NCBI RefSeq assembly: GCF_014472395.1 | Contig: NZ_JACSZW010000003.1 | Location: 124,001 to 188,000 of the forward strand | Reading direction: 5' to 3' | Source of the DNA: Pedobacter sp. N36a | GTDB lineage: Bacteria > Bacteroidota > Bacteroidia > Sphingobacteriales > Sphingobacteriaceae | DNA: 64,000 nt | Part shown: piece after piece, positions 1-64,000 of the stretch | Layout of the letters: each line of letters starts with the position of its first letter | Position numbering within the stretch: position 1 is the first letter of the stretch | Notes under the pieces: model-generated | What the model was told of the DNA's origin: nothing | The model's input: only the letters and a program-made list of their open reading frames with translations | The model's database searches: none | Made by a program: the position numbers and the translations under genes

Positions 1-1308
1 AAAACCAATTATTGTTATAAGGTTTAAATTCGTATACCCTTTGAGTTTGGTTAATACAGGGTTTTTTATTGGGCTGGCTGATTCATCATTTTTAAATAAT
101 ACAGGAAGGGTGTAATTCCCATCCTGGGCAGCAGTAAATCCTTCGTAAGCAGTCAGGACTCTAATGACTTCGGCATCACAACCTGCCCCTAATTTTTTCA
201 GGATGCTAATGTTGCTGACTTCTCCAGCTTTAAGGCTGAATTTAATCTGGCTATGGCCTTGTAAGCCACTTTCTTGTGCTGCGGCAGGATAACGAATTCT
301 TTTTCTGGAAAAATCATAGAATTTGTCCCATACAGGAGATTTTAAGTCTAGGACTGTGGTTTTAATCATCTTTGCTTTTTTGGAGCTTAGACTGGCTTTA
401 ACGGGTGCGACAATGACTTCATTAATGGCAGTTAGTGGTTCGTTTAAGGGGATCTCTTCTGTTACTGCAATGATGGTTTCATTACTGCGGATTGTGGCAG
501 AAGAAAGCACCAGCGTGATGGCAAAAAGAGGGAGGAACAGTCCGTATTTCAATATGGCGGTTCTGGTTGATCGTTTTTTGTGTAGCATAAATATTCTCTT
601 TTTTATCAGTGATTTATTAAAGAAAGTATTTGTGAGACTGTTTGGTGCAATACCGAATGCCTTGCTCAATAAAAGTAAAGCGTATTGTTCCTTGTCTCCC
701 TGGAATTTGGCAGCTTCCTCATCTGCCAGGTACTCATGGATGTTTTTTATGGTGTATTTGTAACCATAAATGATGGGATTAAACCAGGTAAAAATGCTCA
801 ATAATTCAAAAAAGAGGATATCCAGACTGTGCAACTGAGTCATGTGAATCTCTTCATGCTTGTTGATGATTCCTAGCTGCGGCAAGCTTGGATCTATTCT
901 CTTTTTGCTAAAGAAAGAAAAGGCGTTGCCTGTGGTGTTTTGCTTTAAGAGGCGGTACACCGCTGCCAGTTTATACATGAAAAATAGGCTGAAAATCATT
1001 ACACCTGCCAGATAAATCAAAACCAGCAAATTTCCCGTACTGAACCTTTCTGGTACGTCCGGATAGATGCTCACTTGTGTGACAAAGTCCTGCAGCTGGT
1101 CTACACCCGAATAAATGGGCTGTGCAACCGGTTGCTTTGTGAACCATTCGATGCGTAAAAAAGGAATGGCCAAAGACAGTATCCCTGCCATGACCAGGTA
1201 AATCCTGTTCATGGTAAAGTAAGTTTCATTTGCTAAAAACAATTTATAAAAGCCATAGAATATCACTAAATAGATATTGGCCTGCAGGATGTAATGTGCC
1301 CAACTCAT
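1..1308 (-). CDS. M56/BlaR1-type sensor metallopeptidase with TonB C-terminal domain (partial)
   Basis: The visible part is 436 codons, read on the minus strand and running off the left window edge with no stop. The N-terminus has hydrophobic helices (about residues 5-30, 35-50 and 95-115). A zinc-peptidase motif HEEIH lies at residues 151-155, followed by a downstream HEYLADEEA segment that likely supplies the third ligand, and another helix near 230. After a linker comes a TonB_C-like segment starting at RYPAAAQESGLQGH with the typical GAGCDAEVIRVL ending. M56 peptidases are membrane proteases that cleave a BlaI/MecI-type repressor on sensing an envelope signal. The start codon overlaps the blaI stop as ATGA, so both are translated from one transcript. 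The signal sensed here is not evident; no beta-lactamase gene is in the window. Confidence 0.9.
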   Translation of the reverse strand, partial: MSWAHYILQANIYLVIFYGFYKLFLANETYFTMNRIYLVMAGILSLAIPFLRIEWFTKQPVAQPIYSGVDQLQDFVTQVSIYPDVPERFSTGNLLVLIYLAGVMIFSLFFMYKLAAVYRLLKQNTTGNAFSFFSKKRIDPSLPQLGIINKHEEIHMTQLHSLDILFFELLSIFTWFNPIIYGYKYTIKNIHEYLADEEAAKFQGDKEQYALLLLSKAFGIAPNSLTNTFFNKSLIKKRIFMLHKKRSTRTAILKYGLFLPLFAITLVLSSATIRSNETIIAVTEEIPLNEPLTAINEVIVAPVKASLSSKKAKMIKTTVLDLKSPVWDKFYDFSRKRIRYPAAAQESGLQGHSQIKFSLKAGEVSNISILKKLGAGCDAEVIRVLTAYEGFTAAQDGNYTLPVLFKNDESASPIKNPVLTKLKGYTNLNLITIIGF

Positions 1309-1682
1309 CGCGGTCTGTTTTTAAATTTGTTAATCATTTTAAGAATTTCATCCACATCACCCAGGTCAAGTTTCTCTTCTTTTACAAAGAAAGAGAACAT
1401 GCTTTCCACCGAGTTTTCAAAGTAGTTTCCCAATAGCTTTTCTGTTGCATGGCGTTTGTAATCCTCCCTGCTGATGAGGGGAAAGTACTGGTGCGATTTC
1501 CCGAAGGCCTCATGGCCTACAAATCCTTTTACTTCCATAATCCTGATGATCGTAGATACGGTGTTGTAAGCTGGCTTTGGCTCTGGTAAAAAGTCCATTA
1601 CTTCTTTCACGAAACCCTTTTCCATTTGCCACAGAATCTGCATAATCTGTTCTTCTGCTTTTGTTAAATCTTTAATCTCCAT
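1305..1682 (-). CDS. BlaI/MecI/CopY family transcriptional repressor
   Basis: The 125-residue protein starts MEIKDLTKAEEQIMQILW and has the family's winged-helix domain (about residues 5-75, with the recognition region PAYNTVSTIIRIMEVKGFV) followed by a dimerisation helix pair. Members bind dyad operators as dimers and are released when the partner M56 protease cleaves them. The 3' end overlaps the M56 gene by four bases. Three dyads lie 44-108 bp upstream, so autorepression is likely. The length and the two-gene layout are normal for Bacteroidota. The regulon outside these two genes cannot be read from the window. Confidence 0.95.
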   Translation of the reverse strand: MEIKDLTKAEEQIMQILWQMEKGFVKEVMDFLPEPKPAYNTVSTIIRIMEVKGFVGHEAFGKSHQYFPLISREDYKRHATEKLLGNYFENSVESMFSFFVKEEKLDLGDVDEILKMINKFKNRPR

Positions 1683-1725
1683 CGTGTTTTATTTTTACCG
1701 GTTTTTTAATGGGTTTCAGCATCAT

Positions 1726-1790
1726 GTTTACTCGTCAGTAAACAAACAACTAAAACCTTAGTATAAACTTAAAACTAATATCTTAGTTTT
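1726..1790 (-). promoter_or_regulatory. Three dyad operators upstream of the blaI-like gene
   Basis: Three inverted repeats, all with a 4-bp spacer: 1726-1743 (GTTTACT-CGTC-AGTAAAC), 1749-1762 (ACTAA-AACC-TTAGT) and 1771-1790 (AAAACTAA-TATC-TTAGTTTT). The last two have the ACTAn-N4-nTAGT layout of known MecI/BlaI operators. Centres are 21 and 25 bp apart, about two helix turns. Binding by the adjacent repressor is inferred. Confidence 0.65.
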
Positions 1791-1826
1791 CATAATATTT
1801 GGGTAGTTATTTTTTGCCTAAAACAA

Positions 1827-1851
1827 AGAAACCTCCATAAAGGAGGTTTCT
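1827..1851 (-). terminator. Rho-independent terminator after the M28 peptidase gene
   Basis: A perfect 10-bp stem (AGAAACCTCC / GGAGGTTTCT) with a 5-base loop lies 18 bp past the M28 stop. On the minus strand it is followed by a T-rich run (TTTGTTTT). Confidence 0.8.
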
Positions 1852-1868
1852 AATGAGATAAACAGGAT

Positions 1869-3440
1869 TTAGTTTTTTGCGGCTTCAGGAGCTTTAGGCA
1901 ATTCCTTTCTTGGAATTTGCGTATCTCGCTGTGCAGTGTGGTAGACGAAGGAGGCGACAATGGTGGCTGCTCTTTTTAAGTCTTCTTCTGCCAGGCGGTC
2001 AAAGGTATCCTGGTTGCTGTGGTGTGTGCGGGTATTGTAATCCATCGGATCCTGGATGAACTGGAATCCTGGGATGCCCAAGGCATCAAAAGCGAGGTGA
2101 TCTGTACCGCCGGTATTGTTTAGGGTCACTGTTTTTGCACCGAGGTCCTGGAAGGGATTCAGCCATTCCTGAAAAATAGGGGCAGCAGCAGTATTTCCCT
2201 GTGCGTAGATTCCTCTGATGGCACCTGTTCCGTTGTCGAGGTTATAATAAGCACTGATTTTTTTTTGGTCTTTGGTCAGGGTCATGGTTTTTGGATCACC
2301 AAAATGTTTGGCCACATAACCTCTTGAACCATGGAGGCCTTGTTCTTCTGAACTCCATAATGCAATTCTGATGGTACGTTTAGGTTTGAAATTGATGGCT
2401 TTCAGGATGCGCATGGCTTCCATCATGACGGAAGCACCGGCGGCATTGTCTGTCGCACCAGTAGCAGAATGCCAGGAATCATAGTGTCCGCCAATCATCA
2501 CGACTTCCTCTTTTAGTTTTCTATCGGTACCCGGAATCTCTGCAATGACGTTATAGCCATTTGGATCCTGATCGTAGAAAGAGGTTTTAATATCGGCTTC
2601 GATCTCCACTTTTTGTCCGGCACGCAGTAAGCGCAGGATGTGCAGGTAATCTTCTGAAGAGATTTCCAGTTCCGGCGAAACTGCCGGTGCATCCAGTGCA
2701 TAAGAAGCGCCATTACTGGTAAAGAAGGTGCCATAGCTGCCTCTGGCATAAGTAAGGATCATCCCTACCTGTTCATCCTTCAGGAAACTAGCCATAGCAG
2801 CGCGTGTGGCCCTCATCTTCATCATCTGGGCCATCATGTTGTTTGCAGCTCCCGCACGCGGAGAACGCTGCCCTTGACCTTGTGGGTCGGCGGATGCCAT
2901 TTTGTTTAAAGTCGAATCTGAATGGCGAACTACATCCGGCTGGTAAGAAGGCGCTAAAGGCTGCAGGGTCATCTGGTCAAAGAGCACGATTTTTCCGGCT
3001 AGCTTTCCTTTGTAGGGAGCGAGGTCGGTCAGGGTATCCGCTTTGAGCAGGATCACTTCAGATTTTATCGGGCCTTTGGTACCTGGAGTCCAGGCTTTAG
3101 GTGCGCCAATAATCGCATGGTAATATGGCAGGGTAGTCGCAGCATAGTATCTATCGATCTGCCAGCCTTTTCCAAATTGGCCCCAGGCTTCCAGCTGAAC
3201 GTTTTTTAATCCCCAGGAAGTAAATTGCTGTACAGCCCAGTCCTGCGCACGCTTAAGGCCTGGCGAGTTGGACAATCTCGGCCCTGCCACATCAGTGATC
3301 TGGAAGGCAATGTCCATGACTTTTGAATTTTCCAGGCCTTCCTGGCGAATTTTTTGGATCGCTGGCAAGTCTAGCTTTTCCTGTGCAAACAAGGAGATGC
3401 TGAGGCTAATGGCCAGCGCAGTAAGGGTAAGTTTTCTCAT
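1869..3440 (-). CDS. Secreted M28 family zinc exopeptidase
   Basis: 523 residues. The signal peptide MRKLTLTALAISLSISLFAQ decides the start; an in-frame extension of 47 codons upstream is not signal-like and was left out. The C-terminal half holds the co-catalytic metal site of M28 aminopeptidases: GGHYDSWH, then TDNAAGASVMMEA, SSEEQGLHGS, and a late GGTDHLAFD. The middle has the inserted PA-like domain common in this family (cleft around the YKGKLAGKIVLFD segment) and an Ala/Met-rich stretch. It should cleave N-terminal amino acids from peptides in the periplasm or outside the cell. It has its own terminator and no operon partner. Confidence 0.92.
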   Translation of the reverse strand: MRKLTLTALAISLSISLFAQEKLDLPAIQKIRQEGLENSKVMDIAFQITDVAGPRLSNSPGLKRAQDWAVQQFTSWGLKNVQLEAWGQFGKGWQIDRYYAATTLPYYHAIIGAPKAWTPGTKGPIKSEVILLKADTLTDLAPYKGKLAGKIVLFDQMTLQPLAPSYQPDVVRHSDSTLNKMASADPQGQGQRSPRAGAANNMMAQMMKMRATRAAMASFLKDEQVGMILTYARGSYGTFFTSNGASYALDAPAVSPELEISSEDYLHILRLLRAGQKVEIEADIKTSFYDQDPNGYNVIAEIPGTDRKLKEEVVMIGGHYDSWHSATGATDNAAGASVMMEAMRILKAINFKPKRTIRIALWSSEEQGLHGSRGYVAKHFGDPKTMTLTKDQKKISAYYNLDNGTGAIRGIYAQGNTAAAPIFQEWLNPFQDLGAKTVTLNNTGGTDHLAFDALGIPGFQFIQDPMDYNTRTHHSNQDTFDRLAEEDLKRAATIVASFVYHTAQRDTQIPRKELPKAPEAAKN

Positions 3441-3661
3441 ATAATAAGGTACGTTTGGTCTGTTTGAATACCTGAATTTACAGGAAAAGACAATGGCTTG
3501 TATTTTTTTAGCCAAATTATTACAGCAAGCAGGAGGCTTGTAAAAAGAAAAGGGCGGTACAAGACCACCATTTTCTGACATTAACTAAACTAAAAACTAT
3601 ATTTTTCCCTTTTAGATGGCGATGTTTATGGCCGATCCCAACAGGAGGTTTGGAATTTCTT

Positions 3662-3865
3662 TTATTTGAAAGAAATGCTGCTTACCTGTGCAATTCCTTT
3701 TACGGAAGTGTTGGCTTTTGCGGCGATTTCTTCATCTTGTGCATGGCTAATGCTAGTTGCAATGGTCAGCACCATCATCATGAATACAGGTACCAATAAC
3801 AATAAGAATGGTGATACATTTGCTAATCTTTTCATGATGTTTGTATTTATAGATGCAGTTTTCAT
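3662..3865 (-). CDS. Small membrane-anchored or secreted peptide of unknown function
   Basis: 67 residues starting MKTASINTNIMKRLANVSP, with a hydrophobic segment (LLLLVPVFMMMVLTIATSISHAQ) that looks like a signal peptide or anchor, and a short charged tail DEEIAAKANTSVKGIAQVSS. An internal start at the second MKR would give about 57 residues. A shadow frame of similar length exists on the plus strand, but it lacks a signal-like N-terminus of this quality. It lies 221 bp upstream of the M28 gene on the same strand. I do not recognise a family. It could be a small exported protein of the kind often overlooked in Bacteroidota. Confidence 0.5.
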   Translation of the reverse strand: MKTASINTNIMKRLANVSPFLLLLVPVFMMMVLTIATSISHAQDEEIAAKANTSVKGIAQVSSISFK

Positions 3866-4090
3866 AATTGTTTCGTTTTGATGAAACAAATAGAATAAAA
3901 TAAAAAATACTGCTAAAATCTTTTAGACCAAGCACATATTATCCTAGATAAACGCCTGTTTAAACAAGTTTTGCGATTGATTACCTGATTTGCCGATTTG
4001 GTAGAAAAATAATGCCCGTTCGTCGAAAGGAATTACCTAAAACACCGGAAAAAATATACTTTAGACGTATTAAGTAACTAAAATTTCTGA

Positions 4091-5119
4091 ATGAAAAACA
4101 AAGGCCCTCTTATTGTACATCTGATTTTTTGGTCGTTCATTATATTTCTCCTGGTATTGAGTGTGCTCTTTTCTAAAGAACCTCAGACGGTATATACGAT
4201 CGCTGTTAATTTTGGGTATTCCGGGCTGATCAATATCTCCATCTTTTATATCAACTATACCTTATTGATTCCCTTACTGGTGAAGGAGCAGAAGAAGTAC
4301 GGCCTTTACATGGGCGCGATCTTATTACTGATTGTGGTGATGAGTGCGATTAAAACCGTACTGGCAAGTTTAAATGCAGACATTGTCTTGTTGGTGAGTG
4401 ATGGTAGTAGAAGGGAATTTGTAACGTTGGGCAAATATGCATTAGCCGCTGTTTTTACTTCCGGATTTTTTGTCGTAGTTAGTTCCCTGCTTAAATTTGG
4501 GATCGACTGGTTTGGGAATGAACGCATTCAAAGGGACCTGGAATCTGAAAAGAAAGAGATGGAACTTCAGTTTTTGAAATCTCAGCTGAATCCTCATTTT
4601 TTATTCAATTCTCTAAATAATATTTATTCCCTGGCTTATCAGAAGTCGGATAAAACGGCTGATGCCATTATGAAACTTTCGGAGATCATGAGGTACATGA
4701 TTTATGAGAGCAATGATAGCTGGGTATCCCTCAGCAAAGAAATTGAATACCTGCACAGTTATATTGAGCTGCAGAAACTGAGGTTTAGGGATGGTGCTGC
4801 AGTAGAGTTTCAGTTGAATGGGGAGATTGACGACCAGCAGATTGTGCCCCTCATCTTAATCTCTTTTGTGGAGAATGCTTTCAAACATGGAGTGGCCAAT
4901 GATCCTAAGGATCCGATTAAGATCAACATCATTGCCAATCAAAAGATCCTGCATTTCAGCATCACCAATAAGAAAAACCAACACAATAAAGATGAGGTAG
5001 GGGGTGTAGGCCTGAACAATGTAGAACGTAGGTTACAATTGTTATATCCTGACAGATATAAATTAAATATTGTAAATTCGGCTACCCATTACACGAGTGA
5101 ATTAATGCTAGATTTATGA
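4091..5119 (+). CDS. LytS-like sensor histidine kinase (His_kinase/PF06580 type)
   Basis: 342 residues. Four transmembrane helices fill residues 5-140 (about 8-27, 38-64, 70-93 and 115-140) with no periplasmic sensor domain. A short coil leads to the phospho-acceptor motif QLNPHFLFNSLNNIYSL with His169, then an ATPase domain with the N box IVPLILISFVENAFKHG and the G box GGVGLNNVERRL. It should pass phosphate to the response regulator encoded next; the last codons overlap that gene (ATGA). Such kinases sense membrane or envelope state, but the stimulus is unknown. Confidence 0.95.
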   Translation: MKNKGPLIVHLIFWSFIIFLLVLSVLFSKEPQTVYTIAVNFGYSGLINISIFYINYTLLIPLLVKEQKKYGLYMGAILLLIVVMSAIKTVLASLNADIVLLVSDGSRREFVTLGKYALAAVFTSGFFVVVSSLLKFGIDWFGNERIQRDLESEKKEMELQFLKSQLNPHFLFNSLNNIYSLAYQKSDKTADAIMKLSEIMRYMIYESNDSWVSLSKEIEYLHSYIELQKLRFRDGAAVEFQLNGEIDDQQIVPLILISFVENAFKHGVANDPKDPIKINIIANQKILHFSITNKKNQHNKDEVGGVGLNNVERRLQLLYPDRYKLNIVNSATHYTSELMLDL

Positions 5120-5874
5120 CAAAGTTAAGATGTATAGCGGTCGATGATGAACCATTGGCGCTGGATATTATAGAAGATTACGTATCTAAAGTACCTTTCT
5201 TAGAATTGGTCAAAAGAACCGAAAATGCAATTGAGGCCTTACAATTGGTACAGGCAGGTGGAATTGATCTGGTATTCCTGGACATTCAGATGCCTGAACT
5301 TACCGGAATACAGTTTCTGAAGATTGCGAATGGTAAATCTAATTATATCCTGACTACTGCTTACTCTCAATATGCTTTAGAAAGTTACGATTTGAATGTT
5401 TCCGATTACCTGCTGAAACCAATTGCGTTCGACAGGTTCTATAAAGCGGTAGAAAAGGTCCACAACCAACAGCAGAAGGCGATGGATCAAAGCCCTCCAC
5501 CAGTTCCGGTAGTCGCTGCTCCAGTAGCAGGGCCAGCACCTAGCGCACATCCGGTACAGGATTTTATCTTTGTGAAAACTGAACATAAAATCCAGAAGAT
5601 TCAACTGGATGACATTCTTTATATCGAAGGTTTAAAAGATTATATCTCAATTTATACCAAGGCAGAAAGAGTAATCACTCTGCAGAATATGAAGAAGATG
5701 GAAGAAACCCTGCCGAGCAGTCAGTTTATCAGGGTGCATAAATCTTACATTATTTCTCTGGATAAAATCGAAAGCATTGAACGCAGCAGAATCACTATTT
5801 TCGGTAAAGTGATCCCAATAGGGGATACTTATCGCGATGAGTTCTTCAAGCGTATCGACAATAAGAACATTTAG
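5116..5874 (+). CDS. LytTR family response regulator
   Basis: 252 residues. Receiver domain at residues 4-118 with acidic pair D10/D11, phospho-acceptor D56 in LVFLDIQMP, and a conserved Lys in YLLKPI. A Pro/Ala-rich linker (about 124-150) is unusually long. The LytTR DNA-binding domain occupies about 152-250 (IFVKTEHKIQKIQLDDILYIEGLKDY, FIRVHKSYIISL). It is the output of the preceding kinase and is translationally coupled to it. Target genes are not evident. The plsC-like gene behind it converges on it with a 25-bp gap and no clear terminator. Confidence 0.95.
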   Translation: MTKLRCIAVDDEPLALDIIEDYVSKVPFLELVKRTENAIEALQLVQAGGIDLVFLDIQMPELTGIQFLKIANGKSNYILTTAYSQYALESYDLNVSDYLLKPIAFDRFYKAVEKVHNQQQKAMDQSPPPVPVVAAPVAGPAPSAHPVQDFIFVKTEHKIQKIQLDDILYIEGLKDYISIYTKAERVITLQNMKKMEETLPSSQFIRVHKSYIISLDKIESIERSRITIFGKVIPIGDTYRDEFFKRIDNKNI

Positions 5875-5899
5875 ATTGACTGAATATTTTAAGAAAAGG

Positions 5900-6634
5900 T
5901 TATTGGCCCAATTTGTGGCGAATGGCCTTTTCTGCTTCCTGAGTCACCTCTTCAGGACCTTTACCCGCAGGCTCGATCGGTTTCAATACAGTCCATCGCA
6001 TCTTTTCCCCAAAACTTAATGGATAACTTCCATATTGTACCATTTTCCATGAATTCTCAATAGCAATTGGCACAATCAGTGCATTCGGCACCTTTTTAAG
6101 TAAAGTGGCAATACCACCTACATGAAAAGGTTTCAGGATTCCGTCTTTGGAACGGGTACCTTCTGGAAAGATCATTGCCGACCAGTTGTTTGCTTTCATG
6201 CGTGCTCCCAATTTGATGATTTCTCCAACCGCTTGCTTGCTGTCTTTACGGTTGATATTGGCACCGCCACCGTGTTTCAGATTGAAAGAGATGGACGGAA
6301 TGCCCTTGGTCAGTTCAATTTTGGAGATGAACTTGACATGGTGTTTTCTTAAAAACCAGATCAGTCCCGGAATGTCATACATGCTTTGGTGGTTGGCAAT
6401 AAAGATGATCGGGCGGTCTGTTGGCAGGTCCTGAGTATTCATGAAATGAATGGAAGCACCCATAAAAAGGTCGCAATAGGTGAGGCAGAAGTTCAGCGCA
6501 TCTACGGAAGCTTTATGGGCTTTATAGCCAAAAACATGGAAACAAATCCATTGAACCGGCTGAAAAACAAGCAGGATGAGTAGGAATAATATATAAAATA
6601 TAGGGCTGAAAATATATCCTAAAAACTTATTCAT
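5900..6634 (-). CDS. 1-acyl-sn-glycerol-3-phosphate acyltransferase family protein
   Basis: 244 residues from ATG at 6634. An in-frame upstream region was not used because the membrane helix begins right after MNKFLGYIFSP. An N-terminal helix (8-27) is followed by the catalytic NHQSMYD motif (H82 and D87, HX4D) and by FPEGTRSKDG (158-165), which binds the glycerol phosphate. This is the PlsC fold, which adds the second acyl chain to lysophosphatidic acid in the inner membrane. It sits 16 bp behind a Nudix gene. A specialised lyso-lipid acyltransferase is possible, so no symbol is given. Confidence 0.9.
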   Translation of the reverse strand: MNKFLGYIFSPIFYILFLLILLVFQPVQWICFHVFGYKAHKASVDALNFCLTYCDLFMGASIHFMNTQDLPTDRPIIFIANHQSMYDIPGLIWFLRKHHVKFISKIELTKGIPSISFNLKHGGGANINRKDSKQAVGEIIKLGARMKANNWSAMIFPEGTRSKDGILKPFHVGGIATLLKKVPNALIVPIAIENSWKMVQYGSYPLSFGEKMRWTVLKPIEPAGKGPEEVTQEAEKAIRHKLGQ

Positions 6635-6650
6635 AAAAGGTGTGGTATCG

Positions 6651-7205
6651 TTAAATATGAGTTTCCTGTAAAAGTATTTTGGTTTTAAGAATGGCGGCAA
6701 CGCTCATGCTGTCGGTAATTTCACCGTTCAACACCATTTGATAGGCAGCTTCGAAAGGAAGTTTTTTGATTTGAAGCTGTTCTGTTTCTTCGGGTTCAGA
6801 TTCACCCATGGTGAGGCCGCGAGCAATATAGATGATGGCCAGTTCATCACTCACAGAATTGGATAAGTGCATGCGCTGGATTTCTTCCCATTGTGTGGCG
6901 ATAATGCCGGTTTCTTCTGCCAGTTCGCGCTTTGCGCTGTCCAGAGGATCGGCATCTAGCGGGCCTCCGCCTTCAGGGATTTCCCAGCTATAGGCTTTCA
7001 TAGGAAAGCGGTATTGTCCAACAAGCCAGGTGTTCAATTGATCATCTAAAGGAAGGATGCCTATGGCGTAGTTTTTAAAATGAACTTCGCCATATATTCC
7101 TTTACCTCCTGATGGATTGAGCACCTGGTGTTCTGTTAATCCGATCCAGTTATTTTCATAGACCTTGTGGCTTTCCAGAGTAGTCCAGGGATTGTTTTCT
7201 TCCAT
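6651..7205 (-). CDS. Nudix hydrolase (ADP-ribose/nucleoside-diphosphate-sugar type)
   Basis: 184 residues. The Nudix box reads EGGGPLDADPLDSAKREL and continues AEETGI, so the REL-x-EE-x-G-I half is intact. The first Glu of the G-x5-E pattern is replaced by Ala (GGPLDADPL). The start of the protein and the SWEIPEGG lead-in resemble ADP-ribose pyrophosphatases. It probably hydrolyses a nucleoside diphosphate linked to a sugar. Gaps are 14 bp from the upstream receptor gene and 16 bp to plsC, which suggests one transcript. Confidence 0.88.
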   Translation of the reverse strand: MEENNPWTTLESHKVYENNWIGLTEHQVLNPSGGKGIYGEVHFKNYAIGILPLDDQLNTWLVGQYRFPMKAYSWEIPEGGGPLDADPLDSAKRELAEETGIIATQWEEIQRMHLSNSVSDELAIIYIARGLTMGESEPEETEQLQIKKLPFEAAYQMVLNGEITDSMSVAAILKTKILLQETHI

Positions 7206-7219
7206 GGACGCAAATATAC

Positions 7220-9712
7220 TTAAAATGACTCTTCATCGGAACGCATTTCCGACTGGTCAGGCCTTTTGGCTTTCTTAGATTTGAAATCAGTTTTTCCAAA
7301 GCGGTAAGAGTAGGTGATGTTACCCATCGTTCCCTGCATATAACGTCTGAAATCAGTGATAGAATTGTTGGTGCTGGTGGTCATGCTCCAGGCACGGGTA
7401 TTGAAAATATCCCTTATATTCAGACTTAAAGACGATTTCTTGTTTTTGAAGTCATATTTAGCACCAGCATCCACACCATACATGGCGTTTCTGGTTCCCT
7501 GTGCCATGACCTGGCGTGCACGGTAATCTCCTTTTACCTGTAATGTAATGCCATAAGGCAATACGAAATTATTTGTTAAGTTGGCATTCCAGGTAAAACC
7601 CGAGTTTTCTATGATTCCAAATGCAGGAACACCGTTGATTTTACTTTGATATAAATTGGCATTAGCCGTAAAATTCCAGGCTTTAACCAGGTCAAATCTA
7701 CCGATTAACTCTAATCCGCTGGACAACTCTTTAGTTAAGTTTTCAGGAGTCGTAATGGTAATGCCATTATCATCAGGTTCTGTTCTGATCCTTTGAATCA
7801 CATCATTTGTTTGACGCATGTAGGCGGTAGAAATGAAAGTTACCTTTGGCCAGAATTTACTGTAGCTCAATTCAAAGGCATGTACATCCTCCGGTTTAAG
7901 GTTCGGATTCCCCTGGCGGTAGTTTAATGGGTCTGAAACATCCAGGAAAGGATTGGTATCCCAGCCTCGCGGTCTGTTTACTCTTCTGCTGTAACTCAGC
8001 TGTACCTGCTGTTCTTTTTCTAGTTTCTGTGTTAAGAAGATACTTGGATACAACCTGGTGTAGGCTACTTTTCCAGGGATATAACTGAGCTGACCTGCAG
8101 TGTTATACACACCTAATTTGGTGTCTAATGTGGCATCTTCCGCTCTCAATCCTACCTGATAACCGAAATTTTTAACAGAGTTCTGGTAATTGGCATAAAT
8201 GGCATGTACCTGATCTTTACTGTTAAAATCATTGGTTAAATCCAGATTTGGTCTGTATCCTTCCACGTTATTGTGGTAGATTTCAGAGAATGTGCTGTTT
8301 TCCGCAATGCGAATCTGGCTGCGGTAACCAGCTTCCAGTTTTCCAGTTTTACCTACAGGCAGGGTATAATCAGTTTGTGCGTTGTAATTTCTGTTGAGGC
8401 CGCTTCCATCGTTACGGATCAATTCTGGACGCTGGCTGACCGGAACACCGTCTAGGTTGTAAATATTCGTGTTGTAAAGTTGTAGGTTGTCGTTGTTTCC
8501 TTCAGAAAAGCTCAGGTTAAAGGTGATTTCCTCCCTTGGTTTTTTAAATTTATGACTGTAATCCAGGTTCAGGTCGTAACTGCCCCCAGATCCTAAGTTG
8601 GTGTTTGTTCTGTTGCTCAGCTCTATAGGCTGATTCAATGCGTTTAACTTATTGATGTTTAGAAACTCAGTTCTATCATTGTCTCTCAGGTTAAAACCTG
8701 CAGCAAAGCTTAGTACATCTTTATCTGTCAGGTAATAATCCAGGCCTGCTTTCGCATTGTGTCCTTTATCTAAAGATTCCGAAATGGTATTCTGATTGGC
8801 AAAGGCAATAGGGGATGTAGAATTTAAATAGCTGATGTTGTTATAACCACCACCATTTCTGTTGCCATAACGGTAGCTGTAATTTCCATAGAGATTTACT
8901 TTGCTGTTTTGGAAGCTTAAGCTGGTGCTTGCATTATAGTTGTCGCGGTTTCCGGCAGTTAAAGCCAGGTTTCCGTTTAATCCTAATTTCTTGTTTTTCT
9001 TTAATACAATGTTGATGATCCCTGATTGGCCTTCTGCATCGTATTTCGCAGATGGGTTGGTGATCAGTTCCACACTTTCAATAGAACTTGCCGGAATAGA
9101 CTGCAGGATCTGTGCCACATTTCCGCCAGCAATCAGCGAAGGTTTTCCATCAATGAGTACTTTCACTCCTGTGGAACCCCTTAAGCTTACATTGCCATCG
9201 ATGTCTGTGGTGACAGAAGGCACGTTTTGTAAAAGATCGGAGGCAGAACCACCCTCGCTCACTAAACTTTGGTCTACAGAGAATATTTTCTTATCCACGC
9301 CCAATTGTATCGTGCTTTTGGCTGCGGTAATCGTTACCTCATTCAGGGCTGTTCCTTTGGCAGTGTTCATTTTAATGGTGCCCAGGTTGATGTTATTTAC
9401 GGTGCCATTGATCGTGATAGAGTCGCGAACCATAGTCTGGTAACCTACATAGCTCAGTTTAAAGGTAAAAACTCCTTTTGGCAAGCCTACCATGGATAAG
9501 TTTCCGTTGACATCAGTTTGGACACCTTTTACCAAAGCCTTGGTTTTCCTGTTGAGGATAACGGCTGTTGCAAATGGAATAGTTTCATTGGTTTTTGCAT
9601 CTACTACTTTTGCGCTAATCTTACCGTCGCCGGTAGTCTGGGCATTAAGTTTTACAGTTGTAATACAAATCGCAAGGGTTAAAAATAGTACTTTGTGTAA
9701 CGGATTCTTCAT
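7220..9712 (-). CDS. TonB-receptor-like outer-membrane beta-barrel protein
   Basis: 830 residues. A signal peptide (1-24, ending LNAQ) is followed by a carboxypeptidase regulatory-like domain (about 30-115), a plug domain (about 125-235, with the LLQNVPSVTTDIDGNVSLRG and VLIDGKPSL segments) and a long barrel to the C-terminus (outer membrane protein beta-barrel family, PF14905-like). The C-terminus is charged (FKSKKAKRPDQS) and does not end in the usual aromatic residue pattern of OMPs. No SusD partner is present, so the substrate is unknown. It is the first gene of a likely three-gene minus-strand unit with Nudix and plsC. Confidence 0.9.
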   Translation of the reverse strand: MKNPLHKVLFLTLAICITTVKLNAQTTGDGKISAKVVDAKTNETIPFATAVILNRKTKALVKGVQTDVNGNLSMVGLPKGVFTFKLSYVGYQTMVRDSITINGTVNNINLGTIKMNTAKGTALNEVTITAAKSTIQLGVDKKIFSVDQSLVSEGGSASDLLQNVPSVTTDIDGNVSLRGSTGVKVLIDGKPSLIAGGNVAQILQSIPASSIESVELITNPSAKYDAEGQSGIINIVLKKNKKLGLNGNLALTAGNRDNYNASTSLSFQNSKVNLYGNYSYRYGNRNGGGYNNISYLNSTSPIAFANQNTISESLDKGHNAKAGLDYYLTDKDVLSFAAGFNLRDNDRTEFLNINKLNALNQPIELSNRTNTNLGSGGSYDLNLDYSHKFKKPREEITFNLSFSEGNNDNLQLYNTNIYNLDGVPVSQRPELIRNDGSGLNRNYNAQTDYTLPVGKTGKLEAGYRSQIRIAENSTFSEIYHNNVEGYRPNLDLTNDFNSKDQVHAIYANYQNSVKNFGYQVGLRAEDATLDTKLGVYNTAGQLSYIPGKVAYTRLYPSIFLTQKLEKEQQVQLSYSRRVNRPRGWDTNPFLDVSDPLNYRQGNPNLKPEDVHAFELSYSKFWPKVTFISTAYMRQTNDVIQRIRTEPDDNGITITTPENLTKELSSGLELIGRFDLVKAWNFTANANLYQSKINGVPAFGIIENSGFTWNANLTNNFVLPYGITLQVKGDYRARQVMAQGTRNAMYGVDAGAKYDFKNKKSSLSLNIRDIFNTRAWSMTTSTNNSITDFRRYMQGTMGNITYSYRFGKTDFKSKKAKRPDQSEMRSDEESF

Positions 9713-9811
9713 CGGGACTTTCTCTCTTAGTTTTGGTTTTGTTTAGGATGGACAAAGAAAGGGGCCCGAAGTTTAAAAAGGGAGTCGTAACTATTTTATT
9801 ACAGCTTAAAT

Positions 9812-10411
9812 ATGATAAATTACAGTAATATTTTTGATAGCGATGGGATCAGCTATGCAGCCTATCGCGAATTGATAGATCAGCTGCTGCTGGAAAAGAA
9901 GACAACAGGCGAAGATGACTCGGAAGCTATGCTGCATTATACGAAGATGAATGTGCAGAGAATGAGCCGGGTAGATAAAACTGTGGTGTTAACTGCAGAT
10001 CTGCTGGAAGCCTTAGAAAACCTTAAAAAACAATATCGTTTCCTGGTGATTTCTGAAGGATGGTGTGGTGATGCTGCACAGATTGTTCCTGTTTTTAATA
10101 AAATTGCGACCGCTTTCCCGGAAAAAATAAATTTAAAATTTGTTTTGAGAGATCAGCATTTACCATTGATAGATGCACATCTGACGAATGGAGGCAGGGC
10201 CATTCCGGTACTGCTAATTTTAGATGAAGCCGGACAAGTCGTTTGCCAATGGGGTCCTCGACCGAAAGTACTGCAATCTTTATTAAAGGACTGGAAGAAT
10301 GCCAGTTCGGATATGATGCTGATCGCTGAACAGCTCCATGGCTGGTATGCTAAAGATAAAACGCAAAGCACACAAGAGGAACTTCGCGGCGTGATTCAAC
10401 AGTTGGCGTAA
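9812..10411 (+). CDS. Thioredoxin-fold protein with WCGDA motif
   Basis: 199 residues, no signal peptide. The thioredoxin fold centres on FLVISEGWCGDAAQIVPVFNKIA, where the second catalytic Cys of CxxC is Asp/Ala (WCGDA), followed by the cis-Pro region GGRAIPVLLILDEAG. Single-Cys versions of this type (thioredoxin_9-like) are common cytosolic proteins of unknown role; a normal dithiol oxidoreductase activity is unlikely. It is transcribed away from the receptor gene and stands alone. Confidence 0.85.
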   Translation: MINYSNIFDSDGISYAAYRELIDQLLLEKKTTGEDDSEAMLHYTKMNVQRMSRVDKTVVLTADLLEALENLKKQYRFLVISEGWCGDAAQIVPVFNKIATAFPEKINLKFVLRDQHLPLIDAHLTNGGRAIPVLLILDEAGQVVCQWGPRPKVLQSLLKDWKNASSDMMLIAEQLHGWYAKDKTQSTQEELRGVIQQLA

Positions 10412-10473
10412 TCGATGCCTAAAAGGGCCGTTAAACAGGTCTGTTGTTCGGTTAAAAGAAGTATAAGGAAGGT

Positions 10474-10755
10474 TTAGTCGACAGTAACGGTTAAACCTTC
10501 TTGCTGTAAGATTTTACGGTAAACTTCCATTTCCGTGAAAGACCCTTCTAATACCGCACATTTTCCTTTGTTATGGACTTCCATAGCAATCTTCTCAGCC
10601 TGGCTTTCTGAATAATCCAGGTATTTCATCATACAGTAAATGACATGGTCGAATGTGTTTACATCATCATTCCAAAGGATCAGCCGATGGACGGTTTTTA
10701 ATGAGGTTAAGATCTCTTCTAATGTAAAGGTTTCTTCTTTTGTTTCTGTTGACAT
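10474..10755 (-). CDS. clpS: ATP-dependent Clp protease adaptor ClpS
   Basis: 93 residues beginning MSTETKEETFTLEEILTS. It has the ClpS core: LILWNDDVNTFDHVIYCMMKYLDYSESQAEKIAMEVHNKGKCAVLEGSF. ClpS binds N-degron substrates and delivers them to ClpAP. A 31-codon upstream extension was rejected because it runs through a promoter: a perfect -7 box lies five bases before the chosen ATG. The gene is divergent from the FabH-like gene. The hairpin at 10466-10502 spanning the stop codon might stabilise the end of the transcript. Confidence 0.95.
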   Translation of the reverse strand: MSTETKEETFTLEEILTSLKTVHRLILWNDDVNTFDHVIYCMMKYLDYSESQAEKIAMEVHNKGKCAVLEGSFTEMEVYRKILQQEGLTVTVD

Positions 10756-10759
10756 CCTA

Positions 10760-10767
10760 CAAAAATA
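10760..10767 (-). promoter_or_regulatory. -7 promoter box of clpS
   Basis: Minus-strand TATTTTTG matches the Bacteroidota -7 consensus TAnnTTTG exactly. A start site about five bases on would fall at or next to the ATG at 10755, so the clpS mRNA may be nearly leaderless. No clear -33 TTG is seen. Confidence 0.5.
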
Positions 10768-10832
10768 AGCTAATTTCAAAATAATGTTGTAGTTAAAGTT
10801 TATTTTGCTTAAAATTTGTATTAAATCCAAAT

Positions 10833-11882
10833 ATGATGCATCGTTCAAAAATCGCCGGAATAGGTTATTATGTGCCTAAGAATGTTTATACCAATGATGA
10901 TTTGTCCCGTTTCATGGATACGAATGATGCTTGGATACAGGAGCGCACAGGAATAAAAGAACGCAGATTTGCAGATCGCCTGGAAGAAACGACGACCACA
11001 ATGGGTGTAGAAGCTGCGAAAATCGCGATCGAACGTGCAGGAACAACTGCACAAGACATTGATTTTGTCATCTTTGCTACCTTAAGTCCGGATTATTATT
11101 TTCCAGGATGCGGCGTTTTGCTGCAGCGGGAAATGAAAATGAAAGAGATTGGTGCCTTAGATGTGAGAAACCAATGTTCAGGATTTGTGTACGCCCTTTC
11201 CATTGCCGATCAGTTCATTAAAACCGGAATGTATAAGAATATTTTGGTGGTAGGCAGCGAGAAACATTCTTTTGCGATGGATTTTGAAACCCGCAGCAGG
11301 AATGTGTCCGTGATCTTTGGTGACGGCGCAGGAGCAGTGGTGCTGCAGCCTTCCACAAAGGAGGGGCAAGGGATTATGAGTACGCATTTACATAGTGATG
11401 GTGCAGATGCAGAAATTCTGGCCATGTATTACCCCGGAGCAAGTGCCAATAAATGGCTGAAAGACAAGCCAGGATATCCGGATCAGGAATTAGGTGGTTT
11501 ATTTATGACGACGGAACAGCTAGAAAGCGGTGCCGCATTGGCCCATATGGATGGTCCAGCCGTTTTTAAGAAAGCCGTAGTGAAGTTTCCGGAAGTGATT
11601 AAGGAAGCGCTGGAGGCCAATAACCTGACACCTGCGGATCTGGATATGCTGATCCCGCATCAGGCAAATTTAAGAATCAGTCAGTATGTTCAGCAATTGC
11701 TGGGACTGAGCGACGACAAAGTTTTCAATAATATTCAAAAATATGGGAATACTACCGCGGCTTCTGTGCCGATTGCTTTATGTGAAGCATGGGAAGCGGG
11801 GAAAATTAAAGAAGGCGACCTGGTATGCCTGGCCGCCTTTGGATCAGGTTTTACCTGGGCCAGTGCTTTAATCAGATGGTAA
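10833..11882 (+). CDS. 3-oxoacyl-ACP synthase III (FabH) family protein
   Basis: 349 residues, longer than the usual about 320 of FabH. Catalytic triad visible: Cys115 (VRNQCSGFVYA), His276 (LIPHQANLRIS) and Asn306 (YGNTTAASVPIAL); the CoA-binding start VPKNVYTNDDLS and ERTGIKERRF are typical. The reaction is decarboxylative condensation of an acyl-CoA with malonyl-ACP. The extra length lies mainly between residues about 185 and 240 (YYPGASANKWLKDKPG). It stands alone, not next to other fab genes. It may use a non-acetyl starter, so I do not assign fabH firmly. Confidence 0.9.
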   Translation: MMHRSKIAGIGYYVPKNVYTNDDLSRFMDTNDAWIQERTGIKERRFADRLEETTTTMGVEAAKIAIERAGTTAQDIDFVIFATLSPDYYFPGCGVLLQREMKMKEIGALDVRNQCSGFVYALSIADQFIKTGMYKNILVVGSEKHSFAMDFETRSRNVSVIFGDGAGAVVLQPSTKEGQGIMSTHLHSDGADAEILAMYYPGASANKWLKDKPGYPDQELGGLFMTTEQLESGAALAHMDGPAVFKKAVVKFPEVIKEALEANNLTPADLDMLIPHQANLRISQYVQQLLGLSDDKVFNNIQKYGNTTAASVPIALCEAWEAGKIKEGDLVCLAAFGSGFTWASALIRW

Positions 11883-11905
11883 TTTTAGTTATTTTATAGA
11901 AGGGT

Positions 11906-12781
11906 TTAACTGCCTTTAGCCGATTTTGTCATTTGTGCAAACCTATCCCACATGTCGTCTGGGATGGCTTCCAGGCCGTTAAACTGACCGGCACCCTGCA
12001 GCCATTCTCCTCCATCAATACTGATGACTTCTCCATTGATGTATCCTGCGAAATCACTAATCAGGAAGGCAGCCAGATTGGCCAGCTCCTGATGTTCTCC
12101 AACACGCTTCAAAGGTACTCTGTTTTTAAAGTCGAACTTCTCTGCCAAGTCTCCCGGCAACAGGCGTTCCCAGGCTCCCTTAGTAGGAAATGGCCCAGGA
12201 GCAATGGCATTGGTACGAATGCCGTATTTACCCCATTCTACTGCCAAAGAGCGCGTCATAGCCAATACGCCACCCTTAGCACAGGCAGAAGGAACGACAT
12301 AGGCAGAGCCGGTGAAGGCATAAGTGGTGACGATATTTAATACGTTGGCGCTTTGTTTTTCCTTGATCCAGTGTTTGCCAAAGGCCAGTGTACAGTTTAC
12401 AGAACCTTTCAAAACAATGTCAATTACTGTGGAAAATGCGTTAGCGGAAAGACGTTCGGTAGGGGAGATGAAATTGCCTGCCGCATTATTCAGCAAGACA
12501 TCCACACGGCCAAAAGCTTTCAGGGTTTCAGCAAGCACGTTTTCTACCTGTTCATATTCACGAACATCGCAGGCAACGGCCAATACTTTACCACCGGTTT
12601 CTTTTTCCATTTCAGCAGCGGTCTTTTCCAGGACATCCGTTTTTCTGCTGGTGATCACCAGATTGGCACCAAGTTTTAGGAAATAAGTGCCCATGGCTTT
12701 GCCCAGACCGGTTCCGCCACCGGTGATGACGATCGTTTTTCCTTTTAAAGCGTCATCTCTTAACATAGGTTGATTATACAT
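11906..12781 (-). CDS. SDR family oxidoreductase, 2,4-dienoyl-CoA reductase-like
   Basis: 291 residues. N-terminal NAD(P) motif TGGGTGLGKAMG and NNAAGN (Asn-Ala-Ala-Gly) are as in 2,4-dienoyl-CoA reductases of the SDR type; these lack the Tyr of classical SDR (here Ser-Ala-Cys-Ala-Lys replaces YxxxK: VPSACAKGG). This matches the dienoyl-CoA reductase pattern, where a Lys acts without Tyr. The end, ISIDGGEWLQGAG, is family-typical. It reduces a dienoyl-CoA intermediate in the oxidation of unsaturated fatty acids. It follows the enoyl-CoA hydratase gene by 3 bp. Confidence 0.9.
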   Translation of the reverse strand: MYNQPMLRDDALKGKTIVITGGGTGLGKAMGTYFLKLGANLVITSRKTDVLEKTAAEMEKETGGKVLAVACDVREYEQVENVLAETLKAFGRVDVLLNNAAGNFISPTERLSANAFSTVIDIVLKGSVNCTLAFGKHWIKEKQSANVLNIVTTYAFTGSAYVVPSACAKGGVLAMTRSLAVEWGKYGIRTNAIAPGPFPTKGAWERLLPGDLAEKFDFKNRVPLKRVGEHQELANLAAFLISDFAGYINGEVISIDGGEWLQGAGQFNGLEAIPDDMWDRFAQMTKSAKGS

Positions 12782-12784
12782 GAG

Positions 12785-13546
12785 CTATTTTTTTTGCAGG
12801 TTATCAATGATGGTTTTCAATATGTTTCTGGTGGTTGGTGCCCACCATTGTTTCAGCATAATGGCCAGTGCTTCTGTTTGGTTGGCACGAGTGGCGGCAA
12901 TCAGGTCCTTCCTAATGTTCAGCTTGCTCTGCTCCCAGGTATTTCTTTCCATGGCCATATATTTTCTGATCTTGCGTTCCGCTGCGGTCAGGATACTTTC
13001 CGGATTGATCAATTCATCTACCAGGCCGATTTTAAGGGCTTCCTCCGGACTGAATAGTTTTCCTTCCAGCAGACTTCTGGTGGCATGAGCAGTTCCAATC
13101 CAGAAAGCATAGAGGCTAAAAATACTTCCTGGGACAATGATGCCCACCGGAACCTCATTGAGGCCTATAATCGCCTTTCCTTCTGCCATGATTCTATAAT
13201 CACAGGCCAGGGCTATCACGCAGCCCCCAGCTGGACTATGGCCATTGATGGCCGCCACCAATGGTTTACGGAAAGCCGTGATGTTGGCGGTAAAGTCAAG
13301 AAAAAGGTGCCAGAAAGATTCTGCTTCTTCCTCCGAATAACCGTACAGCTCAATTAAATCCAGCCCTGCAGAGAAGAAATTCTCTTTTCCAGTGATGACC
13401 ACCCCGGCAATATTTGGGTCTGAAGAGATGCTGTTCAGCATGTCATTCAGTTCGGTGATCATCTCTCGGTTTAAAGCGTTGGACCTTCCACGGTCTAAGG
13501 TAATCAGTGCTAAATGGTCTTTTATGGTGACTTTTATCGTATTCAT
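12785..13546 (-). CDS. Enoyl-CoA hydratase/isomerase family protein
   Basis: 253 residues. Crotonase fold with the CoA-binding loop ITGKENFFSAGLDLIEL, the oxyanion-hole segment NGHSPAGGCVIALACDYRIMAEG and NEVPVGI downstream. The ENFFSAGLDL form and the HSPAGG site differ from classical hydratases with paired Glu residues; Asp/Glu assignments are not clear, so it may be an isomerase. With the adjacent SDR it suggests oxidation of unsaturated acyl chains. It is sandwiched between the MG2/plug protein (7 bp upstream) and the SDR (3 bp downstream). Confidence 0.88.
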   Translation of the reverse strand: MNTIKVTIKDHLALITLDRGRSNALNREMITELNDMLNSISSDPNIAGVVITGKENFFSAGLDLIELYGYSEEEAESFWHLFLDFTANITAFRKPLVAAINGHSPAGGCVIALACDYRIMAEGKAIIGLNEVPVGIIVPGSIFSLYAFWIGTAHATRSLLEGKLFSPEEALKIGLVDELINPESILTAAERKIRKYMAMERNTWEQSKLNIRKDLIAATRANQTEALAIMLKQWWAPTTRNILKTIIDNLQKK

Positions 13547-13553
13547 AGTTTTG

Positions 13554-16247
13554 TTATTTTACTTCATAAGTGTAAACCGTTCTCCCCAGGTGGCCCATTA
13601 AGTCCATTCCTTCCAGAACGACTCTATAAGTACCAGGTTCGTCGGTATTAAAGAATGTGAAATTAGTTTTTCCTGCGGCATCGCTCAGCAGTTGTGGCCC
13701 CCAATATACAGTAGATCTGAAATCTGGTGCATTATTAGGCTGAGGAACATCATATTTAGGCGAATAGAAATCTTTTGGAACCGAATAACCTTTAGGGTTG
13801 AAAACGATGAGCCCCGGTGTAGGTACCGCGGAGAAATTGCCAACGCCACGCTTGGTCGTGATCACCAATACACCTCCTGCTCCATTGGTCCCATAAATGG
13901 CGGTATTTCCGATAGATTTAAGAACCTCAATCGTTTCAATATCAGGGACGTTGATGAAATCAAGGTCTGCATCCTGTAAAGGCATTCCATCCAGAACGAT
14001 GGACATTGGTATTCTTCCCCCATTTCTGGTCAGGTAGGCCTTCCCATTGGTAATGATCAATCCGGCAATACGGCCTTGTAAACACATGGAAAGTTGAGGG
14101 CAGGTAGAGAGTTGTTCGGCAGTAATCACCGCATCCGCTCTTCCGTTGCCATTTAAGTTTTGCGAATTCTTAACCTTCGGCTTTTCCTGTGTGATTTTCA
14201 CTTCTTTTAATTGTAATACTTTTTGCAATAGTCCACGTTTACTCTGGTCGTCAAAATAGTTATTGCTTTGTTTTAAATAAGCAGACAACGCTTCATTAAC
14301 GTTAATTTCTATGTCTCCAGTATTTTTATTCTTGGTGACGATTTGTCCCGGAACCACATCCATTTTAACATCCAGTCGGGTTTTGCCCTTAGCTGTTCTT
14401 GCCTGGATGATAAATTTGGGATCATCAAGGAAAAGCAGGCGATCGAAGTTGAATTTTCCTTGCGCGTCCGTTAAGGTATCGAGTGTGAAAAATCCACTTG
14501 CTGTAGAAAGGAGCGTAACTTTGGTATTTGGTACAGGTTTGCCTCCATAATTGACAATCGTTCCACTAAAGCCCAGAGATTTTTCCGGTTGAAATCTGAC
14601 ATTTGGCGGGGTGTTGCTGATGACATTTTTCCATAGGATTCTGCTCCAGCCTTGCGTCAGCATCAGGTTATCCATGTTTTTAATCACTTCTGGTCCTTCT
14701 TCAATAAAGTAATAATTGGGTTTTTCAATGTAACCAATCAGGTCTGAAGTGAGTAATAAGTTGCTGAGTATGTTGCTTTCGGTTTCCGGCTCTGGTTTCA
14801 CCGCATTGTTATTGGTGACCGCAACGGAAAACATACCTTGTACAGGTGTGCCGTTAAAGGCGCTGTGGAGTTGAATATCTACCTTTTCTCTTTTTGCATA
14901 CACTTGTTTTTCGGTACTCAACTGTACCGCTATCCGGTCTGCAGGATTATAAATAAATGCAAGTCGCTCGGCAATAGGTTTGTTTTCTTCAGAAAACAAG
15001 CTGAGCTGTAAGATACCCTCTGTCAATTCCTTTTTAGGAATAGTGACGGTGGCGAGCTGATCGGACATAGACACAATAGGGCTGAAAACCACGTTGCCAT
15101 CATGCTGGCCAACGAGCCTGAGTTTTACGGGCCCGGTCAGGTCGGCACTTCTCATAATCTTGATGGTCAGTTTATCTTTGTCTGTACCTGTTACAGCCAG
15201 GGTATAGCCTGTAGTTTGTACAATTGGAAGATTGAAATCTTTTTCTGAACCATCCGCAAATTTCACCTTTGCTACGTATCTGACTCCGCTTTGAGGATTG
15301 ATGACGAAGTTACCCATGCCCAGGTGTTTGGTTTCAAAGCGATTGATTTCTAGGCCAGTTTGGTCTACAACAACCCCGCTGATGTTTTCGCCCAGGCCTG
15401 AGGAATTGACCGCTTTTACTGCGATCTTAGTAGGTAATCCCTCGATCAGGTTTCCACTTTCCGGGAAAAACTGCAGGTCAATTGATTTCGATGTGGCCTT
15501 AATGGGAATTTCTCGGGTTACTTTTTGATCTTCTCCCAAGGTGATGGTAGCTAGAATTTTTCCTCTTTTATTGAGGTCTGGTCTGTTGTTGAGGATACTC
15601 AGCGATATCTCTCCCTGATCATTGGTAGTGGCCTTGCCTCTGAGGAAGCTTTTGGAATCCAGGATGACCTCGTACTTGACTTCTTTACCGGTATAGGGGC
15701 TTCCTTCTTTATCTTTGAAACTGATGTTTGCCGCCATCTTTTCCCCTTTATCTGCTTTACTGTAGCTATAAATCGTATTGGTAAAGACTTTATTGGTCCA
15801 GGAATAACCTATTTTGATGGTCTTGTCGAAGAAGAATTCCGGACCTGCATTTCTCATCCATTGGGTATAGGCACGGATTCTGTAATTTCCTTCCATTAAG
15901 GTATCCGGCAGACTAAAATTTCCCCAGGTGATACCGCCTAATACAGGAAGTTTCAATTGCTGCTGTACAGAATCCTTTTCATTGATGAGCTCCACATATA
16001 GTAATTTACTAATATCTGATGGTTCCTGAGCACTGCTGTTGAGCAGGTAGGCCTTAAACCAAATATTATCGCCTATGGCATAATAAGGCTTGTCCAGTTG
16101 AAGGTGAACCTTTTCCTGAGGATTCTTCAGATTGAACTCCTTCATTCTTTCTAGGAGGACATCAAAGCTATCATTCAGGGCTCCCGACGCAAAAGCGAGG
16201 AAGACACCGGAGAATAATAAAAGAGGATACAGCAATTTACGTTTCAT
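13554..16247 (-). CDS. Secreted MG2/TonB-plug domain protein without a barrel
   Basis: 897 residues. Signal peptide 1-23. An alpha-2-macroglobulin MG2-like domain (about 40-150, NPQEKVHLQLDKPYYAIGDNIWFKAYLL) is followed by several beta-sandwich segments, a carboxypeptidase regulatory-like stretch near 565-610 (SGTIVNYGGKPVPNTKVTLL) and a TonB-receptor plug domain (about 700-800, ending AIYGTNGAGGVLVITTKRG), then a final beta domain. No barrel follows the plug. Such proteins are widespread in Bacteroidota and presumably act in the periplasm or at the surface; their job is not known. It leads an operon with two acyl-CoA enzymes at gaps of 7 and 3 bp, an odd pairing. Confidence 0.85.
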   Translation of the reverse strand: MKRKLLYPLLLFSGVFLAFASGALNDSFDVLLERMKEFNLKNPQEKVHLQLDKPYYAIGDNIWFKAYLLNSSAQEPSDISKLLYVELINEKDSVQQQLKLPVLGGITWGNFSLPDTLMEGNYRIRAYTQWMRNAGPEFFFDKTIKIGYSWTNKVFTNTIYSYSKADKGEKMAANISFKDKEGSPYTGKEVKYEVILDSKSFLRGKATTNDQGEISLSILNNRPDLNKRGKILATITLGEDQKVTREIPIKATSKSIDLQFFPESGNLIEGLPTKIAVKAVNSSGLGENISGVVVDQTGLEINRFETKHLGMGNFVINPQSGVRYVAKVKFADGSEKDFNLPIVQTTGYTLAVTGTDKDKLTIKIMRSADLTGPVKLRLVGQHDGNVVFSPIVSMSDQLATVTIPKKELTEGILQLSLFSEENKPIAERLAFIYNPADRIAVQLSTEKQVYAKREKVDIQLHSAFNGTPVQGMFSVAVTNNNAVKPEPETESNILSNLLLTSDLIGYIEKPNYYFIEEGPEVIKNMDNLMLTQGWSRILWKNVISNTPPNVRFQPEKSLGFSGTIVNYGGKPVPNTKVTLLSTASGFFTLDTLTDAQGKFNFDRLLFLDDPKFIIQARTAKGKTRLDVKMDVVPGQIVTKNKNTGDIEINVNEALSAYLKQSNNYFDDQSKRGLLQKVLQLKEVKITQEKPKVKNSQNLNGNGRADAVITAEQLSTCPQLSMCLQGRIAGLIITNGKAYLTRNGGRIPMSIVLDGMPLQDADLDFINVPDIETIEVLKSIGNTAIYGTNGAGGVLVITTKRGVGNFSAVPTPGLIVFNPKGYSVPKDFYSPKYDVPQPNNAPDFRSTVYWGPQLLSDAAGKTNFTFFNTDEPGTYRVVLEGMDLMGHLGRTVYTYEVK

Positions 16248-16270
16248 ATGTTATGACCATTAACAAATAA

Positions 16271-16302
16271 TTAAGCCTCAATATACAAATATTGAGGCTT
16301 AA
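16271..16302 (-). terminator. Terminator after dcd
   Basis: A perfect 14-bp stem (TTAAGCCTCAATAT / ATATTGAGGCTTAA) with a 4-base loop, 30 bp past the dcd stop. On the minus strand it is followed by TTATTTGTT. It also separates dcd from the MG2 operon promoter. Confidence 0.75.
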
Positions 16303-16332
16303 AGTAAATTTAAAAGAAAGGGAATTAGGCGG

Positions 16333-16869
16333 TTAGAACTCGTTTTTCCACATCATGCTTTCCACCGGTTTCGTGGTCTTATTGTTATATTTTGCATCTC
16401 CTTTATTGTTGTACATGGTTTCAATTTCTCCATCTACGGCAAAGTAGATCAGCTGGCCAATTGGCATGCCTGCATAAATTCTTACGGGCTGTGCGCAGGA
16501 AATCTCCAGCGTCCAGGTATTGCAGAAACCTACATCTCCCTTTCCGGCTGTCGCATGGATGTCGATCCCCAAACGGCCAGTGCTTGATTTACCTTCCAAA
16601 AATGGAACATGTGCATGAGTTTCTGTATATTCCAGGGTTACGCCCAGGTAAAGTGTACCCGGCTGCAGTACAAATCCATCCTTTGGAATCTCAAAGTTTT
16701 CAATTTTATTATGTGCCTTTGCATCAAGGACTCTATCAGTATAAGTAGCCAGGTATTTGCCCAAATGTACGTCATATGAGTTTGTACCCAGACATTCGGG
16801 CTTAAAAGGTTCAATTATGATGGTACCCTTCTCAATTTCTTCGAGAATTCGTTTGTCGGAAAGTATCAT
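16333..16869 (-). CDS. dcd: dCTP deaminase
   Basis: 178 residues. The dUTPase-like trimeric fold shows the family signature GKSSTGRLGIDIHATAG (93-109) and NTWTLEIS with catalytic Glu122, plus the N-terminal EPFKPECLGTNSYDVHLG. The enzyme converts dCTP to dUTP for thymidylate synthesis. Monofunctional and bifunctional (deaminase-dUTPase) types cannot be told apart here. It is divergent from the phosphopantetheinyl transferase gene with only 66 bp between the starts, and has its own terminator. Confidence 0.95.
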   Translation of the reverse strand: MILSDKRILEEIEKGTIIIEPFKPECLGTNSYDVHLGKYLATYTDRVLDAKAHNKIENFEIPKDGFVLQPGTLYLGVTLEYTETHAHVPFLEGKSSTGRLGIDIHATAGKGDVGFCNTWTLEISCAQPVRIYAGMPIGQLIYFAVDGEIETMYNNKGDAKYNNKTTKPVESMMWKNEF

Positions 16870-16907
16870 TTTATCAAGTATTGGGCTAAATTATGATTAA
16901 TTTAAGA

Positions 16908-16915
16908 TACTTTTG
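16908..16915 (+). promoter_or_regulatory. -7 promoter box of the phosphopantetheinyl transferase/lipB unit
   Basis: TACTTTTG matches TAnnTTTG exactly. A TTG at 16881-16883 lies 24 bp upstream, somewhat far for a -33 box. The 5' leader would be about 15 nt. Confidence 0.5.
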
Positions 16916-16935
16916 CATAGTTTTCTAAAATAGAG

Positions 16936-17577
16936 ATGCCCGTAGTTTTTAATAAAAATATTGACGAGAATACCATACTTGCGGTATGGAAAATCGAAGA
17001 GACCGAAGAGCAGCTGCTTTCCGGCCTACAATTGAAACAGCATGAGCTGGATTTTATTTCCTCTTTAAGCAACGGGAAACGCCTGCTGCACTGGTTAAGT
17101 ACCCGTGTGCTGTTGAGAACCATGCTAAATACTTCTGAATACATTGATTGTCAGATGGATGAGCATGGGAAGCCCTTTCTACCCAACCTTGATTACCATA
17201 TCTCGCTGAGTCATTCTTATGATTATGCAGCAGTGATTATCGGTAAAAATAGGAAAGTTGGTGTAGATATCGAGTTGATCAAACATAAAATTAAAAGTAT
17301 CAGGCATAAGTTTCTTTCTGATATTGAGCTGGCTCAAAAGCAAATTGGTGATAATATCAATGGCCTGTATGTCTGCTGGTGTGCCAAAGAAGCCATCTAT
17401 AAATGGAATGGCAGAAAAGGCCTCGAGTTTAAGCAGGACATTTACATCAAACCTTTCAAATTAAAAAATGAAGGCAGTTTGAATGCCCTGGTGACACTTC
17501 CTGAAGGGATGAAAGAACTCACCGTGAATTACTTTAAAACTGCCGACGGCTATATGCTGGGTTATGTAGTCGCTTAA
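16936..17577 (+). CDS. 4'-phosphopantetheinyl transferase superfamily protein
   Basis: 213 residues, Sfp-like two-lobed length. Motifs: HISLSHSYDYAAV (88-100), VGVDIELI with Mg ligands D111 and E113, and WCAKEAIYKW with K151/E152. It transfers the phosphopantetheine arm of CoA to a carrier protein. It is followed after 10 bp by lipB, which consumes octanoyl-ACP, so co-expression of carrier-protein activation and lipoate synthesis makes sense. Whether it serves fatty-acid ACP or a secondary-metabolite carrier is open; no NRPS/PKS is nearby. Confidence 0.92.
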   Translation: MPVVFNKNIDENTILAVWKIEETEEQLLSGLQLKQHELDFISSLSNGKRLLHWLSTRVLLRTMLNTSEYIDCQMDEHGKPFLPNLDYHISLSHSYDYAAVIIGKNRKVGVDIELIKHKIKSIRHKFLSDIELAQKQIGDNINGLYVCWCAKEAIYKWNGRKGLEFKQDIYIKPFKLKNEGSLNALVTLPEGMKELTVNYFKTADGYMLGYVVA

Positions 17578-17587
17578 TTTTCAAAAG

Positions 17588-18283
17588 ATGAATAAGAAAG
17601 TAGCATTCATAGATTGGGGACTGACCGATTATCAGGAAGCCTGGGAAAAGCAAGAACAGATTTTTAAGGATACGATTGCGCTGAAAACCGAAAATCGGAA
17701 CAATGGTACGGAGCTGGAAACACCCAATTATCTCGTTTTTGTAGAGCATCCCCATGTGTACACACTTGGGAAAAGCGGACATCCGGAAAATCTATTGCTG
17801 GACGAGCAGGGACTGATAGAAAAAGAAGCTACTTATTATAAGATCAATCGTGGCGGCGACATTACCTACCACGGACCCGGTCAGATTGTAGGTTATCCAA
17901 TTCTAGACCTTGATAATTTTTTCACAGACATCCACCTTTACCTGCGCACACTGGAGGACGCCATCATGCTGACGCTAAAAGATTATGGGATTGAGTCAGG
18001 CAGATCGCCCGGCTTTACCGGTGTCTGGCTGGATGCAGATACGGATCAGGCGCGTAAAATATGTGCCATGGGCGTGAGGTGCAGCAGATGGGTCACCATG
18101 CATGGTTTCGCTTTCAATGTCAATGCAGACCTCAATTACTTTAAAAATATTGTTCCTTGTGGCATAGACGATAAAGATGTCACCTCCATGGAACGTGAAT
18201 TAGGACGTAAACTGGATATTGAAGAAGTTAAAGCAAAGCTAAAAGGACATATTGCCAATCTTTTTCAAATGGAGTTATTCTAA
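17588..18283 (+). CDS. lipB: Octanoyltransferase LipB
   Basis: 231 residues. It has the family segments VEHPHVYTLGKSG, NRGGDITYHGPGQIVGYPILDL, catalytic Lys157 in ARKICAMGVR, MHGFAFNVN and the catalytic Cys191 in VPCGI. It moves octanoyl from octanoyl-ACP to the lipoyl domains of 2-oxoacid dehydrogenases and GcvH. The gene starts 10 bp after the phosphopantetheinyl transferase gene. A linker of about 30 residues near 30-45 (KDTIALKTENRNNGTELE) is longer than in enterobacterial LipB. No lipA lies in the window. Confidence 0.96.
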   Translation: MNKKVAFIDWGLTDYQEAWEKQEQIFKDTIALKTENRNNGTELETPNYLVFVEHPHVYTLGKSGHPENLLLDEQGLIEKEATYYKINRGGDITYHGPGQIVGYPILDLDNFFTDIHLYLRTLEDAIMLTLKDYGIESGRSPGFTGVWLDADTDQARKICAMGVRCSRWVTMHGFAFNVNADLNYFKNIVPCGIDDKDVTSMERELGRKLDIEEVKAKLKGHIANLFQMELF

Positions 18284-18446
18284 TCTTCTTATCGTTAATT
18301 ATAATGATTTCTTGGTTTTTTTACGTTAAATATTGAATAACGAATTGAAGTGCTTTATCTGATCACCGGCACGATCATTCTGTTGAACTACGGTTATAAA
18401 ATGTTTAAGGGACATCTTCATACCTAGGCTTTCCGTATATCTATTT

Positions 18447-19136
18447 ATGAAATCCTTTCTGTTATCTCTATCATTATTGGTATTATTGGCTTGCGAAAAA
18501 AATAATGCGAAAACCATGATTCCTGCAGATACCCTGACTTATTTAGCCATTGGCGATTCTTATACCATTGGAGAAGCTGTTCCGCTGTCAGGCAGTTTCC
18601 CCCATCAGCTGACCAAATTGTTAAAAGTCAAAGGGCTTGATGTGGGGATGCCAAAGATCATTGCCAAAACAGGCTGGACCAGTTCCGAACTGCAGCAAGG
18701 TATTAAAACGGCGGCAGTACAACAAAAATTTGGCCTCGTTACCCTCCTGATAGGGGTAAATAACCAATACCGGGGGGAGTCGAAAGCAGTCTACCGTAAA
18801 GAGTTTAAGGAGTTGCTGGAAACTGCCATCGCATTTTCGGGAGGGCAGAAAGCCCATGTATTTGTCGTCTCTATTCCAGACTGGGGAGCGACGCCTTACG
18901 GGCAGCAAAGCGGAAGAGATATTTCAGCTATTGCTACAGATATTGATGCTTTTAATGCGATCAATAAGGAAGAAACACTGGCTCATGGCATCAGTTATAC
19001 AGATATTACAGCGGCTTCACGTTTGGCTGCATCAGATGGAGCCTTAGTCGCCTCGGATGGATTGCATCCTTCAGAGAAAATGTACTTAGATTGGGCGGTT
19101 CTGCTGGAACCAAAAGTATTAAAGGGCTTAAAATAA
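18447..19136 (+). CDS. SGNH/GDSL-type hydrolase lipoprotein
   Basis: 229 residues. Lipoprotein signal peptide with Cys16 (LLVLLAC). SGNH blocks: block I AIGDSYTIG with Ser38, block III GVNNQYRG, block V SDGLHPS with D204 and H207. It likely deacylates or de-esterifies a lipid, sugar or peptidoglycan substrate in the periplasm. It follows lipB by 163 bp with no clear terminator, so it may have its own promoter. Its end carries one arm of an inverted repeat shared with the convergent sdaA. Confidence 0.9.
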   Translation: MKSFLLSLSLLVLLACEKNNAKTMIPADTLTYLAIGDSYTIGEAVPLSGSFPHQLTKLLKVKGLDVGMPKIIAKTGWTSSELQQGIKTAAVQQKFGLVTLLIGVNNQYRGESKAVYRKEFKELLETAIAFSGGQKAHVFVVSIPDWGATPYGQQSGRDISAIATDIDAFNAINKEETLAHGISYTDITAASRLAASDGALVASDGLHPSEKMYLDWAVLLEPKVLKGLK

Positions 19137-19153
19137 ATTAAACCCTTTAATAC
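19116..19153. terminator. Bidirectional terminator-like hairpin between the GDSL gene and sdaA
   Basis: Perfect 11-bp arms (GTATTAAAGGG / CCCTTTAATAC) around a 16-base AT-rich loop, covering the stop of the GDSL gene and facing the convergent sdaA end. The loop is long and there is no U-tract on either side, so the call is tentative. Confidence 0.4.
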
Positions 19154-19159
19154 CGCTGA

Positions 19160-20587
19160 TTAACATTCCGGTAAACTGATCGGGATGTTGGTGGCCAGTC
19201 CACCGTCTGAGGTTTCTTTATATTTGGAGTTCATATCCAATGCAGTTTCCCACATGGTATTCACTACGGCATCTAAACTTACTTTTGCTTTATCAGGATT
19301 ACTCTGTAGGGCCAGTTGACTTGCAGTAATGGCTTTAATTGCACCCATCGTATTTCTTTCAATACATGGAATTTGTACCAGGCCTCCAATAGGATCGCAG
19401 GTTAAGCCTAAATGGTGTTCCATCGCGATCTCTGCGGCCATTAAAACCTGGCGCTGAGAACCACCTAAACACTCTGTCAATGCTGCTGCGGCCATTGCAG
19501 AAGAAACGCCGATTTCTGCCTGACAGCCACCCATTGCGGCTGAAATAGTCGCTCCCTTTTTGAAAATACTGCCTATTTCCGAAGCACAGGCAATAAACTG
19601 CGTGATTTTTTCATCCGTATAGCCATCGCAGAAAGCAATATAATATTGTAAAACTGCTGGGATGACACCTGCTGCACCATTGGTTGGTGCGGTAACTACG
19701 CGGCCAAAAGAAGCATTTTCTTCATTTACTGCCAGCGCAAAGCAGCTCACCCAATCCAGAATGTAATTGAATCCATTGCCGCCATCTTTAATGGCTGCTA
19801 TCCAGCTTTCATAATTGGTATAAGTATGATTTCCTACCAATCGCTTGTTCAAGGCACAAGCCCTTCTGGCAACATTCAGTCCGCCGGGTAAGAAACCTGC
19901 AGTATGACAGCCTCTGTAGGTACAGTCTTTCATGACATTGAAGTGCTGCATGATGCCTTTTCTGGTTTCCACTTCGGAACGCCAGGCTAGTTCATTTTCC
20001 ATCACCACTTCTGATACTTTCAATCCTGTAGTCAGGCACCAGTGTAAAAGATCTGCCGCTTTCTCTACCGGAAATGGCAGGTCTACCTGTTCTTTATCAC
20101 TGCCACTTTCTCCTTCTTTCACCACAAAACCTCCACCTACAGAATAATAGGTTTCAGAAATGGCTTTTCCAGTATTTAAGAAAGCTTGAAAAGTAACTGC
20201 ATTGGGATGGAAGGGAAGGCTTTCAAAGAAAAGAAAAACCAGGTCTTCCTCGTAATTGAAAGTGATATCTTTTTCTCCGTTTAAGTTCAATACTTTGTAA
20301 GTTTTGATCTCTTCTATGGTAGAATCAATGGAATTCACATCAAAGGTGACCGGATCTGCACCAATTAATCCCAATAGGATGGCCACATCTGTTCCGTGTC
20401 CCTTTCCTGTTTTGGCCAGGGAGCCATATAATAGAATCTTCACCTGCTCTACTTGTTCCAGCAGGTCTTGCTGTTTTAATAATGCAGTAAATTGCTGAGC
20501 CGCCCGCCATGGACCTAAGGTATGTGAGCTGGATGGCCCAACACCTATCTTAAAAATATCAAAAACTGAGATCTGTTCCCTTTGCAT
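19160..20587 (-). CDS. sdaA: L-serine ammonia-lyase (single-chain, Fe-S)
   Basis: 475 residues, single-chain layout with the beta domain ([27 protein letters not shown]) at the N-terminus and the alpha domain at the C-terminus. The iron-sulfur cysteines fall in the alpha part ([27 protein letters not shown]). It deaminates L-serine to pyruvate and ammonia. A perfect -7 box ends five bases before the ATG, so the message may be leaderless. The mgtC-like gene lies 79 bp upstream on the same strand. Confidence 0.95.
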
Positions 20588-20591
20588 ATTA

Positions 20592-20599
20592 CAAAGCTA
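20592..20599 (-). promoter_or_regulatory. -7 promoter box of sdaA
   Basis: Minus-strand TAGCTTTG is an exact TAnnTTTG match and ends 5 bp before the sdaA ATG, which predicts a nearly leaderless mRNA. No good -33 TTG was seen. Confidence 0.45.
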
Positions 20600-20666
20600 A
20601 GATAGTTCCGGGACATTTTCAGCTATTAATGGACTGCAAGCCGATTTTATGTGCAGGCTAAGGGGC

Positions 20667-21323
20667 TTAAAAATCAAAGGCAATGATCTTTTTGTCCTTT
20701 AGCATCCGGTCTACAAAATGTTTGTGGTTTTTGGGACTTCCGATAGCCACCCAGGTGCCACTGATGGTACCATTAGCCATTTCCTGTTTCCCTCTGGTTA
20801 GTCTTAGACCTGAACCTCTAAGGTCTTCTTCGTATTTTTCCAGACTTTCATCTTCATATTTTTTGACGATGCGGTACACCCGTTTGGTAAAGCGCTGTTC
20901 TACCATTTCCTCCAGATAGGGGAAGACGAGCAGGGCGGTAAGTACAATCACCGTCACTCCGGTCGCTTGCTCATAATAGCCGGCACCAGTGGCCATGCCA
21001 ATCGCGGCAACAATCCAGATCACACAGGCGGTAGTCAGGCCTTTTACCTGGTTCTCTTCTTTAAAGATGACGCCAGCGCCTAGAAAACCAATTCCGGTTA
21101 CAATGTTAGAAGCAATGCGGTCATGACTGCTGATTCCGATTTTTATCGATAAAATGGTGAATAGGGTAGAACCTAATCCGATCATGATCATCGTTTTTAA
21201 TCCGGCTTGCTTACTTCGGAGCTCTCGTTCTGCTCCAATCAGACCACACAAAAGTGTAGCCAGTAAGAACTTGTTTACTTCCGTTTGCGTCAGAAAATGA
21301 CTGTTTTCTAAAATGTTATTCAT
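20667..21323 (-). CDS. MgtC/SapB family membrane protein
   Basis: 218 residues. Four or five hydrophobic helices fill residues 15-135, with the family signatures LLCGLIGAERELRSKQAGLKT and GIGFLGAGVIFKE, followed by a soluble C-terminal domain (about 140-218). MgtC relatives inhibit the F1Fo ATP synthase in some pathogens and are linked to magnesium limitation; in free-living bacteria the role is unsettled. It sits 51 bp downstream of the PorP-type gene. Confidence 0.9.
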   Translation of the reverse strand: MNNILENSHFLTQTEVNKFLLATLLCGLIGAERELRSKQAGLKTMIMIGLGSTLFTILSIKIGISSHDRIASNIVTGIGFLGAGVIFKEENQVKGLTTACVIWIVAAIGMATGAGYYEQATGVTVIVLTALLVFPYLEEMVEQRFTKRVYRIVKKYEDESLEKYEEDLRGSGLRLTRGKQEMANGTISGTWVAIGSPKNHKHFVDRMLKDKKIIAFDF

Positions 21324-21374
21324 AGCTTATTCGTTAGCTAAAGATAACAAAGAATTTCCTGAAAGTAGAAGTGA

Positions 21375-22403
21375 TTAGTAGAAGTCGTAACAACGTAATC
21401 CATTAAATTTATTGTAGCTCGAACTGTTGGGGAAATACTTCTCATAACCAATGCTTGCTTCAGTTGTTCCATTGGTATTGGTGTAATTGATGCGGGAGGT
21501 GGTGGCATCATGACTGATCCCGAACCTCAATTTTTCCCCATTTTTATTGCCTTTAAAAAGATCAAATAGGAGCGAAAGTACAATTGCATCCGGGCCGCTC
21601 TGTGAGCTACTGCGGTACCAGAGTCCGGTACTGAGACTTTTGTATTTAAACTGTGCGCCAGCACTCATGGAGCTGGATTTCTCCTGTTTGTAATAAACAA
21701 CTGAAGGGATCAGAAAGGGGCCGTCATCATCGCCATAGCCACTATATGGATGGAGGGAAATTCGATAATTGGCATTAGCAGTGAAGCGCATGGGTAATTT
21801 TGCGACAGTTCCGGTAAAGGATTCATCGGGTTTATTCAAGTGATGAATGCCTAGTCCAATCATGAAATTATGAACAACAATATTTGTACCTGCTGCGGCA
21901 TCAAAGAAGATCTTATTGTCGATGTCTGGTGGTTGAGCTGAAGAAACACTTCCAGGAATATAGCCCAATCTCCGGTCTATCTGATCGGAGAATACCAGTT
22001 TATTCCAGTCGATTTGGCGGTTGGTGAAACCTGCCTGTATGCCAAAGGAAACCACAAAATCATCACTCCCCACACTGTAAGAGTAGGTCAGGGCCGCATT
22101 GTTTTTAACCAGATAGGCGGTGCCTTCGCTGCTGCGGTTAAATAGCAGGCCCACTCCTCCTGCAAAACTTGGAATGTTAAGGTCTGCCGAGGCCGATATA
22201 TAAGATAAATCGCCACTGAGTCCTGACCATTGATTTCTATAAATCAGGTTCAAGCGGATATCTCCTTCAAATTGTCCCGTTAAGGCGGGATTCAGGTAAA
22301 CCGGAGCATTGAAAAACTGGGAGTAAATATGGTCTTGTGCCTGGAGGTGTAAACTTGTTCCCATTATCAGGAAGGCCATTGTAAATTGCTTTCTTATCCT
22401 CAT
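21375..22403 (-). CDS. PorP/SprF family T9SS-associated outer-membrane protein
   Basis: 342 residues with signal peptide (ends LQAQ). It begins with the family motif HIYSQFFNAPVYLNPALTGQFEGDIRLNLIYRNQWSG and then a 14-16 strand barrel. Members are paired with single large T9SS cargo proteins and hold them on the surface. The start is 2 bp behind the stop of the giant PKD gene, so the two form one unit in which the cargo is made first. The C-terminus ends LRCYDFY. Confidence 0.93.
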   Translation of the reverse strand: MRIRKQFTMAFLIMGTSLHLQAQDHIYSQFFNAPVYLNPALTGQFEGDIRLNLIYRNQWSGLSGDLSYISASADLNIPSFAGGVGLLFNRSSEGTAYLVKNNAALTYSYSVGSDDFVVSFGIQAGFTNRQIDWNKLVFSDQIDRRLGYIPGSVSSAQPPDIDNKIFFDAAAGTNIVVHNFMIGLGIHHLNKPDESFTGTVAKLPMRFTANANYRISLHPYSGYGDDDGPFLIPSVVYYKQEKSSSMSAGAQFKYKSLSTGLWYRSSSQSGPDAIVLSLLFDLFKGNKNGEKLRFGISHDATTSRINYTNTNGTTEASIGYEKYFPNSSSYNKFNGLRCYDFY

Positions 22404-22405
22404 GG

Positions 22406-25400
22406 TTATCTGATTAAATGTATTGCTCCTGTGCGTTTTGGCACAGACTTATCGTAAGTCATCCCTTTCCATTCTGTCCCGTTGACCATCTTCACATCTA
22501 TTTTCCAAAAGTATACTCCTTGAGGCGCCGGATTGCCTTTGTAATTGCCATCCCAACCTTCTGCCGGTCTGCCTTCGTCTAATTTGGTGGTTTCCCACAA
22601 TAGCTCGCCCCATTTGTTGAAAACACTGAATTTCCAGGTGGCAATGCCCGATCCTTTAGCAATAAAGGTTCTCAATTCTGGATATTCACTGCCAGGAATA
22701 AAGGAATTCGGTACAAAAAGGTACCCTGGAACACCTTTTATAGTGACGTGTTTAAAGGTGCTGGTAGAGCAACCTTGCTGATTGAAGGTAGTTAAGGTTA
22801 CTTTATAGGTCCCTGTGTCTGGATAGGTATGGATTGGATGTTGTTTCGCAGATGTTGTTCCATCTCCAAAGTCCCAGGCCCAGATGGTAGGGCTGTTCGT
22901 ACTCTCATCTTCAAAACTGAAGGTGTAGTTGGGAATACTGATTAGGGTAGAAGGATTGACGTTAAAGGCCGCTTTTGGAGGTGGAACAATATGGATGTAT
23001 TGATTTCTAATCACCGATATGCTACAGCCCAGCGTGTTGGTTGCGGTTAGTGTTACTGTATAATATTCCTGGTCTCCATTGTAAATATGGTTTGGCTCAA
23101 ATTCGTTGGAAGTGGTTCCATCACCAAAGTCCCATACATAGCTAAAGCCATTTTGGGTGGTGTTTCTAAATTGAACGGCAAGTCCGGCACAACCCAGGGT
23201 TTGATCTGCATTGAAAGCAGCAAGTGGTTGTTCCAATACTTCAACTTCCTCTATTTCGGTAATTTCAGAGCAATTGTTAAAGGCTGTCATGGTGATGGTA
23301 TACTTACCTGGTTTGGTAAATATGTGTTGCACCCTTCCAGGTTCAGTGGTGTTCATGGTGCCACCATCTCCAAAGTCGAACGTAAAATGCGTTGCCCCGA
23401 TAGAGTTATTGTCGAAGTTTACCGTTAATGGTGCACATCCTTTTTTCTCATTGGCATCTACCACCAGTTCAGGGGTGATGTTTTGTGGAGAAACCTGAAT
23501 GTTATAAGTTTTTGTATGTGTTCCACAACCGTTTACTGCTGTCATCGTGACCGTGAAAACTTTGGTGATGGTGGTGTTATAAGTATGGCTTACCGGGAGT
23601 TTGTCCGATCTTGTAATTGGATCGCTTCCGTCGCCAAAATCATAGGTATAGGTGTTTGTTCCTCCCGGAGAGGTATTTGTAAAATTAACCAGCATTGGCG
23701 AACATCCTACTGTTTTACTTGGAGAGAATACAGCAATAGGTGTGGCTTTAACCAATAGGGTTGAGGTATAAGTATTACTACCACATGGTGTAGTAGAAGT
23801 GAGGGTAATGGTATAGGTGATGTCTTTTCCAGTCGGGTCTGGATTGAAATTTACGGGAGCAGGATTTGCCTCGGTAGAGGTTTGTCCATTTCCAAAGTCC
23901 CATAAAAAGGTGGCGCCAGCACTTTGAACCGAAGCGTTGACAAACCTTACCGTCATTGGGCCACAAATTTCGGTATCACTTTGGGTAAAGGAGGCCGGAA
24001 CCGCTGGCCTGGTATTGAAAACACGGATGAATTCAGCGGAATTACAGCCTACTTTTGACGTAACAACTAATTTTATGGTGATAGATTGGTCGTTTCCATT
24101 AATGGTGTAATCTTTGAAAATGGGGCCGGTATGGTAGGGTACATCATTGATAAACCAGGTATAGGTATCATTGACAAGTGGGTGTTCGATTGCCTTTATA
24201 TTGTCTGAATTAATTAAGAAAGGAGCGCAACCAGTCTGATTGGTAAAGGTAAATAAGGCGGTTGCATCTGGTTTAACGGTAATCGTAACCAGAGCGCTGA
24301 TGCTTCTTTGAGCGCCATCGCAGATCGTTGTATAGACGATACGGCGATAGGCAGTGGTGGCAGTTAATACAGGAGGCTGGTAATTTATGCCAAAAGAATT
24401 GACATCTGTCCAGGTGGTTCCTCCGTCTGTACTAGACTGCCAAATGTAAAAGAAATTGCCATCAGCACCTTCTGGCGTTGTTCCCGTGATTAAAGTAGGA
24501 GCAGTATTATTGCAAATGCTCTGGTCTGGAGAAATCTCATTGTTGCTGATTCGATCTTGAACAATAATTTCAGTCTCGTTACTGGTTTTCGTACAGGAAC
24601 CGCTGTTCACAATTCTTCTGAAGCTGATGCTTGCCTGAAGTACTAACTGAAGGTTTTGACCCGTTTGGTTAGGGATAGTTGTCCAGGAGCCAGTAGGCGT
24701 TTTACTTTCCCAGATATAGGTGTAAATGCCATTTCCGTCAGTAGGAAGACTTCCTTCGATATTCACCGTCTGATCATAACAAATGACTGGTCTTGGATTA
24801 CTGATGTATTGGTCAATTGGTTTCAGACTTTTGATGATGACGAGATCCTCTGTTGGATCACAAGGCGCATTACCGGTGATCGTCCATTTAAATACATAGG
24901 TTCCTCCTATTTGAAGTTCAGTTACAATGGTTTCTGGATCTGTAGCATTTGCAAAGACTGGTGCTGCCGGACCAGTAACGTATTCCCAACGGCCAGAATC
25001 TCCATTAACAGGTTGATTTGCTTTCAGGCTAGCGCTGGTTGCTTCGCACAATTCCTGATCCGGACCAGCGTTAGCTAAAGTGGTTGGCGGAGCAACATAA
25101 ATGGTGATGATGTTGGTGTTTAATTCTGCGCAACTTCCGTTTTTAACGACTGCATAATATTGGGTCGTTGTGGTCAGGTTATTATAAGTTAAATTGGCAG
25201 TGGTATTGTTTCCAGTAGCAGTCTGCCAGGTTGAGCCATTGTCAATAGAGCTTTTCCACTCGAGAATTGAACCGGTATTTCCAGTCAAGTTAATTCGACC
25301 GGTATTGGTTCCTGAACAAACTGTGGTCCCTCCATTTATCATTCCTGCAACAGTTGGCTCATTCACATGGATAGTTACCAAGTCTGAAGATTCAACACAG

Positions 25401-28396
25401 GCGCCCGGTCCTGTGATGGTCCATTTGAATATGTAAGGTCCCCCTGCAACTAATCCTTTCGCAGTAGCAGTTGGAGTATGTTCTTCACCATCAAAGCTAA
25501 TTGCATTAGGTCCTGAACTAAGGGTCCATGTACCTATTTCGCCTGGTTTAGTTGTTGGATTCCCAGACAATATATACGTGTTAGTCGCACATATGCTTTC
25601 ATCAACACCAGCCTCTGCTTTTGTAATGGCAGGATCTACGTTAATGGTAATAGAGAATATGTCACCTGGGCAATTGTTATAGAGTGGGGTAATGTTATAG
25701 GTAACCGACCCCTGCGAAGTTCCATCATTGATAAGTATATCGTTGATGAAAGTGTTACCGGTTGCAGTCACCTGTTCACTCTTCCCTGTTACGCCATTCG
25801 TAGCGGTGCTGCTCCAGGTGTATTGTGTATTGGGGATGGTTGGGAGGAGGGTGATTTGAGTTTCTTGAGCACTACAGATGGTTGTTGCAACTGCATTAGC
25901 ACTCCCGGCAGGTTTTGGGTAGATGGTTACGGTGTAGGTAAAAGGAAAGCCATCACAACCATCTCTTACAGGCGTAATTTCATAAATGACAGTTGCATTA
26001 GCTGTCGCATGGTTATTGGACAATTGGTCATTGATGGGGCCTGAACCTGAAACGGTGTAATTAACGGCATTGCCATCTGGATTAATGGCTGTCCATTTGA
26101 ACGTACTTCCCGGAAGACTGGTTCCTGTTCCAGGATCATAATTTGCATTGTTTCCTGAACAGATGGTTTGCGTTGCATTTGTCCCTGAGTTTTGCTTAAA
26201 AATATCTATGATGATGTCTTCTTTAACCTGGGCACATAGACCATCAAGACCTGTATTTACTAAAAATGTTATTGTAGCCTTACCTAAGGTTCTTTCCTGT
26301 GGTGTAGGAATATAGTTGGTCGTTAAGCTGTTGGTAGGGCTGGAGATATTTCCAGCTCCTGTCCATGTGGTTGTAGTATGTGTTCCGCCAGTGATTTCAG
26401 CAGTTAAGTCTACCGATTCAATAGCACAAATTGAATTTTTATTGGCAGTTAATTGTATAACCGGAGAAGGATGAAATGTAATATTTTGAACACTGGTTAC
26501 TGTTCCGCAACTATTTTTATGAGCAACGGATACTTTGTATCCTCTATATTTTTTAAAGTCAATTTCAGGGTATTTTGTGATCCCTGTTCCATTTACGAAT
26601 ACATAGTCGTCGCTGGTAAGCGGTTCATCATTTAAACCAGTTACTGTCCAGGTATAGGTGTCGGCTTCATCTCTTTCTGTGCCCTCAAATTTAACGTTTG
26701 TTGGGCCAGCAATTACATCATTATATTTAAAAGACCGTATAGCGCATACGTCAACTGTTTGGGCCAAAGTAATCTTTGGCGTACTATCTATGATCACAAC
26801 GGTTTGTGGTGCTGGGCTGCTGACGGCTCCACATGCTGGGGTACTTATCTCAAGCGTAATTTCATATTCGCCTTTTTTTAAGAAGGTAAAAACTGGCTCA
26901 GTAAGCCCATTCATATAGGTGACCTCTGTGTTGAGCGCATTACGGCCTTGTTTTTTTACGATCCAATTGTATACATGATTGGTATTGCAACTAGGATCAA
27001 GAATAGATTTATCATTTGCCTGAATGACATAAGGAGCACAATGTGGAACTAATACACCATTGAAATCAAAATCTGGTTTAGGAGGGTTTTGGATACAAAT
27101 TTCCTGTGTTGCGACTTCTGCGACGCATCGTCCGTCAGAAACTGATTCTAATTTTATGATGTAATTTTTTGCAGTAGGAAAAATATGACTGAAAGGCATT
27201 TCCTTAGTATAATTCGTCTTTATTTTTACACCATCTATATACCAGTTATAAGTAACTGAGTTATCAGTACAAGAAGGGGTATTGGCTTCATTTTGTCCTG
27301 GCGTTGATGTGTTTATAAAGGTCACGGTTTTTCCTACACAACCAACCGGGGGGCCGTCGAAACTATTTATGGGTTTGGTGAGGACCCTGACATAGGTAGA
27401 TAATTCTCCGCCTGTTACGGTGCAAAAAGGACCGATAGCTGCGATGTTTATAGCGAAAACATTATATTTTGGGCCAGTTCCTGGATTATAAATAGGGGCG
27501 CCACAGGAAGAGGTGGTGTATTCGTGTCTGACATAACCGGAGCTAAGGTCACAAATGGTGTAATTAACAGGAATTCCATTTGAATCTCCCCAGTTTATTT
27601 GATAAATGGTTCCGGGATAGTTGTTTTTGATACCCCGATCGCTTAAATCTACTGGAAATTCAAGGTATCCTCCAGGTAGACATACTGTATTGTCCCCGGT
27701 TGTACCAAAGCTATTATTGATCGTATTATTCACAATCATATAGGCTCTTGTTCCAATTGTTCCATTGGCTACCGCTTTTATCAGGACTGTGTAATGCGCT
27801 AAGCCTGCTGTTAAACTTGGATCTGGGGAAGCAGTATTGAAGACTAAATTGGGCTCACTCGTCCCCGAGATTTCATTTTTAATAGTGCCGGATACCGTAC
27901 TTGTGTTAGGACTTGAGGCATTGCTGAAATCAAATGATACATTTGCTCTTCCAGGACAGTAGCCAAAGACTTCATCAGTTGTTCCTCGGATAGGAGATGA
28001 GGTGACTGCAGCTTTAACAGGTGTACCAGCCTTAATTTCAAAAGGATCGGAGGTAGTTGTAAAGGCCGGTTGGGAGGACCGTATTTGTAACCGATAGCCT
28101 AGCCCGGGAAGAATCCCAGTCGGCGGTATTGTGCCATTCACAAACGTAGAATAAAATCCCGTATAAGTTCCAATTCGATTATTTCCGCTAAAACTACCCG
28201 CACCATCGGATAAATATAATTCGAAAACATTTCCTGGCTTAAGGCAGGTTCCATCAGCTATTTTAAAAGTTACAGCGATGCTTGATCCCGGCGTATATGG
28301 GCCTGGATCTACCGTTCCAATTGTTATTTGGGAATAAGAATTCAAGAACGTAGCAAATAATATTAAGATCGTCATTACTAGACAGCGTTTTGTCAT
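22406..28396 (-). CDS. Giant PKD-repeat surface protein with T9SS type B sorting domain
   Basis: 1996 residues. Signal peptide 1-22. The N-terminal 1500 residues are a chain of Ig-like/PKD-related beta domains rich in Cys, each with a conserved core; five clear PKD repeats with DFG(D/N)G lie near the C-terminus, from about residue 1535 to 1900. The end is a type B gliding-motility-associated sorting domain (YLFVPNSFIPGSEYPELRTFIAKGSG ... WDGNYKGNPAPQGVYFWKIDV ... GAIHLIR). Such proteins are exported by type IX secretion as adhesins. An 8-bp inverted repeat with an 8-bp spacer (28403-28426, AAAGTTTA/TAAACTTT) lies just upstream of the start and may be an operator. No cleavage site or enzyme domain was found. 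Confidence 0.92.
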   Translation of the reverse strand: MTKRCLVMTILILFATFLNSYSQITIGTVDPGPYTPGSSIAVTFKIADGTCLKPGNVFELYLSDGAGSFSGNNRIGTYTGFYSTFVNGTIPPTGILPGLGYRLQIRSSQPAFTTTSDPFEIKAGTPVKAAVTSSPIRGTTDEVFGYCPGRANVSFDFSNASSPNTSTVSGTIKNEISGTSEPNLVFNTASPDPSLTAGLAHYTVLIKAVANGTIGTRAYMIVNNTINNSFGTTGDNTVCLPGGYLEFPVDLSDRGIKNNYPGTIYQINWGDSNGIPVNYTICDLSSGYVRHEYTTSSCGAPIYNPGTGPKYNVFAINIAAIGPFCTVTGGELSTYVRVLTKPINSFDGPPVGCVGKTVTFINTSTPGQNEANTPSCTDNSVTYNWYIDGVKIKTNYTKEMPFSHIFPTAKNYIIKLESVSDGRCVAEVATQEICIQNPPKPDFDFNGVLVPHCAPYVIQANDKSILDPSCNTNHVYNWIVKKQGRNALNTEVTYMNGLTEPVFTFLKKGEYEITLEISTPACGAVSSPAPQTVVIIDSTPKITLAQTVDVCAIRSFKYNDVIAGPTNVKFEGTERDEADTYTWTVTGLNDEPLTSDDYVFVNGTGITKYPEIDFKKYRGYKVSVAHKNSCGTVTSVQNITFHPSPVIQLTANKNSICAIESVDLTAEITGGTHTTTTWTGAGNISSPTNSLTTNYIPTPQERTLGKATITFLVNTGLDGLCAQVKEDIIIDIFKQNSGTNATQTICSGNNANYDPGTGTSLPGSTFKWTAINPDGNAVNYTVSGSGPINDQLSNNHATANATVIYEITPVRDGCDGFPFTYTVTIYPKPAGSANAVATTICSAQETQITLLPTIPNTQYTWSSTATNGVTGKSEQVTATGNTFINDILINDGTSQGSVTYNITPLYNNCPGDIFSITINVDPAITKAEAGVDESICATNTYILSGNPTTKPGEIGTWTLSSGPNAISFDGEEHTPTATAKGLVAGGPYIFKWTITGPGACVESSDLVTIHVNEPTVAGMINGGTTVCSGTNTGRINLTGNTGSILEWKSSIDNGSTWQTATGNNTTANLTYNNLTTTTQYYAVVKNGSCAELNTNIITIYVAPPTTLANAGPDQELCEATSASLKANQPVNGDSGRWEYVTGPAAPVFANATDPETIVTELQIGGTYVFKWTITGNAPCDPTEDLVIIKSLKPIDQYISNPRPVICYDQTVNIEGSLPTDGNGIYTYIWESKTPTGSWTTIPNQTGQNLQLVLQASISFRRIVNSGSCTKTSNETEIIVQDRISNNEISPDQSICNNTAPTLITGTTPEGADGNFFYIWQSSTDGGTTWTDVNSFGINYQPPVLTATTAYRRIVYTTICDGAQRSISALVTITVKPDATALFTFTNQTGCAPFLINSDNIKAIEHPLVNDTYTWFINDVPYHTGPIFKDYTINGNDQSITIKLVVTSKVGCNSAEFIRVFNTRPAVPASFTQSDTEICGPMTVRFVNASVQSAGATFLWDFGNGQTSTEANPAPVNFNPDPTGKDITYTITLTSTTPCGSNTYTSTLLVKATPIAVFSPSKTVGCSPMLVNFTNTSPGGTNTYTYDFGDGSDPITRSDKLPVSHTYNTTITKVFTVTMTAVNGCGTHTKTYNIQVSPQNITPELVVDANEKKGCAPLTVNFDNNSIGATHFTFDFGDGGTMNTTEPGRVQHIFTKPGKYTITMTAFNNCSEITEIEEVEVLEQPLAAFNADQTLGCAGLAVQFRNTTQNGFSYVWDFGDGTTSNEFEPNHIYNGDQEYYTVTLTATNTLGCSISVIRNQYIHIVPPPKAAFNVNPSTLISIPNYTFSFEDESTNSPTIWAWDFGDGTTSAKQHPIHTYPDTGTYKVTLTTFNQQGCSTSTFKHVTIKGVPGYLFVPNSFIPGSEYPELRTFIAKGSGIATWKFSVFNKWGELLWETTKLDEGRPAEGWDGNYKGNPAPQGVYFWKIDVKMVNGTEWKGMTYDKSVPKRTGAIHLIR

Positions 28397-28476
28397 CTAA
28401 ACAAAGTTTATATAAATTTAAACTTTTTTATTCTAATGTTAACAATTTAAATTAATAACTAACGTTTCACAAAAAA

Positions 28477-28508
28477 AAAAGCCCCAGAATCGAAATTCTG
28501 AGGCTTTT
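28477..28508 (-). terminator. Terminator of the groES-groEL operon
   Basis: On the minus strand: AAAAGCC, one mismatch, CAGAAT, loop, ATTCTG, mismatch, GGCTTTT, then a run of T. It lies 23 bp past the groEL stop. Confidence 0.9.
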
Positions 28509-28530
28509 GTAATTGTATTGGGTTGATGAA

Positions 28531-30171
28531 TTACATCATTCCACCCATACCACCACCACCCATTGGAGGCATACCTGCACCAGCAGGAGCATCTTCTGGA
28601 TCGTCAGCTAATACGCATTCTGTTGTTAACAACATTGCTGCGATAGAAGCTGCGTTTTCTAGTGCTACACGACCTACTTTAGTTGGATCGATTACACCGG
28701 CAGCGATTAAGTTTTCATATACATCAGTACGGGCATTGTAACCGAAGTCAGCTTTACCTTCTTTCACTTTTTGTACTACGATAGAACCTTCAATACCTGC
28801 ATTCTGACAGATTTGACGTAATGGCTCTTCGATTGCGCGTTTAACGATTGCGATACCAGTAGTCTCGTCATCATTTACACCTTTCATGCCTTCTAAGGCT
28901 TCGATAGCGCGGATGAAAGCTACACCACCACCTGCAACGATACCTTCTTCTACAGCTGCACGAGTTGCATGTAAAGCATCATCAACACGGTCTTTTTTCT
29001 CTTTCATTTCAACTTCAGAAGCTGCACCAACATAAAGAACTGCAACACCGCCAGCTAATTTAGCCAAACGCTCTTGTAATTTCTCTTTGTCATAATCAGA
29101 TGTAGTGGTCTCGATTTGAGATTTGATCTGGTTAACGCGAGCTTTGATATCGTCAGAACTACCAGCACCATTGATAATCGTAGTATTGTCTTTATCAACA
29201 AGAACTTTCTCAGCAGTACCTAGGTAAGTAAGGTCAGCATTTTCTAATTTATAACCTCTTTCTTCAGAGATTACAGTACCACCAGTTAAGATCGCGATGT
29301 CTTCTAACATTGCTTTTCTACGGTCACCGAAACCTGGAGCTTTAACAGCCACAACTTTCAGAGATCCACGGATCTTGTTTACGACCAATGTAGCCAAAGC
29401 TTCGCCATCTAAGTCTTCAGCAATGATCAATAATGGTTTACCTGTTTGTACTTGTTTCTCTAAAATTGGCAACAATTCTTTCATGTTGCTGATTTTTTTG
29501 TCGTAGATCAAGATGTAAGGGTTTTCTAATTCCGCTTCCATTTTATCTGCGTTAGTGACGAAGTATGGAGACAAATAACCACGGTCGAATTGCATACCTT
29601 CTACTGTTTTTACTTCAGTTTCAGTACCTTTTGCTTCTTCTACAGTAATTACACCATCTTTACCTACTTTGCCCATTGCCTCAGCAATTAGTGAACCAAT
29701 CACTTCATCATTGTTTGCTGAAATAGAAGCAACTTGTTTGATTTTGTTATTGTCTTCACCTACTGTTTGAGATTGTGCTTTTAAGTTAGCAACGATTGCA
29801 GTAACCGCTTTGTCGATACCACGTTTCAAATCCATTGGATTTGCACCAGCAGCAACGTTTTTAATACCAGCAGTTACGATTGCCTGTGCCAATACAGTTG
29901 CAGTTGTTGTTCCATCACCTGCGATATCTGCAGTTTTAGAAGCAACTTCTTTTACCATTTGAGCACCCATATTTTCGATAGGATCTTTTAATTCGATCTC
30001 TTTCGCTACAGTCACACCATCTTTAGTAATCGCTGGTGAACCGAATTTCTTGTCAATAATTACGTTACGTCCTTTTGGACCTAGAGTTACTTTTACCGCA
30101 TTAGCCAAAATGTCAACTCCTCTTTTCAGGGCGTCACGGGCTTCTACATTATATCTTACTTGCTTTGCCAT
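28531..30171 (-). CDS. groEL: Chaperonin GroEL
   Basis: 546 residues, the standard length. [20 protein letters not shown] at the start, [31 protein letters not shown], the ATP-binding [14 protein letters not shown], and a C-terminal Gly-Met tail (GGGGMGGMM) that lines the chamber. It folds cytosolic proteins with GroES. It follows groES by 58 bp. Only one groEL is in the window. Confidence 0.99.
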
Positions 30172-30229
30172 TTTAAAATATTGTTATTAATGATTGATTG
30201 TAATAAGGTTGAATAGGTTAATTCAACAA

Positions 30230-30523
30230 CTAAAGAATTGCGTAAAGATCAGACTCACGCATAATAAGATACTCTTTACCTTCAAAAGTAATTTCAGTAC
30301 CACCGTATTTACCATATAATACCACGTCTCCAGCTTTAACGCTCAATGGAATTAGGCTACCTGTAGCTTCGGCGTATTTGCCTGGGCCTACTGCAACTAC
30401 TGTTCCTTGCTGAGGTTTTTCTTTAGCTGTATCAGGGATATATAGACCCGAAGCTGTTTTTTCTTCGGCAGGAGCAGCTTCAATTACTACTCTATCTGCA
30501 ATGGGTTTAATGTTTAAAGCCAT
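30230..30523 (-). CDS. groES: Co-chaperonin GroES
   Basis: 97 residues starting [42 protein letters not shown] with the mobile loop, and ending with [23 protein letters not shown]. It caps the GroEL ring. It is the first gene of the groES-groEL unit; its upstream region contains an exact -7 box and a motif shared with miaB. No CIRCE-type inverted repeat (TTAGCACTC-N9-GAGTGCTAA) is present. Confidence 0.98.
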
Positions 30524-30611
30524 AACTTATTCTTGTTTTTAATTTTAAAATTAATGTAAGGATTACGTGTCCGCTATATATCAGTTTCTATGCCAAGCAG
30601 GTTTTGCTTGC

Positions 30612-30677
30612 CAAATTTACACGGCATTGTCAGCTAATAGATTAGACGAAACTATTTTCGTGTCAGAGTGGCAGAAT
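30612..30677 (-). promoter_or_regulatory. groES promoter region with a motif shared with miaB
   Basis: An exact minus-strand -7 box TAAATTTG lies at 30612-30619, giving a leader of about 80 nt. Farther upstream, the 17-mer TGTCAGAGTGGCAGAAT (plus strand, 30661-30677) matches 15 of 17 bases with TGACAAAGTGGCAGAAT in front of miaB (35517-35533). Between them is a short dyad ACGAAA-CTAT-TTTCGT. A heat-shock or housekeeping element is inferred. Confidence 0.4.
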
Positions 30678-30712
30678 TGTGAGCCAAGGAAAGAAAAAAT
30701 AAAGGCATAAAA

Positions 30713-30740
30713 AAAGTCCGGCATAAGCATACCGGACTTT
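30713..30740 (-). terminator. Terminator after secG
   Basis: 9-bp perfect stem (AAAGTCCGG / CCGGACTTT) with a 10-base loop, followed on the minus strand by TTTTTTTATG. It ends the miaB-secG operon before groES. Confidence 0.9.
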
Positions 30741-30760
30741 AGATATTTTTTTAAAATCTC

Positions 30761-31111
30761 TTATTTCTTTGCAGTATCTGCAGGAGCAGTTGCTGGAGCG
30801 GTTGTCGCTGGAGCTGATGATCCAATTGGAGATGGGGTAGGCATTTTGTCCAAATGTTCCTGGATTTTAGAGTCTACAGCGGCAGCTGTTCCACCTGTTT
30901 TTGCAATGGTCGTAATAGATAATGTAAGCACTACGATTAATGCTAATAATACCCAGGTACCTTTTTCAAGAACATCACCTGTACGTTGAACGCCAAACAT
31001 ATTGCTGCCTGATCCACCTGTTGCAAGGCCACCACCTTTAGGATTTTGTATCAAAACAAATAGCGCTAAGGCAATGCAGACAATGATTAGTAAAATAATT
31101 AAAAATAGCAT
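30761..31111 (-). CDS. secG: Preprotein translocase subunit SecG
   Basis: 116 residues. Two transmembrane helices (about 2-20 and 54-72) flank the conserved cytoplasmic loop VLIQNPKGGGLATGGSGSNMFGVQRTGDVLEKGTW. A Pro/Thr/Ala-rich tail (residues 85-116) extends the usual length. SecG supports SecYE in protein export. It is the last gene of the five-gene miaB operon, 14 bp after the TPR protein gene, and ends at a strong terminator. Confidence 0.95.
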   Translation of the reverse strand: MLFLIILLIIVCIALALFVLIQNPKGGGLATGGSGSNMFGVQRTGDVLEKGTWVLLALIVVLTLSITTIAKTGGTAAAVDSKIQEHLDKMPTPSPIGSSAPATTAPATAPADTAKK

Positions 31112-31125
31112 AATCGGTTATATGG

Positions 31126-32169
31126 TTAAATTTTCTTTTCTATGGATTGAATAAGGTCGGCAAAGTAACGGCTTTTTTCTGGAAACTTCAAACTTAATTT
31201 TTCATAAGTCTCTATGGCCTTGTCGTAAAGCATTTGTTCGATATAGATCTTTGCCAGCGTTTCTGATACAAGGTCATTATGGTCCTCTGCGCTCTTTTTG
31301 GCCTTGTTTTCGGTATTGATGTGTTCGGCTTTCGGCGGACTGATCTGCGGATCATTTTTGAGGAAGCTGTCAATGATAGCAGTCCCTTTAGGATTCAGGT
31401 TTCCTGGAATATATTCTGCTGCAGGTTCGTCGGTTAATGGACTTTGTAAATGGAAGATGTGTTCCACATATTGCTGCTGCAGTTCATTAGCCTTGCCCGG
31501 CGCATTAGATTTAGCCTCCTGTGCTTCAGGCGCTGCCTTTGGCCTGGTATAAGGCTGAAAAATCTGCTGGTATTCTTTCCTGGTTTTATGTAACCACCAC
31601 AAAAAGGTGAAAGGCAGCTGGTCGTCATCATATTTACTGACGATCACCGGGTCTTCCTGTTTTGCGATTTCCTTTTCTAAGGCAGCCAGGCGTTCTTCTT
31701 CGCGTAAAACGGATTCAGGAACAGGTTCCGGACTAAAGTTATCCTGGAAGGCAAAAAAGTCGGTAGATACAATGTTTTCCAAAACGAAATCATCGGTTTC
31801 CGGTATCATCTCTTCCATCACTGGATTTGTTTCTTCCGATTCCGCAGGAACTTCATCTAGGACAATCTCATCTAATGTTTCTGGCTGATTAGTCAGCAGG
31901 TCAAAAGCAGGAGATAAAACAACATTGAACTTAGTATTTACTAAATATTCCGGTTCGTAAATGAAGTTATGGAGCAATTGCCCATTTGTATGTAACGCAG
32001 CAGTAGCAAGGAAGCTGTTCTTTTCAACCGATTCCAGATTGGCTTTCGCCAGTAGCAGGTGCAGTGGTTGAAAAAACGGATACTTCGACACCAGATCTTT
32101 GAGCATAGGCGCATGATCGGGTCTTACCGTTTCAGGTTCCGCTAATAATACTTCCAGTTCTTGTCTCAT
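31126..32169 (-). CDS. Conserved Bacteroidota protein with TPR-like C-terminus
   Basis: 347 residues from the ATG at 32169. A GTG six codons upstream is also possible, but AGGA stands 7 bases before this ATG. The N-terminus (LLAEPETVRPDHAPMLKDLVSKYPFFQPLHLLLAKANL) and the C-terminal segment SETLAKIYIEQMLYDKAIETYEKLSLKFPEKSRYFADLI look like helical TPR units, separated by a low-complexity acidic region (about 115-290). No signal peptide. It sits between lptE and secG in a conserved order, so a role in envelope export or assembly is inferred from position alone. Confidence 0.75.
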   Translation of the reverse strand: MRQELEVLLAEPETVRPDHAPMLKDLVSKYPFFQPLHLLLAKANLESVEKNSFLATAALHTNGQLLHNFIYEPEYLVNTKFNVVLSPAFDLLTNQPETLDEIVLDEVPAESEETNPVMEEMIPETDDFVLENIVSTDFFAFQDNFSPEPVPESVLREEERLAALEKEIAKQEDPVIVSKYDDDQLPFTFLWWLHKTRKEYQQIFQPYTRPKAAPEAQEAKSNAPGKANELQQQYVEHIFHLQSPLTDEPAAEYIPGNLNPKGTAIIDSFLKNDPQISPPKAEHINTENKAKKSAEDHNDLVSETLAKIYIEQMLYDKAIETYEKLSLKFPEKSRYFADLIQSIEKKI

Positions 32170-32218
32170 GTCTAATTCCTGCTCCACGTTGCTAAGTTAA
32201 CAATTGAATTTTCAATTT

Positions 32219-32731
32219 CTACCAATTTGCAAATGCACGGTTAAAAATATCTGTTGTAATTAAATCCATTACTTTTTTAATATTATCCGCTTCCAGTTGA
32301 GTGGCATTGCCACCCGCGGTTGCATAATCAACATAACGTTCAATAGGCTCTTCAAAGCTCATTTTAGGATTCAGGTTGTTGGTGTATTTTACAGTGACGC
32401 GAATGGTTAGTCTGTTTAGCGGAGAGGTGTTTCCAACGCCAGAGTTATTCGCATCTACAATCGTTGCCGGACGAATGTCGAAATTGGTGATACTGCCAGA
32501 AAAAACTGCATCCGGATCATTTGTCGTAATGTTCAGACGGGTCTGATTACGAATCATGTTTTTTAATGTTTCCGTGAAGTTGGTCGACATGTTTGGGACG
32601 ACTAAAGTTGCATTGTTTTCAAAAAAGAGCACATTTGCTGTTTTCATCTCCGCTGGGATAGATGCCCCGCTAAATTTAATGGAACAAGAGCTGAAAAGGA
32701 CTACAACCAGGAGCAATAATAACTTCTTCAT
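32219..32731 (-). CDS. lptE: LPS-assembly lipoprotein LptE
   Basis: 170 residues. Lipoprotein signal with the Cys near residue 16 (LLLLLVVVLFSSC). The body starts SIKFSGASIPAEMKTANVLFFENNA and has a compact alpha/beta shape as in LptE, the plug partner of LptD in the outer membrane. No LptD gene is near. Its position between the sigma-54 activator and the TPR protein is a common Bacteroidota order. Assignment is from this segment pattern and position; the sequence is fast evolving. Confidence 0.85.
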   Translation of the reverse strand: MKKLLLLLVVVLFSSCSIKFSGASIPAEMKTANVLFFENNATLVVPNMSTNFTETLKNMIRNQTRLNITTNDPDAVFSGSITNFDIRPATIVDANNSGVGNTSPLNRLTIRVTVKYTNNLNPKMSFEEPIERYVDYATAGGNATQLEADNIKKVMDLITTDIFNRAFANW

Positions 32732-32767
32732 TCGTATATTTTTAATTCTTTGACAATGGAGCCCAGA

Positions 32768-33997
32768 CTAGTTTAGGTTGAGTTCTTTAATTTTTCTATA
32801 AAGCGTACGCTCCGAAATCCCAAGCTCCTGTGCAGCAAACTTGCGTTTTCCCTTATGTTTCTTCAAGGCTTTTTTGATCAGGTCGGATTCTTTATCGATG
32901 AGCGACAATGATTCTTCCACTTCTTCGGCTTCTTGAGTATAATTATAGTCTAAAGGTGCATTCTGAGCAGGCTTTTTAATGGTAAAAGTAGGCTCATTCA
33001 CCGTTTGGTCTACTTCCTGGTACAGCTGATTGATGTAATGCGTATTGTCGGCAATGATGTGAGAAGTGTTTCCGCCGCTTTGAATGATCTCTGCAACCAG
33101 TTTCTTTAACTCCATCATGTCTTTTTTCATGTCAAAAAGCACTTTGTAAAGGATGTCGCGTTCAGTATAGTCTTCCTTAGAGCTGCCATTGATCGCCATG
33201 GGCAAATTGGTCGCACTTTCATTTGGAATATAATTCAGCAAGGCGGCAGCCGTCACATTACGGTCTTTTTCCAATACACAGATCTGCTCCGCAATGTTTT
33301 TCAGCTGTCTGACGTTACCTGGCCAACTGTAATTGCTCAGCATTTGTATGGCATCCGGTTCCAGCTGAATTCCTGGGCTTCTATATTTATCGCTGAAATC
33401 AGCAGAGAATTTTCTGAATAAAAGGTAGATGTCTTCTTTACGCTCATGCAAAGCTGGAATGCGCAAGGGCACGGTGTTCAGCCTGTAGTATAAATCCTCA
33501 CGGAATTTACCCGATTTAACGCGGTTATACACGTCTACGTTAGTCGCTGCGATGATCCTGACATCCGTTTTCTGTACCTTAGAAGAGCCTACACGCAGGT
33601 ATTCTCCACTTTCCAGAATTCTAAGTAAGCGTGCTTGTGTACCCAATGGTAATTCGGCCACCTCATCTAAGAATATCGTTCCGCCATTGGCTACTTCAAA
33701 ATAACCTTTACGGGCTTCATGAGCTCCGGTAAAAGATCCCTTCTCATGTCCGAAAAGTTCTGAATCTATCGTTCCTTCAGGAATGGCACCGCAGTTGACG
33801 GCAATAAATGCACCGTGTTTCCGGGTACTCATCTGGTGAATGATGTGAGAGAAAACCTCTTTACCACTTCCACTTTCTCCGGTAATTAATACAGACATGT
33901 CCGTTGGCGCAACTTGTCTGGCAATATCTATTGCCCGGTTCAATAGCGGAGAGCCACCAATGATACCGAAGCGGTTTTTAATGTCTTGTATGTCCAA
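32768..33997 (-). CDS. Sigma-54-dependent AAA+ activator without receiver domain
   Basis: 409 residues. It starts at a TTG codon; an in-frame TAA lies five codons before it (only ATT is between), and MDIQDIKNRFGIIGGSP is the expected N-terminus. No input domain precedes the AAA+ module: Walker A GESGSGKE (40-47), GSFTGA loop (87-92, Ser for the usual Ala), Walker B TIFLDEV (107-113). A Fis-type HTH ends the protein (RKFAAQELGISERTLYRKIKEL). It should activate sigma-54 promoters by ATP hydrolysis, probably in a constitutive or ligand-free manner. Target genes are not visible here. Located between miaB (19 bp) and lptE (36 bp). Confidence 0.93.
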   Translation of the reverse strand: MDIQDIKNRFGIIGGSPLLNRAIDIARQVAPTDMSVLITGESGSGKEVFSHIIHQMSTRKHGAFIAVNCGAIPEGTIDSELFGHEKGSFTGAHEARKGYFEVANGGTIFLDEVAELPLGTQARLLRILESGEYLRVGSSKVQKTDVRIIAATNVDVYNRVKSGKFREDLYYRLNTVPLRIPALHERKEDIYLLFRKFSADFSDKYRSPGIQLEPDAIQMLSNYSWPGNVRQLKNIAEQICVLEKDRNVTAAALLNYIPNESATNLPMAINGSSKEDYTERDILYKVLFDMKKDMMELKKLVAEIIQSGGNTSHIIADNTHYINQLYQEVDQTVNEPTFTIKKPAQNAPLDYNYTQEAEEVEESLSLIDKESDLIKKALKKHKGKRKFAAQELGISERTLYRKIKELNLN

Positions 33998-34016
33998 AGT
34001 AATTTGTCTTTATTGA

Positions 34017-35465
34017 TTAAACAATTTCAGGTACTTCAACGGCAATAGTTCCTAATAAGGTAGCAGATGTACAGCGGTCAATGTAAACATTTACATAAGT
34101 TCCGGCTTTAACACCAGGCGCTGCAGGGAAAACCACCATCGCATTCTGATCATTTCTTCCACAAAGGTCAAGGTCAGATTTTTTGGAAGTACCCTCCACT
34201 AAAATTCTAACAGTTTTTCCAACAAATTGTTGTAGGCGCATTAATGAAGTTTCCTGTGCTTTGAGTAATATTTCTGCTAGCCTACGTTTTTTCACTGGTT
34301 CAGGAATATCATCTGCCAGTTTTCTGGCCGCCAGCGTACCTGGTCTTTCAGAATAACTGAAGGTGAATGCGAAATCATAACCTACATAATCCATGATGCT
34401 TAAAGTTTCCTGGTGTTCTTCTTCTGTTTCTGTACAGAAACCAGCGATGATGTCCGAAGAAATTGCACATCCTGGAATGATGCGTCTGATGGCATCAATT
34501 CTATTGATATACCATTCTCTGGTATACGTTCTGTTCATCAGTTCCAATACCCTGCTGCTTCCAGATTGAACCGGCAGGTGGATGTAATTACAGATGTTAT
34601 CGTATTTGGCGATGGCATATAATACCTCGTCAGTAATGTCTTTAGGGTGTGAAGTAGAAAATCTGATCCTCAAGTCAGGACTGATTAAAGCTACTTTTTC
34701 CAGTAATTGTGCAAAGTTTACTTCAATTTCTGCATGCTCTTCCGCATCAGCGCCTTTCCATTTGTAAGAATCTACATTCTGTCCTAGCAAAGTGACTTCT
34801 TTGTAGCCTTTATCGAACAAATCCTGTGCTTCTGCAAGGATAGAATAAGGGTCTCTGCTGCGTTCACGTCCTCTGGTAAATGGAACTACACAGAAAGAAC
34901 ACATGTTATCACAGCCGCGCATGATCGAAATGAATGCGGTGATGCCATTTCCATTCAGACGAACCGGGCTAATGTCTGCATAAGTCTCCTCGCGGGATAA
35001 CAACACATTTATGGCTTTATGACCATCTTCTACCTGACTGATCAATTGAGGAAGGTCACGGTAAGCATCCGGGCCAACCACCATGTCCACTAATTTCTCT
35101 TCTTCCAGGAATTTTGATTTTAAACGCTCTGCCATACATCCTAAAACGCCAACCACCAATTTGGGGTTTCTACGTTTCTCTGCACCAAACTGCGACAGTC
35201 GGTTGCGGACTCTTTGCTCCGCATTTTCGCGGATAGAGCAGGTATTGATGAAGACTACATCTGCTTCATGATAATCACCTGTGGTTTCAAAACCCTGATC
35301 TTTTAAAATCGAGGCAACGATCTCACTATCTGCGAAATTCATCTGACAACCATAGCTTTCAATGTATAACTTTCGGCCATTACGTACCTCTGGTGCATCA
35401 ATAACTAAAGCCTCGCCCTGGCGCTCTTCATCGTGTGTCTTATCTGTAAGCTGTAAATCAATCAT
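34017..35465 (-). CDS. miaB: tRNA-2-methylthio-N6-dimethylallyladenosine synthase MiaB
   Basis: 482 residues. The first Fe-S cluster is bound by Cys40 ([12 protein letters not shown]), Cys76 ([14 protein letters not shown]) and Cys110 ([10 protein letters not shown]). The radical-SAM cluster is bound by Cys185, Cys189 and Cys192 ([18 protein letters not shown]). A TRAM domain forms the end (about 415-475). It methylthiolates A37 of tRNAs. It is the first gene of a five-gene operon and has a strong promoter with TTTG-N21-TAnnTTTG. Confidence 0.98.
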
Positions 35466-35490
35466 AAATGGTTAACATTTTTCTGGGTTT

Positions 35491-35533
35491 CAAAAATACA
35501 CAATTAAATTTAGAAATGACAAAGTGGCAGAAT
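35491..35533 (-). promoter_or_regulatory. miaB operon promoter
   Basis: Minus strand: a -33 TTTG (35520-35523), 21 bp, and a -7 box TATTTTTG (35491-35498), matching the Bacteroidota consensus closely. The start site would lie about 20 nt before the miaB ATG. The -33 region is inside the motif shared with groES (35517-35533). Confidence 0.65.
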
Positions 35534-35637
35534 CTTAAACGGAAAGAAATTTTTATGGAAGATATCTAAAAACATATAGGACCTTTTTCATGATCTATTG
35601 TCTTTAAGCTAAAATAACAGCTAAAATCCATCTAAAT

Positions 35638-36438
35638 ATGTTCAAATGCCTGTTCGCGAAAACCCCTAAGGACCTGTATGGCTGGTTTGGAGATTATTCT
35701 TCCTGGACGGAACTGGCCGCAGAAAGCAGTGGATATGGCGCAGAAGTGATCCTTGAAAAAACAAAAAATGCGATCCTGAAAGTGAAAAATGGCGAAGCAG
35801 TCTATGAAAGAGATTCCGTAAATCTGCCCAAAAAGGAATATCCATTCCCCCTAATCTCCTTTTTAATGCATAGTGCAGCCTCAAAAAGGAAACCGCTGAA
35901 TGTACTTGATTTTGGTGGCTCATTGGGCAGTACTTATTTCCAGATTAGGGAATTTTTAACGGAGGGTGTTTGTGCCAGCTGGAATGTAGTAGAGCAGGAG
36001 CATTATGTGGCCTGCGGTAAAGCACATTTTGAAGATGATCAGCTGAAATTTTATCCCAGCATTGCTGAAACATTAAAAGCCAAAGAAATCGACCTGGTGA
36101 TCCTTTCATCAGTGGTACAATACCTGGAAAAACCGCATGAGTTTTTGAAAGAACTGGTGGCCTATCAGTTCCCGTTTTTATTGTTCGACCGCACCGCTTT
36201 CCATCATGGAGATCAGGATCTACTCTGCCTACAAATTGTATCACCACAAATATATTCAGCTTCTTATCCATCCTGGTTCTTTAACCAGCAGGGATTTTTG
36301 AGCCACTTCCAGAATCATTACCAGCAGATCGCAGAATTTCCTTCTTATGTAAAAGGAGAAGAAGCCATGCTGATCAATGGAAAAGAACTGGGTTACGACA
36401 AAGGTTTTTACTTTATTCATTCATCAGGTTATGCTTAA
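35638..36438 (+). CDS. TIGR04325 family putative methyltransferase
   Basis: 266 residues with the family opening YGWFGDYSSWTELAAESSGYGAEVILEKTKNAILKV and a Rossmann SAM site (LNVLDFGGSLGSTYFQIREFL). The middle has IDLVILSSVVQYLE, as in class I methyltransferases. Proteins of this family occur in surface-polysaccharide loci and are thought to methylate a sugar or polyprenyl-linked glycan. Its stop overlaps the start of the glycosyltransferase gene by 8 bp. It begins a new transcript, divergent from miaB. Confidence 0.85.
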   Translation: MFKCLFAKTPKDLYGWFGDYSSWTELAAESSGYGAEVILEKTKNAILKVKNGEAVYERDSVNLPKKEYPFPLISFLMHSAASKRKPLNVLDFGGSLGSTYFQIREFLTEGVCASWNVVEQEHYVACGKAHFEDDQLKFYPSIAETLKAKEIDLVILSSVVQYLEKPHEFLKELVAYQFPFLLFDRTAFHHGDQDLLCLQIVSPQIYSASYPSWFFNQQGFLSHFQNHYQQIAEFPSYVKGEEAMLINGKELGYDKGFYFIHSSGYA

Positions 36439-37438
36439 ATTCTGTACGCTTTTTAATACCACCTATCTTTCCCGTGGCTTAGCCATGTACCATTCTCTGG
36501 AGCAGAATTGCCCGGACTTTCATTTGTATGTTTTTGCATTTGATGCGCATTGCTATGAGCTGCTGTCGAGCATGGCGCTCCCAAAGATCAGCGTGATCTC
36601 CCTGCAAGAATTTGAAAATGAAGCACTGCTGGCAGTAAAACCAGGGCGGACTGCACAGGAATACTGCTGGACTTCCGCTTCCTCTACAATTAAGTATTGT
36701 ATAGAAAGTTTTAACCTGGACCATTGCACTTATGTAGATGCTGATCTGTTGTTTTTCAGCAATCCACAGGTTTTAATGGAGGGGATGGGTGAAAAATCTG
36801 TGCTCATCACTGAACATCGCTACACACCTTGTTACGACCAGTCTGCTAACAGCGGCATTTATTGCGTACAGTACATGACCTTTAAGAATACACCAGAGGG
36901 CTTGGAGGTGCTGAATTACTGGGTAGATTCTTGTTTAGAATGGTGTTTCAATAGGTTAGAAGAGGGGAGGTTTGGAGACCAGAAATACCTGGACAACTGG
37001 ACGGAGAAGTTTTCCTGTGTACAGGTATGCCAGCATCTCGGTGCAGGCGTTGCGCCCTGGAATATTCAGCAGTATACTTTTAAGACAAAATCAGGAAAAC
37101 CACGCGGTGTGGAAATAGCCAGCGGTCGGGAGTTTGACCTGGTGTTTTACCACTACCATGGCTTCAGCTATTCTGTGAAAAACAGCTATATGCTGACACA
37201 TGCAGCGTACCAGCTTAGCAGAAATCAAATCAAACAGATTTACAGACCTTATGTATCGGCACTTTCTATCGCCGAGCGAAGTATCAAAAGCGCAGACCGC
37301 AATCTGATTCCACATGAGATTAATAATGAAATGGAGTTGATCACCAGGGTTTTAGGGCGTTTCCTGATTTTTACGCTCCTGGGATATTATAAAAACTTAT
37401 ACACCAAAAGATCTTTTCAGTATGGCTTTATATATTAA
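36431..37438 (+). CDS. Glycosyltransferase-like protein (nucleotide-sugar type, A-fold)
   Basis: 335 residues from ATG at 36431; an upstream in-frame start inside the methyltransferase gene was rejected. The start FCTLFNTTYLSRGLAMYHSLEQ is that of glycosyltransferases, and YVDADLLFFSNPQVL carries the metal-binding DxD (D-A-D). A later motif HLGAGVAPWNIQQY matches the acceptor side of GT8-like enzymes. It likely adds a sugar to a cell-surface glycan. The 8-bp overlap indicates coupling with the methyltransferase. No other polysaccharide genes are nearby, so the pair is an isolated island. Confidence 0.82.
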   Translation: MLKFCTLFNTTYLSRGLAMYHSLEQNCPDFHLYVFAFDAHCYELLSSMALPKISVISLQEFENEALLAVKPGRTAQEYCWTSASSTIKYCIESFNLDHCTYVDADLLFFSNPQVLMEGMGEKSVLITEHRYTPCYDQSANSGIYCVQYMTFKNTPEGLEVLNYWVDSCLEWCFNRLEEGRFGDQKYLDNWTEKFSCVQVCQHLGAGVAPWNIQQYTFKTKSGKPRGVEIASGREFDLVFYHYHGFSYSVKNSYMLTHAAYQLSRNQIKQIYRPYVSALSIAERSIKSADRNLIPHEINNEMELITRVLGRFLIFTLLGYYKNLYTKRSFQYGFIY

Positions 37439-37467
37439 TAAAATGTAACGGTAAGGATCTTCAATAA

Positions 37468-37500
37468 ATTAGTATTTTAGTCGCCGACTAAAATACTAAT
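37468..37500 (+). promoter_or_regulatory. 33-bp perfect palindrome abutting the CHRD lipoprotein start codon
   Basis: Left arm ATTAGTATTTTAGTCG and right arm its exact complement, with a single central C. It ends one base before the ATG at 37501. As RNA it would be a long hairpin at the start; as DNA it is a large dyad containing two nested TTAGT/ACTAA pairs. No U-run follows, so a terminator is less likely than an operator or translation-blocking hairpin. Confidence 0.6.
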
Positions 37501-37980
37501 ATGTGGGATGTTAAAGGTCAGGGATTTACATTGTTCAAGATAGGGGTGTTGTGGATGATGATTGTACTAGGTGGCTGTAAAAAAGAAGCGGCGCAAAGTC
37601 AGAAGATTAAACCCCCGGTCAGGTCTTATGTAGTCACTGCAAGGATAGATAAAAAAGGAACAAATACAGACTCGGAAGGTACTGCAGTATTCAAGGGAGA
37701 TTATGATCAGGGAACAAAATTATTGAGGTATACACTGGAATATGAAAAAATAGTGCCCGAACAAATCAGTTTGCGAAATGGAGTAAAGGGCTCAAAAGGA
37801 ACTTTAATCCGGGAATTGTATAAGCCGGGAAGTACCCTACTAGGAGCTCAATTGTCAGGTTCCATTGTATTGACACCCCTGCAGGAACGAAACCTGCTGA
37901 AAGGATACTGGTTTGTAGCGATCAATACTTTACAGCGCGCTCCCGAAATTTCAGGAGTACTTACCTTGAAACAAAGTTAA
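37501..37980 (+). CDS. CHRD-like lipoprotein
   Basis: 159 residues. The N-terminus has a hydrophobic stretch and a lipobox ending at Cys26 (MMIVLGGC). The body follows the CHRD pattern (a beta domain found in chordin): TARIDKKGTNTDSEGTAVFKGDYDQGTKLLRYTLEYEKI, then a final WFVAINT and SGVLTLK. The His-containing segment of CHRD is not conserved, so the assignment is by pattern. It lies directly behind the palindrome and 7 bp before the ECF sigma gene, which makes it the first gene of the operon. Its function is unknown; it may be the surface ligand-binding partner of the TonB receptor. Confidence 0.7.
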   Translation: MWDVKGQGFTLFKIGVLWMMIVLGGCKKEAAQSQKIKPPVRSYVVTARIDKKGTNTDSEGTAVFKGDYDQGTKLLRYTLEYEKIVPEQISLRNGVKGSKGTLIRELYKPGSTLLGAQLSGSIVLTPLQERNLLKGYWFVAINTLQRAPEISGVLTLKQS

Positions 37981-37987
37981 GCGTCGC

Positions 37988-38599
37988 ATGGGTAAAGCAG
38001 AGATGAATACTGGGCCTGATGATGATTTATTGCTGATGGATGCCATCAGGCATAAAGATAGAAAGGTGTTTGAAGCCTTTTATAAAAAGTATTACCGACA
38101 ACTGTTTATCCTCGCGTTTAGATACGTAGGGAGAACGGAAGCCGCAGAAGAAATTGTACATGATTTGTTCATTAATATATGGAATAAAGCCGGTCAGTTA
38201 AATATTCAGTATGCCATGAAAAGCTATTTGTTTCGGTCAATTGTTAATGCATCCCTGAACTTCCTGAAAAAAGAAAAGCAGGATGCCGCAAAACAACTGA
38301 CATACCTGGCCGATCAGCTGCCTGAAAATCCAGAGGAAGAAAACCTAAACAAAGAAGAATTGTTGTTGAAAAACCTGGAAGAAGCGCTGGCTCTTTTACC
38401 GCCGAAATGTAAAGAGGTGATGTACCTGAGTCGCTTTGGTAAATTGAAACAACAGGAAATTGCCGACCAGATGAATATCTCGTTAAAAACAGTTAAAAAC
38501 CATTTGACATATGGCTTTCAGAAGTTAAGGGAACACCTCGGAAAGTCTGCAGCGCTCTTGCTGGCGATAGTTATGTTCCTAAAAACGCTGTTACGTTAA
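37988..38599 (+). CDS. ECF-type RNA polymerase sigma-70 factor
   Basis: 203 residues. Region 2 (KVFEAFYKKYYRQLFILAFRYVGRTEAAEEIVHDLFINIW) and region 4 (ALALLPPKCKEVMYLSRFGKLKQQEIADQMNISLKTVKNHLTYGFQKLREHL) are clear. It is of the Bacteroidota expansion family that is paired with FecR and a TonB receptor. It should be held inactive by the FecR-type protein encoded 10 bp downstream and released when the receptor binds its ligand. A hydrophobic C-terminal tail is typical. Confidence 0.96.
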   Translation: MGKAEMNTGPDDDLLLMDAIRHKDRKVFEAFYKKYYRQLFILAFRYVGRTEAAEEIVHDLFINIWNKAGQLNIQYAMKSYLFRSIVNASLNFLKKEKQDAAKQLTYLADQLPENPEEENLNKEELLLKNLEEALALLPPKCKEVMYLSRFGKLKQQEIADQMNISLKTVKNHLTYGFQKLREHLGKSAALLLAIVMFLKTLLR

Positions 38600-38609
38600 A
38601 CCGCCTGTT

Positions 38610-39626
38610 ATGAAAAATTTTGAAACAAATGAATCGTTTATTTTTTCCCTGATCATTGAAGATCTCGAAGAAAAGATTAGCGCGGAAAATAAAATAATTC
38701 TCCTCCAATGGAGGAATGCAGACCCGGAAAATGAAAAACTGTATCAGGAATTTTTAGGGGTACAGATCAATCTGGATAAATTGATGGAACGGCATGAGCT
38801 GGATGCGCATCATTCCTGGACAGTGCTGGAGGAGAAACTCAACCAGTCTGCATCATTCTTTTCGCAGCATAACGAGCCTGTACCACCCTTGAAAAATAAG
38901 ACACTGCCTTATTTCTGGATCAAAATAGCAGCCATGTTTTTGATTTTATCAACGCTGGGCTACGGTTACTTCTTTTGGAAAAATAAGGATGTGGTGATCA
39001 ATACCGGAACGGCAGTACTCACCAATGTGGTGCTTCCTGATGGTACAGACTTGAAACTTAATGCCGGAACGAGCATTAGCTACAGTAAAAACAACTTTCT
39101 GGCGGACCGTAAACTGGTGCTGATCAAAGGTGAGGCCTTTGTTCAGGTGGCCGCCAATACGGCATCGCGTTTCAGAGTGGAGCTGGGAGATGTACAAGCG
39201 AAAGATATTGGTACCCGCTTTAACATCAGTAGAAATGAAAATCAATCTACAGTAACCGTCGAAGAAGGGCAAGTAGAATTATGGGAATATGGAACCGAAA
39301 GAAAAGTAAATCTGACCGCAGGTAAACTGGGTATTTACGATGTCAGGAATAAAACATTGATGGCCATCGATAATCCTGACCCTAACTTTAAGGCATGGCT
39401 GGATAAGAGTTTCGTCTTTAATGCTGCTCCACTGCAGGAAGTACTGGAAAAACTAGGCTCCGTTTATCAGATTAAGATAGAGATGGAAGGGCAGGTGCTG
39501 AAAGATAGAAAGCTGACTGCCAAATTAAAATATCAGCAGCTGGATAGTGCCTTAGCAGTAATTGCGGCCTCTTTAGATTGTAAATTGATCCAGCGCAATG
39601 GTACGTTTGTTTTAGCTGGTAAATAA
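38610..39626 (+). CDS. FecR family anti-sigma factor
   Basis: 338 residues. A cytoplasmic helical N-terminus (1-90), one transmembrane helix (about 104-122, IKIAAMFLILSTLGYGYFFW) and a periplasmic FecR domain (about 130-230, VLPDGTDLKLNAGTSISYSKNNF, LIKGEAFVQVA) followed by a DUF4974-type domain (about 265-335). It binds the sigma factor in the cytoplasm and the STN domain of the receptor in the periplasm. Its stop overlaps the receptor start as TAATG. Confidence 0.95.
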   Translation: MKNFETNESFIFSLIIEDLEEKISAENKIILLQWRNADPENEKLYQEFLGVQINLDKLMERHELDAHHSWTVLEEKLNQSASFFSQHNEPVPPLKNKTLPYFWIKIAAMFLILSTLGYGYFFWKNKDVVINTGTAVLTNVVLPDGTDLKLNAGTSISYSKNNFLADRKLVLIKGEAFVQVAANTASRFRVELGDVQAKDIGTRFNISRNENQSTVTVEEGQVELWEYGTERKVNLTAGKLGIYDVRNKTLMAIDNPDPNFKAWLDKSFVFNAAPLQEVLEKLGSVYQIKIEMEGQVLKDRKLTAKLKYQQLDSALAVIAASLDCKLIQRNGTFVLAGK

Positions 39627-42175
39627 TGACTTTCTATTTTCGGACGCTGATATGCCTTTTACTATTACTTGCTGCGGGAACAACGGTTGTCTGTGCCCAG
39701 CATGAAAGTGTACTTGATCAGCCGGTCAGTATTCAGGTGCCTGCAGATGGTCTCATCCGCGTGTTGCAGCTGCTGGAAGAAAAAGCAAAATGTAATTTTG
39801 CCTTTGATCCAGACTTATTGCGAAATAAAAAATCAGCAGCGCTGAATGCTGTTCAAAGACCATTGTCAGAGATTTTAAGTCAGCTGTTATTTGGCTCGAA
39901 TTTAGGATTTAAGCGGGTAGGAAATGACATTGTCATTAGCCCCCTCAAAGAGAAGAACTGGATCATTAGCGGTCATGTGCGTGACCAGGCGAGTGGAGAA
40001 GTCCTGATTGGAGCCACTGTTTACCTGCCCAAGCTTGGTCTCGGGATCAACACCAATCCATACGGTTTCTTTTCTTTGTTTATTCCTGAAGGCGTTCATC
40101 AGTTAATGATCTCCAATACCGGTTTTCAAACGAGGGAAGAACCGATTCGTTTAGATCAGGATGTACAGCTCAATATCGAACTAGCCTTAAAGACCAGCCG
40201 CTTAGCAGAGGTAGAGATAAAATCCAGTAACCTTAGGCCAAACCCCATTCTTTTAAATGAGCAGAATTTAGGGCCTGCCCAGTTGAATAATGCTGCTTAT
40301 TATGCGGGTGAAGTAGATGTAGTGAAAAGACTGCAGATGCAGAACGGCATAAAATCATTGTCGGAAGGTAGTTCCGGCTTGTTTGTAAGAGGAGGGAACT
40401 CCGATCAGAACCTGATCCTACTCGATGAGGCCATCGTGTATAATCCTTCTCATTTATATGGACTGGTTTCTGTTTTTAATCCGGATGTGGTCAATAATAT
40501 CCAGGTGTTTCGGGATTATATCCCTGCTAATTTTGGTGGCCGCCTCTCCGCTGTAGTTATTAACCGCATGACCGAAGGGAATAATAAACAGTTTCAGCTG
40601 AGCGGAGGACTCAATTTCCTTTCGGCGCGCATTGCCGCAGAAGGACCGATTGTAAAAGATAAGGGTTCTTTTATCGTCGCTTTTAGAAGGAGTTTATTGG
40701 ATGTTTTCCAAAGTAAGTTTAAGCTGTTCAATCCTTTTTCTGTGTATTACGACATCAATGCAAAGGCGAATTATAAGCTCAACCAGAACAACACCATTTT
40801 CTATTCTGTCTATGCCGGAAAAGATAAACTACTTTCTGAAGACGCATACACCAACAACTGGGGAAACCTGACTTCCACCTTCCGCTGGAACCATATTTTT
40901 AATTCCACGATTTTTCAAAACGTATCCCTGATCTATAGTAATTACAATAACCTGCTGGATTTAAACGCAGATACACTGTCTCAAAAAATACAATGGCAAA
41001 CCCGGGTAAGGGATGTCACCCTGAAAGCTGATTATACCTATTACCTGAATCCTCTGAATCAGATTAAGTTTGGCGGCTCGGCCATCTATCATCAGTTTAA
41101 TCCTGGTGAGGCGAAACAATCTCCAAATGATGAGTTCAATATTCCTGGAGATCAGAGTCTGGAAGCAGCGCTGTACTATGCTCAGCGCCTCACTTTAAGT
41201 TCGCATTTTGAATTGGATTACGGCCTTCGTCTGAGTTTATTTAAAAACAATGAAATGCGTAATAACGTGTTTGACGACCAGGGGAATCGGATAGAAACGC
41301 ATGAGGTTAAACTATTTGTAAAGCCAGAACCTCGTCTCAATCTGAGTTATCTGCCAACTAAAGACCAGCGTTATTTCTTTACGTATAACCGGAATTTTCA
41401 ATACCTGCAGCTGATTCAAAACAGTACACTAGCATTTTCTTCTCTGGAGCCCTGGATCCCAGCGTCAAAAAGTATCAAGCCACAGCGCTCAGACTATTTT
41501 TCTCTGGGATACCAATATAGGCCTAGCCGATATGTCTGGTCGGCAAATGCCTATTACAAGCGGATGGAAAATCAACTGGAACTGACAGACCATGCACAGA
41601 TCATCAAAAATCCTGAGGTTAGGCAGCAATTGAAATCAGGAATGGCAAGGGCTTATGGGATGGAATTGGAGCTGACCAAATCGGAAGGGCAGTTTTCCGG
41701 TACCCTTGCCTACAGTTATTCCAGAGTATTTCGAAAAATAGAGTCACTCAACTTCGGAAAGGAGTTTGTAGCCAATTATGACATCCCTCATGAGTTGAAG
41801 ATCACGGCCAAATACGATATGACTAAAAAACTGTCGTTACAAAGCTTCTTTATCTGCTCAACAGGCAGGCCATTGACCCTTCCCGTTGGCTATTACCAGC
41901 ATGATGGCTTGAATGTGCCTATCTTTGAAGAAAGAAATACGGCGAGATTTCCAGTGTTCAGCAGACTGGACCTTTCCGCACAGTACCAGTTTAAGAGCAG
42001 AATAGCTGGCGAACGATTCTTGTCGAGCGTGCTGTCTGTTGGTGTTTACAATCTTTACAACCGCAAAAACCCATTGTATTACCACTTGAATCCTTCTGTA
42101 GTTGAAGCAAAAAAGAGTAATATTGAGTATGGTTTAGGGATTTATCCATGGATAGCCTACAGTTTTAAAATTTAG
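39626..42175 (+). CDS. FecA-like TonB-dependent receptor with STN signalling domain
   Basis: 849 residues. A signal peptide ends at about residue 24 (VVCAQ). The STN domain (about 30-105, LLEEKAKCNFAFDPDLLRNKKSAALNAV) touches the anti-sigma factor. Next come a carboxypeptidase regulatory-like domain (115-200), plug (about 205-330, LFVRGGNSDQNLILLDEAIVY) and barrel. This is the transducing receptor of the sigma/FecR cassette. The ligand is unknown; no SusD-type gene is present, and a DUF4249 lipoprotein follows after 1 bp. Confidence 0.95.
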   Translation: MTFYFRTLICLLLLLAAGTTVVCAQHESVLDQPVSIQVPADGLIRVLQLLEEKAKCNFAFDPDLLRNKKSAALNAVQRPLSEILSQLLFGSNLGFKRVGNDIVISPLKEKNWIISGHVRDQASGEVLIGATVYLPKLGLGINTNPYGFFSLFIPEGVHQLMISNTGFQTREEPIRLDQDVQLNIELALKTSRLAEVEIKSSNLRPNPILLNEQNLGPAQLNNAAYYAGEVDVVKRLQMQNGIKSLSEGSSGLFVRGGNSDQNLILLDEAIVYNPSHLYGLVSVFNPDVVNNIQVFRDYIPANFGGRLSAVVINRMTEGNNKQFQLSGGLNFLSARIAAEGPIVKDKGSFIVAFRRSLLDVFQSKFKLFNPFSVYYDINAKANYKLNQNNTIFYSVYAGKDKLLSEDAYTNNWGNLTSTFRWNHIFNSTIFQNVSLIYSNYNNLLDLNADTLSQKIQWQTRVRDVTLKADYTYYLNPLNQIKFGGSAIYHQFNPGEAKQSPNDEFNIPGDQSLEAALYYAQRLTLSSHFELDYGLRLSLFKNNEMRNNVFDDQGNRIETHEVKLFVKPEPRLNLSYLPTKDQRYFFTYNRNFQYLQLIQNSTLAFSSLEPWIPASKSIKPQRSDYFSLGYQYRPSRYVWSANAYYKRMENQLELTDHAQIIKNPEVRQQLKSGMARAYGMELELTKSEGQFSGTLAYSYSRVFRKIESLNFGKEFVANYDIPHELKITAKYDMTKKLSLQSFFICSTGRPLTLPVGYYQHDGLNVPIFEERNTARFPVFSRLDLSAQYQFKSRIAGERFLSSVLSVGVYNLYNRKNPLYYHLNPSVVEAKKSNIEYGLGIYPWIAYSFKI

Positions 42176-42176
42176 G

Positions 42177-43007
42177 ATGAAAAGACATCGATTAACTTTA
42201 GTGCTATTGCTCTTAGTGGGCCTTTCCAGTTGTAAGAAGGCACTGGACGAGCGGTTTCTATCTCCCAAGCGCCAATACGATCTTGCGGTAGAAGGGGGCT
42301 TCAATACCCGTGTCTCTACCCAATCTATCCGTTTAACTAAACCTGCTTTAACCGTAGATGGACAGCCTACGCCTGTTTCAAAAGCGGTTGTCAGCGTTAA
42401 TGACGGTAAATCGGAAATGACCTTTAAAGAATCCAGTACGGCCGGAGTTTATACCGCAGTCAACAAAAATGAACCGAATTATAACGGAGCTTATAAACTA
42501 AAGGTGGTCTATAACGGACAAACCTATACTGCAGTGGATACTTTAAGGCAAGTAGTCAATATCGTGGATGACTTCCTGCCGCTTTCTACCCAGTTACTTC
42601 CAGACGGAATGTATGCAGGCACGATACCAAAACATACTTTCGGCTATCTTAATCCTAATAAATGGCTGATTTCCTATAAGGATATCCCACAATGGAATCC
42701 CGGGAAATTCGACCAGTCTAAATATTACAGTTATACCCATTTTCTGGGCTCCCCAAACTCACTGTATCCACTCAATAATCTCAAAAGAGATTTTGTATTG
42801 GGTAAAGACGATTACCTATACATCTATAAAATCTCCCTTTCCGAGCGTTATGCCAAATACCTGTATGATGTGTTCATGGAGACGGATTGGAATGGATTGT
42901 TTTCTGCGGTACCGGTTAATGCCACTGGAAATCTGACTGGAAATGCACAGGGGTATTTCTATGCAATAGATGTGGATGCTGGAAGGTATAAAGCATCTGA
43001 ACTTTAA
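42177..43007 (+). CDS. DUF4249 family lipoprotein
   Basis: 276 residues. Lipobox at Cys19 (LVGLSSC). The central beta-rich part and the terminal segment GLFSAVPVNATGNLTGNAQGYF match the DUF4249 family, which is regularly encoded after FecA-like receptors in Bacteroidota and is thought to be the surface lipoprotein partner of the receptor. The function is unproven. It starts just after the receptor stop and ends the sigma-FecR-receptor cassette. Confidence 0.82.
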   Translation: MKRHRLTLVLLLLVGLSSCKKALDERFLSPKRQYDLAVEGGFNTRVSTQSIRLTKPALTVDGQPTPVSKAVVSVNDGKSEMTFKESSTAGVYTAVNKNEPNYNGAYKLKVVYNGQTYTAVDTLRQVVNIVDDFLPLSTQLLPDGMYAGTIPKHTFGYLNPNKWLISYKDIPQWNPGKFDQSKYYSYTHFLGSPNSLYPLNNLKRDFVLGKDDYLYIYKISLSERYAKYLYDVFMETDWNGLFSAVPVNATGNLTGNAQGYFYAIDVDAGRYKASEL

Positions 43008-43048
43008 TTATGGCCTTGATATTGCAGTAATGCTGTAAGCAACGTAAT

Positions 43049-44839
43049 ATGGAAAAGGAAAAATCAGTAAAAAAAATGTGGTGGAAATGGCTGTTGGGCA
43101 GTTTAGGGTTGATCTTACTGCTCATTGGCGGACTGGCAATATACTTCAGTGCCAGATGGAAACCACTCCTCTCTGAGAAAATTAAAACAGGGATAGCGCA
43201 AGGCTCAGCAGGACTTTACCACCTTGATTTTAAAGACATTCACCTCAACTTGCTGACGGGTACTGCTTCCTTAGATGAGGTCAGCCTTGTTCCTGATACC
43301 GCAGTATTTAACCGGTTAAAAGCACAAGGCGCTGCACCAATCCATATCTTCCAATTGAAAGTAAAAAAGGTTCAGGTTAACCATCTGGGCTTGATGAATG
43401 CTTACTTTAAGAAAAAGATTCATATCAATAGCATCGTCCTGGATCAGCCTTCCATCAATATGCTGCATTACCAGCTGAAAAAAAAGAAAAAAGATACCAG
43501 CAGCAAGACCATTTATCAGTTGTTGTCCAAAAGCTTAAAGTCTCTTGATATTGATGCCATCAGGGTTGTAAATGCTGATTTTGATTATGTCGATGGGCTC
43601 AGCAATAAACCTTTGCACCGCATTAAAAAACTCAACCTGAATGTCAAGGACCTATTGATCGACTCGCTTTCGCAATTCGATAGCACCAGATTTTACTATA
43701 CAAAAGACATCTCTTTTGAAATCACCGGCTATCAGTCTAAAGATAAAATGTACCTCAGGAAAATAGATACGATTTCTGGGTCTGCAGCGAAGAGAAATAT
43801 CCTCATTAAGGGCTTTAAAATGACGCCATTATATCCTGATCTGGCATTCAGCCGGATGCATAAATATGGTAAAGATCGCTACGACCTGGATTTTGACAAA
43901 ATTAGCTTTACTGGAGTCGATTTCCTTTTATTGAACGACGAAAGGACCTTTCATGCCGGCAAAATTACTTTAGGTCCGGCAAAAGCAGGGATCTTTTTAA
44001 ATCGTGAATTGCCTGCTCCACCGAATCTGGATAAAGGGAAAAATTTCCCGCACCTGGCCTTAAGAAGATTGGCCATTCCAACACTGGTGGATACGCTGAA
44101 GATCGACAATATCGATGTGGCCTATACAGAATACAATCCAATCAGCCAGAAAAGAGGAACGATATACTTTCAAAATTTAACAGGGAATGTCCTCAATGTA
44201 ACCAATGATTCACTTAGTGTGGTAAAAAACAACCATGCCATTGCCAATTTAACGGCCTTGGTCATGAAGAAATCGAAGATCAACATTAAGATTGATTTTA
44301 GTTTGACGGATCCAAATGGTGCTTTTCATTATTCAGGTGCAGTGGCACCTATGCATTTGCCAGATTTGAATGTAGTATCAAAACCATTAGGCCTGATCGA
44401 AATTGAATCCGGCGAAATGCAAAAAGTAGATTTTGATATTCAGGCGAATAGAACGGGCTCAAAAGGAAAAGTTCATTTTTATTATACCGATCTGAAAGTA
44501 AAGCTGCTCAAAGAAGGAGAGGATGGTGCTGCACCAGAGAAAAGAGGATTGCTTTCCTTTCTGGCCAATAAGCTGCTGATCATCGATGCGAATCCAACAA
44601 AAGGAGAAGCCCCGAGAACGGCACACGTCACCTTTGAGCGCTCTCCGGCAGCCTCGTTCTTTAATCTACTCTGGAAAGGGGTGTTTATTGGAATGAGAGA
44701 AAGCGCAGGTCTGGGTATCGTGCCTGTTAAAACTCCTGAAAAAGCAATGGAAGCGATTAAGGATAAGAAAGAGGAGCGGAAAGAGAAAAGAGCGGAGCGC
44801 CAGCAGAAAAGAGCAGAACGAAAGAAAAACAAGACATAA
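43049..44839 (+). CDS. AsmA-like membrane-anchored protein, first paralogue
   Basis: 596 residues. A single N-terminal transmembrane helix (about 13-33) is followed by a long beta-rich periplasmic region and a highly basic tail (KEERKEKRAERQQKRAERKK). Repeated beta segments such as FKDIHLNLLTGTASLDEVSLV and IDNIDVAYTEYNPISQKRGTIYFQNLTG resemble the AsmA/TamB-related proteins that bridge membranes for lipid transport. The assignment is by pattern only. It follows the DUF4249 gene by 41 bp and is a paralogue of the next gene. The tail would lie in the periplasm if the topology is as drawn. Confidence 0.65.
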   Translation: MEKEKSVKKMWWKWLLGSLGLILLLIGGLAIYFSARWKPLLSEKIKTGIAQGSAGLYHLDFKDIHLNLLTGTASLDEVSLVPDTAVFNRLKAQGAAPIHIFQLKVKKVQVNHLGLMNAYFKKKIHINSIVLDQPSINMLHYQLKKKKKDTSSKTIYQLLSKSLKSLDIDAIRVVNADFDYVDGLSNKPLHRIKKLNLNVKDLLIDSLSQFDSTRFYYTKDISFEITGYQSKDKMYLRKIDTISGSAAKRNILIKGFKMTPLYPDLAFSRMHKYGKDRYDLDFDKISFTGVDFLLLNDERTFHAGKITLGPAKAGIFLNRELPAPPNLDKGKNFPHLALRRLAIPTLVDTLKIDNIDVAYTEYNPISQKRGTIYFQNLTGNVLNVTNDSLSVVKNNHAIANLTALVMKKSKINIKIDFSLTDPNGAFHYSGAVAPMHLPDLNVVSKPLGLIEIESGEMQKVDFDIQANRTGSKGKVHFYYTDLKVKLLKEGEDGAAPEKRGLLSFLANKLLIIDANPTKGEAPRTAHVTFERSPAASFFNLLWKGVFIGMRESAGLGIVPVKTPEKAMEAIKDKKEERKEKRAERQQKRAERKKNKT

Positions 44840-44872
44840 AAAAAGTATATTAGAATATCCCGTGTATCGCCT

Positions 44873-46684
44873 ATGATCGAAAAAATCCGCAAGCAGAAGA
44901 AAATATTGATCCGAATTGGCCTTGGTGTACTGGCACTTGTGCTGATCATGGCCCTGACTTCCAGATATCTTGCCCATAAGTTTAAGCCCTTAGTTAAAGC
45001 ACACATCAAAGAATTGGTGCTGCGCTCTACTGATAGCCTATACCATATCGAGTTTTCTGGCATCCGGATGAATCTGCTCACGGCAAATGCTTCCCTGACA
45101 GGGGTAAAGGTGATCCCTGATCTGCGGGTTTTCAAGAAGCTGATCGCCTTAAAAAAAGCCCCGAATAACGTTTATCACCTGGAACTGGAGAAATTGGAAA
45201 TCCGGAATTTCCACCTCTATACTTTTCTCAGGCACCGGAAGCTAGACATTACCCAGCTGCGCTTAGACCGTCCAGATGTGGTGATGGTGAACCAGCAGTT
45301 TGATTTTAATGAGGATAAGCTCAGCAGACCAAATATTTCCCCTTTTGATTACATTTCCGAATACCTCAAAGAGTTGGCCATCCACACGATCGATCTGAAC
45401 AACATCAGCTTTAAATATGTCAATAATAACGGGGAAAAACCAAGGGTGGATTCCGTAAGACATCTAAACATCACGCTGAAAGATTATTTAATAGATCCCC
45501 ATTCTGCTACGGATAAAAAAAGGTTATACCTGCTGAAAGATGTGGTTATTAAATTGAACAATTATACCTATGCGACCCCGGATAGCCTGTACCACATCCG
45601 TTTAGATCAGCTGGATTTCTCTGCAGCTTCTGGAAAATTGAATATTCAAAGTCTGGGGGTGGTGCCAAGATATAACGAGATGGAATTTGCGAAATCATTG
45701 GGCTACTCCAAAGACCGCTATGCCATCCAGATGAGCGACCTGAGCCTGGAGGGAATTAATCTTCCGTTATATATCCTTAAACAGGAATTGCTAGCTAAAG
45801 AAATGACGGTTGCCAATGGTTCGGTGAGGGTATTCAACAATAAAGCACTGCCTAAGCTGATCACAGAGAAGATCGGACGCTATCCGCATCAGCTGCTGCA
45901 AAAGGTACAAGGTAAATTGACGATCGAAAAGTTGAACCTGAGTAATGTAGACATCAGCTATTCGGAATATGATGAAGACAGTCAGCAGAAAGGAACCATT
46001 ACTTTTGAAAACACTTCCGGGAGTTTCAGTAATGTGACCAATATGCCAAAATATAAAGCGAAGGATCCATGGATGACGGCCAATCTGACAACTTACCTCA
46101 TGGGGCGGGGGAAACTGGACGTAGGCTTTAAATTTAACCTGGAGGCCAAAGACGGTGCCTTTTCTTATGCTGGTTTACTGGGAAATATGGATGGTCGTTC
46201 CTTAAACCGGATCACCAGACCATTGGGAATGATTGCCATTAAAAGCGGGGATGTGAAAAGAATGGAGTTTCAGGTGGACGCCAACGACCGTATTGCAAAT
46301 GGATTTATGAAATTCGAATACAACAACCTTTCCGTCAATTTACTGAAAAGAGAAGAAGGCGAGAATCGTTTGGTGAGACAGGGTTGGATGTCTTTTCTAG
46401 CCAATGCGATCATTTTAAATCCTAATAACCCGAGTAAAGAAGGCATATTGGTCACTGCAAAAATCCATGAAGAACGCGCAAAGAATGGCTCTTTTTTCCA
46501 CTTTATCTGGAAGTCCTTATTGCAGGGCATCAAGCATAGTGTGGGCATTACAGAAGCCAAGGAGCAAAAGATTAAAACTCAGATTGCCACATTTGAGCAG
46601 ATCAAGCATGATCGCGAGGCCAGACAGGTCAGAAGGGAAAAGCGAAGATTACAAAGAGAAAGAGCGAAAAAACACAAAAATTGA
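44873..46684 (+). CDS. AsmA-like membrane-anchored protein, second paralogue
   Basis: 603 residues, the tandem partner of the preceding gene (33-bp gap). Same plan: basic start, helix at about 10-30 (IRIGLGVLALVLIMALTSRYL), periplasmic beta-rich body, and an Arg/Lys-rich tail (RQVRREKRRLQRERAKK). Shared segments include HIEFSGIRMNLLTANASLTGVKVI and VDISYSEYDEDSQQKGTITFENTSG, aligned with the same regions of the first. Divergence is large, so the duplication is old. No antisense gene on the other strand was accepted. Confidence 0.65.
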   Translation: MIEKIRKQKKILIRIGLGVLALVLIMALTSRYLAHKFKPLVKAHIKELVLRSTDSLYHIEFSGIRMNLLTANASLTGVKVIPDLRVFKKLIALKKAPNNVYHLELEKLEIRNFHLYTFLRHRKLDITQLRLDRPDVVMVNQQFDFNEDKLSRPNISPFDYISEYLKELAIHTIDLNNISFKYVNNNGEKPRVDSVRHLNITLKDYLIDPHSATDKKRLYLLKDVVIKLNNYTYATPDSLYHIRLDQLDFSAASGKLNIQSLGVVPRYNEMEFAKSLGYSKDRYAIQMSDLSLEGINLPLYILKQELLAKEMTVANGSVRVFNNKALPKLITEKIGRYPHQLLQKVQGKLTIEKLNLSNVDISYSEYDEDSQQKGTITFENTSGSFSNVTNMPKYKAKDPWMTANLTTYLMGRGKLDVGFKFNLEAKDGAFSYAGLLGNMDGRSLNRITRPLGMIAIKSGDVKRMEFQVDANDRIANGFMKFEYNNLSVNLLKREEGENRLVRQGWMSFLANAIILNPNNPSKEGILVTAKIHEERAKNGSFFHFIWKSLLQGIKHSVGITEAKEQKIKTQIATFEQIKHDREARQVRREKRRLQRERAKKHKN

Positions 46685-46725
46685 CGACAGACCGGGAATT
46701 GCCTGCCGCCAAATTTGATTCCACC

Positions 46726-47790
46726 TTATTTGTTAACTTTTAATAGTTTTCCGGCAAGGTCTTCCCAACGGTAATATTGGAAAGTCTTGTCATCACTCAT
46801 GGCTACAAATAAACCATGCTGGAAGTCTTTATTTAATGGCTTCGAGTAGGTCTCAGAGCCATCGCTATTATTCGTCGATACTGGAATGCTGGTGATCAAT
46901 ACATGGTCGTGCGGGCCCGATTTACCTTCCCTGTTGAAGACCTGGAAATGGTTTGCCGCCTGATCAGATACCAGAATATATCCTGTAGAATCTGATGTTT
47001 TATAAATGCTGATGCCTTCATTATCTTCTTTAAATCCGGTCTTGGCAAATAGCGCCAGTTCTTCATTTCCTTTCGCAGGATCTGCATGGTATTTTCTAAC
47101 GCCAAACTGCTCATCAGAGTAGTAGATGTAGCCCAGCTCATTGTCTACCGCAATAGACTCGATTTCTTTCTTGCCGCTATATTTACCAAATTTTCTCTTC
47201 AAGCTGGCTTTTAATTTCCCTGTGCCGTCATCTTCCAATAGGTATTGCCATAAATAACCATCCTTCGGGCCATTTTTACGGCCAACAATCGCATAAATCT
47301 GACCTTTAGGATTAGTATACATGGCGATACCCATCAGGTCGCGGTACATTTCTTTAGTCTCCCCCTCAAACATCTCCAAACCGCCATTGTCGATCGGTTT
47401 CAGGTCTGGCAAGGAGAATATACGAAGTTTATGTGTCATTCTTTCCGTGGTCACAGCGATGTCGGTCTTTTTGCCACCCAGGTTCAATCCATAAGCGACA
47501 TCCACATTGTTCGGTCTTTTCAAACCACTCACCACTTTATCTTTGATCACTTTACCTTGTAAATCGTATACATACAGACCGCCATTTTCGTCTTTATCAG
47601 TACCAATAACTAAGGATTTTGAGGAATCTGCCGGATTTACCCAAATGGCAGGATCATCGGAATCAAATTGTACCGGATCTGAGGTGTACAGTGGTTTTAT
47701 GGCTGCGGGATCTTTCTGTACAGAGGAACAGGATACATGAAGCGTCAGCAGCAGCGCGGAAACAGAAAGGATAAGATGAGGTTTGTTCAT
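46726..47790 (-). CDS. Beta-propeller phytase lipoprotein
   Basis: 354 residues. The start is the ATG at 47790, followed by a lipoprotein signal ending at Cys21 (LTLHVSC). The beta-propeller phytase signature is present: DSDDPAIWVNPADSSKSLVIGTDKDENGGLYVYDLQGK, RPNNVDVAYGL, EIESIAVDNELGYIYYSDEQFGVRKY. These enzymes use calcium to remove phosphate from inositol hexaphosphate. The gene is last in a minus-strand trio behind a beta-helix lipoprotein (31 bp) and a TonB receptor, as in known phytase clusters. Location is likely the outer membrane facing out or the periplasm. Confidence 0.93.
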   Translation of the reverse strand: MNKPHLILSVSALLLTLHVSCSSVQKDPAAIKPLYTSDPVQFDSDDPAIWVNPADSSKSLVIGTDKDENGGLYVYDLQGKVIKDKVVSGLKRPNNVDVAYGLNLGGKKTDIAVTTERMTHKLRIFSLPDLKPIDNGGLEMFEGETKEMYRDLMGIAMYTNPKGQIYAIVGRKNGPKDGYLWQYLLEDDGTGKLKASLKRKFGKYSGKKEIESIAVDNELGYIYYSDEQFGVRKYHADPAKGNEELALFAKTGFKEDNEGISIYKTSDSTGYILVSDQAANHFQVFNREGKSGPHDHVLITSIPVSTNNSDGSETYSKPLNKDFQHGLFVAMSDDKTFQYYRWEDLAGKLLKVNK

Positions 47791-47821
47791 TTTTATTGAT
47801 GTTTTATACTTATAAATCAGG

Positions 47822-49075
47822 TTAGTTGATGCCGTAAGCGCCAATATAGCTGGTAGGCGCAGGAGAGGTATACAGGATGCCATTCAGGGTTAATCCTGCC
47901 GCATGATGACGGAAGAAGTCAGTTTTTCCTTTGCCAATTGCAGGAGAACCCGCAGCGATGTGGAAATTCCAAGCCGTATTAAAATCAGGATTGTCTACTG
48001 GATTGGTTACCGGATAATTCAGGAACAATGGATCATTAGATCCTGCAGTTTTTCCAATCACATCATTACTGCCAGCAATAATGTCTGCTGAAGGTTGAAA
48101 CTGGTTTGTAGTCGTCTGACTCTGGCCATAATACAGGTTGTTGCCAATTAGTGATCTGGCGTCTTCTGGGTTTCTAGTGTCTCTTTTAATCCCAAAACGA
48201 GTATTCGCGAAAAGGTTGTTAAACAGGTTAACCCTTACAGTAGCTTCTACCCAGATCGAACCTCCTTTGGCACTAGGTCTGCGCCAGCCGGTATTCACGA
48301 AAGTATTGTTATAGGCAACTACAAAGGTTTGTGGGCTTCTGTCGCCGCTGTTTGAAAGTTTCAGCGCATTCGTATTGGTGCTGTACATCAGGTTAAAGGC
48401 AACATCCGCCAGACATCCCGATTTTAGGTTGATGGCTTCTCCACCGGTCACTCCTGTAGTATAAAATACATTGTTGGAAAAAATGATCTTTCCACCTTCA
48501 ATATACGTACAGTCTTCCTGTAAATTTCTGAAAATACTATTGGTGACTACCAGTTTTCCATTTACATTCGAGTACCATAGGGCTGGTAAATTCTCCCCGC
48601 TTTTCGCCTTGTAAAGGCTCATTTTTACAGAAGTAGAAGCTGCGGTAGTTGTTGCTCCTGCGTATTCAATAATCGTATGGTTCAACAGTAATTCTGCACA
48701 GCTTGGTGCGGCTAAAATTCCTCCCCATAACCGGCCGAATTTATTTTTTGTAGTCCTGGAATCTTCAGGGATGGTGAACTTAATCGGGAATGCTGCAGTA
48801 CCTTCTGCATATAGATTCCCTTTAACAATGATTTCTGGTTTAGCCGTTGTATCCATAATAACGGTTACGCCCTCTTCAATGGTAAGTGATTGTCCTTCTG
48901 GAATGATGATGTCTCCTTTAATGACCTGCGTGCTTCCTCTTTTCCAGGTACCGGAAACTTCACCGATGGCAGAGCCGTTTCCTGTATCAGGATCTACATC
49001 GCTATTGGCTTTTTTACAGCTGCTGAATCCGACTACTAATACTGCCAGACCCATCCATATTTTTGTTGCTTTCAT
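47822..49075 (-). CDS. Beta-helix lipoprotein of unknown function
   Basis: 417 residues. Lipobox at Cys20 (VLVVGFSSC) and a linker with acidic residues. The core is a right-handed parallel beta-helix type chain: GDIIIPEGQSLTIEEGVTVIMDTTAKPEIIVKGNLYAEGTAAFPIKFT, and repeated N-rich turns (HTIIEYAG, NSIFRNLQ, NNVFYTTG, NNTFVNTG, NNLFANTR). No catalytic residues were recognised. Position between a TonB receptor and a phytase suggests that it binds or processes the phytate-related substrate at the surface. Confidence 0.75.
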   Translation of the reverse strand: MKATKIWMGLAVLVVGFSSCKKANSDVDPDTGNGSAIGEVSGTWKRGSTQVIKGDIIIPEGQSLTIEEGVTVIMDTTAKPEIIVKGNLYAEGTAAFPIKFTIPEDSRTTKNKFGRLWGGILAAPSCAELLLNHTIIEYAGATTTAASTSVKMSLYKAKSGENLPALWYSNVNGKLVVTNSIFRNLQEDCTYIEGGKIIFSNNVFYTTGVTGGEAINLKSGCLADVAFNLMYSTNTNALKLSNSGDRSPQTFVVAYNNTFVNTGWRRPSAKGGSIWVEATVRVNLFNNLFANTRFGIKRDTRNPEDARSLIGNNLYYGQSQTTTNQFQPSADIIAGSNDVIGKTAGSNDPLFLNYPVTNPVDNPDFNTAWNFHIAAGSPAIGKGKTDFFRHHAAGLTLNGILYTSPAPTSYIGAYGIN

Positions 49076-49150
49076 CTTGTTTGTATTTTTATGAAATGAT
49101 CAGTTTTGTATGTGAAATAGTGATAACTGTTTACGAAATGAGGAGGTCGA

Positions 49151-51925
49151 TTATAATTTATAGCGTAGCCCCAATAAGTAAGTTTGTTTATAATAGTCGT
49201 TACGGATCAGTGTTTTGCCATTGTATTCAGTTCCTGTAGTTCCATTGGCTTCCGTATTGGTGCCTTTGATGAATAGCTTTAACGGTGTATTCAACAAGTT
49301 TCCAGCTTTAACAAATACACTTAAATTGTTCTTGAATTTTTTCTCTGCAGAGGCATCCATCTGGATAAATCCTTGCTGCCACAGGTCGTTGTCTAAGAAC
49401 TGAGAAATGGTATTGATCCTTGGGCCGGTATAAGAAGCAGCCAATTGTGCATCCCAACCAGTTTTGGGGTCTTTGAAAAGCAGGGATAGGTTGGCAATGT
49501 GTGCCGATTGTCCAAATAAAGGCCTGGTCTGATCTACTAAAATCGGATCTAAATCGCCATTTGCATTCCGGATTCTTGATGTTTTAGGCGTGGTGATTCT
49601 GGAATGGGTATACGTGTAATTTGCTTTGAATCCGAACTTGTGGATAAACTTGATGTAATCCAGTTCCAATCCATAGTTTTTAGCGGTACCGAAGTTTCCA
49701 GGGGTATAATAAGTATCCTGTGGACGAATCGGGTCTGGCTGGAAGGTATATTCTATTGGATTGGCGATGTTTTTATAAAATACACCGACCAATAACTGAT
49801 CGCTGCTGTTCGGGAATAACTCATAACGAAGGTCAAAATTGTCTGCAATCGCACGTTTCAAATCTGGATTTCCTCTTTCTTTATAGTCGTCCTGAACCAC
49901 TCCGATTCCTGGAACCAGTTCATAAAAACCAGGACGGTTTAAAGAGCGGAAATAAGAAGCACGAAGGGCCTGGTGGCTGCTCAATTTATATTTCAAATTC
50001 ATGCTTGGCAGTAGGTCAGTATATATTTGTTTGCCATTCGGGCGAGGCTGTGCGCCTGGAAACAGCATCATATAGCTTTGATTCGTATGTTCCATACGTA
50101 AACCACCAATTACCTGCAGGTCTTTTACGGTAAAGTTGAACATCCCATAGGCTGCAGCCGTTTTTTCGGCAGCATCGTAGGTCAGTGCGTTATCTACAGA
50201 TCCTGTTTGGTTTTTAACATTCCATACAATTTCTGTATAGTTGTTGAAATCCTTGCCAAAAACTGCGGTAGGATTCGCATTTGTTAAGGTATATTGGTTG
50301 AAGAAACTGCTGCGCTGTTTGTCGCGGTACATTCCTCCGGCGCTGAACAGTACATTGATTCCGGCAATTGGCTGAGTGTAATCGATGTCCAGATAACCGG
50401 CTTTATCTTCTTCTGTACTGCGTTCCCAGCGGCGGGTATAAGCATCACCAATGGCAGGAGCAAAAGTGCGGCGATCCACAAAATTCTCTTTTACACCTAA
50501 GATATTGATGATACTTTGATCAGGGCTTTCATTTTTTGCTGAAGAGTATACCGCCGACCAGCGTACTTTCAATTTTTCCGGGATCAGCTGATGCTCACCC
50601 TGTAAAGTACTGTTGTAAATCTGCTGCGCTGAGAAACGGGAACGGGTAGAATAAGTGAGTTTGGCATTGCCTATTTCAGGATGGTACTCACTGCTGAAAT
50701 CTGTTACCTTGGAATCACGCAGCTGTAAGCTGTTCAAATCCACATAAGCATTGTATAAACTCAGTTTATGGTTTTTATTGAAGGTATAGTCCAGTTTGGC
50801 ATGGGCACCATAGCGTTTCTGCTGTTCAGAGTACTCCCTGTCGTCCTGACTCATAATCGTGCCTACTTTATTTGCGGCAGCTACTACGCTGGAATTGTAA
50901 AAAGTACTATTGGCTCCTCTATAGGTATTCTGGTAACTGCCAGCAACTAAGACACCTAGTTTATGGTCCAGAAAACGTTGTCCGATAGATAAACCACCCA
51001 CTACATTTGGTGCAGGGTGTTTGGTTTTGTAATCCAGCATTCCTGTGGAGAAATCCAGAGGAGTAGCTTTATAATCCTTACCATGCAATTCATAAGGGGA
51101 TTTGCTGTTGTTCCCACTGTTGTCGAATGAGGTAAATCCGCGATCCAGAAACATCTGGCTATAACCAGTGGCCAGGTTGGCATCAATTTTTAATTTGTTT
51201 GGCGCATCTTTCATCACCATATTGATGACACCACCAACGGCATCACCTTCCATATTTGGCGTCAGTGTTTTTGAAACTTCCAATCTTTCCAGCAATTCCG
51301 AAGGGAAAATATCCAGCGGTACATAACGGTATTTATTGTCCGGGCTGGGAATTTTAATGCCATTAACCAAGGTGTAACTGTAGCGCTTATCCATACCGCG
51401 AAGGATGGCATACTGGCCATCGCCGCTGCTGCTCCTTTCTACAGATACGCCGGATACACGTTGGATTACATTGGCCACAGTCAGGTCTGGAGAAATTTGG
51501 ATCGCTCTTCCTGAAACTACATTGACCAATTGCAAGGCCTTCTGCTCAATCCTTCTGGCTGTTTTCTCTGAAGATCCATCCCCTTTTGCAGAAACCGTCA
51601 CTTCATTTAATTCAGCGGCATTGGTTTCTGATAAGTAAATTTTCAATACCGGATTGTCTTCTTTCAGGATGAGGATCTGCTTGAAAAAGCTTTTGTACAT
51701 TAAGTACGATACCTTTAAGGTATGGGTTCCTGCGGTAGGATGTTTGATCTCAAAGGATCCATCCAGACCGGTTAAAACAGCTTGGTTTGTTTTTTCCAGC
51801 TGCACAGATGCACCCACCATTGCCTCTCCTGTTTTCTGGTCGTAAACGTAACCTTTCAGGCTGGTAGCATGCGCGGCTGTAATGCTAAATAATAGGCAAA
51901 AAAGAACGGATAATAGTGTCTTCAT
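49151..51925 (-). CDS. TonB-dependent receptor of the phytase cluster
   Basis: 924 residues from the internal ATG at 51925, where a signal peptide (MKTLLSVLFCLLFSITAAHA) begins; the 15-codon upstream extension is polar and unlikely. A carboxypeptidase regulatory-like domain (about 22-110) precedes a plug (about 130-240, with VANVIQRVSGVSVERSSSGDGQYAILRGMDKRY and GDAVGGVINMVMKDAP) and a barrel ending in LGLRYKL. The plug is of the Caulobacter-type receptor form. It should import the phytase product or phytate itself. The 300-bp region upstream contains no gene. Confidence 0.93.
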   Translation of the reverse strand: MKTLLSVLFCLLFSITAAHATSLKGYVYDQKTGEAMVGASVQLEKTNQAVLTGLDGSFEIKHPTAGTHTLKVSYLMYKSFFKQILILKEDNPVLKIYLSETNAAELNEVTVSAKGDGSSEKTARRIEQKALQLVNVVSGRAIQISPDLTVANVIQRVSGVSVERSSSGDGQYAILRGMDKRYSYTLVNGIKIPSPDNKYRYVPLDIFPSELLERLEVSKTLTPNMEGDAVGGVINMVMKDAPNKLKIDANLATGYSQMFLDRGFTSFDNSGNNSKSPYELHGKDYKATPLDFSTGMLDYKTKHPAPNVVGGLSIGQRFLDHKLGVLVAGSYQNTYRGANSTFYNSSVVAAANKVGTIMSQDDREYSEQQKRYGAHAKLDYTFNKNHKLSLYNAYVDLNSLQLRDSKVTDFSSEYHPEIGNAKLTYSTRSRFSAQQIYNSTLQGEHQLIPEKLKVRWSAVYSSAKNESPDQSIINILGVKENFVDRRTFAPAIGDAYTRRWERSTEEDKAGYLDIDYTQPIAGINVLFSAGGMYRDKQRSSFFNQYTLTNANPTAVFGKDFNNYTEIVWNVKNQTGSVDNALTYDAAEKTAAAYGMFNFTVKDLQVIGGLRMEHTNQSYMMLFPGAQPRPNGKQIYTDLLPSMNLKYKLSSHQALRASYFRSLNRPGFYELVPGIGVVQDDYKERGNPDLKRAIADNFDLRYELFPNSSDQLLVGVFYKNIANPIEYTFQPDPIRPQDTYYTPGNFGTAKNYGLELDYIKFIHKFGFKANYTYTHSRITTPKTSRIRNANGDLDPILVDQTRPLFGQSAHIANLSLLFKDPKTGWDAQLAASYTGPRINTISQFLDNDLWQQGFIQMDASAEKKFKNNLSVFVKAGNLLNTPLKLFIKGTNTEANGTTGTEYNGKTLIRNDYYKQTYLLGLRYKL

Positions 51926-52225
51926 TTTCTGATTAATTTTGTTGGATTTGTTTATTTTGCTGTTATTCATTTGTTCTCAATAGACAATTTCTGCTGTTTT
52001 GTTAACGTTCTCCAAAAATGCCTACTGGCTTTCGAGCTTTAAAATTATGACCGTTAACAAAATGTATACAGCGTTACATGACAGGGATACAAAACGCGTA
52101 CAGTGTGAACAGGGATTAGTTAAGTAATTGGTAATTAGGTGTTTTTGTGTAACCTAAATCGCCATTACCATTTGATTAGCGTAATGTTACCAAATTGTTA
52201 ATCACCGTATGTTTCTGGAAATCCA
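51926..52225. other. Intergenic region upstream of the receptor/phytase operon
   Basis: 300 bp with no credible gene. On the minus strand, CTGTCAT (52078-52084) and CTGTATA (52065-52071) form a direct repeat at 13-bp spacing resembling a loose Pho box, and there are several TTAAC/GTTAAC runs. It is the promoter region of the receptor operon and lies behind the regulator gene. The repeat evidence is weak. Confidence 0.3.
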
Positions 52226-53836
52226 TTATAAAGTCTGAATAAATGTGCTCAGATTTTCTCCTTGCGGGAGGTTCAGTTTCTTCCTCAAACGGTACCTTGC
52301 TACCCTTAAACTGTCTTGGGAAATGCCAAAAAGAACGGCCATGTCTTTTGAGCTCAGGTTCATTTTTATCAGTGCGACCAGGCGAATATCATTCGCGGTC
52401 AGGTCATCACAATGGGCTTTCAAATGGTCAAAAAATGTCTGGTGAATCTGCTCAAACATCCGGCTGAAATCTTTCCAGTGCTGGTCTTGATTAATGTTCT
52501 GATTGATGCGCTGGATCAATTGCTGCAAAGCTTTTTTCTGGTCTCTTTTATCGTCTTTTACCAGGCATTCTATGCTGCTGCGGAGTTCTTCCAGAAACTG
52601 ATTACTCTGAATCGTATGGAGTGTAGTACTGGTGAGTTCCTTGCTTTTTAATTCCAGTGCATCTTTAATGGCGTCTTTTTGGGTTTCAAATAACCGCTGG
52701 TTCTGCTCGTTAACCTGCTGCTCATTTTTAATTTTTAAGCGCTGTCTGCTGATGACACTTGCGGCCAGACAAAGGAGGAGTACAATGATGACTATGGTGG
52801 CAATGAGCAGGATTCTATCTGCTGATTTTTCCTGTTCAAATTGCGCAATGGCATCGTCTTTCTGCTGGATTTCAAATAAGGTTTGTAATAAAGCGAGCTG
52901 CTTGTTATTATCTTCGGTAAAGATTTTAAGAAAGATATCCCGACCCAGTTCGCTGTAATGATAAGCGCTGTCGTAGCGCTTCATCAGGTCAAAAGTTTTG
53001 GAGAGATCCCGGAAGGCGCTGCTCAGCTGATATTGGTCATTCATGGCTTTAGCCATACTTTCTGCCTTTTTGGTGTAGTTTAAGGCCTCTGGATACCGCC
53101 CCGTTTTCCGGTACACATCACCGATGTTATTGATGATTTCCATCTGTCCATGGAGGTTCTTCTCGATGGCATTTCCTGCCAAGGCCAGCGTATAATATTT
53201 CAATGCCGAATCTAAATGTGGCTTATCTTCATAGATACTGCCAATGTTTTCATAGATCTTTGCGATGCCCGTCTGGTCCTTTTCTTTATGGTAAACTGCC
53301 AATGCCAATTGCTGGTATTTCATGGCAGCGAGATAGTTCTGGCTTTTCTCATAAGTCTGCCCGATCAGGCCATAAGAATCAGCAATGCCTTTCTGAATAC
53401 CCAGCTGCTGATACAGTTTTAAAGCCTCCTGATATTTTTCTAAGGCAACGCGATATTGCCTGGCATAATAATACGTTTCCCCAATCTTATTCAGGTTTCC
53501 GGCAAGTTGATGGGTCGCATTTTTCTCTCGAAAGATCTTATCCGCCTTATAGTAGTAATTGATGGCCTGAGCATAGGCTGCCTGAACATAAAAAAGGGCT
53601 CCGATTTCCTGATAACACAAACCTTCGGTGATGAAATCGTCTTTTTCCAGCGCCTCTTTTAAGGTCTTTTTGATCTTCAGAAAGGAAGTATTCGGCGCCT
53701 TGTTAGTCAGGGTGTCTATCGGGTGGAATTTGGGCTTTATGACTTCTTCGGCAGAGGTGGGGAAGGCATAAAGTAAGATAAAACATAGCACTAGGCCGAT
53801 GTAGTTGTGGAATGGTATGGTAGTCTGTTGTTTCAC
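52226..53836 (-). CDS. TPR-repeat membrane regulator with C-terminal HTH
   Basis: 536 residues. It likely starts at GTG (53836) within GGAGGTG; no ATG lies near. A signal/anchor helix (13-30) is followed by six or seven TPR units (about 80-310, e.g. ALEKYQEALKLYQQLG, ALKYYTLALAGNA), a transmembrane helix (about 335-355), a coil (360-400) and a C-terminal helical region with an HTH (VALIKMNLSSKDMAVLFGISQDSLRVARYRLRKKL). This is a known Bacteroidota type of one-component regulator. As the upstream co-directional neighbour it may control the receptor/phytase operon, but this is inferred. Confidence 0.85.
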   Translation of the reverse strand: MKQQTTIPFHNYIGLVLCFILLYAFPTSAEEVIKPKFHPIDTLTNKAPNTSFLKIKKTLKEALEKDDFITEGLCYQEIGALFYVQAAYAQAINYYYKADKIFREKNATHQLAGNLNKIGETYYYARQYRVALEKYQEALKLYQQLGIQKGIADSYGLIGQTYEKSQNYLAAMKYQQLALAVYHKEKDQTGIAKIYENIGSIYEDKPHLDSALKYYTLALAGNAIEKNLHGQMEIINNIGDVYRKTGRYPEALNYTKKAESMAKAMNDQYQLSSAFRDLSKTFDLMKRYDSAYHYSELGRDIFLKIFTEDNNKQLALLQTLFEIQQKDDAIAQFEQEKSADRILLIATIVIIVLLLCLAASVISRQRLKIKNEQQVNEQNQRLFETQKDAIKDALELKSKELTSTTLHTIQSNQFLEELRSSIECLVKDDKRDQKKALQQLIQRINQNINQDQHWKDFSRMFEQIHQTFFDHLKAHCDDLTANDIRLVALIKMNLSSKDMAVLFGISQDSLRVARYRLRKKLNLPQGENLSTFIQTL

Positions 53837-54024
53837 CTCCTAAAATTATAGTGCAGATATTAAGCTAATGTTAAATCAAGCCGCAATGTGAACTGGCCGA
53901 AATGGGGGATTGAAGGGCAAAGATCAGCACCCTTAATGCGCAGCTCGCTCAACTGGATGATGAATCGAAAAATGAATGAGATGGATATTTCAACAATGAA
54001 ATCCACATTGGTTTGGAAGTTTAA

Positions 54025-54064
54025 AAAAAAGACCCTGAACATTTAAGCGCTCAGGGTCTTTTTT
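54025..54064 (-). terminator. Terminator of the S9 peptidase gene
   Basis: Perfect 14-bp stem AAAAAAGACCCTGA / TCAGGGTCTTTTTT with a 12-base loop, 35 bp past the S9 stop; on the minus strand a long T run follows. It could work in both directions. Confidence 0.9.
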
Positions 54065-54098
54065 AATTCATCAACGCTTAAAAGCGTCTATTAAAATC

Positions 54099-56219
54099 TT
54101 AGTTCAGTAAATCTGCAGGAACAGGTTTTTCCAGCAGATGGTCGTAATAGAAACGAATTCTTTCCGCTTTGTCATGCGCTGTTTTCAGACCACCCCAGCC
54201 ATGACGGCCACCAGGGTAAATCATCAGCTCAAAATGTTTGTTGGCATCCTGCAATTTATCTATTAACTGAATCGTGTTCTGCAGGTGCACATTGTCGTCC
54301 ATATCGCCATGCATAATGCGCAATAGCCCTTTGTATTGGTTTACGTAAGTCAGCACAGAGCCGTTTTTATAACCTTCCGGGTTTTCCTGAGGCGTATCCA
54401 TGAAACGTTCTGTATAGTGACTGTCATACAGCTCCCAGCTCGTTACCGGTGCGCCTGCAATACCAAAATCGAAATCATTGGCACCCATGGTTAAAGCCAT
54501 ACAAGTCATGTAGCCGCCATAACTATGACCAGTGATCAATAATTTTTTATGGTCTACATAAGATTTGGCTTTCAGCCATCTCGCTGCAGTTGTATAATCT
54601 TTCATTTCCCATTTACCCAGGTTACGGTGCATTAAAGCCACACCTTCTTTACCGAATTGTCCTGAAGCACGGTGATCTACTGCAATCTGGATGATCCCTT
54701 CATTCGACCAGTACTGTGGAGCAGTACCTTTCCAGGTATTGGTTACGGTACCTGCATTCGGACCGCCATAAATGCTCATCACCACTGGATATTTCTTATT
54801 GACATCAAAATCTGTGGGGTAAGTAATCACTGCCGGCAATTGGTAACCATCATCTGTAGGAATGGTGATCATTTCCGTTTTACCAAAGTTATATTGCGCA
54901 AAATCGGCCGACTTACTATCGCCTAATTCCTTGATTACTTTTCCTTCATTGTCTACCAATGTTCTTTTTGGCGGCGTAGTTACATTAGAATAAGTAGTTA
55001 CAAAATAACGGCCATTTGGTGAAAGCTGGATCTGGTGATTGTATTCCCCAAAAGTCAGTCTTTTCAAGTTTTTACCGCTGTAATCTACGCGGTAAAAGTC
55101 AGAACGGGTAGAAGCTTCTTTGCGGGCATTGAAATAAACTACTTTATTTTTCTCATCTACATGAACCAGACTCGTTACCTGCCATTTTCCAGAGGTGATT
55201 GGATTGATCAGTTTTCCATCCAACGTATACAGGTAAAAATGTGCCCAGCCTGTTTGATCACTTTTCAGGATATAGTGTTTTTTATCCTGTAAATATTCAA
55301 TACGACCATCATAATCCAGGTCTACCCAGGAAGGCTGTTTTTCATCGTAAATCTCTGTTTTTACCCCTGTATTCGGATTTACCGAATAGAATTTCAGGTT
55401 ATCCTGACCGCGGTTCATCCATTGTACCATCATGCTGCTGCCATCATAGCTCCAGTAAGGCGTACCGAAATACTGATCGTCTTTTTCATTGAAGTCTGCC
55501 CAGGTAATTGTGCCGCCTGCAACAGGGACGAAACCTATTTTTACTTCCGGATTAGGATCTCCTGCTTTTGGATACCTTGTTTTTTCAACATAACCATGCT
55601 GACCGGTAGAGCCATTGATTGGGAACATCGGCACCTTGGTGTCATCGAAATGCATAAACGCAATGTTTTTGCTGTCGGGCGACCACCAGAAGGCTTTGTA
55701 GGCGGTAGCCCGGCCCAGAATCTCCTCAAAATATACCCATGACGACCAACCGTTATAAATCACATCAGTTCCATCTGTCGTGTATCTCGTTTCTTTTCCT
55801 GTCGCTACATCTACCGAATAAAGGTCATTGTCGCGGGTAAAAGCGATATGTTTTCCATCTGGAGACAGGGTTGGGTTCTTTTCTTCTGCTTTAGTATTGG
55901 TCAGTTGTTTTGCGGCTTCTTTTCCGTATTGAATAAAAACATCGTGATTTCTGATGTTCACGTTCACATTGCTCTTCGGGGCAGGAGTATAAGGTGTTCT
56001 ACGTCCTGTTTTTACCTCCACCGCGTATAATTTACGATCAGAAAGGTCCATTTCAATATAATGGTTGTCGTCAGACCAGCCATTTACCATGTTCATTGGT
56101 TTGGTTAATGAGGCCTGGCCCCCCAGGGTTTGTTGCTGGCTCAGCCTTTTCAGCTGCGCCTGTACCGTATAGCTGAAGCAAAACGATGCCGCTAAACCGA
56201 TAAGTAATGTTTTTTTCAT
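54099..56219 (-). CDS. S9 family (DPP IV-like) serine peptidase
   Basis: 706 residues. Signal peptide (ends VQAQ). The N-terminal half is a beta-propeller (SPDGKHIAFTRDNDLYSVDVATG, WSPDSKNIAFMHFDD), with the YFEE motif (WVYFEEILGR) near residue 160 that binds the substrate N-terminus in DPP IV. The C-terminal hydrolase has the catalytic triad: Ser566 (GHSYGGY), Asp641 (DMDDNVH) and His673 (GGRHGW). It likely releases X-Pro or similar dipeptides from the N-terminus of peptides in the periplasm. A -33 TTTG and near-consensus -7 TAGGTTTA lie in the ilvE terminator region. Confidence 0.95.
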   Translation of the reverse strand: MKKTLLIGLAASFCFSYTVQAQLKRLSQQQTLGGQASLTKPMNMVNGWSDDNHYIEMDLSDRKLYAVEVKTGRRTPYTPAPKSNVNVNIRNHDVFIQYGKEAAKQLTNTKAEEKNPTLSPDGKHIAFTRDNDLYSVDVATGKETRYTTDGTDVIYNGWSSWVYFEEILGRATAYKAFWWSPDSKNIAFMHFDDTKVPMFPINGSTGQHGYVEKTRYPKAGDPNPEVKIGFVPVAGGTITWADFNEKDDQYFGTPYWSYDGSSMMVQWMNRGQDNLKFYSVNPNTGVKTEIYDEKQPSWVDLDYDGRIEYLQDKKHYILKSDQTGWAHFYLYTLDGKLINPITSGKWQVTSLVHVDEKNKVVYFNARKEASTRSDFYRVDYSGKNLKRLTFGEYNHQIQLSPNGRYFVTTYSNVTTPPKRTLVDNEGKVIKELGDSKSADFAQYNFGKTEMITIPTDDGYQLPAVITYPTDFDVNKKYPVVMSIYGGPNAGTVTNTWKGTAPQYWSNEGIIQIAVDHRASGQFGKEGVALMHRNLGKWEMKDYTTAARWLKAKSYVDHKKLLITGHSYGGYMTCMALTMGANDFDFGIAGAPVTSWELYDSHYTERFMDTPQENPEGYKNGSVLTYVNQYKGLLRIMHGDMDDNVHLQNTIQLIDKLQDANKHFELMIYPGGRHGWGGLKTAHDKAERIRFYYDHLLEKPVPADLLN

Positions 56220-56254
56220 TGTGGTTATAATTGTGTGTTAAGGATAAACCTAAT

Positions 56255-56284
56255 AAAAAAAGGCGCCCTGGTTCAAAGGCGCCT
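56255..56284 (-). terminator. Terminator after ilvE
   Basis: Stem AGGCGCC / GGCGCCT with a 10-base loop, 34 bp past the ilvE stop, followed on the minus strand by a run of seven T. The next gene (S9) starts 36 bp farther. Confidence 0.85.
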
Positions 56285-56317
56285 CACAAAAATTATTTAC
56301 AGCAATGTGCTATAAAT

Positions 56318-57382
56318 TTACAAGATGAAATTCCATCCGAATTCATCCGGAGCAAGTCCGTAACGGATGTCATTTAATGTTTTCGCGATCCCTGCAGAAA
56401 TGGTACGTGTTGCAGGATCTGTTAAAGTATATAATTTACCTTCGTAACCGATTTCACCGATTGGCGTCACTGTAGCGGCAGTACCAGCTGCAAAAGCATC
56501 TGTTAAACGGCCATTTTCAATTCCTTCAATCACTTCTTTTACGCTCACACGTCTTTCTTCCACTTCAATACCGGCATGTTGAGCCAATTTGATAATCGTG
56601 TCACGTGTTACGCCGTCTAATACGGTACTTCTTACCGAAGGGGTGACCAGTTTACCATCGATCACAAAGATCAGATTCGCTGTTCCTGCTTCTTCGATAA
56701 ACTCATGCGTTACTGCATCTGTCCAGATCAACTGGTCAAAACCAGCTTTCGTAGCTTCCGCAAACGGGAATAAGGAACGCGCATAGTTACCAGCAGTTTT
56801 GGCAAAGCCTACACCACCTTCATCGGCACGGGTATATTCTGTTTCAATTTTTACTTTTAAAGCTTTGCTGTAGTAAGGACCTGTTGGGGTCGTTAATAAA
56901 GCGAAAGTATAGGTATCTGATGCTCTCACACCCAGGTAAGGGTCTGTAGCGAACATAACCGGACGGATGTATAAAGAGTAACCGTCCTGATTAGGTACCC
57001 AGTTTTTATCGATATCAATTAAGGCTGCAATACCTTTCATGAAAATATCTTCATCAATAGCTGGCATCGCCATGCGTGCCGCTGATTTATTAAAACGCTC
57101 AAAATTCTTGTCCGCTCTAAATACGCTAACCGTATCATCTGGTTGACGGTAAGCTTTCATGCCTTCAAAAATCGCCTGTCCATAGTGTAGGGCAGAGATT
57201 GCCGGGCTCATTGGAATCGGGCCGTAAGGAAGCACTCGTAAGTTTTTCCATGCGCCATCTTCATAATCGGCAATAAACATGTGATCGGAAAACACCTTTC
57301 CGAAGGGAAGTTGTGAAAAGTCTGTTACAGTTAGTCTGCTTTGTTCAGTTTTCGTAATGGTTATATCCAGTGTCTCGTTCAT
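56318..57382 (-). CDS. ilvE: Branched-chain amino acid aminotransferase (class IV)
   Basis: 354 residues starting at ATG 57382; the in-frame TTG eight codons earlier overlaps the -7 promoter box and was rejected. The PLP lysine is K195 in VGFAKTAGNYA; the substrate loop TDAVTHEFIEEAGTANLIFV and the LDGVTRDTI segment are those of the type II (eukaryotic-like) BCAT. It transfers the amino group to or from leucine, isoleucine and valine. It stands alone between the TDO and S9 genes with its own promoter and terminator. Confidence 0.95.
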   Translation of the reverse strand: MNETLDITITKTEQSRLTVTDFSQLPFGKVFSDHMFIADYEDGAWKNLRVLPYGPIPMSPAISALHYGQAIFEGMKAYRQPDDTVSVFRADKNFERFNKSAARMAMPAIDEDIFMKGIAALIDIDKNWVPNQDGYSLYIRPVMFATDPYLGVRASDTYTFALLTTPTGPYYSKALKVKIETEYTRADEGGVGFAKTAGNYARSLFPFAEATKAGFDQLIWTDAVTHEFIEEAGTANLIFVIDGKLVTPSVRSTVLDGVTRDTIIKLAQHAGIEVEERRVSVKEVIEGIENGRLTDAFAAGTAATVTPIGEIGYEGKLYTLTDPATRTISAGIAKTLNDIRYGLAPDEFGWNFIL

Positions 57383-57403
57383 TTCAATTCGTATTTCTAT
57401 AGG

Positions 57404-57411
57404 CAAATCTA
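57404..57411 (-). promoter_or_regulatory. -7 promoter box of ilvE
   Basis: Minus-strand TAGATTTG matches TAnnTTTG exactly and gives a leader of about 17 nt to the ATG at 57382. No clear -33 TTG is visible. Confidence 0.5.
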
Positions 57412-57502
57412 CTAAAAATTGCCACTCTTATTTGTTTTATTTGCATTTAAAAAGGGGCTTTATTGGTGTTTAACTTACACTAAGCTCCCTTGCTGCTGCC
57501 GG

Positions 57503-58465
57503 TTATCCCCGTAAATCTTTCAGTACGCTGACCACCCATCCTTTGCCCCATTCTTCCATTTGTGCTTCCGTCCATAGGAAAGGGTAGAAGATTCTCTTTT
57601 GAAAACGTGGAGGCAGGTATTTCTGCCAGTTCGTGCCACCGGTTGCGGCAATGTCTACCGGATCTCTTTCCAGATAGCGCACTGCGGATTTATAATGCGA
57701 AAGCGGCCATTCCACATTCACAAAAAGATCCAGCTTTCTCAGCTCTTCTTCCAAGGCACTGAGCTCTGCTCCCTGACTTTTCAATTGGTGGTAAAGCGCA
57801 GAGAAATTGCTATCCTGACGGTCTTTCACCAATTGTAAAAATTGAGTCGCATATTTGTTGATGAACTGCTTTAGGGTGAGCGTTTGCTTGCCGGTAGCCA
57901 GTTCTGTCGCGCCAGCTTTCCAATAAATGTTTTCAAATTGTTCCTCAATGGAAGCGTCTTTCAATTCTTCTCTTTTACCTTTCTCAACGAGGCGGATAAA
58001 ATCAGTTGCAGAAATTTCTATCATCCGGTACTGGCCGGATTGAAAACCACTAGCCGGTAATAATGACATGCGGAATTTCAAAAATTGTTCCTTTTCCATG
58101 CCATTTACCATCACCTCAAACGAAGAAACCAAGGCGGTAAAATAAGCGTTGATTCTTTTCACACGATCCGTAAAAAAAGTAACAGTCAAGGTTTCTTTGG
58201 CGGCAGCAATCTGGCTGAACTCATGTAAACAAAGTTTAAAATACAGCTCTGTAATTTGGTGATACATGATGAAAATCTCTTCGTCAGGGAAGGAAGTCTT
58301 CGGATGCTGCAAACTGAGCAAAGTATCCAGATGAATATAATCCCAATATGTTAAGAAATCTGCATATAATAAGCCATCCAGATAGGCCGACATATCCTGG
58401 CCCATCGCTGCATACTTTTCCTGCAGCTTGTCCAGTTTGTCTTTAATTTGTGGGGTCAGTTCCAT
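57503..58465 (-). CDS. Tryptophan 2,3-dioxygenase family protein
   Basis: 320 residues, all-helical heme protein. The family motifs are present: LLSLQHPKTSFPDEEIFIMYHQITELYFKLCLHEF, the substrate-loop LPASGFQSGQYRMIEISATD, and a C-terminal ERDPVDIAATGGTNWQKYLPPRFQ, whose TGGTNW segment borders the active site. It oxidises tryptophan to N-formylkynurenine. No other kynurenine-pathway gene is in the window. A 10-bp inverted repeat (58484-58493 and 58559-58568, AATGCACTGA / TCAGTGCATT) flanks its promoter region. Confidence 0.94.
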   Translation of the reverse strand: MELTPQIKDKLDKLQEKYAAMGQDMSAYLDGLLYADFLTYWDYIHLDTLLSLQHPKTSFPDEEIFIMYHQITELYFKLCLHEFSQIAAAKETLTVTFFTDRVKRINAYFTALVSSFEVMVNGMEKEQFLKFRMSLLPASGFQSGQYRMIEISATDFIRLVEKGKREELKDASIEEQFENIYWKAGATELATGKQTLTLKQFINKYATQFLQLVKDRQDSNFSALYHQLKSQGAELSALEEELRKLDLFVNVEWPLSHYKSAVRYLERDPVDIAATGGTNWQKYLPPRFQKRIFYPFLWTEAQMEEWGKGWVVSVLKDLRG

Positions 58466-58579
58466 GATTTAATCGATATTACAAATGCACTGAATGCTCC
58501 TTATTACACCTTGTTTATACAGGCAGAACCTTAATTTACCGGGTATCACTCAGATTGCTCAGTGCATTCCCCTGAATTC

Positions 58580-59878
58580 CTAGTACAATACCCTGAATTT
58601 AATGGTATGTTCAATTTTCTTCAGAGATTTAAAAAGTTGTTTGTCGTACTCCGAGTTGATGTCGGTGATCGCATAACCGATCTCCGGGTTGGTCATCAAA
58701 AACTGTCCGACAATGTTGATGTCGTGTTTTGCAAATACGGTATTGATCTTTGCCATAATTCCAGGAACATTCTTGTGAATATGGATCAGACGGTGTGATT
58801 TCTCAATTCTTGGCAATTGCAGGTTCGGAAAATTGTTACTCAAATGAGTCGTTCCTGTATTCATAAAGTCGATCATTCGCTTAGGAATGAAAGTCAGGTT
58901 TCTTGGGTTTGATTTCAAATCATCAAATACCACCACTCCTTGTTTGGTACAAGCAGCCAGATCGATCTTGTTTTTTGATTGTCCGAGATAGCCAACAGTT
59001 TTTAGTTTTACCGCTCTGGTCAATTGATCCAGGGTCAGTTTCTCGCCATCTGCCAATAATAGCATGTGCACATCTGCCACATACTTTTCTTCAAATGCAG
59101 TTTTATGACGGATGGAAAAACCATCTTTTTTCAGCAAGGCGATGCTTTCCGGATTTACATCCCCGATCACCAGGCATAAAATTCTATTTTTCGGATAAGA
59201 AATCGCCCTTGGAAGGTTGTTCACATATAAAAACTCGTCGAAACTTGGCGTTACATGGTCTGCTTTTTTAACGATACTTTCTCTGGAAATGTTCTCTGTA
59301 AAAGCATAGAACTTCTTGATCAATCCGCTTTCTCTCAGCTGGAAATCAGAATAGCCATCACCAATACCGTAAAGATTACCTTCCAGGTTTAGCTGCTGCA
59401 TTAACTTCACTTTGCCACCTTCCTCACTTAAAGGATTGGAATGGTCGTAATCTATAATTTTGCCATCTCCAGTGGTGACAAAGGTGTTGGCATAAATATT
59501 CTCTTTTTTGATGTGATATTGGCTCACCACAGGGGTGATAAACTCTTTAAAACCACCAGAAACGATCAAGACTTCATCTGCATGTTTCTTGAAGAAATCC
59601 GCATTGCGGGAGAAAGAGGCAGATACCTTTTTCTTTAAGCGCGTAATCAGCTGCTTCAAATGGTCTTCTGTAGCTTCCAAAAGTTTTACCCTTTGCGCTA
59701 AGCTCTCGCCGAAGGAAAGTTTTCCCTCCATGGCCAGGTTGGTATAATCCTCAATCTTTTTGAAGATGGCTTCCTTATCAGGATGCTTTTTTAGGGAGAT
59801 ACGGGCCAGCTCATCCAATGCCTCTACCTGTGTAAAGGTGCTGTCGAAATCAATGATGTAAATGTTCTTCTGGTTCAT
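58580..59878 (-). CDS. SerB-like HAD phosphatase fused to a PGDH fragment and ACT domain
   Basis: 432 residues. Residues 1-215 are a SerB-type HAD phosphatase: DFDST (10-14, D10 nucleophile and D12), SGG (107-109), GIGDGYSDF (171-179). Residues about 230-360 match only the first part of the substrate-binding domain and the linker of D-3-phosphoglycerate dehydrogenase (VADVHMLLLADGEKL, KLKTVGYLGQSKNKIDLAACTKQGVVVFD, then FMNTGTTHLSNNFPNLQLP); the roughly 200-residue NAD-binding domain is absent. Residues 361-432 are an ACT domain close to that of SerA (RLIHIHKNVPGIMAKINTVFA, ending FRVLY). Phosphoserine hydrolysis with serine feedback is likely. It is 4 bp downstream of the epimerase gene. Confidence 0.88.
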   Translation of the reverse strand: MNQKNIYIIDFDSTFTQVEALDELARISLKKHPDKEAIFKKIEDYTNLAMEGKLSFGESLAQRVKLLEATEDHLKQLITRLKKKVSASFSRNADFFKKHADEVLIVSGGFKEFITPVVSQYHIKKENIYANTFVTTGDGKIIDYDHSNPLSEEGGKVKLMQQLNLEGNLYGIGDGYSDFQLRESGLIKKFYAFTENISRESIVKKADHVTPSFDEFLYVNNLPRAISYPKNRILCLVIGDVNPESIALLKKDGFSIRHKTAFEEKYVADVHMLLLADGEKLTLDQLTRAVKLKTVGYLGQSKNKIDLAACTKQGVVVFDDLKSNPRNLTFIPKRMIDFMNTGTTHLSNNFPNLQLPRIEKSHRLIHIHKNVPGIMAKINTVFAKHDINIVGQFLMTNPEIGYAITDINSEYDKQLFKSLKKIEHTIKFRVLY

Positions 59879-59882
59879 AATT

Positions 59883-60860
59883 TTAATGAAGTGAAACCTG
59901 TTTCAAGGCCTGACAAGTTTCTGCCACACTCTGATCCAAGGGCTTAAAGGTTATTCCAATCGTATCAATTATCTTTTTATTGCTGTATAAACTTTCATTC
60001 AGGCTGCTTCTCGCGGCATCACTGGTCAAGGCTGCAGGCTTTCCGGTAAATAAGGAAGCCAGCTTTGCAGCCCTCCAGGCAATGCCCAGCATCCATGGTT
60101 TCGCTTCTTTTGATGGTGCTTTGACGCCAAAACCTTTGGCAATCTCGCCAAAGAAACGCTGGTAATTATAATTTTCAGCGGAGATGGTAAAACGTTCCTC
60201 GCTGATGCTGCTATCCATTAAAGCAATCATACATTTCGCCACATCTTCCACGTCTACAATACCTGTAGCCCCTTTTGTATAATAAGAAAGACCATCTCTC
60301 ACCAGTTTAAAGATTGCACCGCTGCCCTCAAATCCAGCTCCGCCACCAATGATGACCGATGGATTCACGATCACCGCATCCAGCCCTTCCGCAATGCCGC
60401 GCCATACTTCCATCTCTCCTTCATATTTGGAAATGGCATAACTATGTGCTTTGGAATCGTATTCCCAGAAGTCTTTTTCGGTGATGAGCGCGTCTTTTTT
60501 CGCGTTCCCTAATGCCGCCACTGAGCTGACATGTAAGAGCCTCGCCTGATTTTCTACGCAGAGATTGACCACATTACTGGTGCCCTCAATGTTTACTCTC
60601 AGTAATGTAGCTTTGTCTTTCGGATCAAAAGAAACCATGGCCGCACAGTGATACACCTGCGAAATACCTTCAAAAGCATCTTCCAGGGTAGAAAATTCGT
60701 TCAGGTCTGCTACCACCCAGCTGATCAGGGTATTGTCTTTCAGGATCGCCGGAACCACAGAATGCTCGCGCTTTAATGCACGGAGCTTAATTCCTTGTCC
60801 CGTCAGTTGATGTATTAATTCTGCCCCTAAAAATCCAGTAGCACCGGTAACCAATATCAT
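59883..60860 (-). CDS. NAD-dependent epimerase/dehydratase-type oxidoreductase
   Basis: 325 residues from ATG 60860, where the nucleotide motif TGATGFLGAEL begins; a 27-codon upstream extension that runs across the -7 box was dropped. An extended-SDR form with the catalytic YAISKYEGE (Tyr and Lys) and the INVNPSVIIGGG region; the HCAAMVSFDPKDK segment resembles dihydroflavonol-reductase-like or 3-beta-HSD-like enzymes. The substrate is unknown. It is 4 bp before the SerB-fusion gene, so they should be co-transcribed from the promoter at 60897. Confidence 0.9.
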   Translation of the reverse strand: MILVTGATGFLGAELIHQLTGQGIKLRALKREHSVVPAILKDNTLISWVVADLNEFSTLEDAFEGISQVYHCAAMVSFDPKDKATLLRVNIEGTSNVVNLCVENQARLLHVSSVAALGNAKKDALITEKDFWEYDSKAHSYAISKYEGEMEVWRGIAEGLDAVIVNPSVIIGGGAGFEGSGAIFKLVRDGLSYYTKGATGIVDVEDVAKCMIALMDSSISEERFTISAENYNYQRFFGEIAKGFGVKAPSKEAKPWMLGIAWRAAKLASLFTGKPAALTSDAARSSLNESLYSNKKIIDTIGITFKPLDQSVAETCQALKQVSLH

Positions 60861-60896
60861 TTCATTATTTTTAGGATGTTCATTAAAATATGATCT

Positions 60897-60904
60897 CAAA
60901 AATA
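60897..60904 (-). promoter_or_regulatory. -7 promoter box of the epimerase/SerB-fusion unit
   Basis: Minus-strand TATTTTTG matches TAnnTTTG exactly; a TTG about 26 bp upstream is a poor -33. The leader to the ATG at 60860 would be about 32 nt. Confidence 0.5.
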
Positions 60905-60934
60905 GATATTTGACAGATACATTTATAATACAAT

Positions 60935-62116
60935 ATGTCATTATCAGATTTTTTCTCTCCAGTCAACCCCGATAAATTTGCACCGAAACAAGGATTCTAT
61001 GCCAGTCAGTTAGGTTTAAGGGCAGGATTCTACACCGATAAATTTCCGGAACTTGGGGAAAATCAATATGATATTGCCATTTTTGGTGTGCAAGATGACC
61101 GTGCCGCGGTAAATAATGAGGGCTGTGGCCTTGGTCCCGACTATTTCAGGGCGCAATTTTACGCCTTACATGAAGGTGCTTTCGACAGCAGGATCATCGA
61201 TCTTGGGAACATCAAACCTGGCGCTTCTATTTCGGATACTTATGTAGCGGTAAAGATGGCGGTAGGGGAATTGATTAAATTGAATATCATTCCGGTCATT
61301 ATTGGCGGCGGACAAGACCTGACTTATGCGCAGTACCTGGCTTATGAAAGTCTGGAGCAAAAGGTAGACCTGGTTGTGGTAGACAGTAAGTTTGACCTCG
61401 ACGAAGAAGATCAGGAAGGACTGGCTGCAAAATCAGATACCTACCTTAACAAAATATTATTACATCAGCCCAATTACCTGTTTAACTTCAGCAATGTAGG
61501 CTACCAGACTTACTTCGTGAATCAGGATAGCTTGAAGGTCATGAGTAAGTTGTATTTTGATGCCCACCGACTGGGAGAATTCAGTAACGACATCACTTTA
61601 ACGGAGCCGATTATTCGCAATGCGACCATGATTAGCTTTGATATTGGCGCGATCAGATCTTCGGATGCCGTAGCCAATGCCAATGCCGGGCCAAATGGTT
61701 TTTATGGCGAACAAGCCTGCCGGATTACGCGCTATGCAGGCATGAGCGACAAGCTGACTTCGATTGGTTTTTATGAGTTTAACCCGGCATTCGACCAGAA
61801 CGGACAAACCGCTTTATTACTCGCGCAAATGGTCTGGTACTTCATAGAAGGCTTTTATAACCGTAAAAAAGATTTCCCACTCAGCCCGAAATCACAATAT
61901 CTGATCTATCGCGCCAGCTTAAATGACGGCTCTGGAGATATGCTGTTTGTGAAGAGTAAAAAGTCCGACAGGTGGTGGATGCAAGTCCCTTATCCATCCG
62001 GAATTACCAAGAACGAACGCTATCATCTCGTGCCCTGCCGATACGACGATTATACAATGGCCGTGAATGGAGAGATGCCTGATTTATGGTGGAGAACCTA
62101 TCAAAAGCTATTGTAA
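60935..62116 (+). CDS. Arginase/formimidoylglutamase-fold protein with degenerate metal site
   Basis: 393 residues. It aligns with ureohydrolases over residues 45-310: GGGQDLTYAQ, VVVDSKFDLDEE, SFDIGAIRSSDA and a final GFYEFNPAFDQNGQTALLLAQMVW. The usual metal ligands are altered: the GGDH His is Q127, DAHxD is D150-S-K152-F-D154, and SxDxDxxDP is S234-F-D236-I-G238 with no second Asp. A binuclear Mn site is thus unlikely. A conserved C-terminal extension (about 320-393, rich in Trp/Tyr) is absent from arginases. It is probably a non-enzymatic relative of formimidoylglutamase; the divergent neighbour is the epimerase gene. Confidence 0.85.
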   Translation: MSLSDFFSPVNPDKFAPKQGFYASQLGLRAGFYTDKFPELGENQYDIAIFGVQDDRAAVNNEGCGLGPDYFRAQFYALHEGAFDSRIIDLGNIKPGASISDTYVAVKMAVGELIKLNIIPVIIGGGQDLTYAQYLAYESLEQKVDLVVVDSKFDLDEEDQEGLAAKSDTYLNKILLHQPNYLFNFSNVGYQTYFVNQDSLKVMSKLYFDAHRLGEFSNDITLTEPIIRNATMISFDIGAIRSSDAVANANAGPNGFYGEQACRITRYAGMSDKLTSIGFYEFNPAFDQNGQTALLLAQMVWYFIEGFYNRKKDFPLSPKSQYLIYRASLNDGSGDMLFVKSKKSDRWWMQVPYPSGITKNERYHLVPCRYDDYTMAVNGEMPDLWWRTYQKLL

Positions 62117-62155
62117 TTTTATAGGGAAATTCACGTTATTCTGTATACGCTTCCT

Positions 62156-62163
62156 TATATTTG
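62156..62163 (+). promoter_or_regulatory. -7 promoter box of the TlpA-like gene
   Basis: TATATTTG matches TAnnTTTG exactly. The leader would be about 70 nt. A -33 element is not clear (TTA at 17 bp). Confidence 0.5.
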
Positions 62164-62240
62164 AAGTATCGACATATAAAACAAATAAATTCTCTGTTTT
62201 ATTGCGCATTAAAATTTAAACTAACGAAAAAACATATTAA

Positions 62241-63389
62241 ATGAAAAGATCAATCATCGCCGCAATGTGCTTATTGCCAGTTGCAGGTATGGCTCAAGGA
62301 AAATTTACCGTTGAAGGTAAAGTAGGAAACTTAAATGCACCTGCAAAGGCTTATATTGCTTATAGAGTAGGATCAGAGCAGAAAACTGATTCAACAGCAA
62401 TTGTAGGTGGAAAATTTACTTTTCAAGGTTCTTTAGCGGGCATTACTCAGGCACAAATCAGAATCAAACATAATGATCATGTAATTGACCCAAGTGCACG
62501 CCCTAATCCTGATGTAGTGGCTTTTTACCTAGAGCCAAAAGTAATTCAGATCGTTGCTCCTAAAGATTCTATCAAGAATGCAGTGGTTAAAAATTCTAAA
62601 GTAAATGATGACAATTTAAAATATAAAGAGTTGACTAAAGTACCTAGTACAAAGGGTGCAGCATTAATGGCGGAATACCGTAGTAAAACAGAAGAAGAAC
62701 GTAAAGATGAAGCGTACATGAAAACGGTATATGCCCGTGATGAAGCGATTCAAAAAGAACTTGAAGCGATCAATGCTACCTTTATTGCAGCAAATCCAGA
62801 CTCTTACGTGGCCTTAGTAGCTTTCCGTGGTGGTTTAGGAGAGGTTGATCCAGCAGTTGTAGAGCCTCAGTTCAACAAGTTTTCAGCAGCAGTTAAAAAC
62901 ACAGATTTAGGTAAAAATATTGCCAGTATGATCGCTTCGTCAAAAAATACTCAAGTAGGTCAAATGGCAATGGATTTCACTCAAAATGATGTGAATGATA
63001 AGCCAGTAAAATTATCTGATTTCAAAGGTAAATATGTGTTACTTGATTTCTGGGCTTCATGGTGCGGACCTTGCCGTCAGGAAAATCCTAACGTAGTTGC
63101 GGCCTACAATAAATATAAAGACAAAAACTTTACTGTTCTTGGTGTTTCTTTAGACCAACCTGGTAAAAAAGACGCTTGGTTGAAAGCAATTGAAAAAGAC
63201 GGCTTAACCTGGACAAATGTTTCTGACTTGAACTTCTGGAACAATGCTGTAGCAAAAACTTATGGCATCCAGTCTATTCCTGCAAATTACTTGATCGATC
63301 CAACAGGAAAAATCATCGCTAAAAATATCAGAGGTGAAGAATTGCAAACAAAACTTGCTGAAATCTTAGGAGCGGCAAAATCAAAATAG
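62241..63389 (+). CDS. TlpA-type periplasmic thioredoxin with DUF4369 domain
   Basis: 382 residues. Signal peptide ends at VAGMAQ. A DUF4369-like beta domain (about 20-125, FTVEGKVGNLNAPAKAYIAYR, then VIDPSARPNPDVVAFYLEP) and a helical linker with a repetitive Glu/Lys sequence precede a TlpA thioredoxin domain (about 240-380). The redox site is WCGPC (274-278), followed by the cis-Pro SIPANYLIDPTGKII. It is a periplasmic thiol-disulfide reductase. It ends with a terminator-like hairpin. Confidence 0.95.
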   Translation: MKRSIIAAMCLLPVAGMAQGKFTVEGKVGNLNAPAKAYIAYRVGSEQKTDSTAIVGGKFTFQGSLAGITQAQIRIKHNDHVIDPSARPNPDVVAFYLEPKVIQIVAPKDSIKNAVVKNSKVNDDNLKYKELTKVPSTKGAALMAEYRSKTEEERKDEAYMKTVYARDEAIQKELEAINATFIAANPDSYVALVAFRGGLGEVDPAVVEPQFNKFSAAVKNTDLGKNIASMIASSKNTQVGQMAMDFTQNDVNDKPVKLSDFKGKYVLLDFWASWCGPCRQENPNVVAAYNKYKDKNFTVLGVSLDQPGKKDAWLKAIEKDGLTWTNVSDLNFWNNAVAKTYGIQSIPANYLIDPTGKIIAKNIRGEELQTKLAEILGAAKSK

Positions 63390-63419
63390 TTTAAGCTTAA
63401 TCGCTGAAGCTATTTATTG

Positions 63420-63455
63420 CCAGAAAAGGTTGCCTAAACAGGCAACCTTTTCTGG
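63420..63455 (+). terminator. Terminator-like hairpin after the TlpA gene
   Basis: Perfect 16-bp stem (CCAGAAAAGGTTGCCT / AGGCAACCTTTTCTGG) with a 4-base loop, 30 bp past the stop. No strong U-tract follows (TTAATGG), but the stem itself contains TTTT. Confidence 0.65.
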
Positions 63456-63469
63456 TTAATGGTGACTTG

Positions 63470-63710
63470 TTATCAGTCAGGATGCTGAGATACCCGAGAG
63501 GGTATTCTGACAAGTACGGTAACTACTGATTACTGCTCTGGAAGAGACTCCATCTCTTCGGATGTCTAATGGTTTTTGTGAGGGGGTTGCCGGGGCCTAA
63601 GCCGGCCTTATGCCCTTCCAAGGGCGCTTTGGGTACGCCGCTGATTTGTTCAGCTGAAAGCACTTCCCGAAGCATGACGCCAGCTCTTCTTTAAACAAAT
63701 GATATTCAGT
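63470..63710. other. GC-rich structured intergenic element
   Basis: Part of a 422-bp gap. The central 100 bp is far richer in G and C than its surroundings. Hairpins are visible: ATACCC-GAGA-GGGTAT (63490-63505), GAAGAG/CTCTTC around 63541-63560, and CCCTT-CC-AAGGG near 63612-63623. A minus-strand ORF of 50 codons (63523-63675, starting MLREVLSAEQISGVPKAPLE) is open, but its coding nature is unproven. It may be a structured RNA or a dispersed repeat. Confidence 0.3.
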
Positions 63711-63811
63711 ATGATTCCATATTAAGGGAAATGTGCATTGTGCTAAAACTATTGTGTAATCATCTTGTTATTCCATATTCAAATTATTTACGTATAAAAA
63801 TAAATAGTATT

Positions 63812-64000
63812 ATGGCAATAGGAAAAAATGGCCTTCATGGATGGCCAAGTGGTAAAATTGGGAGAATAGTTTATTATGAGCTGAATGGACAACCCGTAAT
63901 GCGAAGTATTGGCAAAGCCGGAAAACCGAGTTTAAAGCAGCAGGCAAATCACCAGGCGATGGCTGTGACTACCCGTTTTCTGAGCCATTTGAAGGATTTT
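63812..64000 (+). CDS. DUF6266-like protein (partial)
   Basis: 63 codons to the right window edge, open. The start MAIGKNGLHGWPSGKIGRIV and the segment NGQPVMRSIGKAGKPSLKQQ match the N-terminus of the DUF6266 family (short beta-rich N-terminus with SGKIG and a V-R-S turn). The family is multi-copy in Sphingobacteriaceae and of unknown function; no catalytic motifs are known to me. It is preceded by the GC-rich element. Confidence 0.8.
   Translation, partial: MAIGKNGLHGWPSGKIGRIVYYELNGQPVMRSIGKAGKPSLKQQANHQAMAVTTRFLSHLKDF

Follow-up and report, generated by a model that had tools for sequence, protein, structure and literature searches.

In the window, by which we mean the whole 64,000-nucleotide stretch of Pedobacter sp. 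N36a DNA under study, a 33-bp perfect palindrome ends on the base before the first start codon of an operon that runs from a CHRD-like lipoprotein gene through an ECF sigma factor, a FecR-like regulator and a TonB-dependent receptor to a DUF4249-like lipoprotein. We tentatively propose, as a reading that is possible though not quite probable, that this palindrome may be a promoter-embedded fold-back element, whose left arm would carry the promoter of the operon and whose two arms together would leave the operon's own transcripts open to translation and read-through transcripts closed. The features on which the argument turns are the following:

36377..37438, plus strand: upstream gene, glycosyltransferase-like by eye, with its stop codon 29 nt 5' of the palindrome; a possible source of read-through
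37468..37500, plus strand: 33-bp perfect palindrome, with arms 37468-37483 and 37485-37500 of 16 nt each, 100% complementary, and 1 nt between them
37469..37480, plus strand: conserved block TTAGTATTTTAG (orthologue form TTAGTAHTTTAG), 30-37 nt before the start codon in orthologues
37473..37480, plus strand: TATTTTAG, putative -7 promoter box (a TAHHTTTG variant), 28 nt before the ATG
37485..37487, plus strand: predicted transcription start, in the loop or the first bases of the 3' arm, placed by the Flavobacterium spacing; a purine is conserved at 37487
37485..37500, plus strand: 3' arm, the probable A-rich 5' leader of the operon's own transcript, complementary to the promoter arm (from sequence and orthologue comparison)
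37501..37980, plus strand: CHRD-like lipoprotein, 159 aa, first gene of the operon
37988..38599, plus strand: ECF sigma factor of the TIGR02985 type (family match)
38610..39626, plus strand: FecR-like anti-sigma regulator (family match)
39626..42175, plus strand: TonB-dependent receptor with an STN domain (family match)
42177..43007, plus strand: DUF4249-like lipoprotein (26.7 bits, below the cut-off of 28.5)

The original prediction had described 16-bp arms that match perfectly around one central base and an ATG immediately 3' of them, and this description held, with its coordinates exact: the ATG of the lipoprotein gene lies at 37501, directly after the last base of the palindrome. In RNA form the palindrome makes a 15-pair hairpin of -14.8 kcal/mol whose last paired base adjoins the start codon. 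Perfect inverted repeats with an arm of at least 12 nt and a loop of at most 10 nt were absent from 20 first-order Markov simulations of 64 kb. When the whole 5.25-Mb genome was searched for the 31-nt core of the palindrome, with up to 3 mismatches allowed, a single site was found, and the multi-copy simple repeat that the original prediction had raised as a contrary explanation was rejected for that reason. An Rfam scan gave nothing near a gathering score, with one chance match to MIR6217 (15.2 bits, E 0.51), and searches by title and abstract in one collection of open-access papers yielded none on this palindrome element. Perfect inverted repeats with arms of at least 16 nt occur 27 times in 1.264 Mb of the genome, nearly all of them just 3' of gene ends, where they look like terminators; only two of the 27 have a start codon within 60 nt, namely the palindrome at 37468-37500 and one that precedes the gene of an HTH regulator. 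The window holds another inverted repeat with 16-bp arms at 63420-63455, 30 nt 3' of a thioredoxin-like gene (named by eye), which is terminator-like and of the type common behind genes here.

The five genes of the operon keep their order and strand in each of the 25 relatives that are named, nearly all of which are Pedobacter species. The first product scores below the Pfam cut-off for CHRD, and 15 of 17 aligned family members match the domain at E<=1, the best at 2.9e-07. The gene at 36377..37438 has no Pfam or NCBIfam match; its homologue stands codirectional upstream of the operon in 24 of the 25 named relatives, adjoining it in about half of the relatives and being separated from it elsewhere by an aminotransferase-like gene (by eye). 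At 35 of 39 loci the closest ORF on the 5' side runs in the same direction as the operon, with 3 loci too short to judge and 1 called antisense. Bacteroidetes genomes can carry dozens of ECF-sigma genes, and in this 5.25-Mb genome the family TIGR02985 has 62 matches at E<=0.001, of which 27 exceed the cut-off and some are fragments.

A relative of the first protein is encoded in 42 of 145 genomes of the genus, and the 39 with an orthologue-grade match (E <1e-44) were analysed; tests given for 38 orthologues leave out the misaligned G099, and column statistics use 34 of the 39 rows, with G077, G059, G023 and G089 removed as near-copies and G099 as misaligned. The left arm, as TTAGTATTTTAG or a close variant, stands upstream of the start in essentially all 39 Pedobacter orthologues, both where the glycosyltransferase-like gene is adjacent and where another gene takes its place, and 7 of the 12 columns of its 12-mer are invariant over the 34 non-redundant rows, the flanking columns being far less conserved. 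For the right arm, the best ungapped complementarity to the left 12-mer reaches at least 8 of 12 positions in 20 of 38 orthologues, and in 18 of 38 it is better than in shuffled leaders at P<0.05. Several lineages show 12/12, 11/12 or 10/12 complementarity (shuffled-leader P<=0.004), and the perfect 16-bp form is confined to the genome of the window and its two nearest relatives, G077 and G059. Two further genomes, G030 and G114, keep 11/12 complementarity with wobble pairs, and the positions at which the clade of the window differs from them are Watson-Crick in that clade and wobble in these two genomes. The protein tree calls for about five changes of the hairpin state, as if the hairpin were ancestral and had been lost several times. 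Tolerance of G.U, with 24 G.U, 8 A.C and 14 other cells (recounted by hand), is weak once repeated changes are counted once. The original prediction had taken a loss of the palindrome in relatives with an unchanged operon as evidence against the element; the perfect palindrome does decay while the operon stays intact in 25 of 25 relatives, but the left arm persists.

The conserved left arm resembles a promoter. In Flavobacterium the -7 box is described as TAHHTTTG, transcription beginning 4-5 nt 3' of it, and a -33 element is not clearly seen in that account (PMC6847099); variants of the same box are reported for F. psychrophilum (PMC9723704). In 1.264 Mb of the present genome TAHHTTTG is enriched in the sense orientation 18-50 nt before starts (78 sense vs 10 antisense), and the next sense-enriched variant is TAHHTTAG (29 vs 10, with 2 of the 29 coming from this locus). 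TAHHTT[TA]G is carried by the left arm in 37 of 38 orthologues, as TAHHTTAG in 35 and as the exact TAHHTTTG in 2 (G008 and G097), while the remaining one has TATTTTGG, a count that is partly circular, since likeness to the motif was itself the means of finding it; this circularity does not touch the fixed spacing to the start or the box statistics of the genome as a whole. Within 100 nt, 33 of the 38 orthologues have no other TAHHTT[TA]G box, and G099, outside the count, has TAAATTAG 30 nt before the ATG. The distance from box to ATG, 28 nt in the window and 26-33 nt in the orthologues, falls inside the expected range of about 20-40 nt, and boxes of this kind also precede the ATG of several other ECF-sigma genes of the genome, at 19-31 nt. 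The clade of the window has two TAHHTTAG boxes in tandem, TAAATTAG TATTTTAG, at 37465-37480. No column of the orthologue alignment is conserved as a -33 TTG element, which is weak in Flavobacterium too as described in PMC6847099. An ECF-type promoter, for which CGT in the -10 region is given as a feature (PMC9723704), was rejected, as the conserved block has no CGT box.

With good confidence, we read the left-arm box as the -7 promoter box of the operon. Its conservation at a near-fixed distance to the start and its -7 box variant at genome-typical spacing make it most likely that the left arm serves as the core promoter, with transcription expected to begin in the loop of the palindrome. The arrangement is like that of the Bacteroidetes sigma-ABfr promoters, as far as these are described in PMC6847099, PMC9723704 and PMC7366714, in having TAHHTTxG about 28 nt before the start and an A/T-rich upstream region, and differs from them in having TTAG for TTTG in most orthologues and an extra conserved TTAG before the box. 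This extra TTAG (37469-37472; motif positions 0-3) is kept by most orthologues although a -7 box does not require it, and the masking model described below does not explain it.

The pattern TTAGTANTTTAG-N16-23-ATG, run over 144 genomes of the genus, gave scattered matches with no excess over a reversed-pattern control, as judged by eye, and a genome-wide regulon motif was rejected. Small repeated groups of non-orthologous matches were seen, and two of 8 such sites examined are followed by an ORF of 60 aa or more whose start is in range. The block TTAGTAATTTAGTCGC also occurs in front of an unrelated lipoprotein-like gene of 559 aa, 30 nt from its ATG (L217:1499-1531, in G062), with similar sites in G074 and G083. 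One clade has two further conserved 12-mer sites, continued by AAAACAT... or AAAAAT... (L211-L216, in G135, G126, G134, G008, G134 and G089), and behind these L211-L216 sites no ORF of at least 60 aa begins at an in-range ATG.

The ATG at 37501 is very probably the real start, because near relatives conserve the reading frame 5' of the lipobox and because the start codon keeps a fixed range after the left-arm motif, lying 30-37 nt after the motif start in all 38 orthologues measured. The original prediction was right that no space is left for a Shine-Dalgarno sequence, yet this is ordinary for the phylum, since Bacteroidetes mRNAs are described as lacking such sequences (PMC6847099).

Folding separates the two kinds of transcript that the locus could produce. 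RNA modelled from 37455 forms the full hairpin (z -4.4 against shuffles), and RNA from 37486 shows neither the hairpin nor any unusual structure (z -0.4), so that computation supports a hairpin that would be possible in long but not in short transcripts. To open positions -12 to +6 relative to the start, the model requires 16.0 kcal/mol for read-through RNA and 2.7 for the operon's own RNA, and 1.4% of 74 control promoters show a difference at least as large. Over the 38 orthologues the upstream segment raises the opening cost above that with shuffled segments at a mean z of 1.81, and with 21 lineage representatives the mean z for this masking is 1.70 vs 0.36 for the 74 control promoters (Mann-Whitney p 2e-4). 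The signal is strong in the clade of the window and partial across the 38 orthologues, being individually significant (p<0.05) in 17 of them and negative in z in 7. In clades without the right arm, the pyrimidine-rich spacer between promoter and transcription start, just behind the box, often pairs with the start codon instead, as in CCTTC with ATGAAGG or CCCATT with ATGGGG. Own pairs of spacer and start fit better than swapped ones (p 0.001, 13 distinct pairs), a result that is driven by few clades and has to be read knowing that the first codons are also constrained by the protein; members of clade B with CCTCC/GAAGG pair poorly. A general masking of codirectional genes was not seen in this genome (mean z -0.02 for 28 codirectional and 0.43 for 37 divergent genes), and the claim of insulation is for that reason a local one.

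Taken as a mechanism, these observations suggest the following course. The left arm would be the core (-7) promoter of the CHRD-sigma-FecR-TonB operon, and transcription would start in the loop if it begins 4-6 nt after the box. With such a start, the operon's own mRNA would lack the 5' arm and begin with the right arm only, as a short, A-rich and open leader; the position of the box and the folding both point to a promoter within the 5' arm, which would let short transcripts escape the hairpin. Transcripts entering from the codirectional upstream gene would carry both arms, fold the 15-pair hairpin up to the base before the AUG and presumably be poorly translated. With its own RNA open and the read-through RNA closed, the operon would thus depend on its own promoter for expression and be shielded from read-through. 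The earlier suggestion that a hairpin controls translation of the lipoprotein accordingly stays the best reading of the palindrome, though limited to transcripts begun further upstream, given the likely -7 box in the left arm. A wider version, which we regard as somewhat doubtful, is that the whole genus shares an insulation device: the core promoter of this ECF-sigma/FecR operon would double as the strand that masks the start codon against read-through, and evolution would have swapped the pairing partner, from a hairpin with the right arm to one between spacer and start codon, while keeping the mask.

The main rival is a DNA operator, also entertained in the original prediction, in which a dimeric repressor bound to the dyad would cover the -7 box and the transcription start and shut the promoter. 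We retain it, unlikely as we consider it. It would account for a perfect dyad centred at the expected start site and for the conservation of the extra TTAG at 37469-37472 beyond promoter need, and dyads in this genome can be autoregulatory operators, because similar ones precede HTH- and GntR-like regulator genes: the only other dyad near a start with arms of at least 16 nt in the 1.264 Mb closely follows a TACTTTTG box and precedes the HTH-regulator gene, and the top-scoring control promoter of the masking test precedes a GntR-like regulator gene. A symmetric site sits poorly, however, with arms that are unequally conserved, the left in essentially all orthologues and the right in about half, and with clades that lack the right arm and keep the left intact; the dyad has no second copy in the genome, and the operon encodes no repressor. 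Quite unlikely, in our estimate, is that the left arm alone matters, as a conserved -7 promoter with a short leader, and that the right arm is functionless and resembles it through history and base composition. The left arm alone is indeed universal, and the matches of the right arm are shared by descent in several basal lineages, with about five changes on the tree, but chance resemblance does not readily give the 12/12, 11/12 and 10/12 complementarity of several lineages at shuffled-leader P<=0.004, nor differences from G030 and G114 that are wobble there and Watson-Crick in the clade of the window.

Two further readings place the whole palindrome in RNA. It could lie in the normal mRNA leader behind a promoter further upstream, as a regulated start-codon hairpin such as a thermometer or a protein-bound element, and the AU-rich stem adjoining the AUG would suit this; we think it improbable, as no conserved -7 box lies upstream of the left arm, which is itself such a box, and many orthologues lack the hairpin. 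That it terminates the upstream gene is barely credible: it does sit 29 nt behind the stop codon of that gene, in the kind of place that most long dyads of the genome occupy, but it has a start codon at its 3' end, drew no terminator call and is lost as a hairpin in many relatives. An intrinsic terminator, with a GC stem and then a T run, was rejected after comparison with the 26 other long repeats, as there is no T run and the start codon stands at the end.

Two other dyads touch on the subject of operators. A perfect palindrome with 16-bp arms at G000:C22:263719-263752 ends two bases before an ATG, right behind a TACTTTTG box and before an HTH regulator gene (by eye), and a dyad AAACATC/GATGTTT at about 203980-204005 of G000:C11 has a TACCTTTG box on one side and, on the other, the ATG of a gene for a GntR-like regulator (by eye); both are probable autoregulatory operators. 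The original prediction had also tied TTAGT/ACTAA words in the palindrome to the dyads near a blaI-like gene. They are common to both as 5-mers only, and the arrangement ACTAA-N4-TTAGT is absent from the palindrome; a BlaI/MecI operator was rejected because the orientation of the half-sites is unfit and each arm matches that dyad only with 2 mismatches. The two ACTAA-N4-TTAGT dyads of the window, at 1749-1762 and 1774-1787, precede the minus-strand gene of a BlaI/CopY-like repressor (1305-1682) by 67-105 nt and look like the operators of that gene itself.

How ECF-sigma operons in codirectional clusters avoid read-through expression has, to our knowledge, been little studied, and the closest parallels come from elsewhere. 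In the fold-back inhibition of the IS10 transposase an inverted repeat hides the start solely when the RNA stems from read-through; IS10 is a mobile element, unlike the chromosomal operon considered here. In phage T4, gene e (lysozyme) and also soc, 49 and I-TevI are reported to have an inhibitory hairpin at the start region whose 5' strand contains a late promoter, so that long transcripts are masked and short ones open, with a 100-fold effect for gene e (PMC3014915). The palindrome shares with gene e, as a prediction, the promoter in the 5' hairpin strand and a masking restricted to long transcripts, and it differs in that the phage genes have Shine-Dalgarno sequences, whereas here a bacterial ECF operon without one would have the core -7 box itself in the stem. 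For sigG of B. subtilis, which lies downstream of another operon, a hairpin of 20 or more pairs has been proposed to block translation of read-through RNA and cannot form in transcripts from its own promoter (PMC5942855). A hairpin specific to read-through RNA and a sigma-factor gene behind another gene would be common to both cases, but phylum, promoter type and start-codon context are different, and here the first masked gene would be the lipoprotein, with the sigma gene second.

If the fold-back reading is true, the palindrome would be a promoter-dependent gate on translation in a phylum without Shine-Dalgarno sequences, would offer a simple test system in a culturable genus, and would provide a comparative case for TAHHTTAG as a -7 box.

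Follow-up and report, generated by a model that had tools for sequence, protein, structure and literature searches.

The textbook view of biosynthetic feedback is that the end product acts on the first committed step of its pathway. In serine biosynthesis this step belongs to phosphoglycerate dehydrogenase (PGDH, SerA), whose substrate domain is discontinuous, the NAD domain being inserted between its two chain segments; in the Escherichia coli enzyme, serine acts by shifting the unit of substrate and ACT domains relative to the NAD domain. The L-serine molecule is bound there by His344, Asn346, and Asn364, and a Gly-Gly hinge (336-337) matters for the transmission of serine inhibition (PMC6300728). 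Type III PGDHs have no ACT domain and are not regulated by serine (PMC6300728).

Phosphoserine phosphatases (SerB) can also carry ACT domains. The ACT-bearing MtSerB2 is inhibited by L-serine, which also shifts its oligomers, a precedent for control of such a phosphatase by serine via ACT domains (PMC10564941). The mycobacterial SerB2 enzymes (MtSerB2, MaSerB) resemble the Pedobacter protein described here in holding a phosphoserine phosphatase and one or more ACT domains in one chain, but MtSerB2 has two ACT domains before the phosphatase, whereas the Pedobacter protein has one SerA-type ACT domain after it, attached via a whole SerA substrate domain. A Flavobacterium-type SerB (406 aa, L257; genus name inferred) shows the mycobacterial-like order ACT-ACT-HAD. 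As some SerBs are built as ACT-ACT-phosphatase and the present one as HAD-SBD-ACT (SBD, substrate-binding domain), the attachment of ACT to a phosphoserine phosphatase has been reached by two architectures. Fusion of serine-pathway enzymes is known from Phytophthora, which has a bifunctional PGDH/phosphoserine aminotransferase (PMC2705460), although this enzyme joins steps one and two, is eukaryotic, contains no phosphatase, and has lost no domain. A search of the open-access literature found no paper on a SerB-SerA fusion or on its NAD-less form. What appears to be new is the architecture, together with its parallel origin through excision of a domain and its use across the family; the parts and the type of control are known.

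The gene lies in the window, i.e., the whole 64,000-nucleotide stretch of Pedobacter sp. N36a DNA that was analyzed. Its parts are listed in Table 1.

Table 1. Features of the SerB-SBD-ACT gene, with coordinates in the window.
Feature	Position	Strand	Details
Whole gene, SerB-SBD-ACT protein, 432 aa	58580..59878	-	ATG start, stop included
HAD-IB phosphoserine phosphatase domain with cap, residues 1-222	59213..59878	-	D10, D12, E19, R63, S107, K156, D174, D178 conserved
SerA substrate-binding domain, N-terminal half, residues 223-329	58892..59212	-	RSKT (3-phosphoglycerate-binding) replaced by ADGE at 276-279
Excision scar, codons 329/330	58889..58894	-	SerA NAD-binding domain (about 195 residues) absent here
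Substrate domain C-terminal helix and linker to ACT, residues 330-361	58796..58891	-	
SerA-type ACT domain, residues 362-432	58583..58795	-	H368, N370, N388 correspond to E. coli PGDH H344, N346, N364

Pfam recognizes a HAD domain (9-181, 8e-8), the N-terminal part of 2-Hacid_dh (236-325, 5e-8), and ACT (364-427, 2e-12) in the 432-aa protein, with no match to the NAD-binding family PF02826. The domain order is thus HAD-SBD-ACT, with a single, C-terminal ACT domain of the SerA type. The NCBIfam SerA model matches the protein as two separated stretches, and the only phosphatase model that it passes is the HAD-IB subfamily TIGR01488 (62 vs. a cut-off of 45), its score for the SerB equivalog TIGR00338 (66 bits) being below the cut-off of 144 bits. 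An earlier note on this DNA had described the NAD-binding domain as lacking and had suggested an alignment with SerA to map the missing part. The absence holds up: in the sequence alignment with E. coli PGDH (2p9c), residues 226-329 correspond to 4-113 and residues 332-432 to 309-410, and the gap of about 195 residues is a single block between PGDH 113 and 309. The NAD-binding domain, which bears the catalytic Arg, Glu, and His of SerA, is therefore absent. A chance frame, a frameshift, or an assembly error is ruled out, as the reading frame is uninterrupted and conservation extends throughout the order searched.

An NAD-dependent epimerase-like gene (59883-60941, minus strand) stops 4 bases before the start of the SerB gene, on the same strand. 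This pair is kept in most Sphingobacteriaceae loci, often with an arginase/formimidoylglutamase-like gene beyond it, and, being adjacent and conserved, the two genes may share one transcript.

An AlphaFold model of the protein (38-sequence alignment, mean pLDDT 87, substrate-domain blocks mostly >90) agrees with this partition. Its residues 229-432 superpose on residues 7-410 of E. coli PGDH with Z 27.6 and an rmsd of 1.6 Å over 203 residues, and the comparison with structures of this type II enzyme (1psd, 2p9c) gives Z 27, 1.6-1.8 Å over about 203 residues, and 32% identity for the substrate and ACT domains. Residues 2-218 superpose on human phosphoserine phosphatase (6hyy) with Z 20; the phosphatase fold matches both 6hyy and 3kd3, annotated as phosphoserine phosphohydrolase-like, with Z about 20 over 203-208 residues. 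Such agreement of fold is to be expected for so near a relative, since the prediction program was trained on structures that include PGDH. Both segments of the substrate domain are present and joined directly, so that in the predicted fold the domain is complete and the NAD domain cleanly excised. The earlier note had seen here the start of the SerA substrate domain, a linker, and a full ACT domain; it was right about ACT, but the words 'start' and 'remnant' do not apply to a domain with both halves present and superposable on PGDH. Compared with E. coli PGDH, the Pedobacter protein keeps the serine-binding residues, has an N-terminal phosphatase, and lacks the NAD domain, the 3-phosphoglycerate motif, and the Gly-Gly hinge.

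This short form is found in all 35 same-genus (Pedobacter) genomes first searched, at 81-91% identity, and the search for the same architecture, proposed in the earlier note, gives a match in 394 of 400 genomes of the order, nearly all with E-values reachable only by an end-to-end match. The architecture is thus family-wide and ancient, and is no peculiarity of the window's genome. Named records with the short form include Sphingobacterium, Mucilaginibacter, Parapedobacter, Olivibacter, Arcticibacter, and Anseongella; outside the Sphingobacteriaceae, it occurs in Niabella, Chitinophaga, and one Polaribacter metagenome-assembled genome (MAG). The gene is absent from six family genomes (G149, G367, G387, G420, G421, and G427). 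As G149 and G387 retain a short SerA, and a weak HAD-IB candidate of 224 aa is present in G149, the phosphatase may have been replaced or lost there. In G375 (L118/L121) and G809 (L091/L094), an apparent frame change, due to either sequencing error or decay, breaks the gene in two. The record L137 (titled Flavobacteriaceae bacterium PS02338) is probably misnamed, its gene and neighbors being Pedobacter-like (epimerase 67%, tryptophan dioxygenase 82%).

Other Bacteroidota have the same phosphatase fused to a complete SerA, in proteins of 627-632 aa (e.g., L074, L078, L233). The extracted fusion proteins (trimmed at the N-terminus) fall in two length classes, 424-433 and 627-632 aa, with one frame-broken copy of 391 aa outside both. 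The full-length fusion has the same domain order as the short form and differs in keeping the NAD domain: the stretch bounded by one shared pair of flanking motifs measures 213-214 residues in full forms and 14-21 in short ones. In all 23 full-length proteins, the equivalents of R60, S61, N108, the NAD-binding glycines, R240, E269, H292, and Q301 are kept, and, as this covers every catalytic and 3-phosphoglycerate-binding residue checked, the full-length fusion is presumably bifunctional. No decay of the fused dehydrogenase before its loss is seen, as these 23 proteins keep the residues checked even in genomes with a second SerA. In G780 (L090), the same two proteins are encoded in the same order and on the same strand, but in two separate frames, serB (227 aa, 6541-7224) and serA (404 aa, 5348-6562), that overlap by 22 bases; this pair likely represents the pre-fusion state.

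The direction of change is given by a tree of 71 proteins, built on the 430 columns common to both forms and rooted on three organisms whose SerB and SerA are unfused. A quick tree and then a careful one both place the short form in three positions: a Sphingobacteriaceae clade (support 100/100), with Niabella, Chitinophaga, and G686 nested within it; the Polaribacter MAG protein L173, sister to the full-length G454 protein (100/99); and L073 of G048, within a full-length group (100/98). The alternative, in which the short form arose once and the NAD domain was later regained, is rejected (AU test p=5e-53, lnL difference 144). By this tree, the full-length SerB-SerA fusion is the direct ancestor type of the short form, and the NAD domain has apparently been excised three times independently, with boundaries that agree to within a few residues. 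The exact place of L073 is unsure because of its long branch (1.7), but the Polaribacter excision is secure by itself, without reliance on L073; the L173 phosphatase domain is 88.6% identical to that of its full-length sister. G048 and the full-length G044 have in common, as judged by eye, an upstream neighbor (about 245 aa, lipoprotein-like; L073 149-880 and L078 2901-3650), which is consistent with loss of the NAD domain in place. The proposal of a gene fusion followed by a deletion, already made in the earlier note, is therefore strongly supported, since an intact fusion and an unfused pair both exist and the tree shows, on three occasions, which way the change went.

The short forms of Niabella (L163, L172, L201), Chitinophaga (L176, L184), and G686 (L079) are without the Sphingobacteriaceae neighbor genes. 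Nested in the Sphingobacteriaceae and lacking these neighbors, they have likely been acquired by horizontal transfer, in two separate groups.

What has been kept after excision can be read from residue conservation. The phosphatase residues D10, D12, E19, R63, S107, K156, D174, and D178, which cover the DxDxT nucleophile, the substrate-contacting Glu and Arg, the motif II Ser, the motif III Lys, and the motif IV DxxxD, are invariant in 45/45 short and 23/23 full forms, as are the equivalents of His344, Asn346, and Asn364. The 3-phosphoglycerate motif RSKT is kept by all 23 full forms and by none of the 45 short ones. At similar phosphatase identity (seven short-form pairs), identity in the substrate domain falls from 68.9% in full forms to 37.5% after excision, against 64.8% vs. 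60.6% in ACT. Purifying selection acts on every part of the protein in Pedobacter, the median dN/dS (NG86, about 20 pairs) being 0.005 for the phosphatase, 0.04 for the substrate domain, and 0.03 for ACT. These figures describe an arm that has given up its old ligand while retaining its fold and its serine sensor. That the serine-sensing part is kept, as the earlier note had it, is supported by the invariance of the three serine-contacting residues.

The remainder of the pathway was sought in the same genomes. The window's genome has a SerC gene directly followed by a 317-aa SerA with only the substrate and NAD domains, then by a DUF1015 gene (L071, 3231-4514, minus strand). Two SerC-like genes are above the family cut-off in this genome (L072, 4790-5941, minus strand; L071, 5490-6554, minus strand), of which one alone adjoins serA. 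No other SerA-type ACT domain or second ACT-bearing SerA was found in it, nor any other SerB-like gene above the family cut-off, in a search confined to the SerB family. An intact separate SerA-ACT region, named in the earlier note as what would speak against homology of the fragment, does not occur, since the genome's separate SerA is without ACT. Being of type III, it should be insensitive to serine, because type III PGDHs have no ACT domain and are unregulated.

The short SerA has orthologues in 11/11 Sphingobacteriaceae members tested as well as in G048 and the Polaribacter genome. Chitinophaga and Niabella are without it and have instead a separate 414-419-aa SerA with ACT, and no separate SerA was found in the short-form genome G686. 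All remaining short-form genomes tested thus contain a further SerA, which is what one would expect if loss of the NAD domain is tolerated only where its activity is backed up. Among genomes with the full-length fusion, no such second SerA is seen in eight (G036, G049, G605, G565, G495, G737, G786, G688); it is present in six (G038, G044, G046, G454, G554, G621).

Taken together, these features suggest that the cell's phosphoserine phosphatase is probably under end-product control by serine, exerted through the sensing arm of a former SerA. From its motifs, its fusion partner, and the lack of another candidate, the 432-aa protein is inferred to hydrolyze O-phosphoserine, and its ACT domain to bind L-serine at H368, N370, and N388. 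The wider account, that three lineages lost the NAD domain from a bifunctional SerB-SerA by excision at almost identical positions, that the rest became a serine-responsive arm, and that feedback moved from the first to the last step, has about an even chance of being right as a whole. The sequences document separate, overlapping serB and serA genes, a single SerB-SerA protein retaining both sites, and, in lineages with another SerA, clean excision of the NAD domain to leave the phosphatase, the substrate domain, and ACT. ACT domains would pair between two subunits, with L-serine held at the ACT-ACT interface by the above three residues; the substrate domain, an idle rigid arm, would pass the change on to the phosphatase domain and slow it. 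The genome's separate SerA, having no ACT domain, is expected to be blind to serine, so that feedback would fall on the final step of the pathway.

All three independent excisions keep ACT, which speaks for serine control. Two features count against it: the Gly-Gly hinge is absent from the sequence, so that the transmission route may differ from that of E. coli PGDH, and, with the NAD domain gone, serine action of the E. coli type lacks its counterpart. Moreover, relocated control would not be the whole story everywhere, since Chitinophaga and Niabella have both a protein of this type and an ACT-bearing SerA. GapMind (PMC7311316) lists no SerB gap for a Pedobacter strain, which is only weakly informative.

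The near-constant length of the whole arm (424-433 aa proteins) and the known role of ACT as the dimer interface of E. coli PGDH (PMC6300728) would also fit a SerA-derived half that serves only the dimerization or stability of the phosphatase, with paired ACT domains and no regulatory effect of serine. This is unlikely, as a bare interface need not keep three serine-contacting side chains in 45/45 sequences and through three excisions. The arm might instead bind the separate short SerA (or SerC), conferring serine control on it or holding the pathway enzymes together, an idea that draws on the ACT-less, otherwise unregulated short SerA held by the 11/11 family members tested, G048, and the Polaribacter MAG. 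It is quite improbable, given that the NAD-domain interface pairing PGDH subunits is the very part lost, that the two genes lie on different contigs of the draft, and that Chitinophaga and Niabella keep the fusion protein without having the short SerA.

That the SerA remainder is functionless and has stayed because its removal brings no gain agrees with the faster evolution of its substrate domain than in the full-length fusions, but is hard to reconcile with a dN/dS far below 1 in every part, strictly conserved serine-site residues, near-universal retention in the order searched, and three parallel cases; we consider it very improbable. The phosphatase itself could have a different substrate; histidinol phosphate, for instance, is a reported substrate of some phosphoserine-phosphatase-like proteins (PMC5764234). 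The close relationship among HAD-IB phosphatases and the missed SerB equivalog cut-off speak for this; nevertheless, with the fusion and gene adjacency to serA, an ACT domain with a serine site, and no other SerB-like gene above the cut-off in the genome, this possibility is scarcely credible.

Serine control of the phosphatase, the favored reading, would bear on annotation as well as on enzyme evolution. The NCBIfam cut-offs would name the protein only 'HAD-IB family phosphatase', and serine control in these bacteria would stay unexplained. Because ancestors with the full fusion, a pair of unfused genes, and a recent excision (the Polaribacter MAG protein vs. its full-length sister) are all available, the group offers a clean natural experiment on the re-use of an allosteric domain. 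That a dehydrogenase was repeatedly turned into a regulatory arm can be expected to surprise specialists, although it does not amount to a new kind of system. One widespread family of bacteria seems to have dropped control of the first step of serine biosynthesis and to have placed the same sensor on the last enzyme, a dead enzyme having become a regulatory arm.
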